From: Chitinophaga lutea
GTDB taxonomy: Bacteria; Bacteroidota; Bacteroidia; Chitinophagales; Chitinophagaceae
Length of the DNA stretch: 64,000 nt
Direction: 5' to 3'
Assembly: GCF_003813775.1 (NCBI RefSeq)
Contig: NZ_RPDH01000003.1
Coordinates: 248,001-312,000, forward strand
The first letter of the stretch is position 1, and every line of letters starts with the position of its first letter. Of the stretch, positions 1-64,000 are shown one piece after another. Under the pieces are notes generated by a model that was not told where the DNA came from, ran no database searches, and worked only from the letters and a program-made list of their open reading frames with translations. A program made the translations under genes and the position numbers.

Positions 1-1118
1 TAATGAATGTCCCCTTCTTCATCGTGAACTACGAAAGCCTGAAATCCTTTTTTGTTCAGAAGATGCCGCCTGCTGGCCAATTACTGGTAAAGAACATCGT
101 CTTTACTGAGCACTCGAAGCTGTTCAATACCATCATTTTCGATGAAGCGCACAAGTTGAAAGATATGAGTACCCAGCAGGCAAAATTCGGCGTAGGTCTG
201 TCCTTTGGGCCCAAGTATCGCGGTTTGCTCACAGGCACACCGGTTGTAAACAATCCGAAAGACTTGGTACCGCTGCTGGCGATCATGGGGGTATTGAACA
301 GCGTATTCGGCGGTGTGAAGGCATTCCAGGACCGATACTGCCCTGGTGGCAGGGGCGCCCAGAACCTGGCGGAACTCAGCTACATGCTGAAGAAACACGG
401 TTTCTACCAGCGGTTCAAAAAAGAGGTTGCAAAAGACCTTCCTGATAAAACCAGGCAGGTGGTTACAATACCGATTACCAACAAAGAAGAGTATGCCCGC
501 GCTGAAAACAGCCTTGTATCCTACCTATATGAGATGGGTAAGAGTTCCGAAGAAGTACAGCGCTCGATGAACGGAGAAGCCATGGTTCGCATCGGCGTGC
601 TGAAGAAGTTATCCGCACAGGGAAAACTGAAGGCAGCCGTAGAGTGGATTGGTACCGTTCTCGAGTCTGGTCAGAAAATGGTCTTCTTCGCCCATCACAA
701 GGAAATCGTACTGGCTATTAAACGGGAATTCCCTGGCTCCGTAACAATCACTGGCGATGACCCGGTGGAGCTGCGGCAAGCGAATAAAAACCGCTTCCAG
801 GAAGATCCTGGATGTCAGCTGATCATTTGCACATACGCTGCTGGGGGCGTCGGGCATACGCTTACCGCCGCTTCCCACTGGGGGTGCATAGAAATGGGCT
901 GGAATCCGAAGGACCAGGACCAAGCAGAGGACCGCTGCCACCGTATCGGTCAGAAAAATGCCGTTAACTGTGGCTACCTGATCGGTGAGGGCACCATTGA
1001 TGAGGACATCTACAACCTGATTGACGAGAAACGTAAGATGATCAACCAGATACAAGGAGGTGGCCAGGACGTCGAGGTGTCGATTCTTAAAGACCTGATT
1101 AAACTGTTGACAAAATGA
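1..1118 (+). CDS. SNF2-family DEAD/DEAH-box helicase, C-terminal part
   Basis: Phage-encoded ATP-dependent DNA translocase/helicase of the SNF2 branch of superfamily 2. The visible 371 residues hold the DEAH box (about residues 47-50), motif III LLTGTP (about 75-80) and a C-terminal RecA lobe ending in the SNF2 signature EDRCHRIGQ (about residue 310). The Walker A motif is absent, so the gene begins before the window and its 5' end is cut off here; the ATG at position 3 is internal. It lies upstream of the replication genes and overlaps the next gene by 4 bases. A role in replication or recombination is inferred from family and position. Confidence 0.85.
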   Translation, partial: MNVPFFIVNYESLKSFFVQKMPPAGQLLVKNIVFTEHSKLFNTIIFDEAHKLKDMSTQQAKFGVGLSFGPKYRGLLTGTPVVNNPKDLVPLLAIMGVLNSVFGGVKAFQDRYCPGGRGAQNLAELSYMLKKHGFYQRFKKEVAKDLPDKTRQVVTIPITNKEEYARAENSLVSYLYEMGKSSEEVQRSMNGEAMVRIGVLKKLSAQGKLKAAVEWIGTVLESGQKMVFFAHHKEIVLAIKREFPGSVTITGDDPVELRQANKNRFQEDPGCQLIICTYAAGGVGHTLTAASHWGCIEMGWNPKDQDQAEDRCHRIGQKNAVNCGYLIGEGTIDEDIYNLIDEKRKMINQIQGGGQDVEVSILKDLIKLLTK

Positions 1119-1309
1119 TAACTGAAGAACGATTTCATCAGTTGGCGGAAGCCGTTCACATGATGCGTGACGCCCAGCGCCGGTACTTCAATGTTCACAC
1201 CAGGGACCGGGAATCACTCGAAAACGCAAAAAAGTGTGAGCAGATCGTGGACCGGATGATCGAAGAATACCGAAAAAGGAACCCGCAGCAGCAGCTATTC
1301 GAACAGTAA
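1115..1309 (+). CDS. Small charged phage protein, unknown function
   Basis: 64 residues, mostly charged and probably all helical. It starts inside the helicase stop codon (ATGA overlap), so it is translationally coupled and belongs to the same operon. The C-terminus is rich in Gln and Arg. No family recognised. Confidence 0.6.
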   Translation: MITEERFHQLAEAVHMMRDAQRRYFNVHTRDRESLENAKKCEQIVDRMIEEYRKRNPQQQLFEQ

Positions 1310-1329
1310 CAATCCAATTTTAGAAGGAC

Positions 1330-2181
1330 ATGGCGATGAAGAAAGACGCATATTATTTCCCACACTTTTCCAATGCCCGAAGCGACCGAAAAGTAAAAAG
1401 ACTGATTAAAGACCTGTCATTTGAGGGGTACGGGATTTACTTCATGCTGCTGGAAGTATTGCGCGACCAGTCCGATTTCCGGTATCCGATTGCTGACCTG
1501 GACCTGTTGGCGGACGAGTTCGGCACCTCGGATGAGGTAATGCACAAAATAGTGCATCAGTATGAGCTGTTCGAAATCGACGAAGAAGGTATGTTCCACT
1601 CGCCAAAGCTGATAGAATACCTCCAGCCGTACTTGGATAAATCGGAGCGCGCGCGAAAGGCGGCGGACAAACGATGGAATTTATCCAAAAGCAATGCAAA
1701 TGCATTGCCGGAGCAAAGCAAATCGAATGCCGGTCAGAATGCAAGTAAAGTAAAGAAAAGTAAAGTAAAAGAGAGTAAAGAAAGCAAAGTAAAGGAAGAT
1801 TTGGATGCTTCGCATCCGCTGACGGATACGGCTGCCGCCGATCCTGCAATCACAAAGTTTCGTGAATGGGTAGGCAAAGAGGCACCACTGGTAAACAAAA
1901 TGGAAGAGCCATTCACCGAAGAGCAAATCCTAAAGCTGCAAGAGGCTTACAGTGCTAAGATCGTGGCTGAAGTGCTATCCGCGATGCACAACAAGAAGGA
2001 TTTGCTGAAAAAGTACCGGTCGGCCTACCTCACCGCCAATAACTGGTGCAAGCGACGACGGGAGCAGCCAAACATAGCAGGGAATCAACTTTTTACAGAC
2101 TCAACGCAAGATGAAATCAATGAACGAATCGCGAAAATACATGAACAGGCAGCGCGCACGCGACACACGCCAGTCGATTGA
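1330..2181 (+). CDS. DUF4373 (Lin1244/Lin1753-like) phage replication protein
   Basis: 283 residues. The N-terminal 110 residues match the DUF4373 domain found in phage replisome organiser and initiator proteins: an opening with YYFPHFSNARSD, a winged-helix-like stretch and the end ERARKAADKRW. A Lys/Ser/Glu-rich linker follows (about residues 138-157, repeats of the KVKESK type, encoded by repeated AGTAAAG bases), then a C-terminal helical domain. Such proteins usually sit just before a DnaB-type helicase and are thought to load it at the phage origin; the same order is seen here. It overlaps the helicase gene by about 70 bases in another frame. Confidence 0.8.
   Translation: MAMKKDAYYFPHFSNARSDRKVKRLIKDLSFEGYGIYFMLLEVLRDQSDFRYPIADLDLLADEFGTSDEVMHKIVHQYELFEIDEEGMFHSPKLIEYLQPYLDKSERARKAADKRWNLSKSNANALPEQSKSNAGQNASKVKKSKVKESKESKVKEDLDASHPLTDTAAADPAITKFREWVGKEAPLVNKMEEPFTEEQILKLQEAYSAKIVAEVLSAMHNKKDLLKKYRSAYLTANNWCKRRREQPNIAGNQLFTDSTQDEINERIAKIHEQAARTRHTPVD
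1742..1796 (+). repeat. AGTAAAG-type short direct repeats, possible origin iterons
   Basis: Within the replication gene, AGTAAAG or near variants (GTAAAG, GCAAAG) recur about seven times in 55 bases, encoding the charged linker. Such a run could be simple slippage DNA, or could act as binding sites or an easily melted stretch for replication initiation, since several phage origins lie inside the initiator gene. The second idea is only inference. Confidence 0.4.
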
Positions 2182-3631
2182 TATCGCCACGATGGTTTAC
2201 GGGAAGGTGCCGCCGCAGAGCAAAGGCCTTGAGGAAATGGTGCTGGGCGCCTGTATGCTGGAGCCCGTTTTCACGATGGTTTCAGGAATTCTAACCGGCG
2301 AGGCGTTTTACCTCGAAGCGCATCAACATGTCTACGGCGCCATGGTTCAGCTGGCAGAAAAGGCATTGCCCATCGATATCATGACCGTAACGGAGCGGTT
2401 GAGGCAAAACGGGAACCTGGAGCTGGTCGGCGGCCCCTATGCACTCGTACAGCTCACGAACACCGTAGTATCATCCGCGAACGTCGAAGCGCATGCTCGT
2501 ATCATCCTGCAGAAACACCTGCAGCGGGAATTAATCCGAGCCGCCGGTGAGATATTGAACGAAGCCTACGAGGATACCACGGACGTCTTCGACTTGCTGG
2601 AATCGGCAGAAATGAAGGTAATGCGGTTAAGTTCCCGCCTGCAGACAACCGGCTACAAGCACATTTCGACCCTGGCCACGCAGGCGATGAAGCAAATCGA
2701 CGTGATCCGGAACCGGAAAACAAAACTCACGGGGGTACCGACCGGTTTCAGCCACCTTGATGAACACACCAACGGCTGGCAGCCCGGCGACCTGATAATA
2801 CTGGCCGGCCGGCCAGGTAAGGGCAAAACACAGTTTGCGCTAAACCTGCTCATGCATGCAGCGCAATCTGAGGAAAAACCCACTCCTGCCGCCTACTTTT
2901 CGCTGGAAATGAGTGGAGAGCAGCTGACGCCGCGTATACTTTCCGCCAGCTCCCAGGTGCCGCTGGCCGCTATTACTCGCGGCACGATCAGCGACAAAGG
3001 CATTGACAACATCACCCGGCTATCATTACCGGGACTGTACACAGCCCCCATCTTCATTGATGACAGCCCAGGGCTGAACATACAGCAGCTAAAGGCAAAA
3101 GCACGACTACTTTATCAACGTGAAGGGGTACGGTTCATCATTGTAGACTACCTGCAGCTGATGAGCGGAAGCAGCACCAACAAAGGAAACCGGGAACAGG
3201 AGATCAGTGCTATTTCTAGGCAACTGAAAGTACTGGCCCTGGAGTTGAAAATACCGATTCTGGCCCTGTCGCAGCTGAGCCGCGACGTAGAGAAAAGGAA
3301 AGGAAAGCCACAGTTGAGCGACTTACGTGAATCCGGCGCCATCGAGCAGGATGCCGATATGGTACTATTCGTCTACCGGCCGGAAGAAGACGAAGTTAAG
3401 AACGACGCCCGACTGCGGAACACCGGCCAGGTACTTATCCGGAAGTATCGAAACGGCCAGCTGGGGGATATTGATTTCCGAGTGTACAATGAAATTCAAA
3501 GCTGGATGACCATCGATGACGGATATGATTATGAGGCTTCACTTACCGGCATGAAGCGAGTAAATATCGACCCAATTCCGACGCATACTCACATCAGCCT
3601 GGAAGATAAACCCGAGGACCTCCCGTTTTAA
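2111..3631 (+). CDS. Replicative DNA helicase, DnaB family
   Basis: 506 residues. The N-terminal DnaB domain (about residues 32-135, SKGLEEMVLGACML onward) is followed by a RecA-like motor with Walker A GRPGKGKT (233-240), Walker B region FIIVDYLQLM, and motif H4-like ALSQLSRDVEKRKGKPQLSDLRESGAIEQDAD. It unwinds DNA ahead of the phage fork as a hexamer. The start is uncertain: ATGs at 2111, 2120, 2141 and 2192 are in frame, the last giving the usual distance to the N-terminal domain. It directly follows the DUF4373 gene, the usual loader/helicase pairing. Confidence 0.92.
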   Translation: MKSMNESRKYMNRQRARDTRQSIDIATMVYGKVPPQSKGLEEMVLGACMLEPVFTMVSGILTGEAFYLEAHQHVYGAMVQLAEKALPIDIMTVTERLRQNGNLELVGGPYALVQLTNTVVSSANVEAHARIILQKHLQRELIRAAGEILNEAYEDTTDVFDLLESAEMKVMRLSSRLQTTGYKHISTLATQAMKQIDVIRNRKTKLTGVPTGFSHLDEHTNGWQPGDLIILAGRPGKGKTQFALNLLMHAAQSEEKPTPAAYFSLEMSGEQLTPRILSASSQVPLAAITRGTISDKGIDNITRLSLPGLYTAPIFIDDSPGLNIQQLKAKARLLYQREGVRFIIVDYLQLMSGSSTNKGNREQEISAISRQLKVLALELKIPILALSQLSRDVEKRKGKPQLSDLRESGAIEQDADMVLFVYRPEEDEVKNDARLRNTGQVLIRKYRNGQLGDIDFRVYNEIQSWMTIDDGYDYEASLTGMKRVNIDPIPTHTHISLEDKPEDLPF

Positions 3632-3648
3632 AATTCAAAATCAGAGAA

Positions 3649-3882
3649 ATGACCATCAAACAACGATTCGCATCAAACCTGCTCTTCCTTCGGGAGAAAT
3701 CAGAAATGACACAGCAGCACGTTGCCAAGAAGATAGGCATCGCATTGTCAAGGTACCAGCACTGGGAACGCGGCCGCGTGTTGCCGCAGAAATCGGAATA
3801 TCTCCTGCAGCTATCAGACCTGTTCGGAGTAAAGGTAGATGACCTGCTGCGCCAACCACTCATAGAAGAACAACCAGCATGA
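3649..3882 (+). CDS. XRE-family helix-turn-helix regulator
   Basis: 77 residues, a single HTH_3 domain: recognition region MTQQHVAKKIGIALSRYQHWERG, then LLQLSDLFGVKVDDLL. Small Cro/CI-like DNA-binding protein, probably a regulator of the early region. It overlaps the next gene by 4 bases. No operator could be identified just upstream, where only 17 bases separate it from the helicase gene. Confidence 0.85.
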   Translation: MTIKQRFASNLLFLREKSEMTQQHVAKKIGIALSRYQHWERGRVLPQKSEYLLQLSDLFGVKVDDLLRQPLIEEQPA

Positions 3883-4307
3883 AGTCACGTTTCACCATAT
3901 CAGACCTGAAAGCCAGTAAGGCCGCGGACTTAAACCAGAATCTCCTGCAGGAACTGGAGGGCAAAAAGCCCGGAAAGAAAAAGCCGCTTCCACCCGGCGA
4001 CTGCGAGCAAGTCCGGTGGATGTGGGGGCAGCTGGCGTGGTTTGCCATTACGGAGAATATAGATGTCGTTCGCGAGCACCGGTTTCATCAAGTCCGCCGC
4101 TGGCGATTCGACTTCGCGCTACCGGCCTACAAGATAGGAATCGAGTACGAGGGCCTGAACAGCGAAAAATCAGGACATACAACTCTTCTTGGGTACACGG
4201 GCGACGCGGAAAAATACAATGAGGCCCAGGCGCTCGGCTGGCGGGTGATCAGGTTCACCGTAAAAAACTACAAAACTGTTTTAACTGAACTTAAAAAGCA
4301 TTTATGA
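3879..4307 (+). CDS. PD-(D/E)XK-type endonuclease-like protein
   Basis: 142 residues. The C-terminal half has the pattern of a small PD-(D/E)XK nuclease domain: RFDFALPAYKIGIEYEG (candidate Asp and Glu ligands), then a GDAEKYNEAQALGWRVIRFT ending like that of Vsr/DUF559-type folds. Phage members are usually annotated as recombination or resolving endonucleases. The lysine of the motif is not placed with certainty. The N-terminal 45 residues are a basic, Lys-rich extension. Gene is tightly coupled to both neighbours (ATGA overlaps). Confidence 0.65.
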   Translation: MKSRFTISDLKASKAADLNQNLLQELEGKKPGKKKPLPPGDCEQVRWMWGQLAWFAITENIDVVREHRFHQVRRWRFDFALPAYKIGIEYEGLNSEKSGHTTLLGYTGDAEKYNEAQALGWRVIRFTVKNYKTVLTELKKHL

Positions 4308-4696
4308 AAATCGAAACAGTCAAAGCATTCTGCAGCTACATCACCATGTCCGTTTTCGGCGCCGCCTTTCAGCTTCGCATCGAGCGAGACTGTAAGGACA
4401 CCATCAACGGGCGAATCTTCCTGCAGGTGACCTACGAGGCGCCGTGTACAAAAACCGGGGACATACAGACCTGGCACGGTCGCAAGTGGTACCTATCCGA
4501 ACACATGACCTACGATGAGATCGTGAAAACCGCCTACGCGGCATTCGAGGCCGCGGTGAAGCACGAGGTCATGGAAGGATTCAAGTTCGACGGGAAGGTG
4601 GTATTTAACCCCCATGTGAACTATGAGGCGCTGCTGTCGATCACCGACAACGAGGTATCCAGGGCCGCGGCCGAATTATCCGGGGTTTTAATGTGA
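4304..4696 (+). CDS. Phage protein, unknown function
   Basis: 130 residues, soluble, mixed alpha/beta composition, no motif recognised. Overlaps the nuclease-like gene upstream by 4 bases and the next gene by 4 bases, so it is part of the early operon. Confidence 0.6.
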   Translation: MKIETVKAFCSYITMSVFGAAFQLRIERDCKDTINGRIFLQVTYEAPCTKTGDIQTWHGRKWYLSEHMTYDEIVKTAYAAFEAAVKHEVMEGFKFDGKVVFNPHVNYEALLSITDNEVSRAAAELSGVLM

Positions 4697-4920
4697 TTGA
4701 AATGATCGACCGCGGACAGCAATTCAAGATAATAACCGGATATACACAGCGAGACGGAAAGGATTACCCGATTCAGCTGGACCTGGAAATCTGGAGCAAA
4801 GATGAAGGGTGCGCGGAGTGGCTTGTGTGGTGCATGAGATACACGTGTAAAGAATTGGCGCAGTTCGCTGAAAAAGAAGAATGGCATCGACCGTTCAAGT
4901 TTAAACCGACGTTTAATTAA
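4693..4920 (+). CDS. Small phage protein, unknown function
   Basis: 75 residues, rich in Trp, Lys and Glu. It starts at a GTG overlapping the stop of the previous gene (ATGTGA); an ATG three codons later is the alternative start. No family recognised. Confidence 0.5.
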   Translation: MIEMIDRGQQFKIITGYTQRDGKDYPIQLDLEIWSKDEGCAEWLVWCMRYTCKELAQFAEKEEWHRPFKFKPTFN

Positions 4921-4930
4921 AATAAAAAAG

Positions 4931-5134
4931 ATGAAAACAATTCAGGTAGATGTTTCACTAAGTGTAGGAATAGCGGGCGCCAACCGAAAGGGCCACGTTT
5001 ACATCGAAGTAGACGAAGATGCCACACAGGAGGAAATAGAATTCCAGGCGGAAGAAGCCGCAAAAGATTGGGCGAACAACTTCCTCGATATCGGGTATGA
5101 GATTGTTGATGACCAGCAAACGAAAATTTCCTAA
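4931..5134 (+). CDS. Small acidic phage protein, unknown function
   Basis: 67 residues, strongly acidic centre (EVDEDATQEEIEFQAEEAA). Opens with a beta-rich stretch. Ten bases after the previous gene and two before the methyltransferase gene. No family recognised. Confidence 0.5.
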   Translation: MKTIQVDVSLSVGIAGANRKGHVYIEVDEDATQEEIEFQAEEAAKDWANNFLDIGYEIVDDQQTKIS

Positions 5135-5136
5135 AC

Positions 5137-6234
5137 ATGAAACTTTCAAAGCAACAAATAAAGCAGCATCAGAAATGTGTCGATCTGCTCAACCAGGAGG
5201 AGATGACCTACGACGAAAAACTGTTCGTTTATGAGAACTGGTATCCGGCGTATGATAATCAAATTGGAACGATCGCCTCGTTTTTTACTCCGGTTGGGCT
5301 TGCCAGAGACTTTCAGTTAATGGTAGGCGGTAAGTCAGTCGTAGACCTTTGCGCTGGGATTGGCATGCTTTCGTTCCTGTACTACCACAGGATGATTACC
5401 TGGGAGGAAACTGAGGTGCGTGTGGTTTGTGTTGAACGCAATTACGGATTCATCGAGGTGGGTAAGAAGCTTTTCCCTGAAGCAGAATGGATTCACGGTG
5501 ATGTGCTGGATGAGGAACTGATCAAGTCTTTAGGCCGTTTTGATATGGCGGTGAGCAACCCGCCTTTTGGTAACATAAAATCCGACAGGTCATCGAAATG
5601 GCTAAAGTATAAGGGGAACGATTTCGATCTCAAAGTGGTTGAGATTGCCGGATACCTGGCGCCGATGGCCGCTTTCATTCTTCCTCAAGGGAGTTTGCCC
5701 TTTACGCTTTCCGACCCCGGCGGATACCGGAACCGGTCAACTGAAAAGTACCTGAAGTTTAACCGCGAAACCGGAATCGTCCTTGGCCCAAGCATGGGTA
5801 TAGACTGCGATTTCTATAAAGGTGATTGGAAAGGCGCGGCCCCAACCGTAGAAGTAGCGGAAGTGGAATCTTACCTGGTGGATGACATGACCGTTGATCC
5901 TCCTGAAATCGAACCCGTAAAGCGGGAAACCTCATGGGCTGAGCTGCTCGGAGTAAACCGAGAAGCCATGTCTGACAAGGAAAGGAGGGCAAGATGGGAA
6001 GAATGGAAGGCGATGGCAAGAAAGGCCGGGGATAGTGAAGTAGTGGACTACTGGGCAAAGGACAATATCGACGAGTCATGTGCCGGCTGCGTCCACCGTG
6101 ATAAGGACTGGTGCAAGCTCGCGGAGCTCCCCTGTAATATCAACCCAGTTCTGACCCTGCAAAGCGGAATGATAGGCATGGCATGTATGGGGGCCGGAAA
6201 ACAGACCGCTCCAATTCAACAAACACTTTTTTAA
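5137..6234 (+). CDS. SAM-dependent DNA methyltransferase, probable N6-adenine type
   Basis: 365 residues. SAM-binding motif I is VVDLCAGIGMLSF (68-80) and the catalytic motif IV is NPPFGN (141-146), as in N6-adenine methyltransferases of the gamma/TaqI-like order. A C-terminal extension carries a Cys cluster (CAGCVHRDKDWC and later Cys) that could bind zinc. It is the first of three methyltransferase genes in a row without a cognate restriction gene nearby, which fits a solitary enzyme that protects phage DNA or alters regulation. Confidence 0.8.
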   Translation: MKLSKQQIKQHQKCVDLLNQEEMTYDEKLFVYENWYPAYDNQIGTIASFFTPVGLARDFQLMVGGKSVVDLCAGIGMLSFLYYHRMITWEETEVRVVCVERNYGFIEVGKKLFPEAEWIHGDVLDEELIKSLGRFDMAVSNPPFGNIKSDRSSKWLKYKGNDFDLKVVEIAGYLAPMAAFILPQGSLPFTLSDPGGYRNRSTEKYLKFNRETGIVLGPSMGIDCDFYKGDWKGAAPTVEVAEVESYLVDDMTVDPPEIEPVKRETSWAELLGVNREAMSDKERRARWEEWKAMARKAGDSEVVDYWAKDNIDESCAGCVHRDKDWCKLAELPCNINPVLTLQSGMIGMACMGAGKQTAPIQQTLF

Positions 6235-6264
6235 ACGCCCCGGCGGTACCGGGAGGAAGTAAGG

Positions 6265-7845
6265 ATGCCAAAGAAGAATTCACATATCACCATTACAGAT
6301 CAGTTTTGCGGCGCCGGCGGCAGCTCGCAAGGTGCGACAAGCGCCGGGGAAAAGCTGGGCGGCGGCGTAGAGGTTAAGCTGGCCCTCAATCACTGGCAAC
6401 TGGCCATTGAAACGCACAATACCAATTTCCCGGATACTTTACATGACTGCACTGATATCAGCGCCAGCGACCCACGCAGGTACCCGTCCACTCATATTCT
6501 GATTACCTCACCGGAATGTACGAACCACTCCCTGGCCAAGGGCCAAAAAGTAGTGAAGCAGCAGCTCGACATGTTCGCCGCTGGGAAACTGGATGCCGCC
6601 GCCGAACGGTCCCGCGCGACCATGTGGGATGTTCCCCGATTCGCCGAATACCACGGCTATCTCGCCATTATCGTAGAGAACGTGGTGGACGCCCGCAAGT
6701 GGGTTATGTTCGAGAGCTGGCTCCACGCCATGCATGCACTGGACTATAAGCACCGCTGCGTATACCACAACAGCATGCACCACCACCCGACGCCGCAGAG
6801 CCGCGACCGCATGTACGTAGTTTTCTGGAAAAAGTGGCTGAAAGAGCCCAACCTCGACTACACGCCGGCCGCTCACTGTCCGAAATGCGGTAAGGACGTG
6901 GCGGCAGTTCAGACCTGGAAACGTTCGGATGTCAGGTTTGGGAAATACCGGCAACAGTACGTGTATTGCTGCCCCGTGGATGGATCGGTGGTCGAGCCCT
7001 ATTATTACGCCGCGTTCAACTGCATCGACTGGTCGGACCCTGGCAGGCGAATCGGGGACCGGGAGAAGCCGCTCAGCCCCAACACGGCTAAGCGAATTCA
7101 GTACGGACTGGACCGCTACGGGAAAGAGCCATTTCAGGTTGTTAATTACTCCCCAGGGTACGCCAGGTCATTGAGTGAGCCCACCGGCACGGTCACTACA
7201 ACAGATCATCATGGAATTGTGCAGCCGTTTATTATAAACGATCAGCACTCCACCGGCATCGGGCATCGTGTTCGGGCTGCGGCTGAGTGTATCCCCGCTG
7301 TGACCACCCAGCCACATTTTAAAGTGGTATTCCCTTTCGTGATCAAGCAGGAGCACAGTAAGAACGAGCAAAACGCCAGATCTACCGCTCAGGCCTTCCA
7401 GACGCAAACAACGCGACAGAGCATGGCGCTCATTGCGCCACCACCGGTGATGGTTGAAAATAAGGGGACTTCATTCGCAAAGAGCATAACGGCACCCGCC
7501 GGCTGTGTTACCACCGTGGGTTACCATGGTGGTAACGCAACGGAAGCCTGGCAGTCATTCCTGGCTTCCTATTACAACGGTAGCAACTGCGTGCAGCATT
7601 TCACCGAGCCCACCGGCACCATCACCACCAACGATAGGGCAGCCTTGGTAAACTACCAGACACCTCGGGTGGAGGATTGTTACTACCGCATGTTAAAAGC
7701 TCACGAAGTAAAGTTAGCTATGGCCTTTGGTCGAGATTACGTGGTCCTGGGGTCATCGAAAGACCAAGTGAAGCAGCTGGGGAACGCCGTAACCCCTCCG
7801 GTAATGGAGTGGCTGGTTGGCCAGATTCTTGAAATTCTTAACTAA
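6265..7845 (+). CDS. C5-cytosine DNA methyltransferase, phage-type
   Basis: 526 residues. Motif I is DQFCGAGGSS (12-21); motif IV carries the catalytic Cys85 in SPECTNHS, instead of the usual PPC or PCQ, a variant I know from phage-type members; motif VI is ENV (138-140); motif VIII is PQSRDR. A Cys-rich insert (CPKCG and CCPVDG) suggests a zinc knuckle. The target-recognition half contains repeated TGT(V/I)TT(T/N)D units, and motif X-like QLGNAVTPPV closes the protein. Transfers methyl groups to cytosine in a short DNA target. Probably anti-restriction. Confidence 0.85.
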   Translation: MPKKNSHITITDQFCGAGGSSQGATSAGEKLGGGVEVKLALNHWQLAIETHNTNFPDTLHDCTDISASDPRRYPSTHILITSPECTNHSLAKGQKVVKQQLDMFAAGKLDAAAERSRATMWDVPRFAEYHGYLAIIVENVVDARKWVMFESWLHAMHALDYKHRCVYHNSMHHHPTPQSRDRMYVVFWKKWLKEPNLDYTPAAHCPKCGKDVAAVQTWKRSDVRFGKYRQQYVYCCPVDGSVVEPYYYAAFNCIDWSDPGRRIGDREKPLSPNTAKRIQYGLDRYGKEPFQVVNYSPGYARSLSEPTGTVTTTDHHGIVQPFIINDQHSTGIGHRVRAAAECIPAVTTQPHFKVVFPFVIKQEHSKNEQNARSTAQAFQTQTTRQSMALIAPPPVMVENKGTSFAKSITAPAGCVTTVGYHGGNATEAWQSFLASYYNGSNCVQHFTEPTGTITTNDRAALVNYQTPRVEDCYYRMLKAHEVKLAMAFGRDYVVLGSSKDQVKQLGNAVTPPVMEWLVGQILEILN

Positions 7846-7851
7846 TTCACC

Positions 7852-8529
7852 ATGGAACTGAACAGATTATATAACATGGATTGCATGGAGGGAATGAAGC
7901 AATTTCCGGACAAGTACTTTGAGCTGGCCATTGTTGATCCGCCTTATGGGATCGATATTGCGAATAGATCAGGTACAATAGGCATGAGAAAAAGTCAAGG
8001 GGGTCTGACTCAGTATCCTGGTGCAAAAAAATGGGACGCCAGCCGTCCCCCAATGGAGTATTTTGAAGAGCTTTTTAGAGTTTCAAATAATCAAATAATT
8101 TCCGGGGGAAACTACTTTGCTGACTTACTCCCTCCATCAAGGGGGTGGGTTGTTTGGATCAAGCCACAACCGGAGGGAGTGTCATTCGCGATGTCTGAAT
8201 TGTTTTGGACTTCTTTTAACAAAAGCATAATTAATATTACTATATCTAGGTCGCTGATACAAAATACCACGTCTAATAATAAAAGAATAGCAAAATCGAC
8301 AGCAAAAATCCACCCGACTCAGAAACCCATCGTGCTTTACAAACAGATCCTTTCAAAGTTCGCTAAGCCAGGCGACAAAATTCTGGACACCCATGTAGGA
8401 AGCGCCAGTTCGTTGATTGCCTGTATTGATATGGGGTTTGAGTTCGTAGGATTTGAATTGGACCCGGACTACCATGCAGCGGCAACCAAAAGAATGGAAT
8501 TATATCAATCACAGCTGAAAATGTTCTGA
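7852..8529 (+). CDS. DNA methyltransferase, N4-cytosine/N6-adenine (DPPY) type
   Basis: 225 residues. Catalytic motif IV DPPYGID is near the N-terminus (29-35) and the SAM-binding end is near the C-terminus (KILDTHVGSASSLIAC, then GFEFVGFELDPDY), the beta-class order. Motif I reads THVGSAS rather than the common F-x-G-x-G, still compatible with SAM binding. HPTQKP precedes it as usual. Codons in the middle (about 8180-8300) are AT-rich compared with the neighbours, a possible trace of recombination. Third in a row of methyltransferases. Confidence 0.85.
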   Translation: MELNRLYNMDCMEGMKQFPDKYFELAIVDPPYGIDIANRSGTIGMRKSQGGLTQYPGAKKWDASRPPMEYFEELFRVSNNQIISGGNYFADLLPPSRGWVVWIKPQPEGVSFAMSELFWTSFNKSIINITISRSLIQNTTSNNKRIAKSTAKIHPTQKPIVLYKQILSKFAKPGDKILDTHVGSASSLIACIDMGFEFVGFELDPDYHAAATKRMELYQSQLKMF

Positions 8530-8708
8530 TGAGCACATACCTCGAATACCGTCTTAAGTTAAAAAACGAAGGACTTCCCCCAAAGGATAAGAAGATCCAT
8601 AGGACCAAACCATACAGCGACAAGCGGGAGAAGATCAACCGGGAGTACGCGAAGATGTCCCGGCCTGTATGGGAACCTGGGGTATTTGCGAATAAAAAAC
8701 GAAACTGA
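8529..8708 (+). CDS. Small basic phage protein, unknown function
   Basis: 59 residues, rich in Lys and Arg, with a middle KKIHRTKPYSDKREKINREY. It begins in the stop codon of the methyltransferase gene (overlap of one base, TGATG), which supports its being a real coupled gene. Possibly nucleic-acid binding; no family recognised. Confidence 0.55.
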   Translation: MSTYLEYRLKLKNEGLPPKDKKIHRTKPYSDKREKINREYAKMSRPVWEPGVFANKKRN

Positions 8709-8747
8709 AGCTTTTTTAACCGAACCGGCTACGGACACCGGAAAGAA

Positions 8748-8981
8748 ATGATAACAAAAGTTGAGTGCATCGTTATCGAGTGCAATGTGTGCAATGACAT
8801 TTACGAAGACGGGAACGGGTTTTCAGTGTTTCCCGACAACAACAGTGCGCATCCGGAAGATAATGGTTGGCATGTTGATGAAGACGTCCACTACTGCCCT
8901 GGGTGTCACGAAATTGACGAGGACGACAACCTAATTGTTAAACCTTCAGCCGCACCCGCTACGGACACGGGGGAGCAATGA
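8748..8981 (+). CDS. Small acidic Cys-containing phage protein
   Basis: 77 residues with CNVCNDIYEDG near the start and YCPGCHE near residue 47, two CxxC pairs that could form a zinc knuckle; the chain is strongly acidic. Overlaps the cupin-like gene by 4 bases. No named family. Confidence 0.6.
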   Translation: MITKVECIVIECNVCNDIYEDGNGFSVFPDNNSAHPEDNGWHVDEDVHYCPGCHEIDEDDNLIVKPSAAPATDTGEQ

Positions 8982-9400
8982 AACTCTTCCAAACAAGAAA
9001 GGTTATATACGGCTGTGAGCTCCGCGGTGATCACATGATACCCTACCTGACCAGGTACACGCTCATCGAAACAAGCCGCTGGCAACTGTGCCTGCACATC
9101 TTCCACCGGTCGGACTGGACCGACGACCTGCATGATCACCCGTGGGACTTTGTTTCCCTTCTTCTGTGGCGGGGGTACATCGAAGAAACCCCGGACAGCC
9201 GGCGGCGGTATTATCCGGGTGCTGTGCTCATCCGCCGCGCGGAACACGTTCACCGGGTGGAATTGCTAAATGGGAAGAAAGCGGTTACCCTAGTCTGGAT
9301 GGGCAAGAGAAGGAGGATGTGGGGATTCTGGGAAAAACAAGAGCGCGGCAACCGGTTCTGGGTGAACTTTTTACAGTATTTCCGAAAATACAGATGCTAA
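8978..9400 (+). CDS. Cupin-like phage protein
   Basis: 140 residues. A central stretch HIFHRSDWTDDLHDHPWDFVSLL followed by AEHVHRVELL resembles the two metal-binding halves of a small cupin barrel (His-x-His, then His). Similar proteins occur in phage early regions with unknown substrate. The C-terminus is Arg/Trp-rich. Confidence 0.6.
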   Translation: MKLFQTRKVIYGCELRGDHMIPYLTRYTLIETSRWQLCLHIFHRSDWTDDLHDHPWDFVSLLLWRGYIEETPDSRRRYYPGAVLIRRAEHVHRVELLNGKKAVTLVWMGKRRRMWGFWEKQERGNRFWVNFLQYFRKYRC

Positions 9401-9463
9401 AAAGGGGGAAAATCCCCACCGGTACCGGTTTTTTCCCGATCAGCCCTGCGCGACCTTAAGGCC

Positions 9464-9706
9464 ATGTACAAAACCTACAAGCAGCACCTTGACCAGTGGG
9501 TGCGGAAGATTGCGGCCATGGCGCCGGAAGAACTGGCCGTCATCATCATGTTCGAACTGTCCGAGGCTTGGGCAGATGGATACAACACCAGCGCCGTAGA
9601 AGATGGCTACACACCATACCCAAAGGAGCGGTGGCTCATCCTGAACCAGCTGAAAGAGTTGGGGCTCGTGCCGCCGGACGCGGTGGTAGATGAAGAATCA
9701 AAATAA
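9464..9706 (+). CDS. Phage protein, unknown function
   Basis: 80 residues, mainly helical, including MAPEELAVIIMFELSEAW. The second half (YTPYPKERWLILNQLKELGL) is close in style to the end of the 92-residue protein at 10712, suggesting two distant paralogues. A GC-rich palindrome ACCGGTACCGGT followed by six T lies just upstream (9418-9435) and could slow transcription. Confidence 0.55.
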   Translation: MYKTYKQHLDQWVRKIAAMAPEELAVIIMFELSEAWADGYNTSAVEDGYTPYPKERWLILNQLKELGLVPPDAVVDEESK

Positions 9707-9718
9707 AAAAACTAAAAT

Positions 9719-9943
9719 ATGAGCAAACAACAAAAAGCTAAAGAAACACAGGGCTATCAGGCGAAGCCGGTTATGCCGTTCTGCATTAACTGCCAGCACT
9801 TCACGAGCAAGGTAGAACAGGTAAAGTCAGCGTGGTCCGTAGGTACCTACACCAGGGAGTCAGAGGTGCGGTGTGGTATTGGTGGTTTCGCAATCAAAAA
9901 GCAAGGTACCTGCAATTCGTTCACTGCAAAAATTGACCAATGA
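9719..9943 (+). CDS. Small Cys-containing phage protein
   Basis: 74 residues with CINCQHF, then CGIGGF and GTCNSF, so four Cys placed like a zinc-binding site. Basic N-terminus. Overlaps the next gene by 4 bases. No family recognised. Confidence 0.6.
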   Translation: MSKQQKAKETQGYQAKPVMPFCINCQHFTSKVEQVKSAWSVGTYTRESEVRCGIGGFAIKKQGTCNSFTAKIDQ

Positions 9944-10131
9944 GAGTTAAGATATCATTTGAATTCGAAATTCCCGACTACCTGCCCCATACAAAAAAGC
10001 AGGTAAAAGAATGGGTTAGGTTCGAGCTGGGGGAGCTCAGGGAAATGAACCGTTCTCCCATCGATAAACTCGATTTGTGGGACATGCTGCGTGGTGCAGC
10101 GGACGAAGCAAAATTTAAAATCACAGAGTAA
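9940..10131 (+). CDS. Small phage protein, unknown function
   Basis: 63 residues, alternating beta start (VKISFEFEIPDYLP) then helix. Coupled at both ends: ATGA overlap with the gene before and TAATG overlap with the gene after. No family recognised. Confidence 0.55.
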   Translation: MRVKISFEFEIPDYLPHTKKQVKEWVRFELGELREMNRSPIDKLDLWDMLRGAADEAKFKITE

Positions 10132-10277
10132 TGAGCAACCATGATGCAAAACCGCTGGAATTTAAGACTGTCCTTACCCTGGACGAATTTCAGGCGCTGA
10201 CCTCAATTCGCACCAGGTGGTTCTGGAAATGCGCCGCCTATCCTCCGGAGAAACGAAGCCGGCCAGCCAGTGGATAA
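10131..10277 (+). CDS. Very small phage protein, unknown function
   Basis: 48 residues starting in the stop codon of the gene before (TAATG). Middle part LTLDEFQALTSIRTRWFWKC then a basic tail. It overlaps the DUF551 gene in another frame. Support is only the tight coupling and phage-like codon use. Confidence 0.4.
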   Translation: MSNHDAKPLEFKTVLTLDEFQALTSIRTRWFWKCAAYPPEKRSRPASG

Positions 10278-10456
10278 GTGTGGAGGCCTGTTTGCCAGAA
10301 CCTTACACAGAGGTGTATGCCGGTTCTTTCGACGATGATGGGGAATTTTTCCAAACAGTATGCCATCATACCGGCGGAGAATGGGAAGGCTCCGGCATTA
10401 GTGAGGACTCTCTCATTACACATTGGATGCCATTTCCTGAACCACCTAAAATTTAA
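10217..10456 (+). CDS. DUF551-type phage protein
   Basis: 79 residues matching the DUF551 pattern: WISVEACLPEPYTEV at the start and THWMPFPEPP at the end, with an internal HH. The domain is common in phages and of unknown role. The exact start is uncertain; a GTG or an ATG at 10229 would shorten the overlap with the preceding small gene. Confidence 0.7.
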   Translation: MVLEMRRLSSGETKPASQWISVEACLPEPYTEVYAGSFDDDGEFFQTVCHHTGGEWEGSGISEDSLITHWMPFPEPPKI

Positions 10457-10497
10457 CACGATGGAACAAAACGACAAATGCTATAATAAATAATTAT

Positions 10498-10710
10498 ATG
10501 AATGTATACAATGTTTCTTTTTTGTGGGTAAAGGATGAGGGCGGCAAGCGATCTAGCATGATCAAACAAATGGCTTATACAGATAATGAAGTTAGATCGA
10601 AGGAAGAGGCTGTAGGCAGGTTCCTGACATCCGATTTCAAAAATAACCAAGGGTGGAGTATACATTGTTGGAGCTGTAATACAATCGAATTAAAAGATAA
10701 AACAGAATAA
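10498..10710 (+). CDS. Small phage protein, unknown function
   Basis: 70 residues. The gene is clearly more AT-rich than its neighbours, hinting at a recent insertion. Pattern of an N-terminal beta strand then a helix; no family recognised. Confidence 0.5.
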   Translation: MNVYNVSFLWVKDEGGKRSSMIKQMAYTDNEVRSKEEAVGRFLTSDFKNNQGWSIHCWSCNTIELKDKTE

Positions 10711-10711
10711 A

Positions 10712-10990
10712 ATGAACAAATACGAAGAACGTGTAAGGCAAAGGGCGGAGGAAATGGCGAGGGCCTGGGAGAAGGAGTATATTAAGCATAAAGATCCAGA
10801 GCATTATGAACAGCTAATTATTGAGCACATGCCTGCCGCCCGCCTTGCCGTCCAATGGGAAGCGGAGGCGTACACATCTGGTTATTCTCTTGGTCGGGAT
10901 ATGAAAAATGACCCGTATTCCCGAGCTCGTTTGGCTACAATGCTAAAATCTTTGGGCCTCATTCCTTCACCAAACCAACCGAAACAATGA
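10712..10990 (+). CDS. Phage protein, unknown function
   Basis: 92 residues, highly charged helix at the start (YEERVRQRAEEMARAWEKEY), then a second helical part ending LATMLKSLGLIPS. Overlaps the nuclease-like gene by 4 bases. Resembles loosely the 80-residue protein at 9464. Confidence 0.55.
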   Translation: MNKYEERVRQRAEEMARAWEKEYIKHKDPEHYEQLIIEHMPAARLAVQWEAEAYTSGYSLGRDMKNDPYSRARLATMLKSLGLIPSPNQPKQ

Positions 10991-11622
10991 CGGAAGCAGA
11001 GCTCGCGGTACACTTTATCGACTACTTCAGTGATTGGGACGTCTACCAGGAAGTGCCCGCCGGTGGCATCGTCGATATCGTGGCGGAACGGAAGCCCATA
11101 CGGGTAGCACTGGAGGTAAAGAAGTCCCTCAACTTCGATGTGATCGAGCAGGCCCGAAAGAACACCGGATATTTCAACTACTCGTATGTGGCGGTGCCAA
11201 TGTCGAAATCTCTACAGTACCAAAACGGAATCCAGATTGATATCTGCAAGCGGTTGGGCGTCGGAATACTCGCACACTCCGAAAGAACTTACGGTGAGGT
11301 AAGCAGGGTTCAGGAGGTTCTTGCGCCGCGGCTGAACCGGCAGGTATACAAGGTAACACTTGAGGACTGGATGAAACGATCAACAGCAGGTAGCCAGAAT
11401 GACCGGATGACGGCCTTTAAGTATTTCCGGGAGGAAATGATTAAGCAGGTCCGTCGCAGGCCAGGAATGGACATTAAGCAGCTCTTTGACTCACTTCCCC
11501 GCCATTATGGTAGTCTTTCTTCCTTCAAATCCTGTGTATTCAATCATGTAAAATCGGGGGTGATCCCTGGTATTGAATTCCGGGATGGGAAGTATTATGC
11601 AGTAAAAGAAACTGGGGGTTAA
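10987..11622 (+). CDS. PD-(D/E)XK nuclease-like protein
   Basis: 211 residues. The first 60 residues show the nuclease-fold signature: an acidic residue in the first helix, VDIVAERK (Asp), then ALEVKKS (Glu-x-Lys), so D-x(n)-E-V-K is complete. The C-terminal 80 residues look like a winged-helix DNA-binding part (RRPGMDIKQLFDSLPRHYGSLSSFKSCVFNHV). Probably a DNA nuclease or nuclease-derived restriction-like protein; target unknown. Confidence 0.6.
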   Translation: MTEAELAVHFIDYFSDWDVYQEVPAGGIVDIVAERKPIRVALEVKKSLNFDVIEQARKNTGYFNYSYVAVPMSKSLQYQNGIQIDICKRLGVGILAHSERTYGEVSRVQEVLAPRLNRQVYKVTLEDWMKRSTAGSQNDRMTAFKYFREEMIKQVRRRPGMDIKQLFDSLPRHYGSLSSFKSCVFNHVKSGVIPGIEFRDGKYYAVKETGG

Positions 11623-12128
11623 TGAGGTGCCAATGGACTCAATACGGAGGGCAGAGAATATTCATACCTGGTTGTTACGGCATGCTACACCGTGACCCGG
11701 AAGATAGAAAGTATTTCTGCACCTGCTATGACACACCGCGGAAGCTGCGAAAGATCAGCCAGGTAAAGAAGCTGAAGCAGGAAAACAAACGCCTGCGGGC
11801 GGTTATCAAAAAGTTAAACCAGCCGGAGGAAACCGGCAAGCAGGATATGAAAGATACAATTATGAAAATATTGCAGTCATGCCAGGAAACAAACTGGCGC
11901 TGGAGTACCGAAAGGGATGATGAAGTTGCGGAAGTTGAGTTTGACGACAACCAGGCAGCTGAAAGGATTGCCCAGCTAATCTGCGACAAGGCAGCTGAAA
12001 TAGGGGTATGGTCGCAAGCAAATAGTGTCAACAACGGATTGGCCCAGGACACCCTGCGGGGATGGCTTTCTTACCAAGGCTTCACCGACAAACAAATCAA
12101 AAGTTCCCTCGAAAAATTGAAATCATGA
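11622..12128 (+). CDS. Phage protein with N-terminal Cys cluster
   Basis: 168 residues. Cys residues at the start (CQW, GCYG, FCTCYD) could bind metal; they are followed by a short coiled coil (VKKLKQENKRLRAVIKKLNQ) and a helical C-terminal part. Overlaps neighbours by 1 and 4 bases. No family recognised; the last 90 residues could also be a separate gene starting at the internal Met. Confidence 0.5.
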   Translation: MRCQWTQYGGQRIFIPGCYGMLHRDPEDRKYFCTCYDTPRKLRKISQVKKLKQENKRLRAVIKKLNQPEETGKQDMKDTIMKILQSCQETNWRWSTERDDEVAEVEFDDNQAAERIAQLICDKAAEIGVWSQANSVNNGLAQDTLRGWLSYQGFTDKQIKSSLEKLKS

Positions 12129-12907
12129 AAGCCATCTCCATTCAACAGCCCTGGGCTTCCCTGATCATTACAGGGGCGAAAAGAGTAGAAACCCGCTCCT
12201 GGGCAACCAGATACCGCGGCCCAATCCTGATCCACTCTAGCGCCGGCATGCCGAAATTGAACCGGGAATTGTGTGCTACGGAGCCATTTCTTTCATACGG
12301 TAAGCACATCGGCATTTTCCACCATGGCTCGATTCTGGGCCGCGCGGTATTGAAAGATGTAGTACCTGTGGAGAAGCTGGTACAAGAGTTTGACCAATAC
12401 CCCGGCATGTACGGCACCCATGAGCTGAAGTTCGGGGATTATACCCCTGGGCGGTTCGGTTGGGTACTGGGCGATGTTGAAGAATTCGCCGCGCCGATTC
12501 CCGCCAAGGGGCAGCTGGGTATATGGAATTACAGAGGGGGGATTCCTTCGCGCCAGTGGGCCTCACTTTCCGACCGGGAGCTGGACGCCGAGATCTGCGA
12601 AAAGCTACTCGGCTGGGTAGAATGGCAGACGCCAGCCGACGGCAGTGGCGACCCAGATACAAGAAGCATGATTCTGATTGAGAGCAAAGAGAGCCTGGAA
12701 AGGTTATTCAAATCAGGGTTTACACTTCCCCCTAAAGGAAAGATAGCGCGCTCGTTCCTGTGCCCACAGCATAGCCGCGATCTGGAATCGGCGCTTTGGT
12801 TCGCCCGCAAGGTAGGACTGCAGCTCTGCACACCACTGCCGCGGCCTCGGCAGATTGTGGAATTGGCTTTCGCGTACGGCCTGAAGCACAAAAGCAATAC
12901 AATCTAA
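12125..12907 (+). CDS. ASCH-domain phage protein with extra C-terminal domain
   Basis: 260 residues. The N-terminal 140 residues are an ASCH domain (PUA-like fold): ISIQQPWASLIITGAKRVETRSW and a GRFGWVLGDVEEF strand. ASCH proteins are thought to bind RNA or modified nucleotides. The C-terminal 90 residues (ICEKLLGWVEWQ onward) resemble the alpha/beta sandwich domain often attached to phage proteins. The start at 12125 gives an ATGA overlap with the gene before and is preferred to an upstream in-frame codon. Confidence 0.75.
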   Translation: MKAISIQQPWASLIITGAKRVETRSWATRYRGPILIHSSAGMPKLNRELCATEPFLSYGKHIGIFHHGSILGRAVLKDVVPVEKLVQEFDQYPGMYGTHELKFGDYTPGRFGWVLGDVEEFAAPIPAKGQLGIWNYRGGIPSRQWASLSDRELDAEICEKLLGWVEWQTPADGSGDPDTRSMILIESKESLERLFKSGFTLPPKGKIARSFLCPQHSRDLESALWFARKVGLQLCTPLPRPRQIVELAFAYGLKHKSNTI

Positions 12908-12955
12908 ACAAGAACTCTCATTTCTCCACCATGAGGATAAACAAAAAAGTATAAC

Positions 12956-13483
12956 ATGAGGAAAGGAGCAAAAATATCAACCTGCGGACAGTTCCGTTAC
13001 CAGCTGTGGCGCATATGGGATGAAACAAAGCCGCTGGTACTTTTCATTATGCTGAACCCAAGTACAGCGGATTCTGATCAGGACGACCCAACAATACGCC
13101 GCCTGATTGGGTTTTGCCATCGGTGGGGCGCAGGTGGGTTCTTCGTAGGAAATTTAAATCCATACCGGACATCCTCTCCGTCAGAACTCATGAAGTTTCT
13201 TGAAACAGGATGCACGCAGGGTGAACGGATAGAAATGGCTGTCCGAAATCAGAATGAAGTAAAACACATGGCGGCCAACGTGGCATTCTGCGTTGCAGCC
13301 TGGGGCGCTCACATCTATTCGTCAGCAAGCAAAGAGCCATTGGAATACAAAACCATCCTAGGGGATGTCCCGTTTTACTGTTTAGGACTGACCAAAGGTG
13401 GTTATCCCAGGCACCCACTTTACCTGCCTTATAGTGCCCAGTTACTCACCTGGCCTGATAGCCAACCAATCGAAAAGCCATGA
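12956..13483 (+). CDS. DUF1643 family protein
   Basis: 175 residues with the DUF1643 pattern: RYQLWRIWDETKPLVLFIMLNPSTAD, DDPTIRRLIGFCHRWGAGG, VGNLNPYR. The family is common in phages and mobile elements and its reaction is unknown. Overlaps the DUF4326 gene by 4 bases, a pairing suggesting joint use. Confidence 0.8.
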   Translation: MRKGAKISTCGQFRYQLWRIWDETKPLVLFIMLNPSTADSDQDDPTIRRLIGFCHRWGAGGFFVGNLNPYRTSSPSELMKFLETGCTQGERIEMAVRNQNEVKHMAANVAFCVAAWGAHIYSSASKEPLEYKTILGDVPFYCLGLTKGGYPRHPLYLPYSAQLLTWPDSQPIEKP

Positions 13484-13767
13484 CACCACAACGAATCCAA
13501 CGTAAGAGAACCAAAGGCTGGCGCATGCCGCCGAACACCGTCAGCGTAACCCGGCCGGGGAAATGGGGGAACCCATTCACTGGAGTCGCAGCTGCAGCCA
13601 ATTTCAAAACATGGCTTGCCGGTAACCCGGTACTGAATATTCACGCTGGCCGTCCGCCTTCAGCAGAGGCCATCCGGGCCGAACTAGCCGGTAAAAACCT
13701 CGCATGTTGGTGCAAGGTTGGTGAGCCGTGTCATGGGGATGTGCTGCTTGAGGTTGCAAATAGTTAG
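13480..13767 (+). CDS. DUF4326 family protein
   Basis: 95 residues matching DUF4326: VSVTRPGKWGNPF at the start and LACWCKVGEPCHGDVLLEV at the end, with a Cys-x-Cys and His-rich end that may hold a metal. Small protein of unknown role, common in phages. Last gene of the early block; about 520 non-coding bases follow. Confidence 0.8.
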   Translation: MTPQRIQRKRTKGWRMPPNTVSVTRPGKWGNPFTGVAAAANFKTWLAGNPVLNIHAGRPPSAEAIRAELAGKNLACWCKVGEPCHGDVLLEVANS

Positions 13768-13911
13768 TGTGGTATTATTAAAATTAAAATGTGTTGGCCA
13801 TTTTTCCACATGGGGAGTATTTATTTGGTGTTACAAATCATGTTAATAAATTGAATATCAGAGTGTAGGGTGTTGTGCGGAACTTTAAATTTTCGTCAAA
13901 ACGAACAATCG

Positions 13912-13919
13912 TATCTTTG
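13912..13919 (+). promoter_or_regulatory. Promoter -7 element before candidate RNA
   Basis: TATCTTTG fits the Bacteroidetes -7 consensus TAnnTTTG. Transcription would start about position 13925, at the left arm of a 16-bp inverted repeat. The -33 box is weak. Confidence 0.55.
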
Positions 13920-13924
13920 TACCA

Positions 13925-14058
13925 TAAAGCATAAAAATAAAAAAGGCCAGGTTTGGACCCTGACCAATGAAAGGAAAGATTTGAAGTTAATCCGCACATT
14001 GGGTTGTGCAGATTTGTCGAGCTCAAATTATCCGATCGTTTATTTTTATGCTTTTTGC
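13925..14058 (+). ncRNA. Candidate structured phage RNA closed by 16-bp stem
   Basis: A stretch of about 130 bases with no convincing gene. Its ends are a perfect 16-bp inverted repeat: AAAGCATAAAAATAAA (13926-13941) and its complement at 14039-14054. Inside, AATC-c-GCACA / TGTGC-a-GATT (13989-14014) forms a 9-bp hairpin with one mismatch. A TAnnTTTG promoter lies at the right distance to start transcription at the left arm, and five T follow the right arm. This fits a small RNA with a closing helix; a transcription-control leader of the late operon is the other option. Confidence 0.4.
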
Positions 14059-14246
14059 ATTTCCCTACAAATTTACCTCGTTCCATCGTTACAATAACAC
14101 ACAAGTTATCCCCCTATGTGGATAGAAGAAAGAAAGAATTTCGTTAGCTAAACTGGGCGTGTATTTCCGCCTTTTGCACATTCTTATACATGCTTTTCAT
14201 ATTAAAACAAATCGGCAACTGTGTTGTGTAGCCTAAAAGGAGTGCA
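14059..14246. other. Non-coding stretch between candidate RNA and terminase promoter
   Basis: AT-rich, no gene supported. The stretch 13768-13911 before the promoter is likewise without a supported gene. A 75-codon reading frame spans 13870-14097 but has no homology-like features and runs across the inverted repeat. A TTATCCC and GGATAGAA pair near 14105-14127 is a weak hairpin. Confidence 0.4.
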
Positions 14247-14270
14247 GAAACACAACCAACTGTATTTTTG
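14247..14270 (+). promoter_or_regulatory. Phage late promoter, GAAACACA-N8-TATTTTTG
   Basis: Upstream box GAAACACA (14247-14254), 8 bases, then a perfect -7 element TATTTTTG (14263-14270), 20 bases before the terminase start. The same layout recurs before the portal, scaffold and fibre genes. Confidence 0.65.
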
Positions 14271-14290
14271 TGGAAACAACGCGTTAACCC

Positions 14291-15103
14291 ATGGCATTAA
14301 AGCCACAACAGAAGAAATTCGCCAAACATTACGTGCAGAACGGCGACCACATTGAATCTTACCTAAAAGTTTTTCCGAAGGCAGACCGCAAATTAGCGGC
14401 CTCAAGCGGCAAAAGGTGGTTGAAACATGCCGCCATTGCTGCGGAAATTGAGCGCCTTCAGCAACCGCCAATAGTTATCCCCGCACCAGACCCAGAAAAT
14501 ACCGCAAACACCATCACTTTAACCCCTTTGGAGCCACAGCAAAAGCGGTTTTGTGAGGAATACATAATTGACCTAAACGCAACAGCAGCGGCCATTCGGG
14601 CGGGATACAGTGAGAATAGCGCAGGCTCCCAAGCGTCCGACCTCCTGAAAAAAGCCAATATTCAACACTTTGTCCGCCAGCTGATGGGCGCCAGGGAACA
14701 GCGCACCGAGATCAAAGCTGACCGGGTACTGGAAGAGATCGCCTATATCGCCTTTGCACGTGTTACGGACTTCGTAAAGGTGGAGGCCGTAGAGGAAGAC
14801 CCCACCGGCCCCATTGGATTCAATGCGCCAGAGGAAGACGATGAGCCACAGCCCAAAAGGAAGGACAGCAAAACCACGTACAAGATCGTTGACGTGTTCC
14901 CTACAGATGGCATTGCCCCAGAGAAGATGGCAGCCGTGGCCAGCATCAAGCAGGGGAGGAACGGAATAGAAATAAAACTACATGACAAGACCAAGTGTCT
15001 GGAGTTGCTGGGCAGGCACTTGGCCATGTGGAACGACAAACTGCAGGTCAGCACCGACGACGAATTGAAGAACCTGTTTAAAACGGTAATGGGTGGCGAG
15101 TAA
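14291..15103 (+). CDS. terS: Terminase small subunit
   Basis: 270 residues. The DNA-recognition part of the packaging motor. The N-terminal helix-turn-helix unit occurs twice: LKPQQKKFAKHYVQNGDHIESYLKVFP (about 3-30) and LEPQQKRFCEEYIIDLNATAAAIRAGYS (about 78-105), the second being the typical Terminase_2 motif with GYSENSAGSQASDLLK. The central and C-terminal parts are for oligomerisation and contact with the large subunit. Preceded by a strong promoter and the sequence GTTAACCC just before the ATG. Overlaps the large subunit gene by 11 bases. Confidence 0.9.
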   Translation: MALKPQQKKFAKHYVQNGDHIESYLKVFPKADRKLAASSGKRWLKHAAIAAEIERLQQPPIVIPAPDPENTANTITLTPLEPQQKRFCEEYIIDLNATAAAIRAGYSENSAGSQASDLLKKANIQHFVRQLMGAREQRTEIKADRVLEEIAYIAFARVTDFVKVEAVEEDPTGPIGFNAPEEDDEPQPKRKDSKTTYKIVDVFPTDGIAPEKMAAVASIKQGRNGIEIKLHDKTKCLELLGRHLAMWNDKLQVSTDDELKNLFKTVMGGE

Positions 15104-16673
15104 AGGACTTTCCCCGGCGTTTATGGAAAAGCTGGCGGGCATGCTCAAACGGAGCCGGGAAGACTGGGCATATTGCGCCAGGGACATCATGGGCGTGAAA
15201 CTGGACAGCGAGCAGGAGAAGATACTCCTATCCGTCCAGCATGAGAAAATGACCTCCGTAACATCCGGTACCGCCCGCGGCAAAGACTTCGTTACCGCGG
15301 TATCCTCGTTGTGCTTCCTCTACACTACTCCGCGGTTTAAAAACGGAGACCTCATCTCCAACACCAAGGTCGCGCTCACGGCGCCAACAGACCGGCAGGT
15401 GAAGGACATTATGATGCCAGAGATAGCCAGAATTCACCGGCGAATGGTATCAAAGGGATTCGGCTTTATGGCCGGGGAACTGCAGTCGTATGGGATTAAA
15501 ACGGGGCACGAAGAGTGGTTTCTTACCGGGTTTAAAGCCGATGAGCACAACCACGAGGCCTGGTCCGGCTTCCACGCGGTGAATACCATGTTTGCCGTTA
15601 CCGAGGCCTCGGGGGTCGCGGAAACTATCTACGACGCTATCGAAGGTAACCTGCAGGGTAATTCCCGAATCCTGCTCGTGTTCAACTTCAACCGCACCAC
15701 CGGTTATGCCGCCAAGTCACAGTCATCGAGTCGCTGGAAAAAGTTCCGGCTGAACTCTATGAATGCGCCGAATGTCCTGGAGAAAAAGACAGTCATCCCC
15801 GGCCAGGTGGACTACGAATGGGTGAATGATAAGGTGAGTACCTGGTGCACACTCATTCAGGAAAGCGATTTCAATGAGGGCGAAGGCGATTTCCGATGGG
15901 AGGGGAGTTGTTACCGCCCTAACGACCTTTTCCGCATTAAAGTGCTCGGACTCGGCCCCAAAGAAAGCGCGGACACTCTCATTCCCCGCTACTGGATCGA
16001 GCTCGCTAACCAGCGTTGGCAGGAGTTTGTCAAAGAAGGGTTTCCCAGGCACGATGTTCTTCGCCTGGGCGTGGATGTTGCCGGCATGGGACGGGATAGC
16101 TCTTGTTTCTGCCCTCGATATGCCGACTTTGTGGACACACTGAAGATGGTGCACTCTGGAGGCAAGGCCAATCACACGGAAATCGCCGGCATCACCAAAG
16201 TCACACTTAACACCCACGCCGATAAGTACACGGGGAAAAAGGCCATGGCATTCGTGGACACCATCGGAGAGGGTGCCGCAATCGTTCCGATACTCGCGGA
16301 GCAGGGAATGACAAACGTGTATTCCTGCAAGTTCTCCGAGGCCGCGACGGATAGCGGAGGAAACCCGCTTACAGACCTTACAGGGCAATACGAATTCGCG
16401 AACCTGCGGGCTTACCTATTCTGGGCGGTAAGGGATTGGCTTGACCCCTCCAAGGGCTCCAAGGCCATGCTGCCGCCTGATGATGATCTTTTACAGGAGG
16501 CCACTGAGGCCCGTTGGAAGTTTCAGAGCAACGGGAAAATAATCATTGAGCCGAAAGATGACATCAAGAAGCGGCTCGGTCGGTCGCCAGATCGGTTCGA
16601 TGCCCTGGCCAATACGTTTTATCCATCTTCACAGGAAGCCGTGGCGCAGGACCTGTCAGGTGTGTTTTTCTAG
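15093..16673 (+). CDS. terL: Terminase large subunit
   Basis: 526 residues. ATPase and nuclease of DNA packaging. The nucleotide-binding part has a deviant Walker A, TSGTARGKD (about 53-61), and the C-terminal RNase H-like nuclease domain starts near LGVDVAGMGRDSS with its first Asp, then AFVDTIGEGAAIVPIL and SPDRFDALANTF as the last acidic patch. The gene starts at a GTG overlapping the small subunit. The distance to the portal gene and the order small-large-portal is standard. Confidence 0.92.
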   Translation: MASKGLSPAFMEKLAGMLKRSREDWAYCARDIMGVKLDSEQEKILLSVQHEKMTSVTSGTARGKDFVTAVSSLCFLYTTPRFKNGDLISNTKVALTAPTDRQVKDIMMPEIARIHRRMVSKGFGFMAGELQSYGIKTGHEEWFLTGFKADEHNHEAWSGFHAVNTMFAVTEASGVAETIYDAIEGNLQGNSRILLVFNFNRTTGYAAKSQSSSRWKKFRLNSMNAPNVLEKKTVIPGQVDYEWVNDKVSTWCTLIQESDFNEGEGDFRWEGSCYRPNDLFRIKVLGLGPKESADTLIPRYWIELANQRWQEFVKEGFPRHDVLRLGVDVAGMGRDSSCFCPRYADFVDTLKMVHSGGKANHTEIAGITKVTLNTHADKYTGKKAMAFVDTIGEGAAIVPILAEQGMTNVYSCKFSEAATDSGGNPLTDLTGQYEFANLRAYLFWAVRDWLDPSKGSKAMLPPDDDLLQEATEARWKFQSNGKIIIEPKDDIKKRLGRSPDRFDALANTFYPSSQEAVAQDLSGVFF

Positions 16674-16675
16674 CG

Positions 16676-16699
16676 GGAATACAACCGTTTCTAACTTTA
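16676..16699 (+). promoter_or_regulatory. Phage late promoter, GGAATACA-N8-TAACTTTA
   Basis: GGAATACA (16676-16683), 8 bases, TAACTTTA (16692-16699). It begins three bases after the terminase stop and 20 bases before the portal start. The last base of the -7 element differs from consensus. Confidence 0.55.
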
Positions 16700-16718
16700 C
16701 ATTATAATTTGTTAAATC

Positions 16719-18107
16719 ATGGAAGTGCCCGAACTGCAGCAAATCAACGAAGAAAATTTCGCGGCTATTGTTAATACAATTCAAAAGGAGAAAGAGAACA
16801 TTGACGTGAAATCCTTTTTGGAGCAGCTGGATCCGAAAAAACATAAAGTACATAGCCCTACGGAGCGTCCTGATAAAATAAAGAAAGACAAGGGCGGGAG
16901 AGAATCGCCCGTGAAGGTCGCCCGCCTATCCATTCCATTACAAAAGCTGATAGTCTCCCGTGCGGCCGCTTTCCTTTGTGGCAATCCGATACAGCTTTTT
17001 GCGCAGCCTACATTGCCGATCGAGGATGATTTTCTGTCAATTATAAAAAAGGTTTGGGACGACAACAAGCTGGACTACAAGTCCATGGCCCTTGCAGAAA
17101 TGATGATGTCCGAAACGGAATGCGCGGAGCTCTGGTATACCCAACCTGCTGAAAAGGAATATTGGGCGGGGACCAGCTCAGAGGGTTCAAAACAGAAGCT
17201 TCGTCTTCGCATTCTTGCAAAATCGTTAGGCGATGATTTATATCCGGTATTCGACGCAGCAGGGGATATGATAGGGTTTGGCAGGGGCTACAAAGTAAAA
17301 GTCGGAGATCAGAATGTCGAACACTTTGACCTTTACCAACCAGAAAAAACAATCAAGGGCACAAAGTCCGATGTCGGGTGGGTATTGGCCCAAGAGCCGA
17401 ATCCTTCAGGAAAGATACCGGTGATTTATTACCATCAACCCCTCCCGGAATGGTCAGATGTGCAGGAGATGATCGAACGGCTTGAAACCGTTATTAGCAA
17501 CCACGCAGATACGAACGACTACTTCGGCAGCCCGATGGTATTTATCTCGGGTGAAATAGCTGGCTTTGCCGATAAGGGAGAATCAGGCAAAGTTGTACAG
17601 GGGAAAAATGGTGCAACCGCGGAATACCTGACATGGGACCAATCGCCTGAATCGGTTAAACTGGAAATCGAGAATCTTCTTCAGTTCATTTTTGACACTA
17701 CGGATACGCCCAAAATAAGCCTCCAGGAAATGAAAAGCCTGGGCACGTTCTCGGGTATTGCTTTGAAGATGTTATTCCTCGGAGCCCACTTGAAATCCGC
17801 CAGGAAGGAAGGCATTTTCGGTGAAGGTATTCAACGCCGAATAAACTACCTCAAAGCGGCATTGGCTAAAATAAACAACAAGTTTGAGTCGGCGCAACGC
17901 CTGATGATATCGCCGAAATTTGAATACTACCTCCCCAAAAATGAACAAGAGGCGATTGATATATTGTCCACCGCTATTGGCGGCGGTAAAGCGATAATGA
18001 GCCAGGATAGCGCCATTGCTCAAAATCCCCTGGTGCAGGATGTTGAGGCGGAGAAAAAGAAGATGATCGAAGAGGGTTCGTACGGCGCTGACATTGAAAC
18101 CGCATAA
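16719..18107 (+). CDS. Phage portal protein
   Basis: 462 residues of the SPP1 gp6-like portal family: an N-terminal part with RLSIPLQKLIVSRAAAFLCGNPI, a stem/clip region with YWAGTSSEGSKQKLRLRIL, and the long helix after ISLQEMKSLGTFSGIALKMLFLGAHLKS. Forms the dodecameric ring through which DNA enters and to which the tail is joined. Located right after the large terminase with its own promoter. Confidence 0.9.
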   Translation: MEVPELQQINEENFAAIVNTIQKEKENIDVKSFLEQLDPKKHKVHSPTERPDKIKKDKGGRESPVKVARLSIPLQKLIVSRAAAFLCGNPIQLFAQPTLPIEDDFLSIIKKVWDDNKLDYKSMALAEMMMSETECAELWYTQPAEKEYWAGTSSEGSKQKLRLRILAKSLGDDLYPVFDAAGDMIGFGRGYKVKVGDQNVEHFDLYQPEKTIKGTKSDVGWVLAQEPNPSGKIPVIYYHQPLPEWSDVQEMIERLETVISNHADTNDYFGSPMVFISGEIAGFADKGESGKVVQGKNGATAEYLTWDQSPESVKLEIENLLQFIFDTTDTPKISLQEMKSLGTFSGIALKMLFLGAHLKSARKEGIFGEGIQRRINYLKAALAKINNKFESAQRLMISPKFEYYLPKNEQEAIDILSTAIGGGKAIMSQDSAIAQNPLVQDVEAEKKKMIEEGSYGADIETA

Positions 18108-18112
18108 TATCT

Positions 18113-19174
18113 ATGGACGAGGCGCAGGAATACGGTAAAAAGCTCATCAGCCTTCAGAATCAGAAGGAGCGCGAAATAAAAAAGATCTACTATGATGCGA
18201 TAGTAGATCTTTCCCTGTTGGCTTCAACGCTGCCATATAAGCAAACCATTTTCACATTGGCCAACTATCCGCTGTTGAAGCGTAGAGTGGACTATGTACT
18301 GGCTGGAATGGCGAAAAAGCTGGAGGTCACAATCGTAAACGGCGTTGACCAGGCTTGGCAGCTTTCTGATGAGAAGAATCGGGTTTTTCTGGACCGGAAG
18401 CTGAAGAACTTCAAGGTAAGTGGCAAAGCCCGGAAAATCTATTACGATACCAATCATCAGGCAAAAACAGCCTTTAAAACTCGGCGTACAAAGGGGCTTG
18501 GCCTTTCGAAGCGCGTCTGGAAAACCCTTGAGCCGTTTAAGAACCAGGTGGAGCTCGGTCTGGCGGAGGGCATTTCAACCGGCGAGAGTGCCGTTCGGAT
18601 GGCCAGCAGAATGAAGAAGGAGCTGAACGACCCTGACAAGCTTTTCCGCAGAGTGCGGGCAAAAAGTGATGATCCTAAAAGCCAACTAAAGCTGTCAAAG
18701 GCCGCCCTGAACTACCAGCCCGGACAAGGTGTCTACAGGTCGAGCTACAAAAACGCACTTAGGCTCACCCGAACCGAAACCAACATGGCATACCGCACCG
18801 CGGACCATGACCGTTGGCTTACACAGCCTTTCGTGGTAGGGATTGAAATCAGGCTTTCCGAGGCCCATCCCCGAACAGATATTTGCGACCCACTGGCCGG
18901 GAAGTACCCGAAGGACTTTAAATGGGTGGGATGGCATCCGCAGTGCATATGCTACCAAGTGCCTATACTTATTACAAGCGAGGAAATGAGCCTATACGAA
19001 GATCAGATACTTGGTATAGGTAAATGGGATGGGAAGAGCGTTAACCAGGTGAACGATGCCCCGCCGGCGTTCTATAAATACGTGGAAGAGAGGGCCGCCG
19101 ACCTAGGTAGATTGAAGTCAGTGCCCTACTGGGTAAAGGACAACGCAAAATATGTTACGGCGTTGGCTGGTTAA
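18113..19174 (+). CDS. Head morphogenesis protein, Mu F / SPP1 gp7-like
   Basis: 353 residues. The C-terminal part has the signature RLTRTETNMAYRTADHDRW, then SEAHPRTDICDPLAGKYP and GWHPQCICY, conserved in minor head proteins of the Mu gpF / SPP1 gp7 family, which bind the portal and enter the prohead with few copies. The N-terminal half is charged and helical. It follows the portal by five bases, the normal order. Confidence 0.88.
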   Translation: MDEAQEYGKKLISLQNQKEREIKKIYYDAIVDLSLLASTLPYKQTIFTLANYPLLKRRVDYVLAGMAKKLEVTIVNGVDQAWQLSDEKNRVFLDRKLKNFKVSGKARKIYYDTNHQAKTAFKTRRTKGLGLSKRVWKTLEPFKNQVELGLAEGISTGESAVRMASRMKKELNDPDKLFRRVRAKSDDPKSQLKLSKAALNYQPGQGVYRSSYKNALRLTRTETNMAYRTADHDRWLTQPFVVGIEIRLSEAHPRTDICDPLAGKYPKDFKWVGWHPQCICYQVPILITSEEMSLYEDQILGIGKWDGKSVNQVNDAPPAFYKYVEERAADLGRLKSVPYWVKDNAKYVTALAG

Positions 19175-19197
19175 AGGATATATATTACATTCACGCC

Positions 19198-19599
19198 ATG
19201 TTAAAAGCAACTGACATCAGGATAGGTAACCTTCTTTCTCACAAGGGGAAGATATCTCCAGTGGAGTGCATAGACTCCAAGGAAGTAAACCAGATTGAAA
19301 GGGTTATGCTCGGTTACCCTGTTGCTTCGTTCGTCTATGATGAGGGGGAATTGGCGGGCATCCCTCTTTCAGAAGAATGGTTGCGGAAATTCGAGTTCAT
19401 CCTTGCTGTGGTTCCCGATTACATCGACGCGGCAGGTCAATTAACAACTGGCGATTCTCATTGGATATCCCAGGACGAAGGTTTTTGCCTGCATTTTCAT
19501 AATGGTGAAGCCCTTCACGGGAAGCGGCGCATTCACTACGTCCACCAGCTGCAGAACCTGTACCACGCCCTAACCGGCGAAGAGTTAGTGAAAAGATAG
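19198..19599 (+). CDS. Phage protein, unknown function
   Basis: 133 residues, beginning LKATDIRIGNLLSHKGKISPVECID, a pattern reminiscent of small Bacteroidetes phage proteins of unknown role; soluble, no signal peptide. It ends just before a strong terminator and so closes the portal transcription unit. Confidence 0.65.
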   Translation: MLKATDIRIGNLLSHKGKISPVECIDSKEVNQIERVMLGYPVASFVYDEGELAGIPLSEEWLRKFEFILAVVPDYIDAAGQLTTGDSHWISQDEGFCLHFHNGEALHGKRRIHYVHQLQNLYHALTGEELVKR

Positions 19600-19624
19600 T
19601 TTGCACTGAAGATATCATGCATTA

Positions 19625-19648
19625 GGCGGGCAATGTCCCGCCTTTTTT
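19625..19648 (+). terminator. Rho-independent terminator
   Basis: Stem GGCGGG / CCCGCC with a 6-base loop (19625-19642) followed by six T. It ends the portal unit, directly before the promoter of the head operon. Confidence 0.9.
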
Positions 19649-19681
19649 ATTTCCCCAAAAAAATCTTCCAAAAAAAGCACA

Positions 19682-19705
19682 GGAATACAACGGACAATAA
19701 TTTTG
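19682..19705 (+). promoter_or_regulatory. Phage late promoter, GGAATACA-N8-TAATTTTG
   Basis: GGAATACA (19682-19689), 8 bases, TAATTTTG (19698-19705). It lies between a strong terminator and the head genes, so it must drive them. Leader about 100 bases long. Confidence 0.7.
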
Positions 19706-19732
19706 TGATTGTATTCGGATTGAAAACATTGT

Positions 19733-19827
19733 TTGTTAACCCACTTTCTTCTCTCCCTCAATGGGTTCAGTCCGCATAGAATGATCATTGTTAACCTAAG
19801 TTCTTCTCAAATGAAGTTCAGACCGCA
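19733..19827 (+). repeat. Duplicated leader with decoy start codon
   Basis: Two diverged copies, 19733-19776 and 19788-19827, share TTGTTAACC, TCTTCTC, an ATG and GTTCAG(T/A)CCGCA in the same order. The first copy's ATG (19761) opens only a 7-codon frame that stops at 19784; the second copy's ATG (19811) is the scaffold start. Either a duplication relic or a translation-control leader. Confidence 0.5.
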
Positions 19828-20476
19828 AATTTTGGCAAAACTTTCTGTTAAACATAAAGGGTTGTCCAAACACTTACTGGGACTGTTGGCCGATAAACTA
19901 GCTGCCAAAGTAACAGAAGAATCAGAAATCGAGGGCGCTATCACCGAACTTGATGATTCACTTATCCCCGTTTCCGAACTGGCAAAACTTCTGCAGCAGG
20001 AAGGCGACCGTCGCGTAGCGGCAGTTCAAAAACCTGTTGAAGCAGATCCTGAAACGGAGGAAGATGACGAAAAACCGGCTCAACCGTCAGCCAGAAAGGG
20101 CAAAGAAAAAGGTGCCGATGACCCACTCACGAAATTGATGGGTATGGTGCAAACTCTCACAGGAGAGATTGCGGCAATCAAAAAAGGCGAACAGCAGAAA
20201 ACACTGAGCCAGCAGCTTCACGAAAGGCTGAAGGAAAAGGGAATACCTGCTGTCTTTGCAAAAGGCCGTACAGTAGAGAAGGAAGAAGACATCGACGCAG
20301 TTGTTACTGAGATTGAAACTGACCACGCCGCCTACAAACAGGAGTTGGCCGATCAGGGTTTTTCCCAGATAACAAAACCACTGGGAGGTAAGCAGGCAGG
20401 CACCGACAAGGTGGATCCTGACATCGCTGCTTTCTCCAAAAAACAAAACGAAAAGTCATTACCCACTAAAAATTAA
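19811..20476 (+). CDS. Probable capsid scaffolding protein
   Basis: 221 residues from the ATG at 19811; longer in-frame starts exist but cross the duplicated leader. Highly charged, helical, with an acidic/Lys-rich middle (PETEEDDEKPAQPSARKGKEKG), and no enzyme motif. This composition and the place between the portal/F-like genes and the capsid gene are typical of scaffolding proteins. The function rests on position and composition, not on a recognised family. Confidence 0.6.
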   Translation: MKFRPQILAKLSVKHKGLSKHLLGLLADKLAAKVTEESEIEGAITELDDSLIPVSELAKLLQQEGDRRVAAVQKPVEADPETEEDDEKPAQPSARKGKEKGADDPLTKLMGMVQTLTGEIAAIKKGEQQKTLSQQLHERLKEKGIPAVFAKGRTVEKEEDIDAVVTEIETDHAAYKQELADQGFSQITKPLGGKQAGTDKVDPDIAAFSKKQNEKSLPTKN

Positions 20477-20481
20477 TCCAA

Positions 20482-21072
20482 ATGGGAGTAGGTTTTAAAA
20501 GAACTCTCACTACCGGCGACATTCCCGTTTTCCAGGGCGATGGCAAGGATATTCAACTTGCCCAGGGTGGTTTTCTGTTGGACATCACAGGTCTCCCGGC
20601 CTCCAGTGTCATTAAGGCAGGAACACCTATGAGTTTCGACGAAAGCACGAGAATTGCCAAAGTGATCATTACCGGTGTTGTCTACGAGAACGCCGGTGCG
20701 GCCGCTACTTCTTACAAGGTCGAGAAAGGCCACAGCTTTAAGGTTGGCGACAATTTCGGTGCCGTCGTTGGGGACGATGCATATCCTATTACAGTCATTG
20801 ATACATCAAATGCCGCATACGACATGATCACGGTGGGGACAACCATCGGCGCAGTCGCTGCTGGCGCTTTGGTGTTCAAGTCCTCTGCAACTGGCGCAAA
20901 TGCAGCCGCATTCGCTTTCCCGCCCAAAGGGTTGCTGTTTGCCGAAACAACGGTAGAAAGCGGCGAAAGTGTTTCAGTTGTCATTCGAGGCACCGTATAC
21001 GCCCGCAGGGTGCCGTATTCTGCAGATCTCGCTGCGGCGTTGCCCTTAATTATTTACTCACAATCCTTTTAA
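20482..21072 (+). CDS. Probable head decoration/fibre-type protein
   Basis: 196 residues, rich in Gly, Ala, Val and Thr, with strand-rich repeats such as FKVGDNFGAVVGDDAYPI and TVESGESVSVVIRGTVYARR. Sits immediately before the capsid gene, where Bacteroidetes phages often have a decoration protein. No residue-level signature, so the role is inference. Confidence 0.5.
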   Translation: MGVGFKRTLTTGDIPVFQGDGKDIQLAQGGFLLDITGLPASSVIKAGTPMSFDESTRIAKVIITGVVYENAGAAATSYKVEKGHSFKVGDNFGAVVGDDAYPITVIDTSNAAYDMITVGTTIGAVAAGALVFKSSATGANAAAFAFPPKGLLFAETTVESGESVSVVIRGTVYARRVPYSADLAAALPLIIYSQSF

Positions 21073-21073
21073 C

Positions 21074-22168
21074 ATGGCTATAGTAGCATCAATATTTGGC
21101 AACCTGGCCAGCCAACAAAATTTGCAGGCCTTGCTGGACAACTCACAAGATGTGCTGTTTGGCCAGTCGGTATGGCGCCAGTATCTGGATTGGGGCCTGC
21201 CGCAAATCGAACTTACGTTCGATACCGTTATCGGACGCTCCAGAATCGAAGCTGCTGCCTCAATTGTTGATCCGGACTCTCCGGCGCCGTTGAGAAGCCG
21301 CGGAAAGCTCGAACTCCTGGAGGGGAAGATACCGACCATGAAGGAATCTTTTAAACTGAATCAGAAGGACTACAGGGCATTGCGTATGCTGGAAGCCTTA
21401 CCGATTTCAGACGCAGAAAAGAAGAATCAGCTGATCAAAAAGCTGTATGATGACGTGACAAACGCCGCCACGTCAACCGACCGCCGGCTCGACATGATGT
21501 TCTGGCAGGGCATTTCCAATTTCAAGATCGACATCAATCTGACAAACAATCCTGATGGTGTTGCGTTCGGAGAAGTTGATTTGCTGGCTGCAGAAGACCA
21601 GTCCCGGACTGTCGCTGTTGTGTGGTCTGACGCCGCCGCAGACCCTTTCAAGGACATCAACGAAGTTGTAAACTACGCCGCTGCAAAGGGCCGCAAGTTT
21701 GCTGAAATCTGGATCGAAAGCGAAACCTGGTTGAACATCAAGAATCTTGACAAAGTGAAGTCGGCAATTTCTGGTTACCTGAATCCGGGGAGCAACAAAA
21801 ATTTTGTTGTCACCCTCAATATGGTGAACGAGTATCTGTCGGCCAACCAACTCCCTGTCCTGAAAATCGTGAATGTGCGAAGTATGGTAGAGAAAGACGG
21901 CAAGCCGCAGATTCTCAATCCGTTCAAAAAGGAAAATGTGGTGTTTGTACCCGCCGGTAAACTCGGGTTGGTACATAATGCTCTCACGGTCGAGGAAATG
22001 GAACCGGTTGAAGGTATAACTTATGCCAAGTATGACCGTACTCTGGTTAAGAAGTACCGTGACAACAGCCCGTGGACTGAATTCACAGAGGTTGAGCTCA
22101 ATGCATTTCCTGCACTGGAAGCAATCGACGGCATTTACCTGTTGAAAACTGATGTGGCAACCGCGTAA
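21074..22168 (+). CDS. Major capsid protein
   Basis: 364 residues, of the size and layout of an HK97-fold capsid protein: N-arm, a spine helix near RRLDMMFWQGISNF, the central AEIWIESETWLNIKNLDKVKSAI part and a C-terminal strand end (VEGITYAKYDRTLVKKYRDNSPWTEFTEVELN). It lies between the probable decoration and connector genes and close after the scaffold. Forms the icosahedral shell. Confidence 0.85.
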   Translation: MAIVASIFGNLASQQNLQALLDNSQDVLFGQSVWRQYLDWGLPQIELTFDTVIGRSRIEAAASIVDPDSPAPLRSRGKLELLEGKIPTMKESFKLNQKDYRALRMLEALPISDAEKKNQLIKKLYDDVTNAATSTDRRLDMMFWQGISNFKIDINLTNNPDGVAFGEVDLLAAEDQSRTVAVVWSDAAADPFKDINEVVNYAAAKGRKFAEIWIESETWLNIKNLDKVKSAISGYLNPGSNKNFVVTLNMVNEYLSANQLPVLKIVNVRSMVEKDGKPQILNPFKKENVVFVPAGKLGLVHNALTVEEMEPVEGITYAKYDRTLVKKYRDNSPWTEFTEVELNAFPALEAIDGIYLLKTDVATA

Positions 22169-22182
22169 AGTTCGTTGAACCG

Positions 22183-22503
22183 ATGAGTAACCAGGAATAC
22201 CTCACTACCATCCTAGGAAAATTCGGAGTATCCGACCAGGAGATTATTCTGATCATGATCGAGCAGGGCATAGACCCGAACTCCCCCATATCGGGGAAAG
22301 CTGACACGGTGGTCCTTAAAACAGCCATCCATGCGCAGCTACCATTAATGCTCGCCGGTGTTCAGGATGTTTCCGAGGGCGGGTACTCCATTAAATGGAA
22401 CCTGGATGGTATCAAAGCATGGTATTCGGCGCTGGCCGGTGAACTCGGCCTTCCTGACCTGTTAACCCCCGTTCCAACAGTAACCGGTGTAAAGCCATGG
22501 TGA
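22183..22503 (+). CDS. Probable head-tail connector protein
   Basis: 106 residues, helical, SNQEYLTTILGKFGVSDQEIILIM at the start. Located directly after the capsid gene, where head completion adaptors are encoded. The family is not recognised; overlaps the next gene by 7 bases. Confidence 0.5.
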   Translation: MSNQEYLTTILGKFGVSDQEIILIMIEQGIDPNSPISGKADTVVLKTAIHAQLPLMLAGVQDVSEGGYSIKWNLDGIKAWYSALAGELGLPDLLTPVPTVTGVKPW

Positions 22504-22817
22504 TCATACAGTACCCGCACAAGTTGATGGCAAATATCGTTACTGGGTCAATCCAGGACACGAACGGCAATCCAGTTCCGGGAGCTACTGAAACCATCGA
22601 ACTCACCTGCAGGGCTGAACCCAATGGCTCCGGCCGTATGATTCAGCTGGCAAATGGTCAAAACATTGTGTATAACTGGATAGTGTACATGCCAAAAGGG
22701 GCTGCGGTCCTTGCCGATGGAGCGAAGGTCTCCATTACCCAAGACGGTCGGCAGATTGCGAAGGGGCAAGTGCTGCGATTTTCAAAAGGCCAGTTAGATG
22801 CTCGATTATGGTTATAA
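22497..22817 (+). CDS. Probable head closure protein
   Basis: 106 residues, beta-rich, with a strand pattern like QDGRQIAKGQVLRFSKGQLDARLWL and MPKGAAVLADGAKVSI, resembling stopper/head-closure proteins of the SPP1 gp16 or lambda FII kind in layout. Overlaps neighbours by 7 and 10 bases. Assigned by position. Confidence 0.55.
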   Translation: MVIIQYPHKLMANIVTGSIQDTNGNPVPGATETIELTCRAEPNGSGRMIQLANGQNIVYNWIVYMPKGAAVLADGAKVSITQDGRQIAKGQVLRFSKGQLDARLWL

Positions 22818-23320
22818 AGATCAAACCAAAGTTTTCCAAGGAGCAAATTCAAAAGATGCTTCAAGGTAAGCTTGAGGTTGTGCAGAAGGCCTACATCGAG
22901 CGCCTGAAATTCATCGGGGAAACCTTCGTTAAAAATGCGCGAACCAATGGCAACTACCAAGACCAGACCGGGAACCTTCGAAACTCAATCGGGTATGTTA
23001 TCCTGAAAGATGGTAAGCAACTGATCGAAAACTTCAGCAGGTCGGCGAAGGTCAACAAGGCCGTAATCGATAAAAATGGCAAAGAACGAAAGGTGAGCAC
23101 CAAAGGGGACGCATCTGGGACCAGTGTTGGACGAGAGAAGGCCCTGGAAGTCGCCCAAAAGTTTCCGTCCGGATTGGTTCTGATCTGTGTTGCCGGTATG
23201 GATTACGCGGCTGCCGTTGAAAGTAAAGGAAAGGACGTCATATCGTCATCGAGCACTTTGGCTAAAAACGAGCTGCGGAAAGCGGTGGAAGAACTCTGGA
23301 AGAAACTTCAGAAGCTATGA
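22808..23320 (+). CDS. HK97 gp10-like tail completion protein
   Basis: 170 residues. Basic N-terminus, then TNGNYQDQTGNLRNSIGYVIL, and GMDYAAAVESKGKDVISSSSTLAKNELRKAVEELWKK at the end, the pattern of HK97 gp10-like/minor tail proteins. Probably part of the tail-completion apparatus linking head and tail. Overlaps the gene before by 10 bases and after by 4. Confidence 0.75.
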   Translation: MVIKIKPKFSKEQIQKMLQGKLEVVQKAYIERLKFIGETFVKNARTNGNYQDQTGNLRNSIGYVILKDGKQLIENFSRSAKVNKAVIDKNGKERKVSTKGDASGTSVGREKALEVAQKFPSGLVLICVAGMDYAAAVESKGKDVISSSSTLAKNELRKAVEELWKKLQKL

Positions 23321-23730
23321 GAACAACATTAGATGTAGTTGATATTGTTTGGCAATGGCTCAATGCGAGTCCCTTAAAAGCGGCCATTACTGGCGGTATT
23401 TACAAATATCGCCCTCAAAATTCAACATCAGAAGATGTTGTGATCAATAGCCTCCCGATCACCGGCGAACAGGTTCAAGAAGGCGTAGTGAATGTGAATA
23501 TCCATGTTCCCAACCCAATTCTCAACAGCAACGGCACCCAAGATCAGAGCCAGGCGAATCACCCTCGATTAAAAGAGCTGGCAAGTATTGCGGTTGAATC
23601 GCTCACCGACATATGGGTAGAGAGCGCCGAGGTGAATTTTACCGTTCAGAACCAGATGGTATTTCCTGAGCCAGACAACAATGAGCACTACGTGAATATT
23701 CGTCTTTCATTCATTTCTGTTAACCTTTAA
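23317..23730 (+). CDS. Probable tail terminator protein
   Basis: 137 residues. Pattern of alternating strands, VVDIVWQWLNASPLKAAITGGIY and EHYVNIRLSFISVNL. Its place between the gp10-like and tail tube genes is where tail terminator genes lie. A GTTAACC stands at its end, before the tube gene. Assigned by position. Confidence 0.5.
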   Translation: MRTTLDVVDIVWQWLNASPLKAAITGGIYKYRPQNSTSEDVVINSLPITGEQVQEGVVNVNIHVPNPILNSNGTQDQSQANHPRLKELASIAVESLTDIWVESAEVNFTVQNQMVFPEPDNNEHYVNIRLSFISVNL

Positions 23731-23742
23731 ATTTTCATAAAA

Positions 23743-24261
23743 ATGGCTAAAAAGTCAATCGGTCTCGCATCATTAAAGATGGGCGATATTGCCGCAGATG
23801 GCGGTATGGGCGCCGCGCTTTCCGCGCTCGGCGCCACTGTTTCCGACACGGCGGTGCTGGCCAATGAAGCAGCCTCTGTTACTGACTTCCTGGTAGAAGA
23901 GCAGGATGACCCTTTCTTCTCGCAGTCCACACCCGGCAAGCGTACGCTGACCTGGAGCACCTATGATGTTGACCCCGCAACGCTGGAACGTGTATTTGGC
24001 GGCACCTATACACCGGCTACGGCACTTGTCGGTGCTTCGTGGGAGGCTCCTGCATCAACGCCCACCATTGAGCAGTCTATCGAGTTAACCACGAAGGACG
24101 GCTGGGTGATCTCCATCGTACGCGCGAAAATCGATGCTGTGCTTCAGTGGAACTTCCAGAAGACCAAGCTGGCCCAGGTCGATCTGACCGCTACCATTCT
24201 CATCCCGACCAAAGCAGCGACCTCGCCGCTTAAGATCGTTAACCCTGACCTGGCGGCGTAA
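23743..24261 (+). CDS. Major tail protein (tail tube)
   Basis: 172 residues. Gly/Ala/Thr-rich N-terminus, then strands such as KRTLTWSTYDVDPATLERVFGG and QSIELTTKDGWVISIVRAKIDA, the layout of tail tube proteins. It is followed by the tail assembly chaperone and tape measure genes, the usual order. No sheath gene is seen, so the tail is likely non-contractile. Confidence 0.75.
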   Translation: MAKKSIGLASLKMGDIAADGGMGAALSALGATVSDTAVLANEAASVTDFLVEEQDDPFFSQSTPGKRTLTWSTYDVDPATLERVFGGTYTPATALVGASWEAPASTPTIEQSIELTTKDGWVISIVRAKIDAVLQWNFQKTKLAQVDLTATILIPTKAATSPLKIVNPDLAA

Positions 24262-24273
24262 TTCTAACCCGGT

Positions 24274-24780
24274 ATGACAAAAGAAGAAAAGGAAATACTT
24301 GCAGGTACAGCCGATACTATCCTGGAGAAGCCGGTACTCCTGATCGTTGATAGATTAAACCCAAAGTGGTGGGAAAAGATCGCAATCAAACTTGGCTGGT
24401 TAAAGGCCAAGCGAAAGTTTGAGATCCGCCCTGCTACTTTGGGTTCTGTGATGAAGATATCCCGGCTTATGCTGGAGATTGAACCGGTCAAGGACGGCAC
24501 ATCTCCCATTGCGGCGAACTATCAGCTACTCAGTCAGCACGGGGAACGCTTGGCGGAGGTTATTGGTCAGGCAATCACCAACACGGAAGCCGGCCCCTCC
24601 AAAAGCCTTGTACGCTTCATCCGTGAAAACATGACTGGTAGCGAGATTCTAACCGTGACCATTGTAGTTATGAAGCAGTTAAATGTTTCAAATTTCTTAA
24701 GCACTATCACCTTGATGAGAGGGGTGAGCCTGCTAAAACCAGAGGAGTCAATAGCCTCTGGGGGACAATCGGCGGCCTGA
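24274..24780 (+). CDS. Tail assembly chaperone, short form (G-like)
   Basis: 168 residues. Soluble helical protein lying between the tail tube and tape measure genes. The zero-frame product stops at 24780. A slippery heptamer AAATTTC at 24690-24696 lets part of the ribosomes move back one base and make a longer form. Comparable to lambda gpG, which binds the tape measure protein while the tail tube is assembled. Confidence 0.75.
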   Translation: MTKEEKEILAGTADTILEKPVLLIVDRLNPKWWEKIAIKLGWLKAKRKFEIRPATLGSVMKISRLMLEIEPVKDGTSPIAANYQLLSQHGERLAEVIGQAITNTEAGPSKSLVRFIRENMTGSEILTVTIVVMKQLNVSNFLSTITLMRGVSLLKPEESIASGGQSAA

Positions 24781-24962
24781 TAAAGTATTTCCGACTCTCT
24801 GGGAAGTTAAACCCGCTTCAAACCATATTGTGGGAGATCAGTTGGCCCAATCTGCTTATGCTTTCGGCTGCAATACCATCGTATGAAAAAGATTCAGAAT
24901 TAAGCGATGGACCAGTTGAGGCAATTAACCCAAAAGATGTAACCAATTTCTTCGGCTTCTAA
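24274..24962 (+). CDS. Tail assembly chaperone, -1 frameshift form (GT-like)
   Basis: About 229 residues: 141 codons in the zero frame through 24696, then 88 codons in the -1 frame from 24696 to a stop at 24960-24962. The -1 frame reads as good protein (LKHYHLDERGEPAKTRG, then LWEISWPNLLMLSAA) although it has no start codon and would otherwise be unexplained; the tape measure gene starts ten bases later. This fits the conserved frameshift in tail chaperones of long-tailed phages. Not shown by experiment here. Confidence 0.75.
24690..24696 (+). promoter_or_regulatory. Slippery heptamer AAATTTC for -1 frameshift
   Basis: In the zero frame it reads A AAT TTC, the X XXY YYZ form needed for simultaneous slippage of both tRNAs. 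Sequence downstream is only moderately able to pair; no clear pseudoknot was identified by eye. Confidence 0.7.
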
Positions 24963-24971
24963 AACTTTACT

Positions 24972-27900
24972 ATGTCGGTTGAAATAGATGGCTCATTAGC
25001 GTGGACTGCAAACCTCGATTTCAGCGACATTGAGAAAGAGATTGCTGCGCTTGAAAACCGGTTGTTGGCAGTCAACAAATCTGCCAGTGAAGCATTTGCC
25101 GGTACTGGCAAGAAAGTCGATGCCATTTTCAACCCTGCTAACATTCAGCAGTTCGGGTCAGCTGCTGAGGCCGCGGTCAAGAGCCTGTCCAGGGCTGCTG
25201 AGCTCTTACAAGATACGTTCGGCGCTGAGAAGTTAGAGAAGCTGGACGAAGAACTCCAAAAGGCAACCAATCATGCCGAAGAATTCGGGGTCATTCTAAA
25301 TTTCATTCAGGAGAACGCCAAGGACTTGTCTGTTGGTGACCCAGAAGCTACCGCCCAGGTAGAGCAGTCCATTAATGCCATCCGGGAGTCAGTCCAGGGA
25401 GCAAGCGCTGCCGTAGAGCAGTTCGATGAGAAGTTCGAGAGCGCAACGGCTACAGCCGGCACATTGTACGGCCAAATTCAAAATCTGGAGAATGAGATCG
25501 TGGAGATCGAGCGTCTGATGGAAGCGAGCAACGATAAGACCGAACTATCCAAACTAAATGATCAGTCCAGGGAATTGAACGCCCAACTGGACTCCATGAA
25601 AGCCCGCTTCCAGTCGTTGCGGGACAGCAATTTTGGCAAGGTAGGCGCCGCTCCTGCCGCCATTAACCTCGACACCGCCAGCAAAAAGGAACTCAAAGGC
25701 AACCTGCAGGAACTTACTGCCTATGCTGAAAAGCTGAAGCAGGCTTTAAGCTTCAGTGATACCGACGCCGCAACTCAAAAGTACAACAAGGCTCTGGCTG
25801 ATACAAAAGCCAGAATCGATGAGGTGAATGCCCGACTTGGGCAAACTGATGAGAAGGTCGTGAAGGTTTCAACACGCCTCGAACTCGTTCGGAACTTGCT
25901 GGCCAGCATGAAGCCCAGCGATGAAGGTTATCAAAAGCTCCTGGACGAAGCCATACAGCTCGAAAACCGGTTCAAAAACGTCAACCGGACTGTTGCCCTG
26001 CTCGGCTCAAACACTGCCGGTGTTCAGGCTCTTAAACAGGGTATTAACGGCCTCGTTGGAGGGTTCGGTGCCGCGGCGTCGGCTATGGCGCTTTTCAGTG
26101 GCGAAGAAGACCGGATGCAGCAGACCATGACCAAACTATTCCTGGTTATTCAGGTAGTAGCCGGCGCGGAGCAGTTTCTGACCACAGTAAACAAGGAAAG
26201 TGCGGTAGTTCAATATGCACTGAATCTGGCAAAAAAGGCGGGGTTTGTTACCACAGTGGGACAAACTGCCGCTGCAACTACCCTGGCTGCCGCAGAGGGA
26301 GCCCAGGCGGTTGCAGCGGAGGGTGCTGCTGTTGCCCAATGGAATCTTAACGCTGCCATGGCAGCCAATCCGGTTGGTGCGATGCTGGTAGCTCTTTCAG
26401 CTGTCGCCGGCGCAATCGCACTGTACATCGCGAACACGGACAGCGCGCTGGAGGTTCAAACAAAAATGAATGAGGCGTTAGCTGCGGCCAATAAGCTTTA
26501 TGGTGAGTTGGTGGAACTGCAGGCGCAGGTTTATTCAGATCGTTCTCGGGTAGCCAACGAAACTGCCAGCCTCGCACAGGCAGAGGGAAAGTCAAACCGG
26601 GAGATACTGGAATTGCAAATAAAAGCGAACCAGGCAGCCAGACTAGAGGCGGTTTATAAACTGGAATCGTTGGGATATGACCGGCAGCGCATCGGGATTG
26701 AACGCGCTAAACTGGAAAGCATCATCCAACAACGGATGTACCTCGAATCCATCCCAAACGATAGGATTTCAAAGGAGCAGAAGCAGCAACTCGACAATCT
26801 GAAGTCACAGGAAGCTGTGGTCAAGTCGTTGTTTGATTCTGCGGTTGGCTACTTCAATGCAATTCAGGCCGCGAATGAAAAGGACAAAGAGTTGCGGGCG
26901 CAACAGGCAAAAGAGAACCGGGAAAGGGCGATCACCTCTGTGACTGCGGAGGCGGAGGCGAGAGCCATCGCCGCACGGAAAGGCTCCAAGGAAGAACTCG
27001 AGCTACAAATCAATGCGATCAATGCCCGGCGCCGGCAGGAACTGGCAGACGTGAATATAACTTCGGGCGAACGTGCTAAAATAAACGCACAGGCGGAGAA
27101 GGACATCGAAAATCTTCGACGTGAGATCAGGCAGCGCCGACTGACTGATGAACAGTCTTTGATCAAAGCCACTCTAGCATTGGCCAAAGAGGGCTCCATC
27201 GAGGAATTTAACGCGAAACTATCCCTCATTCAACTGGAGGCGAGAGCCAAACAAGACCAAGAAGGGGTGACCTCTGCTAAAATCCGGGAGATTAAAGCCG
27301 AAGAACTGCGGGAGATTGCAGAATTGAACCGTAAATACACGTTTGACCGTTCTGAGACGGACATTGCCCGCGAGATTTCCAACATCAACGAGCGACTGGC
27401 AGTTGTTCGATCTGGTTCGGCCGAGGAAGTGGAGCTGAAAAGGGATGCAATTATTCAGCAGCAGTCGCTGGAGATCGCCAAGGCAAAAGCGACAATTCTG
27501 AATGAACAAAATCTTGCGATCCGCTTAAAGGAAATTCATACCAAGTCCATAGCCGACCGGAAGAAATTGGACGAAGATTATGCCGATCGCGTTCTTTCCT
27601 CATGGATGGATAAAATCAAGCGGGACACTGATGGCATAAATCAGGGGCTCGAAAAGGTTCTCAACAACCCCACCTCTACTGCTAATGAGAAGTTTGAAGC
27701 CCAAAGGCAGATACTGGAGAACAACCGAAAGGCATTAAAAGATATGATCTCCCTGGTTGAGCGATTTGCAAAATCAGGGAGCGGGAACGTTGACGAACTG
27801 AATAAACTGCTGAACAAGCTCAACGCAGAGTTACGGGAAACTAACGATGCGATTGAGTTGAATAATGTCGAGAAGTTCCTGAGTATTGTTGGCCAAATTG

Positions 27901-29279
27901 GTGAAACGCTGGCCACAGCAAGCGGCTCATTGCGAAGCTTCGCAGGTGACCTAAAGGGCATCAATGACGGACTTGCCGATACCCTGGAAACCCTATCGGA
28001 CATGATCGACGGGTTTGGAGGTATTGTTCAGCTTGGTGCCTCATTAGGGGGAAGCTTTAAAAATGGCAAGTTCGACGCCAAGGCGGCCAGCGGCAAAGCG
28101 ACGAACATCGGCGGATTTATTGGCGCCGGCGCGTCCATCGGCGCAGCTGTAGGGTCAATCATTCCAGCCCTGGGTACGGCTGTCGGCGGTGTGGTTGGTG
28201 CCGTAGTTGGCGCTGTAGTCGGAGGGGTTGCTGCAGCATTTAAAGGAGGAAAGAAAGTAAGGGAGTCGCTTCAAAAGACTTTCGCTGCTCAATACGAATT
28301 TATCGTTAATCAGGAGCTGGGGGAATACAGGATAAATGAGGTTATCCGGCAGCGTGTCTTACTTAAGGCTCAAGAGATCAAACTGACGCTCCAAGCTCTT
28401 AAGGCACAAAAAGAAGCCGCGGCGGAGACTCTGAAGCAAAATAAGTCAGAGCAAGAAAGAATACTCCAGCTACTACAGGCTGAAAGCTTCAATTCTGGTG
28501 TAGGTACTCGAAAACGAGGTGGATTTCTCGGACTGTGGAGGAAGAAGGAGTCAGTCGATCAATACTCTTCGTTGCTGGGGATGACCGTGTCAGATATCGA
28601 AAAACTGTACGCGAGCGGCCAGCTAGATGGCCGCGCGAAGGCTCTGTTTGAGCAGCTCCAACGCCTTCAGTCAGAGGGTCAGAACATTCAGCAGATGCTG
28701 GCCGATCTGGAACAGCAGACAAAGGAGGTGTTCACCGGGACGACAGCCGAGAGCATTACTGATTCCATTGTAGACGGATTTGCCAACGGAAAATTCGCGG
28801 CGCAGGACTTCGCGGGAGACTTCGAGGACCTGATGCGGCAGGCCGCTCTGAATGCACTTAAATTCCAGTACCTGGAAGAACCGCTACAGGCGTTCTACGA
28901 AGAGTTTGCCAAGGCCGCGGAAAGCGACAACGTGTTGACTCAATCCGAAATGAAGACACTCCAGGACAAGTATAACGCGATCATAAAGGCAGCGGGCCTC
29001 CAATTCAAGCAAATCGAAGACATAACGGGAATTGACCTGTCAAATGGCTCGAAAGACGACAATAGCCTGAAGGGGGCTATTAGGGGCATAACCGAACAGC
29101 AGGCGGAATTGTTGGCAGGTCAGTTCGGTGGGCTGCGGCTTACCAACATGCAACAGCTGGAAATAATGAACCAGAACCTGGGCGTCTTGAACCGCATTAA
29201 AGAGGATACCTCGAATTTGAGTGACATCCGAGCGAGCTTGAGAAACATTAATACTGTAGGCGTTAAAATCATAAAGTAA
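24972..29279 (+). CDS. Tape measure protein
   Basis: 1435 residues, the largest gene. Sets tail length and is thought to leave through the tube during infection. Long helical and coiled-coil stretches rich in Ala, Glu, Lys and Gln make up most of it. Two hydrophobic segments are present: NPVGAMLVALSAVAGAIALYI (about residues 460-485) and a Gly/Ala/Val-rich block (about 1050-1095). A basic/aromatic region KRGGFLGLWRKKES lies at about 1178-1192. No lytic domain was recognised. If the usual 1.5 angstrom per residue holds, the tail would be near 200 nm. Follows the chaperone genes directly. Confidence 0.92.
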   Translation: MSVEIDGSLAWTANLDFSDIEKEIAALENRLLAVNKSASEAFAGTGKKVDAIFNPANIQQFGSAAEAAVKSLSRAAELLQDTFGAEKLEKLDEELQKATNHAEEFGVILNFIQENAKDLSVGDPEATAQVEQSINAIRESVQGASAAVEQFDEKFESATATAGTLYGQIQNLENEIVEIERLMEASNDKTELSKLNDQSRELNAQLDSMKARFQSLRDSNFGKVGAAPAAINLDTASKKELKGNLQELTAYAEKLKQALSFSDTDAATQKYNKALADTKARIDEVNARLGQTDEKVVKVSTRLELVRNLLASMKPSDEGYQKLLDEAIQLENRFKNVNRTVALLGSNTAGVQALKQGINGLVGGFGAAASAMALFSGEEDRMQQTMTKLFLVIQVVAGAEQFLTTVNKESAVVQYALNLAKKAGFVTTVGQTAAATTLAAAEGAQAVAAEGAAVAQWNLNAAMAANPVGAMLVALSAVAGAIALYIANTDSALEVQTKMNEALAAANKLYGELVELQAQVYSDRSRVANETASLAQAEGKSNREILELQIKANQAARLEAVYKLESLGYDRQRIGIERAKLESIIQQRMYLESIPNDRISKEQKQQLDNLKSQEAVVKSLFDSAVGYFNAIQAANEKDKELRAQQAKENRERAITSVTAEAEARAIAARKGSKEELELQINAINARRRQELADVNITSGERAKINAQAEKDIENLRREIRQRRLTDEQSLIKATLALAKEGSIEEFNAKLSLIQLEARAKQDQEGVTSAKIREIKAEELREIAELNRKYTFDRSETDIAREISNINERLAVVRSGSAEEVELKRDAIIQQQSLEIAKAKATILNEQNLAIRLKEIHTKSIADRKKLDEDYADRVLSSWMDKIKRDTDGINQGLEKVLNNPTSTANEKFEAQRQILENNRKALKDMISLVERFAKSGSGNVDELNKLLNKLNAELRETNDAIELNNVEKFLSIVGQIGETLATASGSLRSFAGDLKGINDGLADTLETLSDMIDGFGGIVQLGASLGGSFKNGKFDAKAASGKATNIGGFIGAGASIGAAVGSIIPALGTAVGGVVGAVVGAVVGGVAAAFKGGKKVRESLQKTFAAQYEFIVNQELGEYRINEVIRQRVLLKAQEIKLTLQALKAQKEAAAETLKQNKSEQERILQLLQAESFNSGVGTRKRGGFLGLWRKKESVDQYSSLLGMTVSDIEKLYASGQLDGRAKALFEQLQRLQSEGQNIQQMLADLEQQTKEVFTGTTAESITDSIVDGFANGKFAAQDFAGDFEDLMRQAALNALKFQYLEEPLQAFYEEFAKAAESDNVLTQSEMKTLQDKYNAIIKAAGLQFKQIEDITGIDLSNGSKDDNSLKGAIRGITEQQAELLAGQFGGLRLTNMQQLEIMNQNLGVLNRIKEDTSNLSDIRASLRNINTVGVKIIK

Positions 29280-29770
29280 TGGCATATCCGATAGGGCAAT
29301 ATTACATAGATGGTGCAGACCTTTATTTGGTGTATGGAATCCTCATCGCCAGTGGTAGCGACGACTTTCTGAGATTGCCTGACAGGAAGGAAAGCATCAC
29401 CAACGATTGGCTGGATGAAAACGGTATCGATATCGATCTTTCGCGCGTGTTCCTGAAATCAAAGGAGTGCACACTTGAATGCGCAATCCTTGCAGCAAAC
29501 GAGATTGATTTTTGGACAAAGTATGACTCGTTCTTCGCCATGTTGATAAAGCCGGGTCTGCGCCGGCTCGAAATAACTGAACTTTCGAGTTCTTTCTACG
29601 TGTACTATAAAGACTGCCCATCTTACGATCGGGTTACGAGAATAAAAACGGGGCCCCATGCTGGTAAAGTAGGTGCAAAGTTCAGTATAACCTTCGTTGA
29701 ACAAAAGCCGCGGCTGGATGCCTCCAACGTGTATGTTATAACCCAAAATAATAAATTCATCATTACATGA
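29279..29770 (+). CDS. Probable distal tail protein
   Basis: 163 residues, starts directly at the tape measure stop. Beta-rich with YDSFFAMLIKPGLRRLEI and a C-terminal KPRLDASN. The place between tape measure and tip protein genes is that of distal tail (Dit-like) proteins that form the baseplate hub ring. Family not verified. Confidence 0.55.
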   Translation: MAYPIGQYYIDGADLYLVYGILIASGSDDFLRLPDRKESITNDWLDENGIDIDLSRVFLKSKECTLECAILAANEIDFWTKYDSFFAMLIKPGLRRLEITELSSSFYVYYKDCPSYDRVTRIKTGPHAGKVGAKFSITFVEQKPRLDASNVYVITQNNKFIIT

Positions 29771-31305
29771 TAGCCATTGACATATTGCGGGGTTCCGACC
29801 TTGTGGTTACCATCAAGCCTGATAGCAGTAGTAATCAGAGCAAGGCTGTCATGGGGGATAATGTGATCAATCTGCAGTTCGACCTGAACCAAAAGATTGA
29901 TTTTAAGTTGGGGGACTGGTGCACAGTTTACGGTGAAAACTACTTTCTGAACAAAATGCCGGTTGTCAATAAGGTTTCCACGTATTTGTATGAATATACC
30001 TTGGTCATGCAGTCCGAGTATTACGATCTCGGGAAAGCCATGTTCATGTTTTATGATGCAGCCAATGAATTGAAGGAGGGCGAATTTTCCTTAATGGGGA
30101 ATGCTGACGAGTTTCTGAACTTGATCATAAAGAATGCAAATAGGGTAGGTGCCGGCTGGACCAAAGGCGCTGCGATCAGTACGCCCTACGTGAATATGAC
30201 CTTCAAATCGGAAACCTGTCTCGCGGCATTGGTTCGTGTGGCACAGCAATTCGGTACTGAGTATTTTGTGAACGGCAAGGTGATTTCAATAGATAAACGC
30301 CAGAAGGACCGCGGTATTACTCTCCGCCATGGACGGGACAAAGGTCTAACGAAGATCGACACGAAGACCCAAGGGGATTCGTCTGTTGTTACCCGGCTGT
30401 ATGCATTTGGCTCTGACAAAAATTTGCCTCCCAACTATAGGAACTATGCTGATCGCCTGCGAATGACGGACGGGCAGCTCTACCTTGAAAAGAACGTAGA
30501 AAAATACGGAGTCATTGAGGCATCAAAAGTATTCGAAGATGTTTACCCACATCGAACAGGCAAGTTAACTGCCGTGGATGCCGGCAACCCTTTTTCCTTC
30601 AAAGATGCCGCCATTGATTTTGATGTGAATAACCAGCTAATGCCAGGGGTGGCTGCCAAGATCACTTTTAACACTGGGCAGCTGGCCGGGTATACATTCG
30701 ATATCCAGCGGTTCGATAACTCACTGAAGCAATTCACCATTCTAAAAAACAAAGATGAGAAAGCCCTTGACGTACCCAGTTCGCTCATTCGTCCGGCCAT
30801 TGGCGATGAATATGTGCTGGTGGATATCATTATGCCGGAGAGCTATGTTACGGCAGCAGAAGCGCAGTTAAAGGTCAAAGCCCAAAACCTGGTGAACTCG
30901 ATTTCTGAACCACTGATAGAATTTTCAGTGACATCTGACCCCATTTACTTCCGAAAAAAGAGTCTGAAAATTGATATCGGCGACCTGGTTTGGATAACCG
31001 ACCCTGACCTGGAGATCAACAAGAGAATCAGGGTTATCGGGATTGTACGGTCGTTTCAGGACGAATACGAATACCAGTTAACACTTTCCGATGGCCTGAC
31101 CACGAGCCCGACCCAAGATTGGTATGGTGGCATTAGCGGCAACAGCCGGGAAATTGCGGATATCAACAGTCGGTTGAACAATCGTTCTAGCGAAAATAAT
31201 TTCGTTGGCAATGTGATAATGGCCGATATACCTGTGGCTTCAGATACTTCTGGAATGTTCCAGGTGTTCGTGGATGGATCAGGAAAGCTTTATAAAAAAA
31301 TGTAA
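29767..31305 (+). CDS. Tail tip / tail-associated protein
   Basis: 512 residues. Contains the strand-rich hub pattern DLNQKIDFKLGDWCTVYGENYFLNKMP, then TRLYAFGSDKNLPPNYRNYADRLRM and a C-terminal section with SEPLIEFSVTSDPIYFRKKSLKIDIGDLVWI, as in prophage tail-endopeptidase/tip attachment proteins of Bacteroidetes phages. Probably caps the tail and holds receptor-binding fibres. Catalytic residues of a peptidase were not identified. Confidence 0.7.
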   Translation: MIAIDILRGSDLVVTIKPDSSSNQSKAVMGDNVINLQFDLNQKIDFKLGDWCTVYGENYFLNKMPVVNKVSTYLYEYTLVMQSEYYDLGKAMFMFYDAANELKEGEFSLMGNADEFLNLIIKNANRVGAGWTKGAAISTPYVNMTFKSETCLAALVRVAQQFGTEYFVNGKVISIDKRQKDRGITLRHGRDKGLTKIDTKTQGDSSVVTRLYAFGSDKNLPPNYRNYADRLRMTDGQLYLEKNVEKYGVIEASKVFEDVYPHRTGKLTAVDAGNPFSFKDAAIDFDVNNQLMPGVAAKITFNTGQLAGYTFDIQRFDNSLKQFTILKNKDEKALDVPSSLIRPAIGDEYVLVDIIMPESYVTAAEAQLKVKAQNLVNSISEPLIEFSVTSDPIYFRKKSLKIDIGDLVWITDPDLEINKRIRVIGIVRSFQDEYEYQLTLSDGLTTSPTQDWYGGISGNSREIADINSRLNNRSSENNFVGNVIMADIPVASDTSGMFQVFVDGSGKLYKKM

Positions 31306-31315
31306 TTGTTAACCC

Positions 31316-32617
31316 ATGGCAATAGTACCAGGCATAATTGTGGAAACAGGGCAGGCCATCACTGTTGATCTCGAAACAGCGAGAGCTACCGAGCTTCCAC
31401 CCTTTACAGACATCGCGGACGATGATATTTTCTATGGTGTCGATATTTCCGACAACATCACCAGGATTGCTACAACAGCCCAGCTAAGGGCAAAGTTTGT
31501 TGGTGATTCAACTCCGGAGGCGCCGGTAGTGAACGGGGCCGACATGGAAATTGAAGTTCCTCCTGCTTTGATTGGTCAAACTCGGATTGATATACCGGCG
31601 CTGGCTGGGAAGAGCTATTGGCTGGAGCGAATCGGCGCTACTGCATCATCCCGGCTTTGGTCAACATGGTTCGATGTGCTCTCAACAGGCGGTTTTGTGT
31701 TAAAGCGACCAGGTGATAAGTTTTACGCCAACGATAAGTTTGTTGCTCATATTTACGAGTATGAGGGTGGCAACTCGACAATTCCAGGGGGAACTGGCGG
31801 CGGATCTGGCCTGAAGGGCTTTAGATCAATTACCACGAATGCCACCGTTTTCAATATCGACATGGAGAAGCTTATCAACGTGTCGGGTGGTAGTAACAAG
31901 CTGGTGATTACCCTCGATGATGTGGCCAACATCACGGAGAACTCCACCGTGTCTTTCATTACCATGGTGAACAACGACTGGCAAACCACTATCCAGACGA
32001 CGGGGGGCCAGATGATATACATTAACGGGACCTCAAAACAAAAAATATACCTCGGTGTAGGCGAGCTCATCAAGCTTGCCCGAGGTAACGACGGTTGGTA
32101 TGCTATGGGATTGTTCGGTGGTTATCAGACGGTGGGGCGTCCCTTTAGCGGGTATGCTACTGAGCTGAATTCTATCGTGGCTGAGGGGCAAGAGCTGAAC
32201 CGAGATTCTTACCCACGGTTATGGGAGTATGCGCAGACCATCGGAGCCAGTTTGTTGTCTGAAGAGGATTGGGTGGCGGACCCCGTTGCAAAGCGTAGCT
32301 GCTTTTCCGTTGGTAATGGGACAACCACTTTCCGCGTCCCAGACCTCCGCGGCCTTTCGCCTCGCTGGCTTGACAGAGGCCGTGGGCTGGATACAAACGG
32401 CAGGTCAATGAATGTTCCCGGTGGCTATCAGGGCGACAACGTGAAAGTACACGATCACCCGCTGGACAATAGGATTCTGACCGAAGGCGTACCGGGGCCT
32501 GTTGGGCCAGGTGGTACTACTCCTGGTTCTTCAGGAATAATAGCCAATACTGGAGCATTCGGCTCACCTGAGAATACTGTGAAGAACGTGGGCTTCCTCG
32601 GCTTGATCGGCACGTGA
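31316..32617 (+). CDS. Tail fibre with phage tail collar domain
   Basis: 433 residues. The second half contains a tail collar domain: QTVGRPFSGYATELNSIVAEGQ, then GNGTTTFRVPDLRGLSPRWLDRG and VKVHDHPLD, as in short fibres. The N-terminal part is likely the attachment to the tail tip. The start follows TTGTTAACCC at once. It is followed by a new promoter, so it ends the head-tail operon. Confidence 0.8.
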   Translation: MAIVPGIIVETGQAITVDLETARATELPPFTDIADDDIFYGVDISDNITRIATTAQLRAKFVGDSTPEAPVVNGADMEIEVPPALIGQTRIDIPALAGKSYWLERIGATASSRLWSTWFDVLSTGGFVLKRPGDKFYANDKFVAHIYEYEGGNSTIPGGTGGGSGLKGFRSITTNATVFNIDMEKLINVSGGSNKLVITLDDVANITENSTVSFITMVNNDWQTTIQTTGGQMIYINGTSKQKIYLGVGELIKLARGNDGWYAMGLFGGYQTVGRPFSGYATELNSIVAEGQELNRDSYPRLWEYAQTIGASLLSEEDWVADPVAKRSCFSVGNGTTTFRVPDLRGLSPRWLDRGRGLDTNGRSMNVPGGYQGDNVKVHDHPLDNRILTEGVPGPVGPGGTTPGSSGIIANTGAFGSPENTVKNVGFLGLIGT

Positions 32618-32619
32618 CA

Positions 32620-32643
32620 GGAATACATAGCCTATTACTTTTG
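32620..32643 (+). promoter_or_regulatory. Phage late promoter, GGAATACA-N8-TACTTTTG
   Basis: GGAATACA (32620-32627) starts in the stop region of the collar fibre gene, then 8 bases and TACTTTTG (32636-32643). A TTGTTAACCC follows, 25 bases before the start of the next gene. Confidence 0.7.
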
Positions 32644-32668
32644 TAATTGTTAACCCAAATTATTTTAA

Positions 32669-34774
32669 ATGTTTAAGAAGTTTGTAGCCCTCGTTCTTAT
32701 TGCTTGCTGTGTGGCTTTGTCGAGCACCGCACAAAGCCAGTTTGTCGGGAAAACCGAAATTCCAACGTGGTTGGGTGAGGTGAAGGTGGATAGCCTGTTA
32801 TGGCTTAAGACTACCGATACTGTAAACTATGCCGCATCACTTTATCCCGGCGCCATCGTATTCCGACAGCAGCCAGGGGATACCTCCCATTACCATTCGA
32901 ACGGCGTAAAGTGGCAGAAGTTGGGCAAGGAGCCTGACCTCACCGCCTACATGAAGTACACAGACAGCGCCGCAATGCTGTCTCCCTACCTTAGGAAGGC
33001 GGATACGACCGGAAAATGGATACCTGCCGGCGCAACTCTCGCTAACATTTACAATTCAGACGGCACCCTTACCGGGCCTCGCACTTTAGAGGGCACTGGC
33101 AATGGGCTTTCCTTAAATAATACGCCGGTTACTATCTCCGAAAAGCTCGACGTGGGTGGCGGTTCAAACGGACGCATCCAGCTCAACAAGGGCACGACCA
33201 CCGTGACCGGTTGGGCCGCGTTTTATACGCCTGGGGGTTCATTACTTGGCTGGTTGGGAAACAGCCAGACCAACATGTACTACCGTGCCCAGGGGGCAGC
33301 GATTCACGAGTTTTTCGGCCGCGCAACGGTGAATGCCGCTGATGATGGGTCGAGTACCCTACAGGTTGGTGGCACTGGCCGGTTTACTGGTACTGTGCAG
33401 GGGGCAAATGCAACGGCTGCGAACCATTTTGTAACGCGCCAGCAGGTTACGGATAGTTTAAACAATAGGCCCGCGCCGGTTCAATCAGTGAATGGTTATA
33501 CGGGCAATGTGACACTTACTAAGTCAGATGTCGGATTGGCCAGCGCAGATAATACAAGCGATGCAAACAAGCCTGTAAGCACCGCACAACAGGCCGCGCT
33601 CGATCTGAAAGAGGATGTGGCCAATAAAAGCACGTCTACATCGCTGGGTGCCAGCAATACGCTTTATCCTACGCAAAACGCAGTGAAAACATATGTGGAC
33701 GGCGTTGCGGCGGCACTGGCGCCTTCTTCAGGCTCTGCGAATTATATTCAGAATCAGTTCGACGCGCCGCAGAGCGGTAACGGGTGGCTTAGTGGGCAGT
33801 TTAGAGTTGGCGGCCTGCCAGGCAGTGGTTTCGTCCATCTAAATACTGCGGTGGGTGCGGCAGGATGGACGGGGTACTATTTATCTAGTGGTGTCAGGCT
33901 CGGATATATAGGCGGTGACGCGACCAACATGAATTATGTTGCTGAAAATGGTGCGAATCACGTATTTAGCGGCGGTGTAGCCGTAGGTAATTCAGGATTC
34001 CAAACACCTTTAACTTATACTGTTACTGCGGACGGTACAGATGGAGTAGCAGGGCGATTCATCCAATATAATGCCGCACAGAACCGAGGCATGAACCTTC
34101 AGTTAACTGGCGGAGCTACCCCCGGTATGGCTTTTTGGCTCACTAATAGTGGCGGTGGATGGGAAGAACGAATGAGGATAAACGGAACGGATGGGAATGT
34201 CGGCATCAACACAACGACCCCAACGGCTAAATTTGAAGTAAACCACGGCACGACCAAATACAGCGTTCCGCTTTCAGCTACCGATACAATACTTACATCT
34301 AACTTGCAGAGAGGTGGCCCCGGTAACCCATATACGCCTAATTTAAGTTTAACCAAAACTCGTTTCGTTGTCGATGCACAATTCGTGTTGGGGTCAGTTG
34401 GCGGCGGCCCTCTTTCGCAAAATTCCGTGAATGGAAATCTTAATGTTAGCGGAAACTTCCAAAGTGCGGGCGTGACTACTACAGCCGGGTTAGTAACCAA
34501 TAATCGTAATACCGGTGCTGCAACCTCTGTAAGCGTGCTTACTGGCGACTATTCTATCACTATTCCCGACGCAGGCCAGGGGCCAGTTGGGGTATCGCTC
34601 CCAGGTTCTCCAATTAACGGTCGGGTATATGTGATCATCAACCAGAATAGTGCTCCCGCTTTCGTAAATGATAACCTCGGAGGCACCGTAAAAAACATGA
34701 CCTCCGGCATGGCACTTACGGTACTATACTCCGGGGCGTGGTATCCGATCTCCTACACGACACTCGCACCTTAA
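32669..34774 (+). CDS. Tail-fibre-like protein with secretion signal
   Basis: 701 residues. The N-terminus is a good signal sequence, FKKFVALVLIACCVALSSTAQS, with a lipobox-like LIAC at residues 10-13, which is unusual for a virion protein. The rest is fibre-like: Gly/Thr/Asn-rich repeats, QSVNGYTGNVTLTKSDVGLA (about 270-290) as in fibre shafts, and a C-terminal NVGINTTTPTAKFEV motif known from exported Bacteroidetes fibre-like proteins. It may be a secreted or surface protein of the lysogen, or a fibre whose first part came from a host gene. It has its own promoter. Confidence 0.7.
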   Translation: MFKKFVALVLIACCVALSSTAQSQFVGKTEIPTWLGEVKVDSLLWLKTTDTVNYAASLYPGAIVFRQQPGDTSHYHSNGVKWQKLGKEPDLTAYMKYTDSAAMLSPYLRKADTTGKWIPAGATLANIYNSDGTLTGPRTLEGTGNGLSLNNTPVTISEKLDVGGGSNGRIQLNKGTTTVTGWAAFYTPGGSLLGWLGNSQTNMYYRAQGAAIHEFFGRATVNAADDGSSTLQVGGTGRFTGTVQGANATAANHFVTRQQVTDSLNNRPAPVQSVNGYTGNVTLTKSDVGLASADNTSDANKPVSTAQQAALDLKEDVANKSTSTSLGASNTLYPTQNAVKTYVDGVAAALAPSSGSANYIQNQFDAPQSGNGWLSGQFRVGGLPGSGFVHLNTAVGAAGWTGYYLSSGVRLGYIGGDATNMNYVAENGANHVFSGGVAVGNSGFQTPLTYTVTADGTDGVAGRFIQYNAAQNRGMNLQLTGGATPGMAFWLTNSGGGWEERMRINGTDGNVGINTTTPTAKFEVNHGTTKYSVPLSATDTILTSNLQRGGPGNPYTPNLSLTKTRFVVDAQFVLGSVGGGPLSQNSVNGNLNVSGNFQSAGVTTTAGLVTNNRNTGAATSVSVLTGDYSITIPDAGQGPVGVSLPGSPINGRVYVIINQNSAPAFVNDNLGGTVKNMTSGMALTVLYSGAWYPISYTTLAP

Positions 34775-34785
34775 ACCTGAGCATT

Positions 34786-35025
34786 ATGGCAAACAAAACA
34801 GTAATAAGTATAGAAAAACCTACACCCAAATGGGCGACCTGGGTTTTTCGGATTGTGTTCCTGCTCACTACGGCGGCGACGTTCATCATCGGCTCAGACC
34901 CCGGCATCCCGGCAGAGATTGCAGTACGCATTGGCGTTTATCTCAAGGCTGCCGACCTCGTGGTCTGGTCACTTTCTCGGATGGTAGGCATTCAAGAAGA
35001 AAAACCTAAATGGGGGCAAAAATGA
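34786..35025 (+). CDS. Small membrane protein, holin candidate
   Basis: 79 residues. A hydrophobic segment WVFRIVFLLTTAATFIIG (about 18-36) and a second weaker one (IAVRIGVYLKAADLVVWSL) with a charged C-terminus. It stands at the start of the lysis region. The ATG at 34786 is preferred as an upstream start would overlap the fibre gene. Assignment to holin is by size, hydrophobicity and place. Confidence 0.5.
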   Translation: MANKTVISIEKPTPKWATWVFRIVFLLTTAATFIIGSDPGIPAEIAVRIGVYLKAADLVVWSLSRMVGIQEEKPKWGQK

Positions 35026-35291
35026 CAACCAGCATGGATATAAAGAACATCAGGCTTAACATCATCCAGGTGGCGGTTGTCGTGGTACAGACCGTTGCTG
35101 TTGTGATGTACGTTGGCCGGCAATCAGGGAAGATCGACAGCGTGAACGAATCTACCGCAAGAATTGAGCGCAACCAGGAGCGGGAAGCCGCTGATAACAA
35201 AATATGGAAGGCTAAGATTGAAGCCGATCTGGCTGACCTGAAAGTGCGAACGGCTCTTTTAGAAGCGAGAATCAATACAATGGTAAAGTAA
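35022..35291 (+). CDS. Small membrane protein with coiled coil
   Basis: 89 residues. One N-terminal membrane segment (LNIIQVAVVVVQTVAVVMYVG) followed by a charged helix with heptad pattern. The ATGA overlap with the gene before sets the start at 35022; an in-frame ATG at 35010 is possible. The layout fits a holin accessory protein or an inner-membrane spanin. Confidence 0.5.
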   Translation: MTTSMDIKNIRLNIIQVAVVVVQTVAVVMYVGRQSGKIDSVNESTARIERNQEREAADNKIWKAKIEADLADLKVRTALLEARINTMVK

Positions 35292-35665
35292 TGGCGACAA
35301 TCAATAATTACATCCGGAGCGAGCTCAACATCGTCGATCAACGTGGCGCGTCCTGGGTTCCATTCACGTTCACTTGCAACAATGAAAACGGGAATCTGAT
35401 CGACTGGAGTACCGCCCAGGAGATACGGGCCGATGTGATGAATTCAATCGGAACCATAGTTGCATCGTTCACCGCAGGTGATGGCCTGACAATAAAGGAA
35501 GGAGTCCCAACTGAGCTGGTGATGGAGAAGCCCGCCAACCGAAAGGACTTGCCGCCCGGAGTTTATCATTGGGACCTGCTGGTCCAGTTCACCAATGAAG
35601 TTGCTCAATGCCCAGTGGGCGGGAGCTACGTGGTAAAAGATCGTGTCACAATAAAAACCGTTTAA
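35291..35665 (+). CDS. Probable baseplate/fibre N-terminal domain-like protein
   Basis: 124 residues, beta-sandwich-like (RGASWVPFTFTCNNENG, then AQEIRADVMNSIGTIVASF, then LPPGVYHWDLLVQF), similar to the small upper-baseplate/adaptor domains that join fibres. It is followed directly by the collagen-containing spike, so it may anchor that protein. Confidence 0.55.
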   Translation: MATINNYIRSELNIVDQRGASWVPFTFTCNNENGNLIDWSTAQEIRADVMNSIGTIVASFTAGDGLTIKEGVPTELVMEKPANRKDLPPGVYHWDLLVQFTNEVAQCPVGGSYVVKDRVTIKTV

Positions 35666-35666
35666 C

Positions 35667-37808
35667 ATGAGCCAGATTGTAGGCTTGGAGGTCAGAATCG
35701 GCGGGAAGGATGGGAAATCCGCCTTCGACATCTGGAAGGAAGCCGGGAATGCCGGCACGGAAGCCGATTTCCTGCTTTCGATAAAGGGCGCCAAAGGTGA
35801 TAATGGAGCGCAGGGGCAGCAGGGAGCTCAGGGGCCGCAAGGTCCTGTCGGTCCAAAGGGCGACCCAGGCGATACAGGCGCGGCCGGCACACAAGGCCCA
35901 AAGGGCGATCAAGGAGATCCAGGGATAGTTGATACTACCCAATTTTACACCAAAACCCAGGTATACTCGCAGCAGGAGATTGATAGTATCGTAGCGGGTC
36001 TGCAGTCACAGCTATCAGCGCTGCAGAACGCCCAATTGGAAGTAGACGCCGGCGGGAACCTGGTGGTGACCCTACCGACAAATTCCGTGAATTTGAGCGC
36101 ATCGACCGTTAGGGGGCTGGTCAATGTGTGGCTTTGGCAGCTGATCACGGGACCGCAGCCTCCAGGTGGTGAAATCGGATTTGATGGCGGTGTATTCGTG
36201 CCAAATCCTGATCGGACATTCGTCGTTACGCCCAACGGCGCCGGTGATCTTGTTTTGAACGGGAGTAACTATCTGCCGGGCGACCTCCTGCTGATCAATC
36301 AAAATGTCAGATCGATAGACTTTAACGGAGTAGTTGGAAACGTTGACGGCAGCGACCTTCCGATAGTGTTGCGAAATGCGCATGGCACCTCTGTTACGGT
36401 GGGGAATCCGGCATTCGATAACACCGGGGGCGCCCCTCCATTTGCCATCCGGCTACGCAACAGCCGGGGAATACTGATTGCCGGCACTCATCCTGCCGAC
36501 TTTGTTATCAATGGCTCCGAGGTCGAAACGGTACCATCTGGCGGAAGCGAGCCGATTCGGGCGGTATACCGTAATGTGTCAGTGGAAGATTTTTCCGAAA
36601 AAATTCAAATTAGCTACACCACGATTCGTAAGGGCGGAACCGGAGTTGTGGCGAAAACTGAACCCAAAATAGACGATCCGCAAACGTGGTTCCCTAATCG
36701 GGAGCTTTCACGCTTCATTCTTTCCAACAACGTTATCGATGGCACCTATAGCGAAGGCGCATATATCGGCCACTCGTCTGCTTTTCACAACCCCATCACC
36801 AATGCACCATCAGGAGATACAACCTATGGCGCTGCACCAGGTGGTGACTTCAAAACGCCCATCATGTGGAACGGCGTCAAGGTCTGCTATAATGTAGTTC
36901 GCAATACCGGCAGGGATGGTATCCAGATAGCGGCATCAAAAAACATCGAAGTTGCCAGCAATGAGGTAACAAACTGGGCAACAGTTGTGCATGTTGCACG
37001 GGAGGCCCACATGGGAGGCATTCTAATTGGCGGCCGCTGTGAGCTATCGAATGTCCATGACAATATGATTCACGACGCGTGGGGTGAGATGTTCCAGTTT
37101 TTCGGCACAGGGCCGGGCCATATTTTCAAAAACAACCTGTGCTACAATATCGATGCCTCGGCCATACGCGGCGATCTTATCACCCTGGCCGGTCGAAAAG
37201 GGTATGTAGGCTCCGAATACAACCCGGCGCAGATCACTTTTGAGGGCAACACAGTTTCTCGATGCAAAAACCTGGGCTCGCTGGTCAGGGTGAACGGCTA
37301 TTACAATAAGACGGCCGAGAATGGCGCCAATCCTACGCAGCAAGTACCGGACCCACAGAATCCGGGCGAAATGATTACGGTGCCCCTGCCGATGGTCATC
37401 ATGAAGAAAAACATTCTGATGGCCATCCATAACGATAGCGGCACGGGCGATAACTACGTACCATACTATGTTTACACAGAAAACCCACAGGATTATGGGT
37501 ACGAGAACATAGTCACCTTCCCGCTGGCCGGCGCCGATGCAAATACAACCTTCCGCACGGAAGCGCTGGCCGACGTGGACAAAACGAACTTCTATCTGCC
37601 TAATTCCGGCTCAGTCACCCAGGGCTTCAGAAAGTTGCAACCGTTGGGGCCGGTTGAGCTTGCCGATGGCATCCAGATTGCAAACCCGAGCCAGCCTACA
37701 ACACAGGTAAGCAACCTGATCGAGGGGGAATATGTCTTCCGGGTAACGGGAACCAACGTGGCCGGCGTGAGTGTATCCGACACAGTAACCGTAAACGTTC
37801 AACCATGA
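35667..37808 (+). CDS. Tail spike: collagen-like stalk plus beta-helix
   Basis: 713 residues. The opening 40 residues (VGLEVRIGGKDGKSAFDIWK) are an adaptor; a collagen-like Gly-x-y stalk follows (about 45-90); next a short coiled coil; then a right-handed parallel beta-helix (about 170-600, NSRGILIAG, NVVRNTGRDGIQIAAS and similar turns), the fold of polysaccharide-degrading spikes. The end is an Ig-like strand domain (IEGEYVFRVTGTNVAG). Likely recognises, and maybe cuts, a surface sugar; no catalytic residues could be fixed. Confidence 0.8.
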   Translation: MSQIVGLEVRIGGKDGKSAFDIWKEAGNAGTEADFLLSIKGAKGDNGAQGQQGAQGPQGPVGPKGDPGDTGAAGTQGPKGDQGDPGIVDTTQFYTKTQVYSQQEIDSIVAGLQSQLSALQNAQLEVDAGGNLVVTLPTNSVNLSASTVRGLVNVWLWQLITGPQPPGGEIGFDGGVFVPNPDRTFVVTPNGAGDLVLNGSNYLPGDLLLINQNVRSIDFNGVVGNVDGSDLPIVLRNAHGTSVTVGNPAFDNTGGAPPFAIRLRNSRGILIAGTHPADFVINGSEVETVPSGGSEPIRAVYRNVSVEDFSEKIQISYTTIRKGGTGVVAKTEPKIDDPQTWFPNRELSRFILSNNVIDGTYSEGAYIGHSSAFHNPITNAPSGDTTYGAAPGGDFKTPIMWNGVKVCYNVVRNTGRDGIQIAASKNIEVASNEVTNWATVVHVAREAHMGGILIGGRCELSNVHDNMIHDAWGEMFQFFGTGPGHIFKNNLCYNIDASAIRGDLITLAGRKGYVGSEYNPAQITFEGNTVSRCKNLGSLVRVNGYYNKTAENGANPTQQVPDPQNPGEMITVPLPMVIMKKNILMAIHNDSGTGDNYVPYYVYTENPQDYGYENIVTFPLAGADANTTFRTEALADVDKTNFYLPNSGSVTQGFRKLQPLGPVELADGIQIANPSQPTTQVSNLIEGEYVFRVTGTNVAGVSVSDTVTVNVQP

Positions 37809-38047
37809 GACCCTACGAAGTAAAAGACCGTGCAATTAAAAGCCTGGCTTACCGCGAGAAAATAACCGAAGAGCAGGCCGCACAGATCATCGATGGGCTG
37901 CTTTCCGGCAAGCGTAAAATCGTCATCCGCGGGACACAATCTGCGACCGTGTTGTCGCTCGATGGCCACCCGCAGCTGACGAAGGAAACATTTTCTGAAC
38001 AGATGCGGCGTATTGCCGCGCATAAAGCAAAAAACAAATATAGATGA
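37805..38047 (+). CDS. Small phage protein, unknown function
   Basis: 80 residues, basic, with KITEEQAAQIIDGLLSGKRKIVIRG. Overlaps the spike gene by 4 bases and the next gene by 4 bases. May be a small DNA-related or chaperone protein; no family recognised. Confidence 0.5.
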   Translation: MRPYEVKDRAIKSLAYREKITEEQAAQIIDGLLSGKRKIVIRGTQSATVLSLDGHPQLTKETFSEQMRRIAAHKAKNKYR

Positions 38048-38616
38048 GATGGATAATCTTTTTGCTGGTGCTGTTCGCCAGCTGTAAAACATCAGAACAG
38101 ATCGCCGCAGAAAAAGCTGCCAAACAGGAGCGACAACGCCGCGAGCAGGCCGCCAAGGATGAACGAGCCAGGCAGGAGCGCCTGCAGCTGCTCAAGGATA
38201 TGCGCAAGGCCTTCCCCTGCGACACTCCGAGTGTCAAGGAGGACACTGTTTATCTCCCCGGAGCACCTGATACAGCTTATGCACCCGGTCGAACCGATAC
38301 TGTACGCATCACCCGTACATTAACAGTTCGTGATCGTGGTGACCTGCAGGCTATGAAGGACAGCATGGATGCAGCCAGGTACCAGATAGAACTCCGCGAT
38401 CAGCACATCCAGGACGCGAAAGAGGATTATGCCGATTTGCGCCATGCTCATGCAAAAGAGGTGCAGCGGGCCGATAAGGAAGAGGCACAGAAAAAGAAAT
38501 GGCGCACCCGATGTTGGGCTGGCGGTGGCACGATCATCGGCGCCATTGTGCTGTGGCTTCTGCTGGCCGGGAAGCTATCGTTCGTAACTGGAATTTTTAA
38601 ACGTCTTTTCGGATGA
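38044..38616 (+). CDS. Possible single-chain spanin (lipoprotein plus C-terminal TM)
   Basis: 190 residues. It begins with a lipoprotein signal, MRWIIFLLVLFASC, where FASC fits a lipobox at Cys14. A long charged region with coiled-coil character follows, and the protein ends with one hydrophobic segment (GGTIIGAIVLWLLLAGKLSF, about 160-180). An outer-membrane lipid anchor at one end and an inner-membrane helix at the other is the layout of the one-piece spanins, which fuse the membranes in the last lysis step. Function is inferred from this layout and the neighbouring lysis genes. Confidence 0.6.
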   Translation: MRWIIFLLVLFASCKTSEQIAAEKAAKQERQRREQAAKDERARQERLQLLKDMRKAFPCDTPSVKEDTVYLPGAPDTAYAPGRTDTVRITRTLTVRDRGDLQAMKDSMDAARYQIELRDQHIQDAKEDYADLRHAHAKEVQRADKEEAQKKKWRTRCWAGGGTIIGAIVLWLLLAGKLSFVTGIFKRLFG

Positions 38617-39014
38617 AGTTTTTAACTCAAACAAAGTTTTATGACCCAACAGCTGGCGTTAGGGGCAATTGCATGATGGCATGCTATGCCAGCTTTTTCG
38701 ATCTCGAATTATCCCAAGTCCCAGCTATCGAGGAACTGTTCGATGATGAAAGCGTTTCCTGGTATGAGCGGCTTGTGAATTGGCTGAATTCATTGGGATA
38801 TGATGAGGAACGCAATCATTTTAAGCAAGGAAGGCCGGTAGACCCTGCTGAATCTGGCTACAAGGATTATTACTTCGCAGTCGGGCCAGCGTCGCGCGGA
38901 GTGCATCATATGGTCATCTATCGGCATGGCAAACTGGTCCATGACCCACACCCGAGCAGGGAGGGACTGTTGCAGGTGGATGGTTTTATCACGCTTAAAA
39001 AGTTGACTCAATGA
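38613..39014 (+). CDS. Papain-like/C39-like phage protein
   Basis: 133 residues. A Cys in RGNCMMACYASFFDLEL and a later His in GVHHMVIYRHGKLVHDPHP form a Cys-His-Asp set in the order of papain-like peptidases of the C39 or NlpC-related kinds. Could cut a peptide, or be a decayed member. Between the spanin-like and endolysin genes, so a role in lysis or wall processing is plausible. Confidence 0.55.
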   Translation: MKFLTQTKFYDPTAGVRGNCMMACYASFFDLELSQVPAIEELFDDESVSWYERLVNWLNSLGYDEERNHFKQGRPVDPAESGYKDYYFAVGPASRGVHHMVIYRHGKLVHDPHPSREGLLQVDGFITLKKLTQ

Positions 39015-39583
39015 CCAACAAAGAAATGTTCCTTATCTGCAAGGTTAGCAATCCCGACCAGGTTGACGCGGTAATTCAAAAGATCGAGGCAGGTAAACCC
39101 CGGTACCAGTTCGTTGCCCAGATCACCGGTGTGCCCTGGTTTTTTATATCGGTTGTTCACCAGCTGGAATCCGGCGGCAAATTCACCACGCACCTGCACA
39201 ACGGCGACCCGCTCACTGCGCGTACCAAGAAGCATCCCGCCGGCCGGCCGCTCAACGGAGAACCGCCGTTTACATGGGAAGAAAGTGCAGTGGATGCGCT
39301 CACCCTCATGGGTTACGCCCGGAAAGAGGCCAAACCGGGCGAAAAGAAGACCGAAAGCCTCACGTGGGGTATTACTTCCATACTCGACCGGCTGGAGCGG
39401 TATAACGGGCTCGGATATCGTAAGGTGGGCATTCCTTCGCCGTACTTATGGTCGGGAAGCCAGCATTACGAAAAAGGGAAGTTCGTGGCCGACGGTGAAT
39501 ATAATCCCAATGCGGTAAGCAAGCAGATCGGCGCCGCGGTTATTCTGGTGAGGATGATGGATAGAGGATTGATTCAGTTATAA
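39011..39583 (+). CDS. Endolysin, lysozyme-like
   Basis: 190 residues. Contains the pattern VVHQLESGGKFTTHLHNGDPLTARTKKHPAGRP, with Glu before SGG as the likely acid, as in phage-type lysozyme-like wall hydrolases of Bacteroidetes; LTWGITSILDRLERYNGLGYRK follows. It cuts the glycan chains of peptidoglycan at the end of the phage cycle. No signal sequence, so export must depend on the holin. Ends by overlapping the toxin gene of the opposite strand by six bases. Confidence 0.8.
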   Translation: MTNKEMFLICKVSNPDQVDAVIQKIEAGKPRYQFVAQITGVPWFFISVVHQLESGGKFTTHLHNGDPLTARTKKHPAGRPLNGEPPFTWEESAVDALTLMGYARKEAKPGEKKTESLTWGITSILDRLERYNGLGYRKVGIPSPYLWSGSQHYEKGKFVADGEYNPNAVSKQIGAAVILVRMMDRGLIQL

Positions 39584-39985
39584 TACGAGATCTACGGCTA
39601 TATCTTTTAGGCGCTTTCTGATGTCCTTAATAACCATTGTTTCCTGTGTGGCTTTGTCGTACATCGCAATTAAATAGACTACGGAATCAATAACATGTAT
39701 TTTAGCAATTATCCTTGCAGCGCCAGACTTGCCAGAATTTTTGCCCGTAATCTGCATGCGAATCTTATAGCAATCCATGCCCAAGGCAGCTTCCACACAT
39801 GAAAGCGGGTCACTTTCTAGTATTGTGTTGAGATTAGAAATGTCGGAGGCGATAGAGGGATATTTTTTTGCCAGTTTTTTGATATCTCGCTTACAGACAT
39901 CAGTTACAATAACCTCATAACTCTTTAAGGAATTCTGAGAGGGACTGGCCTTTTCTTCGTCCTGCGTGGATTTCTTTTGCTTCAT
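39578..39985 (-). CDS. RelE/ParE-type toxin
   Basis: 135 residues. The region SYEVIVTDVCKRDIKKLAKKYPSI and the later YKIRMQITGKNSGKSGAARIIAKI plus VYLIAMYDKATQ fit the RelE/ParE fold. Usually cuts mRNA on the ribosome or inhibits gyrase; which one cannot be told. Its first 70 bases overlap the end of the antitoxin gene, so the two are co-translated. Placed between late and lysogeny genes, the usual site for a stabilising moron. Confidence 0.75.
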   Translation of the reverse strand: MKQKKSTQDEEKASPSQNSLKSYEVIVTDVCKRDIKKLAKKYPSIASDISNLNTILESDPLSCVEAALGMDCYKIRMQITGKNSGKSGAARIIAKIHVIDSVVYLIAMYDKATQETMVIKDIRKRLKDIAVDLVL

Positions 39986-40136
39986 GCAGACTGCGCATTA
40001 TTTTATTGACTTGTCTTTTTGCTTTTAGCTTCAAGATGCAACGTTGAAACCAACCCACATTTTTTGGGCGAAGAGGGGCCGGGGATTCAGTAGTTGCTTG
40101 GTAACGCCTGTTGCTAATTTCGAGTGTTGTTGCCAT
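39915..40136 (-). CDS. Antitoxin of RelE/ParE-type pair
   Basis: 73 residues from the ATG at 40136. The basic N-terminal half (LKLKAKRQVNKIMRSLHEAK) is followed by a C-terminal GRRKGQSLSEFLKEL, which looks like the toxin-binding tail of Phd/RelB-type antitoxins. It precedes and overlaps the toxin gene. Family not exactly known. Confidence 0.65.
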   Translation of the reverse strand: MATTLEISNRRYQATTESPAPLRPKNVGWFQRCILKLKAKRQVNKIMRSLHEAKEIHAGRRKGQSLSEFLKEL

Positions 40137-40260
40137 GATTTTGTTCTTTAAAACGTGAACTAACGTGGGCACTTATTGGAAGGCATCATTCAGTCGCGCT
40201 ATTGATTCTCAGGTATAAGATGCTGTTTTAGGACTTATTGGTAGTGCAAATTCCAAACCA

Positions 40261-40280
40261 ATTGCTACGAAATTAGCAAT
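40261..40280. repeat. Inverted repeat ATTGCTA / TAGCAAT
   Basis: Perfect 7-bp arms with a 6-base spacer, upstream of the antitoxin gene, with a further TTAGCAA nearby (40289). A possible operator. The surrounding 330 bases (40173-40510) are AT-rich and contain no gene. Confidence 0.45.
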
Positions 40281-40379
40281 AGCCAAATTATTAGCAAATT
40301 AAAATTTACAAGTGGTAATTTAAAAACTGCACAAATAATTGATAATCATATGAGATGTTAAAATTGAAATTCCAATGTT

Positions 40380-40416
40380 GTACGAAAATAGTACGAATGT
40401 TGTACTGAATCAGTAC
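40380..40416. promoter_or_regulatory. Four GTAC sites spaced exactly 11 bp, probable operator
   Basis: GTAC occurs at 40380, 40391, 40402 and 40413, so every 11 bases, about one helix turn. Flanks vary (GAAAATA, GAATGTT, TGAATCA). Such phasing suggests cooperative binding of a repressor on one face of DNA, in the region between the toxin-antitoxin pair and the divergent gene at 40511. Confidence 0.55.
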
Positions 40417-40443
40417 TAAAACGGCCCAAATCTGGTCAGATAA

Positions 40444-40472
40444 TTTGATTAAAATATTTTGTTTTAATCAAA
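40444..40472. promoter_or_regulatory. Palindromic operator over promoter
   Basis: TTTGATTAAAA and its perfect complement, 11-bp arms with a 7-base spacer. The right half overlaps the -33 box, so binding would block the promoter of the gene at 40511. Confidence 0.6.
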
Positions 40473-40488
40473 CATAGCTGTATCTTTG
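40458..40488 (+). promoter_or_regulatory. Promoter, TTTG-N19-TATCTTTG
   Basis: TTTG at 40458-40461, 19 bases, TATCTTTG at 40481-40488: a full Bacteroidetes-type housekeeping promoter. Drives 40511. Confidence 0.75.
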
Positions 40489-40510
40489 TTGCAACAAAAC
40501 AAACAAGCAC

Positions 40511-40738
40511 ATGAAAAAGAACAGCAAAGAGTTTGAAGAATTGAGAGCGCAATTTGAGCATGATCTTGTTAAAGGCGAAAATATGCCCTATGTAGGCGCT
40601 CAACCTGAACGCGAGCCGCGGGACAGCCACTACTATTACACCAATGGCCAGATTAACGACCTGTTTATTGTTTACATGGCCGGTTATCAAAACGCAAAGT
40701 GCCTGGCTAGGATTGGGGATTTAAACCTTAACGAATAA
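40511..40738 (+). CDS. Small phage protein, unknown function
   Basis: 75 residues, acidic helical start (NSKEFEELRAQFEHDLVKGEN) followed by a Tyr-rich middle, DSHYYYTNG. The only gene controlled by the 40458 promoter with its operator; likely an early or lysogeny-linked protein. No family recognised. Confidence 0.6.
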   Translation: MKKNSKEFEELRAQFEHDLVKGENMPYVGAQPEREPRDSHYYYTNGQINDLFIVYMAGYQNAKCLARIGDLNLNE

Positions 40739-40747
40739 AATTGTCAC

Positions 40748-40769
40748 CGGGCCGGGTGACTCCGGCCCG
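40748..40769 (+). other. GC-rich hairpin between small genes
   Basis: CGGGCCGG and CCGGCCCG with a 6-base loop, without a T-run; a pause or RNA stability element rather than a complete terminator. Confidence 0.45.
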
Positions 40770-40784
40770 TAATCAAACAATACG

Positions 40785-40994
40785 ATGACCAAATCGGAAC
40801 AGAATAAACGTGGCGGCGCCCGCGTCGGGGCGGGTAATAAAAAAGGCTCTACTCGCGTAACGGTTAAAAGAATTCAGAAGCCGCTTACTATCTTGCCCGA
40901 CATTTATGAAGCATTCTATGCCCGATACGGCCGCGGGTGGTCCCGCCGAGTGGAGGAATTAATGAAAGAAGAGATGGCGAAAACCGGCCCATAA
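40785..40994 (+). CDS. Small basic phage protein
   Basis: 69 residues starting TKSEQNKRGGARVGAGNKKG, a motif common in small phage/mobile-element DNA-related proteins, then KPLTILPDIYEAFYARYG. Probably DNA-binding or regulatory, function unknown. Followed by a terminator. Confidence 0.6.
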   Translation: MTKSEQNKRGGARVGAGNKKGSTRVTVKRIQKPLTILPDIYEAFYARYGRGWSRRVEELMKEEMAKTGP

Positions 40995-41061
40995 TACTTT
41001 ACAGTGCTACGGGTTCCCGTAAATACAATCCTTGTAATGTGAGTACCTTCGCCTTACATAA

Positions 41062-41069
41062 TATTTTTG
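41062..41069 (+). promoter_or_regulatory. TATTTTTG -7 element directly before terminator
   Basis: Perfect TAnnTTTG match, but a terminator stem starts only 20 bases later, so any transcript would be about 40 bases long. It might serve attenuation, or be chance in AT-rich DNA. Confidence 0.35.
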
Positions 41070-41088
41070 TTTCAAGTAACATTTTTGG

Positions 41089-41115
41089 GCCGGGGTATTT
41101 ACCCCGGCTTTTTTT
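41089..41115 (+). terminator. Rho-independent terminator
   Basis: GCCGGGG / CCCCGGC with a TATTTA loop (41089-41108), then seven T. Ends the 40511-40994 unit; convergent to the XRE gene. Confidence 0.9.
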
Positions 41116-41119
41116 CGGT

Positions 41120-41341
41120 TTAATCGGCCGGTGCCATATTAATATCGAGATAGAATTTCAATGCGCTGCAGATGCGCACCAGCGTGTTGATTTCAAAGTT
41201 ACTTTTCCCGAGTTCGATATCGGCGATTGTCGCCTGGCGAAGGCTGGCCAGGTTCGCTAAATCCGCCTGTGAATACCCGCGGTGCTCGCGGGCCTGTTTG
41301 ATCATCTGGCCGATGTGATGAAGGTGTGAAGGTGTGCTCAT
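41120..41341 (-). CDS. XRE-family regulator (HipB-like)
   Basis: 73 residues, one HTH_3 domain: IGQMIKQAREHRGYSQADLANLASLRQATIADIELGKSN. It overlaps the gene before by 4 bases and shares its promoter. The order, unknown protein then XRE protein, resembles HigBA-type toxin-antitoxin pairs; it may bind the palindrome at 41690. Confidence 0.85.
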   Translation of the reverse strand: MSTPSHLHHIGQMIKQAREHRGYSQADLANLASLRQATIADIELGKSNFEINTLVRICSALKFYLDINMAPAD

Positions 41342-41664
41342 TGTTCTAGGTATATTGGTTCCTGAAAAGATTCAATTTCGAAATCGGCCAGGATGTCGGC
41401 CACTGTGTTATAGTTCTTGTCCATGCCTGTTTCGTCGATAACCCACTCCATATCAATCATCTGGGCATCTTGTTTGCGGGCGGTCGAGGTTACGAATGAC
41501 AACACCCTCGCATTGTGCCGTAAGTAGTTGTTCCTGCCGTTGCAGCGGTGGTCTGATACCCGGATGATCAGTTCGTCTCCATCTGAATCAACACACTTAA
41601 TGTACTGAGTTCGACGGCCTTCAGCCTGTTTAAGAAGTGAATTGATCGTTTCAGAAAGTGTCAT
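41338..41664 (-). CDS. Partner protein of XRE regulator, unknown (toxin candidate)
   Basis: 108 residues from the ATG at 41664. Contains TQYIKCVDSDGDELIIRVSDHRC and NARVLSFVTST. No RelE signature was recognised. It is transcribed ahead of, and coupled to, the XRE gene, a HigB-like position; toxicity is only suggested by that order. Confidence 0.55.
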   Translation of the reverse strand: MTLSETINSLLKQAEGRRTQYIKCVDSDGDELIIRVSDHRCNGRNNYLRHNARVLSFVTSTARKQDAQMIDMEWVIDETGMDKNYNTVADILADFEIESFQEPIYLEQ

Positions 41665-41682
41665 AACATTTGGTTTACAACA

Positions 41683-41690
41683 CAAATATA
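41683..41690 (-). promoter_or_regulatory. Promoter -7 element of the 41664/41341 operon
   Basis: TATATTTG on the minus strand, 19 bases before the start codon. It touches the 18-bp palindrome, so the operon is likely repressed by its own XRE product. Confidence 0.65.
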
Positions 41691-41707
41691 ATACGTTATA
41701 ACGTATT
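41690..41707. promoter_or_regulatory. Perfect 18-bp palindrome, operator
   Basis: AATACGTTATAACGTATT, a complete palindrome directly upstream of the -7 element. Typical of a dimeric HTH regulator site. Confidence 0.7.
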
Positions 41708-41737
41708 GGCATAATATTTTTTGCTAGAAGCGCGATC

Positions 41738-42043
41738 CTACTTCGGGTTGGTCAACTCGTTAATATCCGGCGGCAATATCCCCTTCAGTTTCAGGAAGTA
41801 GGACAGTTGTATAAGGACCTCCGAGGATGAGGAGTATTCGTCCTCTCGGCCGTAGTGGAAAAGGACATCCATCTGATGCGCGTCAATCCGTGGGTTGGCT
41901 GCGGGAATGACCCGAACGAAGATTGCGGGAATCCCGCCACAGAAAAAGTACATGCCTTCGGCTTCGCCATCCAGCGGTTCGCAGCGCCAGAATTCCGGCA
42001 TGTGATGCAGGCCCCTGGTTTGTTTCATTGGATTTTCTTCCAT
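41738..42043 (-). CDS. Phage accessory protein, unknown
   Basis: 101 residues: HHMPEFWRCEPLDGEAEGMYFFCGGIPAIFVRV, acidic and aromatic. A second ATG six codons in is possible. Separated from the 41664 operon by the operator region. No family recognised. Confidence 0.55.
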   Translation of the reverse strand: MEENPMKQTRGLHHMPEFWRCEPLDGEAEGMYFFCGGIPAIFVRVIPAANPRIDAHQMDVLFHYGREDEYSSSSEVLIQLSYFLKLKGILPPDINELTNPK

Positions 42044-42078
42044 CGTTTTTTTTTGTTAAATTATGGAAAATACGCGTT

Positions 42079-42324
42079 ATGGGGAGTATAACTGAAATGT
42101 TCAATATTACCGTCGATGGGTACGAGTACCGGGTGACCGAGATTGTGGACGATCTCTCCAGCACCTTCGCCGTGGAGATTGAGGGTGACCCGGTTGTTTT
42201 CAAAGTGGACGAAGAAAGCATCTCCCTGCAGGCGGTGGACCATGAATACGGGATTGATCACCACCTGGACCGGCTGTATGCCCAGATCGCCAGCGCCATC
42301 GAGGATTACCTGGAATCTCTGTAA
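42079..42324 (+). CDS. Small acidic phage protein, unknown
   Basis: 81 residues from the ATG at 42079, strongly acidic: ITVDGYEYRVTEIVDDLSSTFAVEIEGDP. The longer upstream reading frame crosses the minus-strand gene and is not supported. 19 bases before the SRAP gene, likely one unit. Confidence 0.55.
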   Translation: MGSITEMFNITVDGYEYRVTEIVDDLSSTFAVEIEGDPVVFKVDEESISLQAVDHEYGIDHHLDRLYAQIASAIEDYLESL

Positions 42325-42343
42325 TTTACCAAAAAAAACCACC

Positions 42344-43009
42344 ATGTGCGGCCGATATATCCTCGAATCTGAACGTCCCGTTCACATTACACTCAAAGAA
42401 AAGGACTTTCTCCCGGAGACCTTCCAGGGCGACCTGTTCAACAGCTATAACATAGCACCCACCCAGACCGTGCCGGTGATGCGGGAGCTGAAGAACCTGG
42501 AGTTCATGCACTGGTGGCTGATTCCTGGTTATGAAAAGGAATTCAAAGCAGGGAAGTTCACCCTATTCAATAAGAAGAGCGAGGAGCTGGAGAAACCCTA
42601 CTGGAAGAAGCTCGTCGCCAGCCAGCGGGTAGTGATTCCCATGGGCGGGTTTTATGAGTGGAAAAAATTGACCCCTAAAGATAAGACCCCCTACCTTATT
42701 AAACCCTCCGAAGACGGTATGTTCTGGGTGGCCGGCCTGTACGACAACTGGGTGAACCGGGAGACCGGCGAGGTGAAGCGCTCCTTCACAATGCTGACCA
42801 TGGCGCCCAACGAATTCATGGCCGAAGTTCACAACCGCATGCCGGTGTTTCTGGACCCGCAGGCCGAGGATGTTGCCGCCTGGCTGGCCGGAGCCCCGCC
42901 TGAAGAGATCCTGAAACCCTTCCCATCCGATCGAATGACGAAGTACGAGGTCGGCCCAGCTGTAGGAAATTCCCGCAATAATTACAAAGAGCTGACCAAC
43001 CCTGTATAG
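42344..43009 (+). CDS. SRAP (HMCES/YedK-type) abasic-site protein
   Basis: 221 residues from ATG 42344, which gives the invariant N-terminal MCGRY with catalytic Cys2 exposed after Met removal. Further SRAP motifs: NIAPTQTVPVMR, WWLIPGYEK, KKLVASQRVVIPMGGFYEWKK with the conserved Glu, and HNRMPVFL with the His. Forms a covalent link with abasic sites in single-stranded DNA and so shields phage or host forks. Phage copies probably protect replicating DNA. Longer reading frames upstream are shadows. Confidence 0.9.
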   Translation: MCGRYILESERPVHITLKEKDFLPETFQGDLFNSYNIAPTQTVPVMRELKNLEFMHWWLIPGYEKEFKAGKFTLFNKKSEELEKPYWKKLVASQRVVIPMGGFYEWKKLTPKDKTPYLIKPSEDGMFWVAGLYDNWVNRETGEVKRSFTMLTMAPNEFMAEVHNRMPVFLDPQAEDVAAWLAGAPPEEILKPFPSDRMTKYEVGPAVGNSRNNYKELTNPV

Positions 43010-43049
43010 CCACTTTCTTGCTAATTGCTAAAAATATTAGTAATTTACG

Positions 43050-43625
43050 GTGGTGCTAACGGAGATAAAATTCAAAGCGACCTTCGGCCATGAGGTCTGC
43101 GATGTTGATATCAGTGAACCGCTTGGGGCCGGCGGCGGGTTCCACATTATGGTCAATAATCGGTATTGGGGCCAAGTGGTACGGTTTAATGGGCAGGGAT
43201 ATTCAGTTTGCTGGTCGACGCCCGACTGGTGGCTGTCAAAGATTGACAAGAGCATCATTCTGGAACTCATTACAATGAACAAAGAAAATGTAAAGCATTA
43301 TCGCGGCGGCTTCCCTTCGTTCGAAGTTGGATCCATATACCAGGACTCCCTTTCGCCGGTCATGTTTATGCGTGTCGTCCCGAGGCGGGAGGGGGTGGGC
43401 CTTATCAGCTGCCTCGAGAACGAAGCCCATGCCTGGCCCGTGCCTATGTGGGCCATAGATCCCAAGCGGCTTAAATACATTGGATGCGACGAGGAACTGC
43501 AGAGGAAGTGCAGCGCGCTTATGCAGATATGGGACTGCATACACTACGGCCGGCCGATACATGCAGAGCACCAATCCCTTGAGCGATTGTGCCGTAAAAT
43601 GATCGCGGATTTTGAAATTATGTGA
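43050..43625 (+). CDS. Phage accessory protein, unknown
   Basis: 191 residues from a GTG. N-terminal 60 residues are strand-rich with Trp-Trp (CWSTPDWWLSKI), followed by a helical part and a Cys-rich C-terminal region. An alternative start is the internal ATG near 43275. Converges with the minus-strand gene, with an 8-base overlap. No family recognised. Confidence 0.5.
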   Translation: MVLTEIKFKATFGHEVCDVDISEPLGAGGGFHIMVNNRYWGQVVRFNGQGYSVCWSTPDWWLSKIDKSIILELITMNKENVKHYRGGFPSFEVGSIYQDSLSPVMFMRVVPRREGVGLISCLENEAHAWPVPMWAIDPKRLKYIGCDEELQRKCSALMQIWDCIHYGRPIHAEHQSLERLCRKMIADFEIM

Positions 43626-43986
43626 GAAGCAGGATAGCCAAGCAGGCCCCGCACCCAAGGCACAGCGCCGCCATAACAGCAAGCAATACTATACCCTGCC
43701 GATATTGACGGAACATGGCTTCTTCCTGCTTATCCTGTACCTGCTTCCATACCTCCTGCCAACGGGCGTAAGTGGGCCGCAGGATAAGTAACCTGCGCAT
43801 GTCACAGTCCTGGTAGATCACCTCCAGGTCTTTCAGCTTTTTCTCGAGGTGCGGGGTTTTCATTGCCTCTTCAATGAACTGTTGCTCTTCGAGGGCCAGA
43901 CGCTTGCCGGCGAGGCTCTTAAGGAAAAGGGTGCGGAGCTCATCTTCATCGTGGTGGGAATACATAAGCTTGATTTTTGGGTTCAT
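43618..43986 (-). CDS. Membrane protein with FecR-like N-terminal part
   Basis: 122 residues from the ATG at 43986. The first part (TLFLKSLAGKRLALEEQQFIEEAM) resembles the N-terminal helical domain of FecR-type anti-sigma factors, a large Chitinophaga family; the C-terminal end is one membrane helix (GIVLLAVMAALCLGCGACLAILLL). A periplasmic FecR domain is missing, so this is a short or cut-down version. It has its own promoter with a leader of about 170 bases, divergent from the XRE gene at 44252. Confidence 0.5.
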   Translation of the reverse strand: MNPKIKLMYSHHDEDELRTLFLKSLAGKRLALEEQQFIEEAMKTPHLEKKLKDLEVIYQDCDMRRLLILRPTYARWQEVWKQVQDKQEEAMFRQYRQGIVLLAVMAALCLGCGACLAILLLT

Positions 43987-44165
43987 CCGCACAAAAAAAG
44001 AGGCGCGGAACTCAACTTGCCGCCGGGAGGCTGTCGAAGGCCTGGTGCAGACAAGAGAGCCCACGCCGAAACGTGAGCTTTCTCCTTCTTAACACCGCAC
44101 CATCTGAAGTTTCGACATTTCCCGGGCGTGTTTCAAAAGAAGCAGCTACTAATATTTTTAGGCTG

Positions 44166-44173
44166 CAAAAGTA
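44166..44173 (-). promoter_or_regulatory. Promoter -7 element of the 43986 gene
   Basis: TACTTTTG on the minus strand, perfect match to TAnnTTTG. Confidence 0.6.
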
Positions 44174-44198
44174 ATCGAATATAGCTAAATTTTCAATC

Positions 44199-44216
44199 GA
44201 CCGCACGCATGCGGTC
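44199..44216. promoter_or_regulatory. Palindromic operator between divergent promoters
   Basis: GACCGCA-CGCA-TGCGGTC, 7-bp arms, between the leftward (44166) and rightward (44219) promoters, as in a lysogeny switch. Confidence 0.65.
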
Positions 44217-44218
44217 AA

Positions 44219-44226
44219 TATATTTG
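44219..44226 (+). promoter_or_regulatory. Promoter -7 element of the XRE gene at 44252
   Basis: TATATTTG, perfect match, 25 bases before the start codon, three bases after the palindrome. Confidence 0.65.
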
Positions 44227-44251
44227 CCGACTTTCTCCAATTTGGGGCGGC

Positions 44252-44479
44252 ATGGACGAAATTCGAGACGACAAATTCTTAAAGGCGCTGGGGAAGAGGG
44301 TGAGAGCCCTCCGCCATGCAACCGGTATGTCCGATCGTGATTTCGCCAACACCGCCGGCATCGCCGCCTCCCAGGTCAACCGCATCGACAAAGGAGAGCT
44401 CGACGTGAAAATCTGTACCCTCCGGGCCATTGCGCAGGCGCTGGATATTCCTCTCTCTGAATTGTTCCGTGGACTTTAA
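44252..44479 (+). CDS. XRE-family regulator, probable lysogeny repressor
   Basis: 75 residues with one HTH_3 domain: LGKRVRALRHATGMSDRDFANTAGIAASQVNRIDKGELDVKICTLRAIAQAL. It starts right after a palindromic operator between two divergent promoters, a typical arrangement for self-regulation. It converges with the integrase gene (4-base overlap). It lacks the CI-type C-terminal domain, so SOS cleavage is unlikely. Confidence 0.85.
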   Translation: MDEIRDDKFLKALGKRVRALRHATGMSDRDFANTAGIAASQVNRIDKGELDVKICTLRAIAQALDIPLSELFRGL

Positions 44480-45681
44480 ATCTCCCGGCTGTTTTCCACC
44501 GCCTTTCTGTTTATCACGCAGCCCAAGTCGCGCAAATACTGCATGGTTTGCTCCAAAGACGCATGCCTGAATAATTGCATAATTGCATATGGGTCTACAC
44601 CTGCATTGGCTAAGTGTATGCCGCGGGTGTGCTTCCAGTTATAGAGCTTTTTGCTTTCATCGATTTTCAGTTTCTCCCGGTATGGCCGGTATTTCGTAGC
44701 ATAGTGGTTGCTGCTCGCCGGCACTGGGCCCGGTCGGTCACCCTTTCCGAAAACATACCATTCGAGTGGTAATTTGTCCAATTTCTGCGCTAAAAAAAAC
44801 CGCTTCAATATCGGGTCAAGAGGCACGTAGTCTTCTCTTCGGGCTTTGGTCCCCTCCGGACACAGGAGCAGCAAATCTCTGTCAAACAGGATATTCTTTA
44901 TCTTGAAGGCTCGCATTTCTTCCTTGCTGCGCACTGCAGCATAATAACAGGTCATGATAATCCCCTCCATGTAGACATCGTTAGCGGACCGGACAAGGGC
45001 AAGCATGTCATTGAGCTCCTGGTCGGTATATGTCGATGGCTTATTCTCCACGACTTCCCGCTGATCGGCACCTTTGATCGGGTTTTCTGGTATTATCCTC
45101 CCGTTCTTTTTTTCAGCGAGCCAGTTCAGGATCGTTTCGGTATACAGCAAGTAATTGTTGTAAGTCTTATTCTCCCAGTTGTTTTTTGTTGCTTCGTCCT
45201 TCAGAATAGTTAGAAGTTGTACTGCAGTAATGTTTGCAGCTGGCACCAGCAGCATGCCGTTTTCATTCAGCCAGGATTTAATAAAGTTTGCAGTCGTTGT
45301 ATATGCGCTCATTGTGGATTTCGATTTTCCCTGCTCCTTTTTTTCGGCTAGGAAGAGATTTACACCCTGAACCATGGTGAATCGGCTACGGTCGCCTGCA
45401 GCCTCAGCTGCGGCCTGCTTACTTGTTTCTTCTACCCATAAGTTAAGTTTCTCCTCTTCATCATAGGGGCTATATCCGTTCTGCAACGAAAGATTAACGG
45501 CATCGCGGAGATTTTTGGCGTAGTTTACTTTTTCCTCACCCTTAAACAGGTTGATGTCTTCGTACACCTTAAACCGTTCAAACTTGCCGGTGAATGGGTG
45601 TATGAACGAGTAAAACACATACCATTTTTTTACGCTGAGGTCGAGCGTTTCGGGGTAAATTTTTGCGGGGCGATATTGCAT
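44476..45681 (-). CDS. int: Tyrosine recombinase, phage integrase
   Basis: 401 residues from the ATG at 45681; an upstream in-frame ATG at 45834 would run through the tRNA and is rejected. The N-terminal arm-binding domain and SAM-like core-binding domain (about 120-215) precede the catalytic domain with Arg in CYYAAVRSKEEM, His and Arg in WKHTRGIHL, His in LFRHASLEQ and the nucleophile Tyr in MQYLRDLG near the C-terminus. Inserts the phage into the tRNA-Leu gene next door. It is the closest gene to the likely attachment site. Confidence 0.9.
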   Translation of the reverse strand: MQYRPAKIYPETLDLSVKKWYVFYSFIHPFTGKFERFKVYEDINLFKGEEKVNYAKNLRDAVNLSLQNGYSPYDEEEKLNLWVEETSKQAAAEAAGDRSRFTMVQGVNLFLAEKKEQGKSKSTMSAYTTTANFIKSWLNENGMLLVPAANITAVQLLTILKDEATKNNWENKTYNNYLLYTETILNWLAEKKNGRIIPENPIKGADQREVVENKPSTYTDQELNDMLALVRSANDVYMEGIIMTCYYAAVRSKEEMRAFKIKNILFDRDLLLLCPEGTKARREDYVPLDPILKRFFLAQKLDKLPLEWYVFGKGDRPGPVPASSNHYATKYRPYREKLKIDESKKLYNWKHTRGIHLANAGVDPYAIMQLFRHASLEQTMQYLRDLGCVINRKAVENSREI

Positions 45682-45743
45682 GTCCAGAAATTTATGTTTT
45701 CGACCCGTGGCCCCATTGTGGCCCCGGGCTGGCCCTAAATAAC

Positions 45744-45776
45744 GAAAACCCGCTCTAGGAGCGGGTTCTGTTTTTT
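45744..45776 (-). terminator. Bidirectional terminator beyond tRNA-Leu
   Basis: AACCCGCTC / GAGCGGGTT with a TAG loop (45747-45767), T-runs on both sides, stronger on the plus strand. It ends tRNA-Leu transcription and separates it from the integrase. Confidence 0.8.
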
Positions 45777-45779
45777 GAG

Positions 45780-45820
45780 TGCCCAGAACTGGATTCGAAC
45801 CAGCACACCGTTGCCGGCGC
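45780..45820. other. Likely attachment site (attR side), 3' half of tRNA-Leu
   Basis: The integrase gene starts 99 bases from the tRNA 3' end, and phages of this kind recombine in the 3' half of a tRNA gene, restoring it. The core repeat cannot be verified without the left junction. Confidence 0.6.
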
Positions 45821-45863
45821 TGCGACCTGAACACAGTGCGTCTACCAATTTCGCCATCTGGGC
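45780..45863 (-). tRNA. tRNA-Leu (CAG)
   Basis: A complete type II tRNA on the minus strand, 84 bases with discriminator A, no encoded CCA. Acceptor stem GCCCAGA / TCTGGGC, D-arm with AATTGGTAGACG, anticodon arm CTGTG-TTCAGGT-CGCAG giving anticodon CAG, long variable arm (GCCGGCAACGGT), T-arm CTGGTTCGAATCCAG. Confidence 0.95.
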
Positions 45864-45880
45864 ATCCCGTTCAGGGAGTG

Positions 45881-45911
45881 CAAAGGTAAGGAGTTTTCAA
45901 TTATTTCCAAA
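45881..45911 (-). promoter_or_regulatory. Promoter of tRNA-Leu, TTTG-N19-TACCTTTG
   Basis: TTTG (45908-45911) and TACCTTTG (45881-45888) on the minus strand with exactly 19 bases between, the full Bacteroidetes consensus. Confidence 0.8.
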
Positions 45912-45935
45912 TTCCGCACCCAAAAAATTTTAAAA

Positions 45936-46748
45936 TTATACGGCAATATTGAACTCACGCAGTGTGTCGTTCAGGCTGGTTTTCAAGTCTGTAGAGGCTT
46001 TGCGCTGACCGATGATCAAAGCGCAGGATACCTGGTATTCGCCTGCCGGGAATTTTTTCGTGTAAGTGCCGGGGATCACCACGCTGCGGGCCGGTACGCG
46101 GCCTTTGTATTCGATCGGCTCGGGACCGCTCACGTCGATGATTTTGGTGCTCTGGGTTAGTACCACGTTAGCGCCCAGTACCGCTTCTTTTTCCACATGT
46201 ACGCCTTCCACCACAATGCAGCGGGAACCTACGAACACGCCGTCTTCGATGATCACGGGGCTGGCCTGCAGGGGCTCCAGTACGCCGCCGATGCCCACAC
46301 CGCCGCTCAGGTGCACGTGTTTGCCGATCTGTGCGCAGGAACCAACGGTGGCCCAGGTGTCCACCATGGTGCCCTCGTCTACATAAGCGCCGATATTCAC
46401 ATAAGAAGGCATCAGGATGGCGCCTCTGGCGATGAATGCGCCGTAACGGGCCACAGCATGCGGTACCACGCGTACGCCCAGCTCTTTATAGTTGGTTTTG
46501 AGCTTCATTTTATCGTGGAACTCGAAGGGAGGCAGTTCCATGGTTTCCATCGGCTGTATGGAAAAATACATCAGGATGGCCTGTTTTACCCATTCGTTCA
46601 CCTTCCAGCCGTCGGCTGTCGGCTCCGCCACACGTAATTTACCCTTATCTACGGCTTCTATAACGGCTTTCACGGCATCGGAATACTGTGATTGCTGTAA
46701 CAGGCTGCGGTCGTTCCACGCAGCCTGGATTTGTTGCTGTACATCCAT
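45936..46748 (-). CDS. dapD: Tetrahydrodipicolinate N-succinyltransferase
   Basis: 270 residues, the usual length. Left-handed beta-helix made of hexapeptide repeats (GAFIARGAILMPSYVNIGAYVDEGTMVDTWATVGSCAQIGKHVHLSGGVGIGG...), of the family that transfers succinyl from succinyl-CoA to tetrahydrodipicolinate in lysine and meso-diaminopimelate synthesis. The C-terminal VIPGTYTKKFPAGEYQVSCALIIGQRKASTD block is typical. Cytoplasmic trimer. It has its own promoter. Its end lies 73 bases from the tRNA. Confidence 0.95.
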   Translation of the reverse strand: MDVQQQIQAAWNDRSLLQQSQYSDAVKAVIEAVDKGKLRVAEPTADGWKVNEWVKQAILMYFSIQPMETMELPPFEFHDKMKLKTNYKELGVRVVPHAVARYGAFIARGAILMPSYVNIGAYVDEGTMVDTWATVGSCAQIGKHVHLSGGVGIGGVLEPLQASPVIIEDGVFVGSRCIVVEGVHVEKEAVLGANVVLTQSTKIIDVSGPEPIEYKGRVPARSVVIPGTYTKKFPAGEYQVSCALIIGQRKASTDLKTSLNDTLREFNIAV

Positions 46749-46767
46749 TGCGAAAATATTTAGACCG

Positions 46768-46775
46768 CAAAAATA
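46768..46775 (-). promoter_or_regulatory. dapD promoter -7 element TATTTTTG
   Basis: Perfect TAnnTTTG on the minus strand, 20 bases before the dapD start, between it and the graspetide ligase gene. Confidence 0.65.
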
Positions 46776-46802
46776 ATATAATCGGGCACAGTTGATAGCG
46801 TT

Positions 46803-47786
46803 TCATTCCCTTCTTTCTGCCGCATTTAACAATATCGCGGCCAGGTGGCGGGAAATGGCGTTGCTGCAAAGCCGGTCGAGCCAGAAAAATTCACCGGCGG
46901 CATTGATCTCGAGAAAGTAATATTTTCCGTCGGGGGTGAGGATGAGGTCGATGGCGCCGTAGTTGAGCCCGTAGGCGTCCATCATGGACAGGAGGGAATT
47001 GGCCACGTCTTCCCGGAGGGGATAGGGTTTCCAGTTGTTGACGAGGGCGGCGCCTTCTTTCCGCCAGTCGGTGGCGGCGCCGGGCAGCTGCTGGGAATCG
47101 ATGGCGAAGGAAAACACCTCCCGGCCCACGATGGTGACCCGCAGTTCGAGCGCCTTCGGCAGTTTTTCCTGGAACACCATGGGGCAGTATTTCAGCTGGT
47201 CGAGCTGTGAAAGATGTTCATCCGAGATCTCGTTCGTAAACACCACATGTTCTTCGCCCTCGCGGTAAATGGCGAACGAGCTCTGCATTTTGGCGATCAC
47301 GGGCCCGCCGGTAGCGGCCAGGAACTGCTGTAGCTGCTGCGGGGAATTGGTGATGCAGGTTTCAGGCACCAGCAGGCCGTGTTTGACGGCCATGCGCAGT
47401 TGCTCTTCCTTGCTGTCGAGGCGGCGGTACACGCTGTACCGCTCCAGCTGGAAACAGGGGAGGCCTTCGAGCATGCCGAAGAGCGTGCGCCGCACCTCAC
47501 CGAGCGCCGAGCTCAGGAACTCCTTGTCCAGCAAAGGTTCAAGCCCTTTCCCGATGTGGTAGCTGCGCCGGTACCAGACGGCTGTAATATCGTCGAGGCG
47601 CTCGTCGCCGAGCCAAAGCGCCCAGCGGCCGCCCTGCCAGGTGGTCGTTAAAGTGAGGTCGGCGGGGTAACGGTCCACGTCGAAACGGACGCTCTGCCCG
47701 CCCAATTCGGCAATGGCCTGTATAACGGTGTCGGCGGCCTCGTTGTCGGCCGTATGGGTGATGATCAGCACTTTCCCTTCAGGCAT
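46803..47786 (-). CDS. ATP-grasp ligase, MdnC/MvdD-like (ester-forming)
   Basis: 327 residues from the ATG at 47786, which overlaps the previous ligase gene by 8 bases. Typical graspetide ligase: N-terminal LIITHTADNEAADTV and FDVDRYPADLTL, ITAVWYRRSYH, a precursor-binding part, then the ATP-grasp core with KMQSSFAIYREG, CPMVFQEKLPKALELRVTIVG, DWRKEGAALV, LNYGAIDLILTPDGKYYFLEINAAGEFFW (metal-binding Asp, Glu and Asn). Phrases such as PKALELRVTIVG and NYGAIDLILTPDG match MdnC of microviridin synthesis as I recall it, which forms the two ester links. Cytoplasmic. Confidence 0.8.
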   Translation of the reverse strand: MPEGKVLIITHTADNEAADTVIQAIAELGGQSVRFDVDRYPADLTLTTTWQGGRWALWLGDERLDDITAVWYRRSYHIGKGLEPLLDKEFLSSALGEVRRTLFGMLEGLPCFQLERYSVYRRLDSKEEQLRMAVKHGLLVPETCITNSPQQLQQFLAATGGPVIAKMQSSFAIYREGEEHVVFTNEISDEHLSQLDQLKYCPMVFQEKLPKALELRVTIVGREVFSFAIDSQQLPGAATDWRKEGAALVNNWKPYPLREDVANSLLSMMDAYGLNYGAIDLILTPDGKYYFLEINAAGEFFWLDRLCSNAISRHLAAILLNAAERRE

Positions 47787-48741
47787 GGGTGATCTTTTGT
47801 ACAAGTTTTTCAGCGATCGTCTCGGCTATTGGAAAACCTAAATATTTCTGCAGCATGCCCCACTCGCCCTGGGGGTTCACTTCGAGGAATACATACTGCC
47901 CGTCCGGTTGCACGATCATGTCTATTGCGCCGAAGGGCAGCCCCAGCAGTTGCATCAGCCGCGTGATCTTTTCTTCCTGCGCGGGCGGTAGCACGAAGGG
48001 CTCCCACTGTATGATGGTGGTGCTCGCCGTACGCCAGTCGGTAGTGTCCGGAGCGCGGAGGCTGCCGGTGAAAAACTCGCCGTCTACATACACGATCCGC
48101 AGCTCCCGGTCTTTGGGGATGTATTGCTGCAGAATCATGGGGCAGGCGGAAAGCGACTCCAGCATGGGCACATCTTCCTTGCGCAGGCGGGTGGTGGGGA
48201 AGAAGTCGCCGCGCCCGTCCATCGTTTTCGAGAGGGCGCCGTGCAGCTTCACCACTACGTCGCCGTTATGGTCGTCGTAAAACCGGATGGCGTCTTCTGC
48301 ATGGTTGCTGAAGAGCGTTTGCGGCACTGCCAAACCTGCGGCCTGTGCGGCGGTGAGCTGCAGCAGCTTGTTGCCGCTCACGGCATGGTCGATGTCGATG
48401 CGGTTGATCCAGGGTACGTCGAGCGAGTCGAGGAAAATGTGCAGCGAGGTATTGTATTCTTTGACAAAAGCGGGCACATAGGCGGGATCAAGGGAGGCAG
48501 GCACTTTCAGTTCCCATAATTTACGGTACCACACGCCGGTGATGTCGGCCGCATCTATCAGCGTATTGCCATGTTCCAGCTGGTATTGCGGCCCCGCGGC
48601 GGTGAGGCGGTAGCGCAACCGGTAACGGGTGCCGAACTCGTCTGAATTGAAGCGGAAACTGGGATACCCCAGTTGTTCGAGGTGTTGCTGTACTAAATCG
48701 ATGGTGTAAGTATCCTGAGAATGCGTAATGCAGAGAATCAT
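47779..48741 (-). CDS. ATP-grasp ligase, MdnB/MvdC-like (amide-forming)
   Basis: 320 residues. N-terminal ITHSQDTYTIDLVQQHL and FRFNSDEFGTRYRL, ITGVWYRKLWELKVP, then the core: VVVKLHGALSK, CPMILQQYIPKDRELRIVYV, GLPFGAIDMIVQPDGQYVFLEVNPQGEWGMLQKYLGFPI. The ending EVNPQGEWGMLQ is the form I associate with the MvdC/MdnB branch, which closes the Lys amide after the esters are made. Which of the two ligases does which step is inferred from sequence style. It lies 74 bases after the second precursor gene and is coupled to the other ligase. Confidence 0.8.
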   Translation of the reverse strand: MILCITHSQDTYTIDLVQQHLEQLGYPSFRFNSDEFGTRYRLRYRLTAAGPQYQLEHGNTLIDAADITGVWYRKLWELKVPASLDPAYVPAFVKEYNTSLHIFLDSLDVPWINRIDIDHAVSGNKLLQLTAAQAAGLAVPQTLFSNHAEDAIRFYDDHNGDVVVKLHGALSKTMDGRGDFFPTTRLRKEDVPMLESLSACPMILQQYIPKDRELRIVYVDGEFFTGSLRAPDTTDWRTASTTIIQWEPFVLPPAQEEKITRLMQLLGLPFGAIDMIVQPDGQYVFLEVNPQGEWGMLQKYLGFPIAETIAEKLVQKITHA

Positions 48742-48815
48742 GTATGGTTCCTATAAAAAACAAGCAACAGCCGCAGCCATTGCTTGCAAATGATCAATGT
48801 GAAGGGGAAGGCAGC

Positions 48816-48995
48816 TTACAGGAGCCACCATTCCTCATCCCCGTCTGAAGGGTATTTGTGCGTCTGATCGGGGGCATCCGCCAGCTTGCTCGTCCAGATG
48901 CCGGACTCGCGGCGGTTTTTCTCTTCTTCCGCTTTCGTTTGCGATTCGAGGAATTGCGCAAAGAATGGCTTTAATACCTGTTCATTGGGTTTCAT
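48816..48995 (-). CDS. Microviridin-type graspetide precursor 2 (59 residues)
   Basis: Too short for usual gene cut-offs. Leader: KPFFAQFLESQ (residues 9-19), the conserved helix recognised by microviridin ligases (PFFARFL in cyanobacteria). Core: QTHKYPSDGDEEWWLL (44-59), that is T-x-K-Y-P-S-D-x-D-E. By analogy Thr45-Asp51 and Ser50-Asp53 would form esters and Lys47-Glu54 an amide. The C-terminal tail EWWLL is longer and more aromatic than in precursor 1. No double-Gly export signal is seen. Same strand and order as the ligases. Confidence 0.85.
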   Translation of the reverse strand: MKPNEQVLKPFFAQFLESQTKAEEEKNRRESGIWTSKLADAPDQTHKYPSDGDEEWWLL

Positions 48996-49045
48996 AATCT
49001 GATATGTTTTTTAGTTACTGATAAAGTTTGAAAGTAAAGCTGATG

Positions 49046-49198
49046 TTACACTTCATCACCGTCCGAAGGATATTTCAATGTGTGCTCTATATGGTCCCAG
49101 ATCTTCAGGGTGAATATCGGAGGTTCCTGCTGTGTCTTACGCTGTTTTTCCAGGAACTGTGCAAAAAATGGTTTCACCGGATTGGTGGAGGGTTGCAT
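49046..49198 (-). CDS. Microviridin-type graspetide precursor 1 (50 residues)
   Basis: Too short for usual gene cut-offs. Leader motif KPFFAQFLEKQ (9-19) is nearly identical to that of precursor 2, and the core TLKYPSDGDEV (40-50) ends the protein. Expected links: Thr40-Asp46, Ser45-Asp48 (esters), Lys42-Glu49 (amide). It lies 50 bases before precursor 2, so both and the two ligases form one operon of four genes. Upstream bases show only a weak -7-like element. A protease inhibitor is the likely product type, as for known microviridins. Confidence 0.88.
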   Translation of the reverse strand: MQPSTNPVKPFFAQFLEKQRKTQQEPPIFTLKIWDHIEHTLKYPSDGDEV

Positions 49199-49322
49199 AC
49201 AGGATCGGTTTTAAGTGATGAATGCATTAAACAATGTTCCGTTAGCTCCGTGTGGCCCGACTCGTTTCCGGGCAGACAAACAATTTAGCATTTTTTACAG
49301 AAAGAAAAAAAATATTAACGAT

Positions 49323-50495
49323 GTGGCTGTGAGAAATATTATTTTGCCCCCGGACAAAACACTGCACACCTTGAACATCGGTTTCGACGCCAAAAGGGCT
49401 TTCCAGAACCGGACGGGCCTGGGGAACTACAGCCGTACCCTCATCCGTTCGCTCGCGGAAATATACCCGCAACACCAGTATTTTTTATTCGCGCCTAAAA
49501 CGAAGCCCCTGTTCCGGCCACCGGCGCACATGCCGGTCATCCTGCCCGGCAAAACCCATCACCGCCTGCTCAAATCCGTATGGAGAAGCCGCTGGATGGT
49601 CAGCGACCTGCAACAACAGCAAATCGACGTGTTTCATGGCCTCAGCGCGGAACTGCCCTTCGGCGTGCACCGCATCCCCGTGAAAACGGCCGTTACCATG
49701 CACGATCTTATTTTTGAACGATATCCGGGCCAGTACAACCCGATCGATGTGTATACTTACCGCAAAAAGGCCCGTTACGCCTGCAAACACGCCCACCGGG
49801 TGGTTGCCATCAGCGAGCAGACCAAACAGGACCTGATGCTCTTTTACGGCGTTCCTGCGGACCGTATCAGCGTCTGCTACCAGGCCTGCGACCCCGCTTT
49901 TGCCGTATTGCACCCGCAGGAGGTCATTAGCGCCATGCTACGGCAGTACGGGCTGCCGGAAAAGTATTTCCTCTACGTAGGCTCGGTGATCGAGCGGAAA
50001 AACCTGCTCCGCATCGCCGAAGCGCTGCACCAGCTGAAAGGGCGCCTCAACGTTCCCCTGGTGGTGGTGGGCGATGGCGGTAAATACAAGGAAACGGTTA
50101 AAAGTTACCTGCGGCAGAAAGGGCTGGCCCAACAGGTGATCTGGCTCAACGAAACGGCCAGTTTCACTTTTAAAGACCTGCCCGCTCTCTTCCAGGGCGC
50201 ACTGGCCCTGCTGTACCCGTCGCTCTTCGAAGGGTTCGGCATTCCCATCCTGGAGGCGCTCTGGAGCCGCACCCCCGTGATCACCTCGCAGGGATCCTGC
50301 TTCCTGGAAACGGGCGGCGACGCGGCGCTGTATGTGGATCCCCTCAGCCCGGAAGCCATTGCCGGCGCTATGGAAAGCGTATCCGAAAATGGAACATTTG
50401 TTGAGGGCATGAGGGAACGGGGATGGATGCACGCACAAAATTTCACCATCCCCAAATGCGCGGCAGCGGTCATGAACGTGTACGAAAACCTGTAA
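49323..50495 (+). CDS. Glycosyltransferase, family 4 (GT-B)
   Basis: About 390 residues. N-terminal GFDAKRAFQNRTGLGNYSRTLIR, then KKARYACKHAHRVVAISEQTKQDL and the GT4 C-terminal signature FLYVGSVIERKNLLRIAEALHQL, then SLFEGFGIPILEAL with the Glu-x(7)-Glu motif. Transfers a sugar from a nucleotide sugar, probably for surface polysaccharide. The start is uncertain: GTG 49323 or 49329 are preferred since the longer frame from 49215 crosses AT-rich DNA between the divergent operons. Not obviously linked to the graspetide genes. Confidence 0.85.
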   Translation: MAVRNIILPPDKTLHTLNIGFDAKRAFQNRTGLGNYSRTLIRSLAEIYPQHQYFLFAPKTKPLFRPPAHMPVILPGKTHHRLLKSVWRSRWMVSDLQQQQIDVFHGLSAELPFGVHRIPVKTAVTMHDLIFERYPGQYNPIDVYTYRKKARYACKHAHRVVAISEQTKQDLMLFYGVPADRISVCYQACDPAFAVLHPQEVISAMLRQYGLPEKYFLYVGSVIERKNLLRIAEALHQLKGRLNVPLVVVGDGGKYKETVKSYLRQKGLAQQVIWLNETASFTFKDLPALFQGALALLYPSLFEGFGIPILEALWSRTPVITSQGSCFLETGGDAALYVDPLSPEAIAGAMESVSENGTFVEGMRERGWMHAQNFTIPKCAAAVMNVYENL

Positions 50496-50498
50496 CCG

Positions 50499-51071
50499 AT
50501 GATTCATTTCGAGAACGACCTGGAACATGCTTTGGCCGTCCTGAGAACGGGCGGCACCATTTTATACCCTACAGACACCATCTGGGGCCTGGGCTGCGAT
50601 GCCACCGATGAGGCGGCGGTACGGCGCATCTTCGCCCTCAAAAAGCGGGACGAGTCCAAAAGCCTGGTGATATTGATGGCGGATGTCAAGGACCTCGTAA
50701 AGTACCTGTCGCATCCCCCGCCCGACATTGCGGATACGCTGGCGGGCTTCGACCGCCCCACTACCGTGATCTACGAAGGGGCCCTGCACCTGGCGCCCAA
50801 CGTGGTGGCTGAAGACGGCACCGTGGCCATCCGCCTCGTCAAAGACCCGTTTTGCCGCCACCTGGTGAAACGCCTGCGGAGGCCCCTGGTGTCCACTTCT
50901 GCCAATATCAGCGGGGAGCCGGCGCCCCGCAGTTTCGCCGATATTTCCCCGGAAATCCTCAACGGTGCGGATTATGTAGTGAAATACCGCCAGGATGATG
51001 CCTCCGAGCACCAGCCTTCCCGGATTGTGCGGATAAGAAAAGACGGACAGATGGAGGTGCTGCGCCCGTAG
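50499..51071 (+). CDS. tsaC: L-threonylcarbamoyladenylate synthase
   Basis: 190 residues of the YrdC/Sua5 family: GGTILYPTDTIWGLGCDATDEAAVRRIFALKKRDESK, RLRRPLVSTSANISGEPAP. It makes threonylcarbamoyl-AMP from threonine, bicarbonate and ATP, the first step of the t6A modification of tRNAs that read ANN codons. Short form without the Sua5 C-terminal domain. Three bases after the glycosyltransferase stop, so co-transcribed. Confidence 0.9.
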   Translation: MIHFENDLEHALAVLRTGGTILYPTDTIWGLGCDATDEAAVRRIFALKKRDESKSLVILMADVKDLVKYLSHPPPDIADTLAGFDRPTTVIYEGALHLAPNVVAEDGTVAIRLVKDPFCRHLVKRLRRPLVSTSANISGEPAPRSFADISPEILNGADYVVKYRQDDASEHQPSRIVRIRKDGQMEVLRP

Positions 51072-51134
51072 CGGGCCCATGGCGGCTTTATTCAGCCGCT
51101 GCGGGGCCGAAAGGCCGCAATGAAGCGCAATCCC

Positions 51135-51165
51135 TTGGGTTCCTCCCTCAATTCAATTACTTTTG
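51135..51165 (+). promoter_or_regulatory. Promoter, TTGG-N19-TACTTTTG
   Basis: TTGG (51135-51138), 19 bases, TACTTTTG (51158-51165), 23 bases before the nucleotidyltransferase start. One mismatch in the -33 box. Confidence 0.65.
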
Positions 51166-51188
51166 CGCCTTAAACCAGTAGAAAGTAT

Positions 51189-52607
51189 ATGCAGATTCCC
51201 TGTACACCACGGGAAATGGATTTGTTCGAAAGCGTGGCCGGTGCAGCGCGCCAGATTGGCGTTCCCTGCTACCTCATCGGCGGTTTCGTCAGGGATAAGC
51301 TCCTGGGCCGGCCCACCAAGGATATGGATATCGTTTGCGTCGGGGACGGCATTACGCTGGCCCATAAAGTAGCGGCCACCCTCGATCCGGCGCTGAAAGT
51401 GAACTATTTCAAAACCTACGGCACCGCCCAGATCCGGTATAAAGACCTCGAAATAGAGTTCGTGGGCGCCCGCAAAGAAAGTTACAGCCGCGAATCGCGC
51501 AACCCGGAAGTAATGCCGGGCACGCTGGAAGACGATCAGTTGCGCCGCGATTTTACCATCAACGCACTCGCCATCAGCCTCAATAAAGCCGATTACGGCA
51601 GCCTGCTGGATCCGTTCAACGGGCTGCAGGATTTGCAGGATAAACTCATCCGTACCCCCCTGGAACCGGGCGCCACCTTCAGTGACGACCCGCTGCGCAT
51701 GATGCGCGCCATCCGGTTCGCCTCACAGCTGAATTTCAGCATCGTGCCGGAAACCTTCCAGGCCATCGCCGATCATGCGGAAAGGATTAAAATCATCTCG
51801 CAGGAAAGGATCACGGACGAACTGAATAAAATATTGCTGTCGCCCAAACCTTCTGTGGGCCTCGACCTGTTGTACAAATCCGGCCTGCTGAAAATCATCT
51901 TCCCACAGATGATCGACCTCGTAGGCGTGGAAATGCAGGAAGGCAAAGGGCACAAGGACAATTTTTATCATACGCTGCAGGTGGTGGACAACATCGCCCG
52001 TCATACCAAGGACCTCTGGCTCCGCTGGTCGGCCCTGTTGCACGACATCGGCAAACCGGCCACCAAACGCTTCGAAGAAGGCCATGGGTGGACGTTTCAT
52101 GGTCATGATGCGGTGGGCGGCAAAATGGTGCCCCGCATCTTCGCCCGGCTGAAACTGCCGCAGCACGCGGAAATGCGCCAGGTGCGCAAGCTGGTGGAAC
52201 TGCATTTGCGGCCCATCAGCCTTACCAAGGAGAATATAACGGATTCGGCTATACGGCGATTGCTGTTCGATGCCGGGGAAGACCTCGAGGCGCTGATGCT
52301 GCTTTGCGAAGCGGACATCACTTCCAAGAACCGCGCGAAAGTGAAGCGGTACCTCGAGAATTTCGAACTCGTGCGCGAACGGCTGAAAGAAGTGGAGGAA
52401 AGCGACCGCATCCGCAACTGGCAGCCGCCCATCACCGGTGAGCTGATCATGGAAGTGTTCGGCCTCAAGCCCGGGCGCATCGTGGGTGATCTTAAAAACA
52501 CCATCCGGGAAGCGATCCTCGACGGTATCATTCCGAACAATTATGAAGCAGCTTACCAGTACATGCTGGATAAAGCCAAAGAACTGAATTTGACCCCTGT
52601 TAAATAA
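51189..52607 (+). CDS. CCA tRNA nucleotidyltransferase / poly(A) polymerase family, HD domain
   Basis: 472 residues. The head domain has [24 protein letters not shown] with the two catalytic Asp, then [13 protein letters not shown] and the flexible loop. The HD domain has [38 protein letters not shown]. Adds or repairs the CCA end of tRNAs. Since tRNA-Leu in this window has no encoded CCA, such an enzyme is needed. Similar sequences are also called PcnB-like. Confidence 0.9.
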
Positions 52608-52620
52608 TTTGGTACTTTTG
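52589..52620 (+). promoter_or_regulatory. Promoter, TTTG-N20-TACTTTTG
   Basis: TTTG (52589-52592) lies in the end of the preceding gene; 20 bases later TACTTTTG (52613-52620). 23 bases before the start of the pRiA4b-like gene. Confidence 0.65.
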
Positions 52621-52643
52621 CCGTACGCCTATAACTTAATCAT

Positions 52644-53219
52644 ATGCCGGTATTGAAGTTTAGAGTTTATTGGGAAGAAGATGAGAGTGTCTACAGAGAC
52701 ATTGCGGTTAAGCCGTCCCAGAATTTTTTACAGTTCCATCAAGCCATATTAACTGCATATGAGTTTGACAGTAAACACAAAGCCACGTTTTTCCGCAGCA
52801 ACGACAACTGGCAGCGTGGCCGCGAGATCATCCTCGAAGCCGATAACCAGGCCCGAAAGGTAGAACCGCTGATGATGGGGGAAACGCCCATCGGCGCCAT
52901 GGTGAAGGCTCCCAACCAGAAATTCATTTACCTCTACGATTATGCGAAAAACTGGACGTTTCTCGTTGAACTGATCGGTGTAGCCAAAGATGAAAACGTG
53001 AAACTCACCTATCCCGCCTGCGTACGCAAAGAAGGCCTGGCCCCCAGCCAGTACGGCACCAAGGGCCTGATCGGCGACAAACTGGTGGAAATGGAAGAGA
53101 AATATGACCTCAACCGCGAAGGCATGTCGGAAGACGGCTTCGGTGAAGAAGGAGAGGAGGCGGAAGGAGAAGAGGACGGCGCGGAAGAAAGCGGCGGCGA
53201 AGAAGAAAATATCTTTTAA
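52644..53219 (+). CDS. pRiA4b ORF-3-like protein with acidic tail
   Basis: 191 residues. The main part (LKFRVYWEEDESVYRDIAVKPSQNFLQFHQAILTAYEFD and YLYDYAKNWTFLVELIG) matches the pRiA4b ORF-3 family, a beta-grasp-like fold of unknown role. The last 45 residues are almost only Glu, Gly, Asp and Ala. Own promoter, followed by a strong terminator, so a single-gene unit. Confidence 0.8.
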   Translation: MPVLKFRVYWEEDESVYRDIAVKPSQNFLQFHQAILTAYEFDSKHKATFFRSNDNWQRGREIILEADNQARKVEPLMMGETPIGAMVKAPNQKFIYLYDYAKNWTFLVELIGVAKDENVKLTYPACVRKEGLAPSQYGTKGLIGDKLVEMEEKYDLNREGMSEDGFGEEGEEAEGEEDGAEESGGEEENIF

Positions 53220-53231
53220 TAACCATACTGA

Positions 53232-53260
53232 CGGGGCCGCTGCTACAGCGGCCCCGTTTT
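53232..53260 (+). terminator. Rho-independent terminator
   Basis: CGGGGCCGCT / AGCGGCCCCG, 10-bp stem with a 5-base loop (53232-53256), then four T. Confidence 0.9.
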
Positions 53261-53285
53261 GCATACAACATATTCCTGCATCCGG

Positions 53286-54188
53286 ATGAAAAATACGGTG
53301 GTGGTACTGGCCGGCCCTACGGCTGTAGGTAAAACGGCATTGGCTATACGAATCGCTCAACAGCTGGGAACGGAGATTATCTCCGCTGATTCCCGTCAGT
53401 GCTACCGCGAACTGAGCATCGGCACGGCTAAACCCTCGCCGGAAGAACTGGCCGCGGTACCGCATTATTTCATCAATTCCCACTCCATCACCGAAGAAGT
53501 GAACGCGGCCATGTATGAGCAGCTCGCGCTGCAGTATGCGGACGATATCTTCAAACGCCGCCCGGTGGCGGTTGTGGCGGGCGGCACGGGTCTTTATATC
53601 CGCGCCCTGCTCGAAGGCATGGACCGGATGCCGCCTGTTCCGCCGGAGATACGTACCGCGCTACGCGAACAATACGCCGCCCACGGCCTCGCCTGGTTGC
53701 AGGAAACCCTGCGGCGGCGCGACCCCGCATTCTACGCCGTGGCGGAAACGCAGAACCCCCAGCGCCTGCTGAGGGCCCTTGAAGTACTGGAGGCCACGGG
53801 GCAATCCATCACCGCTTTCAGAACAGCCACCCCGCAACAGCGCAACTTCAACATCATCAAAATCGGCATCCAGCTGCCCAAAGAAATGCTGCACGACAAT
53901 ATCCACCGCCGGGTAGACGGGATGATGGACGCCGGGCTGGTGGAGGAAGTGCGCAGTGTGGAAGCATTCCGCCATCACAATGCTTTGCAGACGGTGGGGT
54001 ACGCCGAGATCTTCGATTATTTCGACGGCGCCCTGAGCCTGCCGCAGGCCGTGGAAGCCATCAAAACACATACCCGCCAGTACGCCAAACGGCAGCTCAC
54101 CTGGTTCCGTAAAGACGCGGACATACAATGGTTCGACGCGCGGGAAGGGGATGCCATCATGCAGGCATTACTGGCGCAACTGCACTAA
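53286..54188 (+). CDS. miaA: tRNA dimethylallyltransferase
   Basis: 300 residues from ATG 53286. P-loop AGPTAVGKTALA near the start, then ADSRQCYRELSIGTAKPS, AGGTGLYIRALLEG and the C-terminal HTRQYAKRQLTWFRKD, all family signatures. Transfers the dimethylallyl group to A37 of tRNAs that read UNN codons. With tsaC and the CCA enzyme it makes a small tRNA-processing neighbourhood. Confidence 0.95.
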   Translation: MKNTVVVLAGPTAVGKTALAIRIAQQLGTEIISADSRQCYRELSIGTAKPSPEELAAVPHYFINSHSITEEVNAAMYEQLALQYADDIFKRRPVAVVAGGTGLYIRALLEGMDRMPPVPPEIRTALREQYAAHGLAWLQETLRRRDPAFYAVAETQNPQRLLRALEVLEATGQSITAFRTATPQQRNFNIIKIGIQLPKEMLHDNIHRRVDGMMDAGLVEEVRSVEAFRHHNALQTVGYAEIFDYFDGALSLPQAVEAIKTHTRQYAKRQLTWFRKDADIQWFDAREGDAIMQALLAQLH

Positions 54189-54191
54189 AAC

Positions 54192-54225
54192 AAAAAAGGA
54201 AAGAGCGGCGCCCTTTCCTTTTTTT
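54192..54225. terminator. Bidirectional terminator
   Basis: A-run, GGAAAG, 9-base loop, CTTTCC, T-run (54192-54225) between the convergent miaA and porin genes. The A-run/T-run extends the stem, serving both strands. Confidence 0.85.
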
Positions 54226-54244
54226 GTATCCGGAATGTTTATGA

Positions 54245-55819
54245 TCAGAATTTGAAACCTACGGTGGCAAGCACGTTACCGCCGGAAAGGTCTACCGTAG
54301 CGGGTGCTACGGCGGTTGAACTCAGGCGGTAAGGCTGATAGGCGTCGCTCGCGAGTGTATGCACATACGTGAGGTCCGCAAAAAATCCTTTGTTACGGTA
54401 ACCGATGCCGCCGCTGAATTTTTTCATACTGCCGTCTGCACCGGAAACAGTGTTCTGGTAGGGGCTGCTGTAATAAGCAAAACCTGCGCGAACGGCCAGT
54501 ACCGTGAATTTCATTTCACCACCCACCCGGAAGTTCAGCGCGCCTTTGTACAGGTCTTCGATCGACTGGTTGAGGCGGCGCGCGAAATCCTGGTCGCCGG
54601 CGGTGCCTTTGTTGAAGTTATATTTCGCGCCGGCATAGTTTACATACTCCACATCAGCGGTGATGAAACCGTGCTGTTTGCTCACGTCGGCATTGGTGCC
54701 GAAGATGTAGGAGATACTGCCGATGGCGCGGCTGGGCGTTTGCAGTTTGTATTCGTACTCGATCGGGTAACCGTCGGTCAGTTCCTCGGTATCCTGCCAG
54801 ATCGGGTTGGTGAAGTTCGGGTCGTTCGGCGGCCTGAACCCTTCCAGGTCGGCCTGTACGCGGGCGGTAGACTGGTCGCGCATGGAGTACCACGAAGGCG
54901 TGTGATAAGCCACACCGAAACGCAGGCTGGGTACGGGCGAGTAGATGATGCCGAGTTTGGCGTTAAAACCTACCGCGTCTGTCTTCAGGTTTTCCGTATG
55001 CTCGAAATAAGCGAAGTTGTTGTTATTGTCGCCGCTTTCATCGTCTTCCGCGAAGGTGCGGGTGCGCTCGTAGCGGATGGTGGGAAAGTTCAGCGAGGCC
55101 CCGAAGTAGAACTGGTCGTTGTAGTTGCCGCCCAGTGCGAGGGAAAACTCGTCCTGCCCGCCTTTTTCCTTTATCAGGTCCTGTTGCCGGATGCCATTGG
55201 CGCCGATGGGCACGCCGGAAACATATTTGGTGGCGTTGCCGGAGCCGTCGAATTCGGCGTCGATCACGTAGGTGTTCAGCCCGAGGCTTGCGCCCAGCGG
55301 GTAGTCGATCGTGGCGCTGCTGAACGGAACGGGGTTGTTGCCGCGGTTCAGTTCTTCCACCCACCGGTCGGAGTAGCTGCTGGTGCGGTTGATGCCGTCG
55401 AGGCGGAAAGTATTGTTGAAGTTGGCGAGGCGGTTATAATCCAGTGCAAAAGCGAGGTTTTTGAATTTGCTGTTGCTGTTGCGTACGGGCAGGCCGAAAA
55501 CGATACCGGCATTGCCCAGCATGGCGCCTGATTTCTTCTCGTCGGCGCTGTTGCCGAGGTAGCTGGAACTGTTGCTTTTAAAGAAGAACCCGGGTGTGAT
55601 AACCACTTCACTCGTTTTGTAAAAGCCGATACCTGCCGGGTTAACGTGCGAAGCCGTGATATCCCCGCCCAAAGAGCCTGCCGCGCCTCCGATAGCCTGC
55701 GTGCGCGCCGTTCCTCCCGTGGTGAGGCGGCTGTAGCGTAGCGCATCCGCTTCTTCCTGGGCCCATCCATGAGCGGATACACCAAGGGCTATCAAAAGAA
55801 ATGTGATTCTTTTATTCAT
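54245..55819 (-). CDS. OmpP1/FadL-family outer membrane transporter
   Basis: 524 residues from ATG 55819. Signal peptide NKRITFLLIALGVSAHGWA-Q. Then LTTGGTARTQAIGGAAGSLGGDITASHVNPAGIGFY, typical for FadL-like N-terminal hatch (NPAG), followed by a barrel of alternating strands and a C-terminal strand ending VLATVGFKF with the terminal Phe needed for barrel insertion. Carries hydrophobic molecules across the outer membrane. The 390-residue plus-strand frame on the opposite strand is a shadow. Confidence 0.88.
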   Translation of the reverse strand: MNKRITFLLIALGVSAHGWAQEEADALRYSRLTTGGTARTQAIGGAAGSLGGDITASHVNPAGIGFYKTSEVVITPGFFFKSNSSSYLGNSADEKKSGAMLGNAGIVFGLPVRNSNSKFKNLAFALDYNRLANFNNTFRLDGINRTSSYSDRWVEELNRGNNPVPFSSATIDYPLGASLGLNTYVIDAEFDGSGNATKYVSGVPIGANGIRQQDLIKEKGGQDEFSLALGGNYNDQFYFGASLNFPTIRYERTRTFAEDDESGDNNNNFAYFEHTENLKTDAVGFNAKLGIIYSPVPSLRFGVAYHTPSWYSMRDQSTARVQADLEGFRPPNDPNFTNPIWQDTEELTDGYPIEYEYKLQTPSRAIGSISYIFGTNADVSKQHGFITADVEYVNYAGAKYNFNKGTAGDQDFARRLNQSIEDLYKGALNFRVGGEMKFTVLAVRAGFAYYSSPYQNTVSGADGSMKKFSGGIGYRNKGFFADLTYVHTLASDAYQPYRLSSTAVAPATVDLSGGNVLATVGFKF

Positions 55820-55943
55820 CTGTAACGTTTTGTGTTGTTGTGGAACAAGCGAACCTGAACCTGGTAGCACAGGGGTAAAAAAGGGAATGATCAATTACGG
55901 ACGTTGTTATACGGTCCGCAATTGATCATTCAAAGAATATGGA

Positions 55944-57014
55944 TCAACCGCCTCTGGGACGGAAAGTTCTGGCCGGTGCGCTGCTTCCGCTGCTGTTGGA
56001 CGGAGAAGAACTCGGGCTCGGATAAGACCTGCTCGGTTCCGGCGCCCTGTAAGTAGGTTCGCTGCGTACGGGAGCGCTGCGCTGCGGGGTGCTGCGTTCG
56101 TAGTTCGGTTGTGATACCGGACGTTCGCTGGACGACCTGTCGAACACCCTTCTCGGAGCGCTGTTGTTGCTATTGTTGTTGTTATAGTTCGGTTGTGATA
56201 CCGGACGTTCGCTGGATGATCTGTCGAACACCCTTCTCGGAGCGCTGGTATTGCTGCTGCGGCCGCCTGACGTGTTATCGGGCGTATAATTGCCGCCGCT
56301 GCGGTCGAATACCCTCCGGGGTGCCGCACCACGGCCGCTGCCGCTGTTGTTGCCGGAATTCCAGTTGTTGGTGTTGTTGAACACCCTTGAGCTGGAAGAA
56401 CCTCTCGGGCCCCATGAGTTGGACGGACGGGAGTTGTAATAACCGCCGTGCCAGCCACCCGGGTAGCCGCCGCCATACCAGCCGCTGCCACCGTACCATC
56501 CGGGATAGTAGCTGCCATACCAGCCACTGCCGTACCAGCCGTGCCAGGGATTGCTGTAGCCATACCACGGGCTGTACCAGCCGCCCCAGCGGTAGGGATT
56601 ATATCCCCAGCCGAAGCCGATGCTGAGCGAAGGGCCCCAGTATGAACCCCATGAGCCCCAGCGGCTGCCGTAATAATTGTTGATGTAAACATTCGGACTA
56701 CCGTAGAAATCGTCGTAATAATAACCATCCCAGTAGTTGCCGCGATAGCCCCTGCTGAAATTGTCGATACGGCGGGCGTAATCATAACGCTCTTCGTCTT
56801 CGTCCTGGTAAGTTACATAGGTGTTGCCATTGTCATCATACGTTTCTTCTACTGCATTACTTTGCGTATTTCTGGCAGTGTTACTGGCATACACTGTTTG
56901 CGGTCTCGCCGGAGAGTGATATACATCATCCGGCGTTTGTGCGGTTTGATATGCCGAAGAGCAGCTGCTTAACACAAGCACGGCAGCTACGGCACTATAT
57001 ATCATAGGTCTCAT
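55944..57014 (-). CDS. Gly/Ser/Tyr/Arg-rich surface lipoprotein
   Basis: 356 residues from ATG 57014 (57005 also possible). Lipoprotein signal MRPMIYSAVAAVLVLSSC with lipobox LSSC. The mature part has an acidic start, then Gly/Trp/Tyr-rich low complexity with PWYGYSNPWHGWYGSGWYGS-like repeats, then two 20-residue repeats APRRVFDRSSSERPVSQPNY and a Pro/Ser/Arg-rich end. Probably a structural or adhesive outer-membrane protein; the family is not known. A plus-strand or other-frame reading is not supported. Confidence 0.7.
   Translation of the reverse strand: MRPMIYSAVAAVLVLSSCSSAYQTAQTPDDVYHSPARPQTVYASNTARNTQSNAVEETYDDNGNTYVTYQDEDEERYDYARRIDNFSRGYRGNYWDGYYYDDFYGSPNVYINNYYGSRWGSWGSYWGPSLSIGFGWGYNPYRWGGWYSPWYGYSNPWHGWYGSGWYGSYYPGWYGGSGWYGGGYPGGWHGGYYNSRPSNSWGPRGSSSSRVFNNTNNWNSGNNSGSGRGAAPRRVFDRSGGNYTPDNTSGGRSSNTSAPRRVFDRSSSERPVSQPNYNNNNSNNSAPRRVFDRSSSERPVSQPNYERSTPQRSAPVRSEPTYRAPEPSRSYPSPSSSPSNSSGSSAPARTFRPRGG
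56101..56247. repeat. Two 63-bp direct repeats in the lipoprotein gene
   Basis: Copies at 56101-56163 and 56185-56247, period 84, differing at about two positions (GACGAC versus GATGAT). They encode the APRRVFDRSSSERPVSQPNY unit, pointing to recent duplication. Confidence 0.8.
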
Positions 57015-57340
57015 CTGGTGATATTTAATGAACAATGTAAATTTACTCAATTTAAACGAATTTTATCGTTGAAGAATGGGCCCCGCACCAAAGCGTTTTA
57101 TTATCTTCGCACACCCGGTTAAGCCGTAGCTGATTTTTAACACCGGTTGGTGGCACTTTCCGTATTATTATATAAACAAATATTACGCCAATAAATTGTG
57201 TCAGATGCGCCGGAAATGCAGGGTTTCTGCTGAGTGGCCGCTGAAACGGATAAACGGAAAAAAGAAGGCACTAACCGCCTGTAAAGGAAGCAGTTGCAGC
57301 AGCAGCCAAACCGGGTAAACGGTAAAAGAAAAAAATTGAT

Positions 57341-58816
57341 ATGAGTAAAGAGATTACAGCCCGGTCGCAGGACTATGCGCAATGGTACAACGACCTCGTT
57401 TTGAAAGGCGGCCTCGCTGACTATTCGGCCGTAAAAGGCTGCATGGTAATCAAGCCCTACGGCTTTGCCCTCTGGGAAAACATGAGAGACGTACTGGACC
57501 GGATGTTCAAGGAAACAGGCCACCAGAACGCGTATTTCCCGCTTTTTATCCCTAAAAGCTTCCTCAGCAAAGAAGCCGACCACGTGGAAGGTTTTGCCAA
57601 GGAATGCGCCGTGGTTACCCACTACCGCCTCAAAAACAACCCGGACGGCAGCGGCGTGATCGTGGACCCGGACGCCAAACTGGAAGAAGAACTGATCGTC
57701 CGCCCCACCTCCGAAACCATCATCTGGAATACATATAAAGACTGGATCCAGTCGTACCGCGACCTCCCCCTGCTCGTGAACCAATGGGCCAACGTCGTGC
57801 GCTGGGAAATGCGTACCCGCCTCTTCCTCCGTACCACCGAATTCCTCTGGCAGGAAGGGCATACCGCCCACGCCACCGCAGAGGAAGCCATCGAGGAGAC
57901 CCGCAAAATGCTGGACGTGTACGCCGATTTCGTGGAAAATTACATGGCCGTGCCCGTGGTAAAAGGCGTTAAATCCGCCTCCGAACGGTTCGCCGGCGCA
58001 GTGGACACCTACTGTATCGAAGCCCTCATGCAGGACGGCAAGGCCCTCCAGGCCGGCACCTCCCATTTCCTGGGCCAGAACTTTGCAAAAGCCTTTGACG
58101 TTCAGTTCTCTAACAAGGAGAATAAACTCGAATATGTTTGGGCCACCAGCTGGGGCGTATCCACCCGCCTCGTGGGCGCCCTCGTGATGGCGCACAGCGA
58201 CGACGACGGACTTATACTACCGCCCCGCATCGCGCCGTTACAGGTGGTGATTGTGCCGATCTATAAAGGGCAGGACCAGAAAGATCCCATCGACGCCAAA
58301 GTGGCCGCGATCGTGAAAGAACTGAAAGCCGCCGGCATCCGGGTGAAATACGACGATTCCGACAACGCCCGCCCGGGATGGAAGTTCGCCGAGCACGAAA
58401 TGAAAGGCGTGCCCGTGCGTATCGCCATCGGCTCCCGCGACCTCGAAAACAACGTGGCCGAGGTAGCCCGCAGGGATACCAAAACCAAGGAAAGCCTGTC
58501 CCTCGACGGCCTGGCAGGCAATATCGTAGCTTTGCTGGACGAAATCCAGCAGAATATGTATAACAAAGCCCTCGCTTTCCGGAACGAGCACATCACCCCG
58601 GTGGATTCCTGGGAAGCGTTCGAACGCGCGCTGGATGAGAAAACCGGCTTTGTGGCCGCCCACTGGGACGGTACCCCTGAAACCGAAGCCGCCATCAAGG
58701 AAAAAACGAAAGCGACCATCCGCTGCATCCCGTTGAACAATCCGCAGGAAGCAGGTGTTTGCATTCTGACCGGCAAACCCTCCAAAGAGCGGGTGCTGTT
58801 CGCAAGGGCTTATTAA
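57341..58816 (+). CDS. proS: Prolyl-tRNA synthetase
   Basis: 491 residues, the short form typical of archaeal/eukaryotic-like type without the bacterial insertion domain. Class II motifs: [70 protein letters not shown] (motif 2), and the anticodon-binding end. Charges tRNA-Pro with proline. The long minus-strand frame opposite is a shadow. Divergent from the lipoprotein gene, with 290 bases between that hold no further gene. Confidence 0.95.
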
Positions 58817-58849
58817 TCAAGCAAAAAATACTGTCATCCAACATCGTTG

Positions 58850-61789
58850 ATGCAAGCCATCCGCTACATAATAATGCTGCTTTTTAGCCTGGGATTGTAC
58901 AGCACTGCGTGCGCACAAGGCCTGGTGATCCGCAATTATAATGTAAAGGATGGGCTTGCCAACGCTACCGTATATGCCGCCGTACAGGACCCGGAAGGGT
59001 TCATCTGGTTCGCCACCCCCACCGGCGTCAGCAAATTCGACGGCAAACGCTTCCGCAACTACACCAAAAAAGACGGCCTCACCGACAACGACGTCGTGAA
59101 ACTCGCGGCAGACTCCCGGGGAAGGGTATGGTTTTTCACCAATAACGGCAAACCTTCCTTCTACAGCCGCCATACGCTGCACAACGAGGAAAACGACACC
59201 AGCCTGCGTTTCAACAGCCGCAGCCATTACATGCAGTATGCCTTTGAAGACAAGGCCCGCGCCGTATGGTTCCTCAACACCGCCGGCCGCATCATCCAGT
59301 ACAATGGCCGGCAGATCGTGTACGACAAGCTGGGCGCCAAACAGGCCGACGTGCTCTGGCTGCTCAGTAAAGACAGCATCTTCAGGCCCCTCCAGCGGTA
59401 TTTTAACCTGCCCTCCGTCAAAGACAGCAACAACGTTAACCAGAAAATATTCCTCACCGCGCCGTACCCGCTAAAGGACCCGGACTTCGGGGAGCGTATC
59501 CGCAAATACCCCATCCTGCTCGCCGGCAACGTGGCGTATTCCTACACCTCCGGGGAAGTGATTCCCTTCCTCAAAGGCTCGGAGTGGGGGATCAACGAGG
59601 ATATCAGCAGCATCTGCACCGACCGCAACAACCTCTGGGTGGGCACCCAGCGGGCGCTCTACTATATCCGCGACTTCTTTAAAGGGGAGCGGAAGGTGAA
59701 CAAACTGCTGAGTAACCACTACATTACCGGCATCCTCAACGACCGCGATGGCAATATCTGGATCACCACCTACGGCGACGGGGTGTACCATATTCCCTTC
59801 AAACACTTTTATTTCGGGTACCTCGACAATACCAACGGGCTCTATTCCCATTCCGTGTTCAGTGTGTTCAAAGACCGCCGCAACGGGCTGCTGTACATCG
59901 GTGAAAACGCCGGGATGCTCAATATCATGAACGGCAACGGCAACATTTCCCGCCTTTCGCTCGACTCCACCGTGGGGCGCAACAGCGTGTTCGGGATCAT
60001 GGCCCTGCCGAAGGGGGAGGAAGTGGTGATCGGCACCGATAACGGCATTTACCAGTACGCCCCCGGCATGCGGCAACCCCGGCTGGTGATGAACATGCGC
60101 TCCATTAAAGATATGGACATCACTCCCTCCGGCAGGCTGCGGGTGGTGACCCGCAACAAACTCCTGACGGGTATCGACGCCAAAAACATCACCGACCTTG
60201 CCGGTCTCGAAACCCTGGTGTCGTCTGTGTCGTGCATCAACGATTCCGCTTATTACCTCGGTACCGGCGCCGGCCTGTACTACAGCAGCGGCCACCAGCC
60301 GCCGGTGCCCGTACAGCGCGACCCGCGGCTGGGCCAGAGCATCAAGGACCTGCAGTGGATCAACGGCTACCTCTGGGTAGGCACCAGCGACCAGGGGATT
60401 TTTGTGCTGAAAGACAACGAGATCGTGCGCCATTTCAAAACGAGCGACAACCTGGTCAGCGATATCTGCCAGCAATTATATTACGACGGGAAAGACCGGC
60501 TGTACGTAGCCACTAACCGCGGGGTGTCCGTCATCGACGCCAAAGAACGGGTGCTTATCCGTAACATCACGTCGAACGACGGGCTGATGAGCGACGACAT
60601 CCGGGGGCTCTGCCATTACGGCGACACCCTGTTTGTGGCCACCTCCAACGGCCTCTGTTACTTCTCCCGCGACCATATTCCCGTGGACACGGTGCCGCCC
60701 ACCGTGTACCTGAATGCCATCCGGTATGCGGACAGCAGCTTCCCGCCCAGGCCGCATTTTTCCCACCTCTACCAGCGCAAGGGCGCTCTGGAGGTGGAAT
60801 TCGGCGCCATCGCGTACGACCTGCCCGAACTGGTGGAATACCAGTACAACTTCTCCGGCGACACCACATCCGGCTGGGTGACCACCAAAAGCAACATCGT
60901 GCCGTACCCGCGCCTGCTGCCGGGAGATTACACCCTGCTGTTCCGGGCCCGCAAGTACAAAAGCGACTGGAGCGCCCCAGTGTCCATGCGCATTTCGATT
61001 TTGCCCCGGTGGTACCAGGAATGGTGGGCGAGGGCTATCCTTGTGGTGCTGGGTATCCTGGCTATATTATTGATTCTCAGGTATATCGTGGGCCGCATCA
61101 AAGGCGGGGAGAAGCGGAAAACCGAGTATAACCGGCGTATCGCCGAACTGGAAGCCAAGGCGCTGACCAACCAGATGAACCCGCATTTTATCTTTAACTC
61201 CCTCAATTCGGTGCAGCACCTGATCCTGGAGAAAGAGGAAAAGCAGGCCCTCAATTTCCTGGCGGACTTTGCCACCCTCATGCGCCAGATGCTCAACAAT
61301 TCCCGGAAGTCTTACATCTCGCTGGAGGAAGAGGTCGCTTTCCTGGCGCGGTACCTGGAACTGGAAAAAATACGTTTTGCCAATTCTTTCGTATATAAAT
61401 TCGAATTAAGCGATGAATTAAAGGAGTATACCGTGTATATCCCGCCCATGATCATACAGCCCATTCTCGAAAATGCGGTGAAGCACGGCCTGGCCCCTAA
61501 AAACGGCAGCGGGCACCTGCTGGTGCGGCTGGAGATGCATGGGGACCTGCTGTATTGTGCGGTGGACGACGACGGGATAGGCTGGGAACACGCCAATAAT
61601 ATCAAAAGCGGGAAGCTCGCCAAGCACGAATCCACCGCCCTGAGTGTTATTAGAGAAAGACTCCAGATTATTAAATCTTTTAATGGAAGCGTTGGAAAGT
61701 TAGAAATTATTGATAAATTTAAGTCTGGATTCGGCAACAAGGAAGGTACCTTGGTTGAAATCCTGATTCCCATTGTAAAGATGTTATGA
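58850..61789 (+). CDS. Propeller-type LytS-like sensor histidine kinase
   Basis: 979 residues. Signal peptide (QAIRYIIMLLFSLGLYSTACAQ), then two-component propeller repeats (FIWFATPTGVSKFDGKRF, NNLWVGTQRALYYIR, GYLWVGTSDQGIFVL) from about 25 to 650, a Y_Y_Y domain near 655-715, one membrane helix (728-749), a short coiled coil, the His_kinase domain with phosphoacceptor His780 in NPHFIFNSLNSVQ and a HATPase with QPILENAVKHG (871-881). Senses a periplasmic signal, probably a sugar; phosphorylates the LytTR protein made by the next gene, which overlaps by 4 bases. Confidence 0.92.
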   Translation: MQAIRYIIMLLFSLGLYSTACAQGLVIRNYNVKDGLANATVYAAVQDPEGFIWFATPTGVSKFDGKRFRNYTKKDGLTDNDVVKLAADSRGRVWFFTNNGKPSFYSRHTLHNEENDTSLRFNSRSHYMQYAFEDKARAVWFLNTAGRIIQYNGRQIVYDKLGAKQADVLWLLSKDSIFRPLQRYFNLPSVKDSNNVNQKIFLTAPYPLKDPDFGERIRKYPILLAGNVAYSYTSGEVIPFLKGSEWGINEDISSICTDRNNLWVGTQRALYYIRDFFKGERKVNKLLSNHYITGILNDRDGNIWITTYGDGVYHIPFKHFYFGYLDNTNGLYSHSVFSVFKDRRNGLLYIGENAGMLNIMNGNGNISRLSLDSTVGRNSVFGIMALPKGEEVVIGTDNGIYQYAPGMRQPRLVMNMRSIKDMDITPSGRLRVVTRNKLLTGIDAKNITDLAGLETLVSSVSCINDSAYYLGTGAGLYYSSGHQPPVPVQRDPRLGQSIKDLQWINGYLWVGTSDQGIFVLKDNEIVRHFKTSDNLVSDICQQLYYDGKDRLYVATNRGVSVIDAKERVLIRNITSNDGLMSDDIRGLCHYGDTLFVATSNGLCYFSRDHIPVDTVPPTVYLNAIRYADSSFPPRPHFSHLYQRKGALEVEFGAIAYDLPELVEYQYNFSGDTTSGWVTTKSNIVPYPRLLPGDYTLLFRARKYKSDWSAPVSMRISILPRWYQEWWARAILVVLGILAILLILRYIVGRIKGGEKRKTEYNRRIAELEAKALTNQMNPHFIFNSLNSVQHLILEKEEKQALNFLADFATLMRQMLNNSRKSYISLEEEVAFLARYLELEKIRFANSFVYKFELSDELKEYTVYIPPMIIQPILENAVKHGLAPKNGSGHLLVRLEMHGDLLYCAVDDDGIGWEHANNIKSGKLAKHESTALSVIRERLQIIKSFNGSVGKLEIIDKFKSGFGNKEGTLVEILIPIVKML

Positions 61790-62547
61790 GTATTATAAAA
61801 GCTGCCATTGTAGACGACGAGGTCCGCAACATTCATATCCTGCGAAACATACTGGAGAATTACTGCAAGGATGTAAAAGTGATAGGAGAAGCGCAAAATA
61901 TCCACGAGGCCGCTGAAATGATCAAGAATAACCCTATTGACGTTCTGTTTCTGGATATTGAGATGCCCCCACATAACGGTTTCCAGCTGTTGGAAATGTT
62001 CCCTGTCCTTAACTTTGAAGTGATCTTCATTACGGCATTCCAGGAGTATGCGCTACAGGCGATCAAATTTGCGGCATTGGACTACCTGCTCAAACCGATC
62101 AAGGTGAGCGAGGTGGAAGACGCGTTGGAAAAAGTGAAGCGCAGCAAAAAAGGCCGCCTCAACGAGCTGGCCTCGATCCTGAAGGACTACGTGAAAAATA
62201 ACGATAACGCCTTCTCCAAAATCGTTATCCCCGTCAACGACGGCTATAATGTCATCGACCTCAAAGACATCATTTACTGCGAAGCATTCGACAGCTACAC
62301 CAAAATCCAGCTCATCAACAACGTATCCCATCTCATCTCCAAGTCGCTCAAGGAGTATGAGGAAATGTTGTCGGACAAGGGTTTTTACCGCGTGCACAAG
62401 TCGTTCCTCATCAATATCCATCACATCGTGAAGATCATCAAGGGCCTCGGCACCGCCGTGATCATGAGCGACCAGAAGAATATCCCCATTTCCTCCCGTA
62501 AGAAAGACGAGTTTTTCACCCAGCTGAAAGGGGTCATCAACCTGTAA
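61786..62547 (+). CDS. LytTR-type response regulator
   Basis: 253 residues. Receiver domain with acidic pair VDDE (9-12), phospho-acceptor Asp57 in VLFLDIEMPPHNGF, Lys in LLKPIK; LytTR DNA-binding domain from about residue 150 (IVIPVNDGYNVIDLKDIIYCEAFDSYTKIQL, then FYRVHKSFLINIHHIVKIIKG). ATGA overlap with the kinase gene shows the pair works together. The target genes are not visible here. Confidence 0.93.
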   Translation: MSIIKAAIVDDEVRNIHILRNILENYCKDVKVIGEAQNIHEAAEMIKNNPIDVLFLDIEMPPHNGFQLLEMFPVLNFEVIFITAFQEYALQAIKFAALDYLLKPIKVSEVEDALEKVKRSKKGRLNELASILKDYVKNNDNAFSKIVIPVNDGYNVIDLKDIIYCEAFDSYTKIQLINNVSHLISKSLKEYEEMLSDKGFYRVHKSFLINIHHIVKIIKGLGTAVIMSDQKNIPISSRKKDEFFTQLKGVINL

Positions 62548-62703
62548 GCCCTTATTTTCACCTTTCGATTATTACCGTTAACGGACAATTTCTTGGCGTT
62601 TACCAAATGCCCTGTCGCCGCATTGGGTTATAGTCCTACATTAGAGTAGGGTTTTCATAGGATATATGGTCATTCCTGTACACAATACCGAAATGGCCAT
62701 AAG
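62548..62703. other. Non-coding stretch with two hairpins
   Basis: Contains CCTAC-ATTAGA-GTAGG (62635-62650) followed by four T, then a 9-bp inverted repeat ATGGTCATT / AATGGCCAT (from about 62666 to 62699, one G-U). No gene. It may hold a short RNA ending at the terminator 62704. Confidence 0.4.
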
Positions 62704-62731
62704 AAAAGCCCTCCGCCAGGAGGGCTTTTTT
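62704..62731 (+). terminator. Rho-independent terminator
   Basis: AAAAGCCCTCC / GGAGGGCTTTT with GCCA loop, then T-run. Ends the kinase/regulator operon or a short RNA upstream. Confidence 0.9.
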
Positions 62732-62778
62732 AATTGTATCAACCGTCTAACCGTATCGATGCGTTGGCGTTCAAATAA

Positions 62779-62807
62779 GAAGGCCACCCGAGAAGCGGGC
62801 GGCCTTC
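62779..62807 (-). terminator. Terminator of the DegP gene
   Basis: GAAGGCC-A-CCCG / CGGG-C-GGCCTTC with AGAAG loop and one mismatch. On the minus strand it is followed by TTATTTGA. Confidence 0.7.
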
Positions 62808-62843
62808 AATCCTAACCTATAAAACCTATATGAAAACACTTGA

Positions 62844-64000
62844 TTAAAAATCCACGGAATTGCTCAGGTCCAGGTCGTAATACAGGATATTACTGTACTG
62901 GTCGTTCGCATAAAAACCTTCCAGCCTCACTTTGTCTTTACCCTGCAATGCGTTTTTGAGGGCATCCACATTGGTCGTTTTGGCGCTGCCGGCTTTCAGT
63001 ATCACGAAACCGGGTTTCATGTTGGTCTGCTTTTTAATCAGCCCGCTGTTGATAGTGGTGACTACTACGCCGCCTTCTATCCCCATTTCCTTCGAATACC
63101 GTGTATTCAGCGATGAAAACTCAGCCCCCAGGTAGTCGAGTACACTTGGCTTCACAATGTCCGTATTCCCGTCGAGGTTCTTCAGAATTGCACTGGCCGT
63201 GTACTCTTTGTTGTTGCGCAAATAATTCACGCTCACTTTGTCACCTGGTTTGTATCGGCTGATCTGCTCCATCAACTCCGGAATCGAGGAGGTTTTCACG
63301 CCGTTTATCTTTGTAATGATGTCTCCTTCCTTGATGCCTGCTGCGGCTGCGGCGCCGGTGGCGGGTACGTTGAGCACCTTGATGCCTGCCAGGTCGCGGC
63401 TCATGCCGGCTGCTTCCAGTTCTTTTTCGCTCATGGTGTTCGGGTTCATGTATTCAATACCCAGGTAGGCGCGTTGTACGTTGCCGAATTTCATGAGGTC
63501 GTTCACCACTTTTTTCACCAGGTTCACGGGGATGGCGTAGGAATATCCTGCGTATGCGCCCGTGGGAGAGGCAATGGCCGCGTTGATACCGATCAGTTCG
63601 CCTGCGGTATTGATCAGCGCGCCGCCGCTGTTACCCTGGTTCACCGCCGCGTCCGTCTGGATGAACGATTCGATGGCGGAACGGCGATTGCGGGTGTTGA
63701 TGCCGATGGCGCGGCTTTTGGCGCTCACGATACCGGCCGTAACGGTGGTTTCCAGGTTCAGGGGATAACCTACCGCCAGCACCCACTGGCCTACCTGCAC
63801 ATCGTCCGAGTTACCATAGAGGAGGTAAGGCAGGCCTTTGGACTCTATTTTGATCACGGCCAGGTCAGTGTTCGGATCGGTGCCGATCACCTTCGCCGTG
63901 TAAGTTTTGTTGCTGCTGAGGGTCACGGAAATCTCATCCGCATCGTCTACCACGTGGTTATTGGTTACAATAAAACCGTCGTCGGAGATCAATACCCCTG
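62844..64000 (-). CDS. HtrA/DegP-type serine protease, C-terminal part
   Basis: At least 382 residues, continuing past the window edge; the visible part starts within the protease domain. Catalytic triad: His in IVTNNHVVDD, Asp in PNTDLAVIKIE and Ser in NQGNSGGALIN. Two PDZ domains follow (about 185-275, AYLGIEYMNPNTMSEKELEAAG, and about 290-380). Cuts misfolded periplasmic proteins and acts as chaperone. Missing: signal peptide and first strands. The frame continues to the end of the window without a stop. Confidence 0.9.
   Translation of the reverse strand, partial: GVLISDDGFIVTNNHVVDDADEISVTLSSNKTYTAKVIGTDPNTDLAVIKIESKGLPYLLYGNSDDVQVGQWVLAVGYPLNLETTVTAGIVSAKSRAIGINTRNRRSAIESFIQTDAAVNQGNSGGALINTAGELIGINAAIASPTGAYAGYSYAIPVNLVKKVVNDLMKFGNVQRAYLGIEYMNPNTMSEKELEAAGMSRDLAGIKVLNVPATGAAAAAGIKEGDIITKINGVKTSSIPELMEQISRYKPGDKVSVNYLRNNKEYTASAILKNLDGNTDIVKPSVLDYLGAEFSSLNTRYSKEMGIEGGVVVTTINSGLIKKQTNMKPGFVILKAGSAKTTNVDALKNALQGKDKVRLEGFYANDQYSNILYYDLDLSNSVDF

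Follow-up and report, generated by a model that had tools for sequence, protein, structure and literature searches.

We characterize four genes in the window, that is, in the whole 64-kb stretch of DNA analysed, as very probably constituting a microviridin-type (group 1 graspetide) operon of the Bacteroidota kind, an assignment of family and pathway that we base on the sequence. The operon occupies the minus strand from 49198 to 46803 and comprises two precursor genes, A1 and A2 (50 and 59 aa), together with two overlapping genes for ATP-grasp ligases. The original prediction had proposed a microviridin-type graspetide operon with two precursors; profile searches, sequence searches against solved structures and a positive control all support this proposal. 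Members of the microviridin family are ring-locked peptides that often block protein-cutting enzymes.

Precursor A1 (49046..49198) carries the leader motif KPFFAQFLE, an upstream TLKIWD unit and the core TLKYPSDGDEV; precursor A2 (48816..48995) has the same leader motif followed by a TSKLAD unit, the core THKYPSDGDEE and the tail WWLL. The two frames, with KPFFAQFLE and T-x-K-Y-P-S-D-G-D-E, were confirmed where they had been predicted, as were the gene order, the spacing and the coupling of the two ligases. A1 and A2 are 50 bases apart, and 74 bases separate A2 from the gene of the MvdC/MdnB-like ligase (47779..48741, minus strand, 320 aa), which overlaps by 8 bases the gene of the MvdD/MdnC-like ligase (46803..47786, minus strand, 327 aa). 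We took the ATG at 47786 as the start of the latter; the TTG at 47804 merely gives the mechanically longest frame. The leader and core motifs occur together in one frame at exactly two places in the 64-kb window, A1 and A2. When the window was base-shuffled 50 times no such frame arose, and we could thus rule out chance frames.

Both peptides passed the precursor-family check that had been proposed for them. With NF033738, the NCBI microviridin model, A2 scored 52.9 bits and A1 46.2 bits (cut-off 26), and with PF12559 of Pfam they scored 29.9 and 24.2 bits, respectively (cut-off 21); in a search of the whole genome with NF033738 they were the only matches. Each has a PFFAxFLE leader helix and a core of the TxKYPSDxxE type. 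It had also been suggested that such short genes could be missed by automatic gene calling. This holds only in part: 7 of 20 relatives of A2, all seven from Chitinophaga, bear the NCBI name ‘microviridin/marinostatin family tricyclic proteinase inhibitor’; for the A1 type, the Chitinophaga alhagiae copy was called as a protein of 75 aa with no name, and a relative from Paraflavitalea soli (P0025) is publicly labelled ‘serine endopeptidase’, a label possibly taken by mistake from the Pfam title ‘Serine endopeptidase inhibitors’. The variable core residue is Leu in A1 and His in A2. In cyanobacterial microviridins, Leu in this position goes with elastase- or chymotrypsin-like targets, which by analogy suggests targets of this kind for the A1 product.

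The ligases were expected to resemble MdnB/MvdC and MdnC/MvdD, and profiles, searches against solved structures and the positive control agree with this. For the first ligase the best family was TIGR04185 (MvdC) with 352.7 bits, versus 220.7 bits for TIGR04184; for the second it was TIGR04184 (MvdD) with 409.3 bits, versus 245.5 bits for TIGR04185. The models originally named for the comparison were TIGR04183 and TIGR04184; the correct pair is TIGR04184 and TIGR04185, which match best, with scores under the curated cut-offs of 475 and 425 bits. The nearest solved structures by sequence were CdnC (7mgv, 361.4 bits) for the MvdD-like enzyme and AMdnB (7m4s, 230 bits) for the MvdC-like one. As a control we scored the Chryseobacterium gregarium pair (L046), which at full length also fell narrowly below the cut-offs, CdnB with 418.5 against 425 and CdnC with 470.6 against 475 (418.6 and 470.8 bits for the matched parts alone). 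Since this control misses too, the curated cut-offs are strict for Bacteroidota. The window ligases lie further below them than the Chryseobacterium pair does; still, the TIGR04184 cut-off was reached in none of 60 genomes of the genus, and function remains compatible with such scores because the C. gregarium pair and all of these genomes miss as well.

It had been stated in advance that ligases from non-graspetide ATP-grasp families would speak against the assignment, and the microviridin models came out best. A different graspetide group, either grasp-with-SPASM or the TIGR04187 group, with the likeness of the precursors being incidental, could be argued for from secondary matches of both ligases to TIGR04187 and TIGR04192. 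However, these matches are far weaker (196 and 100–113 bits versus 353 and 409 bits), both precursors pass the microviridin model, and the two other graspetide-type loci of this genome look different; we rejected these groups and regard such an origin as exceedingly improbable. When plasmids were searched for the MvdC protein, 71 records came up, and the best place of each was below 60% identity among the matches listed (10 of the 71).

A leader helix of the PFFAQFLE type is established in the family as docking on the ligases and activating them. From the genes, the motifs, the family and the conservation we infer the linkages, cleavage, export and activity as follows. The PFFAQFLE helix of each precursor would dock on both ligases and activate them. 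The MvdD-like enzyme, the predicted ester ligase, would then form side-chain esters, Thr–Asp and Ser–Asp/Glu, in the TxKYPSDxDE core, and probably also a separate Thr–Asp ester within the TxxxxD unit upstream of it; next, the predicted amide ligase, the MvdC-like enzyme, would join the core Lys to a C-terminal Glu. The leader would be removed by an unlinked protease and the product exported. Judging from what the family usually does, the product is probably a serine protease inhibitor.

The original prediction described the product as tricyclic. The core does fit the classical three-ring pattern, yet this description is probably incomplete, as the upstream unit predicts a fourth ring. The motif conserved in chryseoviridins is TxxxxDxxxTxKxPSDxD[DE], according to phylogenomic work on these peptides (PMC8939145). 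TLKIWD of A1 and TSKLAD of A2 stand in the place of the chryseoviridin unit, and both precursors read TxxxxDxxxxTxKYPSDGDE; they miss the exact motif by a spacer one residue longer, the rest being identical. To count how often the unit occurs, we used the distinct precursors matching the leader and core patterns in 119 loci and 29 proteins: 152 in a Chryseobacterium/Flavobacterium set (which includes one Flavobacterium, L014, and one Weeksellaceae MAG, L044) and 48 outside it. No precursors were found by pattern in locus L074 and in the loci from L100 onward (the genus loci listed being L085–L100). A [TS]xxxxD unit 3–5 residues before the core was present in 43 of the 48 precursors; when the linkers were shuffled 1000 times, the mean was 2.0 and the maximum 7. 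Relatives were counted separately here, and many of the 48 have one almost identical block in common, so that they do not count as independent. In the other set the unit was present in 109 of 152 precursors, versus a mean of 9.7 in shuffles. The five precursors without it are one each from L086 and L088, both from L092, and P0024; one of the two from L092 carries TGKLID, which fails solely by a longer spacer.

According to what the 2021 chryseoviridin structure paper is said to report, CdnC forms single ester rings of this kind in chryseoviridin. Given a chryseoviridin-like unit in both precursors and in 43 of the 48 relatives, we consider it rather probable that the products encoded in the window have a fourth ring. 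The monoisotopic neutral masses calculated for the whole precursors are 5938.019 (A1) and 6977.404 (A2) without modification, 5883.988 and 6923.372 with three waters lost, and 5865.977 and 6905.361 with four waters lost. The spacer between unit and core is 4 residues in 36 of the 43 precursors and 3 in seven, versus 3 residues in 106 of the 109 in the Chryseobacterium/Flavobacterium set; so the ring pattern of CdnC may not carry over. One may suppose instead that the products have the classical three rings only, and that TxxxxD stays linear, either within the leader or in an N-terminal tail that is trimmed. The core alone fits the tricyclic pattern, NCBI names the relatives tricyclic, the spacer is unlike that of chryseoviridin and a few relatives have no unit; also, class I microviridins, N3–N9 among them, vary at the N-terminus according to PMC13039773. 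The unit, however, is kept at a fixed ring size in those 43 precursors across the A1, A2, Niastella and Paraflavitalea types, in which the other linker residues differ. We consider three rings possible but somewhat doubtful.

Neither A1 nor A2 has a double glycine before the core, the mark of class III. Overall, GG between leader and core was seen in 1 of the 48 precursors versus all 152 of the Chryseobacterium/Flavobacterium set. A search with two C39 exporters from this genome gave no match within the window, and a Pfam C39 search of the genome gave six matches on contigs C1 and C2 and none on C3, the contig of the operon; a local C39 exporter was therefore rejected. Among 80 loci compared, these two exporters matched immediately after the MvdD gene in six, each from Chryseobacterium, and gave weak, partial matches in L037 and L059; the 10 Chitinophaga and Niastella loci had no match. 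According to PMC13039773, a paper from 2026, class III precursors, mostly from Bacteroidetes, have double glycines, class I precursors are mostly without GG and without a protease in the cluster, and the leader in Nostoc is cut by NosP, an M1 protease unlinked to the cluster. As the precursors have no GG, and as neither the window nor the rest of contig C3 showed a C39 exporter, we predict a leader protease unlinked to the operon. M1 peptidase matches, candidates for a NosP-like enzyme, number seven in this genome, all on C1 and C2, and none stands out.

The same genome holds two other sets of genes of graspetide type. On contig C2 (L120:3197-7828), a graspetide-type ligase (115.8 bits with TIGR04184) lies close to a C39 exporter gene and to a short frame containing GG (IVGGSAG), and the three probably form a separate graspetide locus. 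The second set (L121:2482-8695), resembling a grasp-with-SPASM locus, consists of an HlyD protein, a C39-type exporter, a SPASM protein, a short frame with GG and a ligase with 79.7 bits for TIGR04184 and no match in Pfam.

The operon is located between a divergent gene of a family 4 glycosyltransferase (49215..50495, plus strand, start codon uncertain), which is the upstream border of the site and probably outside the pathway, and the housekeeping gene dapD (45936..46748, minus strand), the downstream border, also outside the pathway and 54 bases from the MvdD gene. In a tool-drawn sample of 60 genomes of the genus, an MvdD match of >290 bits was found in 16, including the window's own genome and one (G035) in which the match is spread over two frames. 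It lies within ∼2 kb of a Sua5/YrdC gene in 12 of the 16 carriers and elsewhere in G008, G024, G046 and G049. We read 30 Sua5 sites from the sampled genomes, 10 from carriers and 20 from non-carriers. At 18 of the 20 non-carrier sites (all except L149 and L157) the glycosyltransferase gene and dapD are adjacent, within ∼140 bases; thus, the operon is an insert that is present or absent at one site, by gain or by loss. Eight 20-kb loci contain dapD, and in L010, L013 and L060 among them this gene is ∼6.7 kb further off.

Beyond dapD, a tyrosine recombinase gene (44479-45681) is situated directly downstream of tRNA-Leu(CAG) (45779-45863), an arrangement that resembles an integrated element; the window contains no second copy of the tRNA 3′-end, hence no far end of the element was found. 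That the operon is a part of this element was rejected on account of the missing copy and of a site common to relatives. In G035 (L099) the Sua5 gene is split between frames just as MvdD is; in L060 the MvdD match is shortened, and a precursor frame in L060 and L083 is without the usual start. Indel errors of assembly are one possible cause of these split and shortened frames.

In the public species set the nearest locus is that of C. alhagiae (87% for MvdD). The dN/dS values against this species were 0.14 for A1 and 0.08 for A2, both rough as the genes are short and offer few sites, 0.03 for MvdC and 0.10 for MvdD, with 0.03 for dapD; codon changes in all four operon genes are mostly silent. 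If the operon were decaying and no longer functional, this could account for presence in just 16 of the 60 genomes and for the fact that neither an exporter nor a protease was found beside the genes in the C39 searches; with four intact frames and mostly silent changes between species, we consider decay very unlikely.

Among nine Chitinophaga loci searched with looser motifs, two (L005, L007) contained A1 along with A2 and seven contained A2 alone. With the same motifs, a Niastella locus (L012) showed two precursors; the genus loci L089, L086, L088 and L092 have precursor pairs of another kind. Several of the short genus loci stop close to A2, and an A1 may have been lost at their ends.

The Chitinophaga branch may have a product type of its own, with four rings (three esters and one amide) that join a chryseoviridin-like ring to a microviridin cage over a four-residue hinge, with an unlinked protease not directed at GG and with a pair of paralogous precursors in one operon whose products would be inhibitors that differ in specificity. 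We hold this composite reading tentatively, with slightly less than even weight; the rarity of the A1/A2 pair (two of nine Chitinophaga loci) weakens it.

Loci of this kind are already known in the genus, and the find is sound but ordinary; it leaves the understanding of the microviridin family unchanged. What it contributes is a further conserved microviridin locus of Bacteroidota, whose two precursors differ in the variable core residue (Leu, His), and it offers a testable prediction of a fourth ring as well as a present/absent site within one genus. Being without a double-glycine site, it also raises the question of how leaders of this kind are cleaved off in bacteria other than cyanobacteria.

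A literature search pairing Chitinophaga with graspetide gave no match, whereas pairing it with microviridin did. One of the precursors, in a frame starting near base 28 of locus L092 (genome G049), contains the 11-mer TTLKFPSDWDD, for which we computed the formula C60H79N13O18 after loss of three waters. We take this to be the formula of the elastase inhibitor FR901451, so that the L092 genome may belong to C. japonensis or a relative. According to PMC13039773, which cites Wang et al. (2022, ACS Chem Biol 17:3489) for chitinoviridins and FR901451, the chitinoviridins of C. japonensis have been characterized; these come from the same genus and have a longer core peptide that is microviridin-like at its C-terminal end. 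Loci of the L092 type occupy other genomic positions and encode FPSD cores, and the second precursor of L092 has GG, unlike the window, with its YPSD cores and no GG.

With the chryseoviridin system of C. gregarium (CdnA/CdnB/CdnC) the operon shares the order precursors–MvdC–MvdD (L046), CdnC as the best solved ester ligase and the TxxxxD unit before the cage core. The chryseoviridin precursors differ in being longer, with several TxxxxD units, GG and a spacer of 3 rather than 4 residues, and L046 encodes four of them versus two in the window. With cyanobacterial class I microviridins (Mdn/Mvd) the operon shares the PFFARFL-type leader, the TxKYPSDxxE core and the MvdC/MvdD pair, and also, according to PMC13039773, a precursor mostly without GG and a cluster without a protease. 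It differs from class I in the extra TxxxxD unit, and in that no GNAT-type acetyltransferase was found among ten window proteins scanned. Class III of Bacteroidota has a longer core of which only the C-terminal part is microviridin-like, and in the window precursors a TxxxxD unit lies upstream of the core. They resemble the Bacteroidota type in ring anatomy and class I in the absence of GG.
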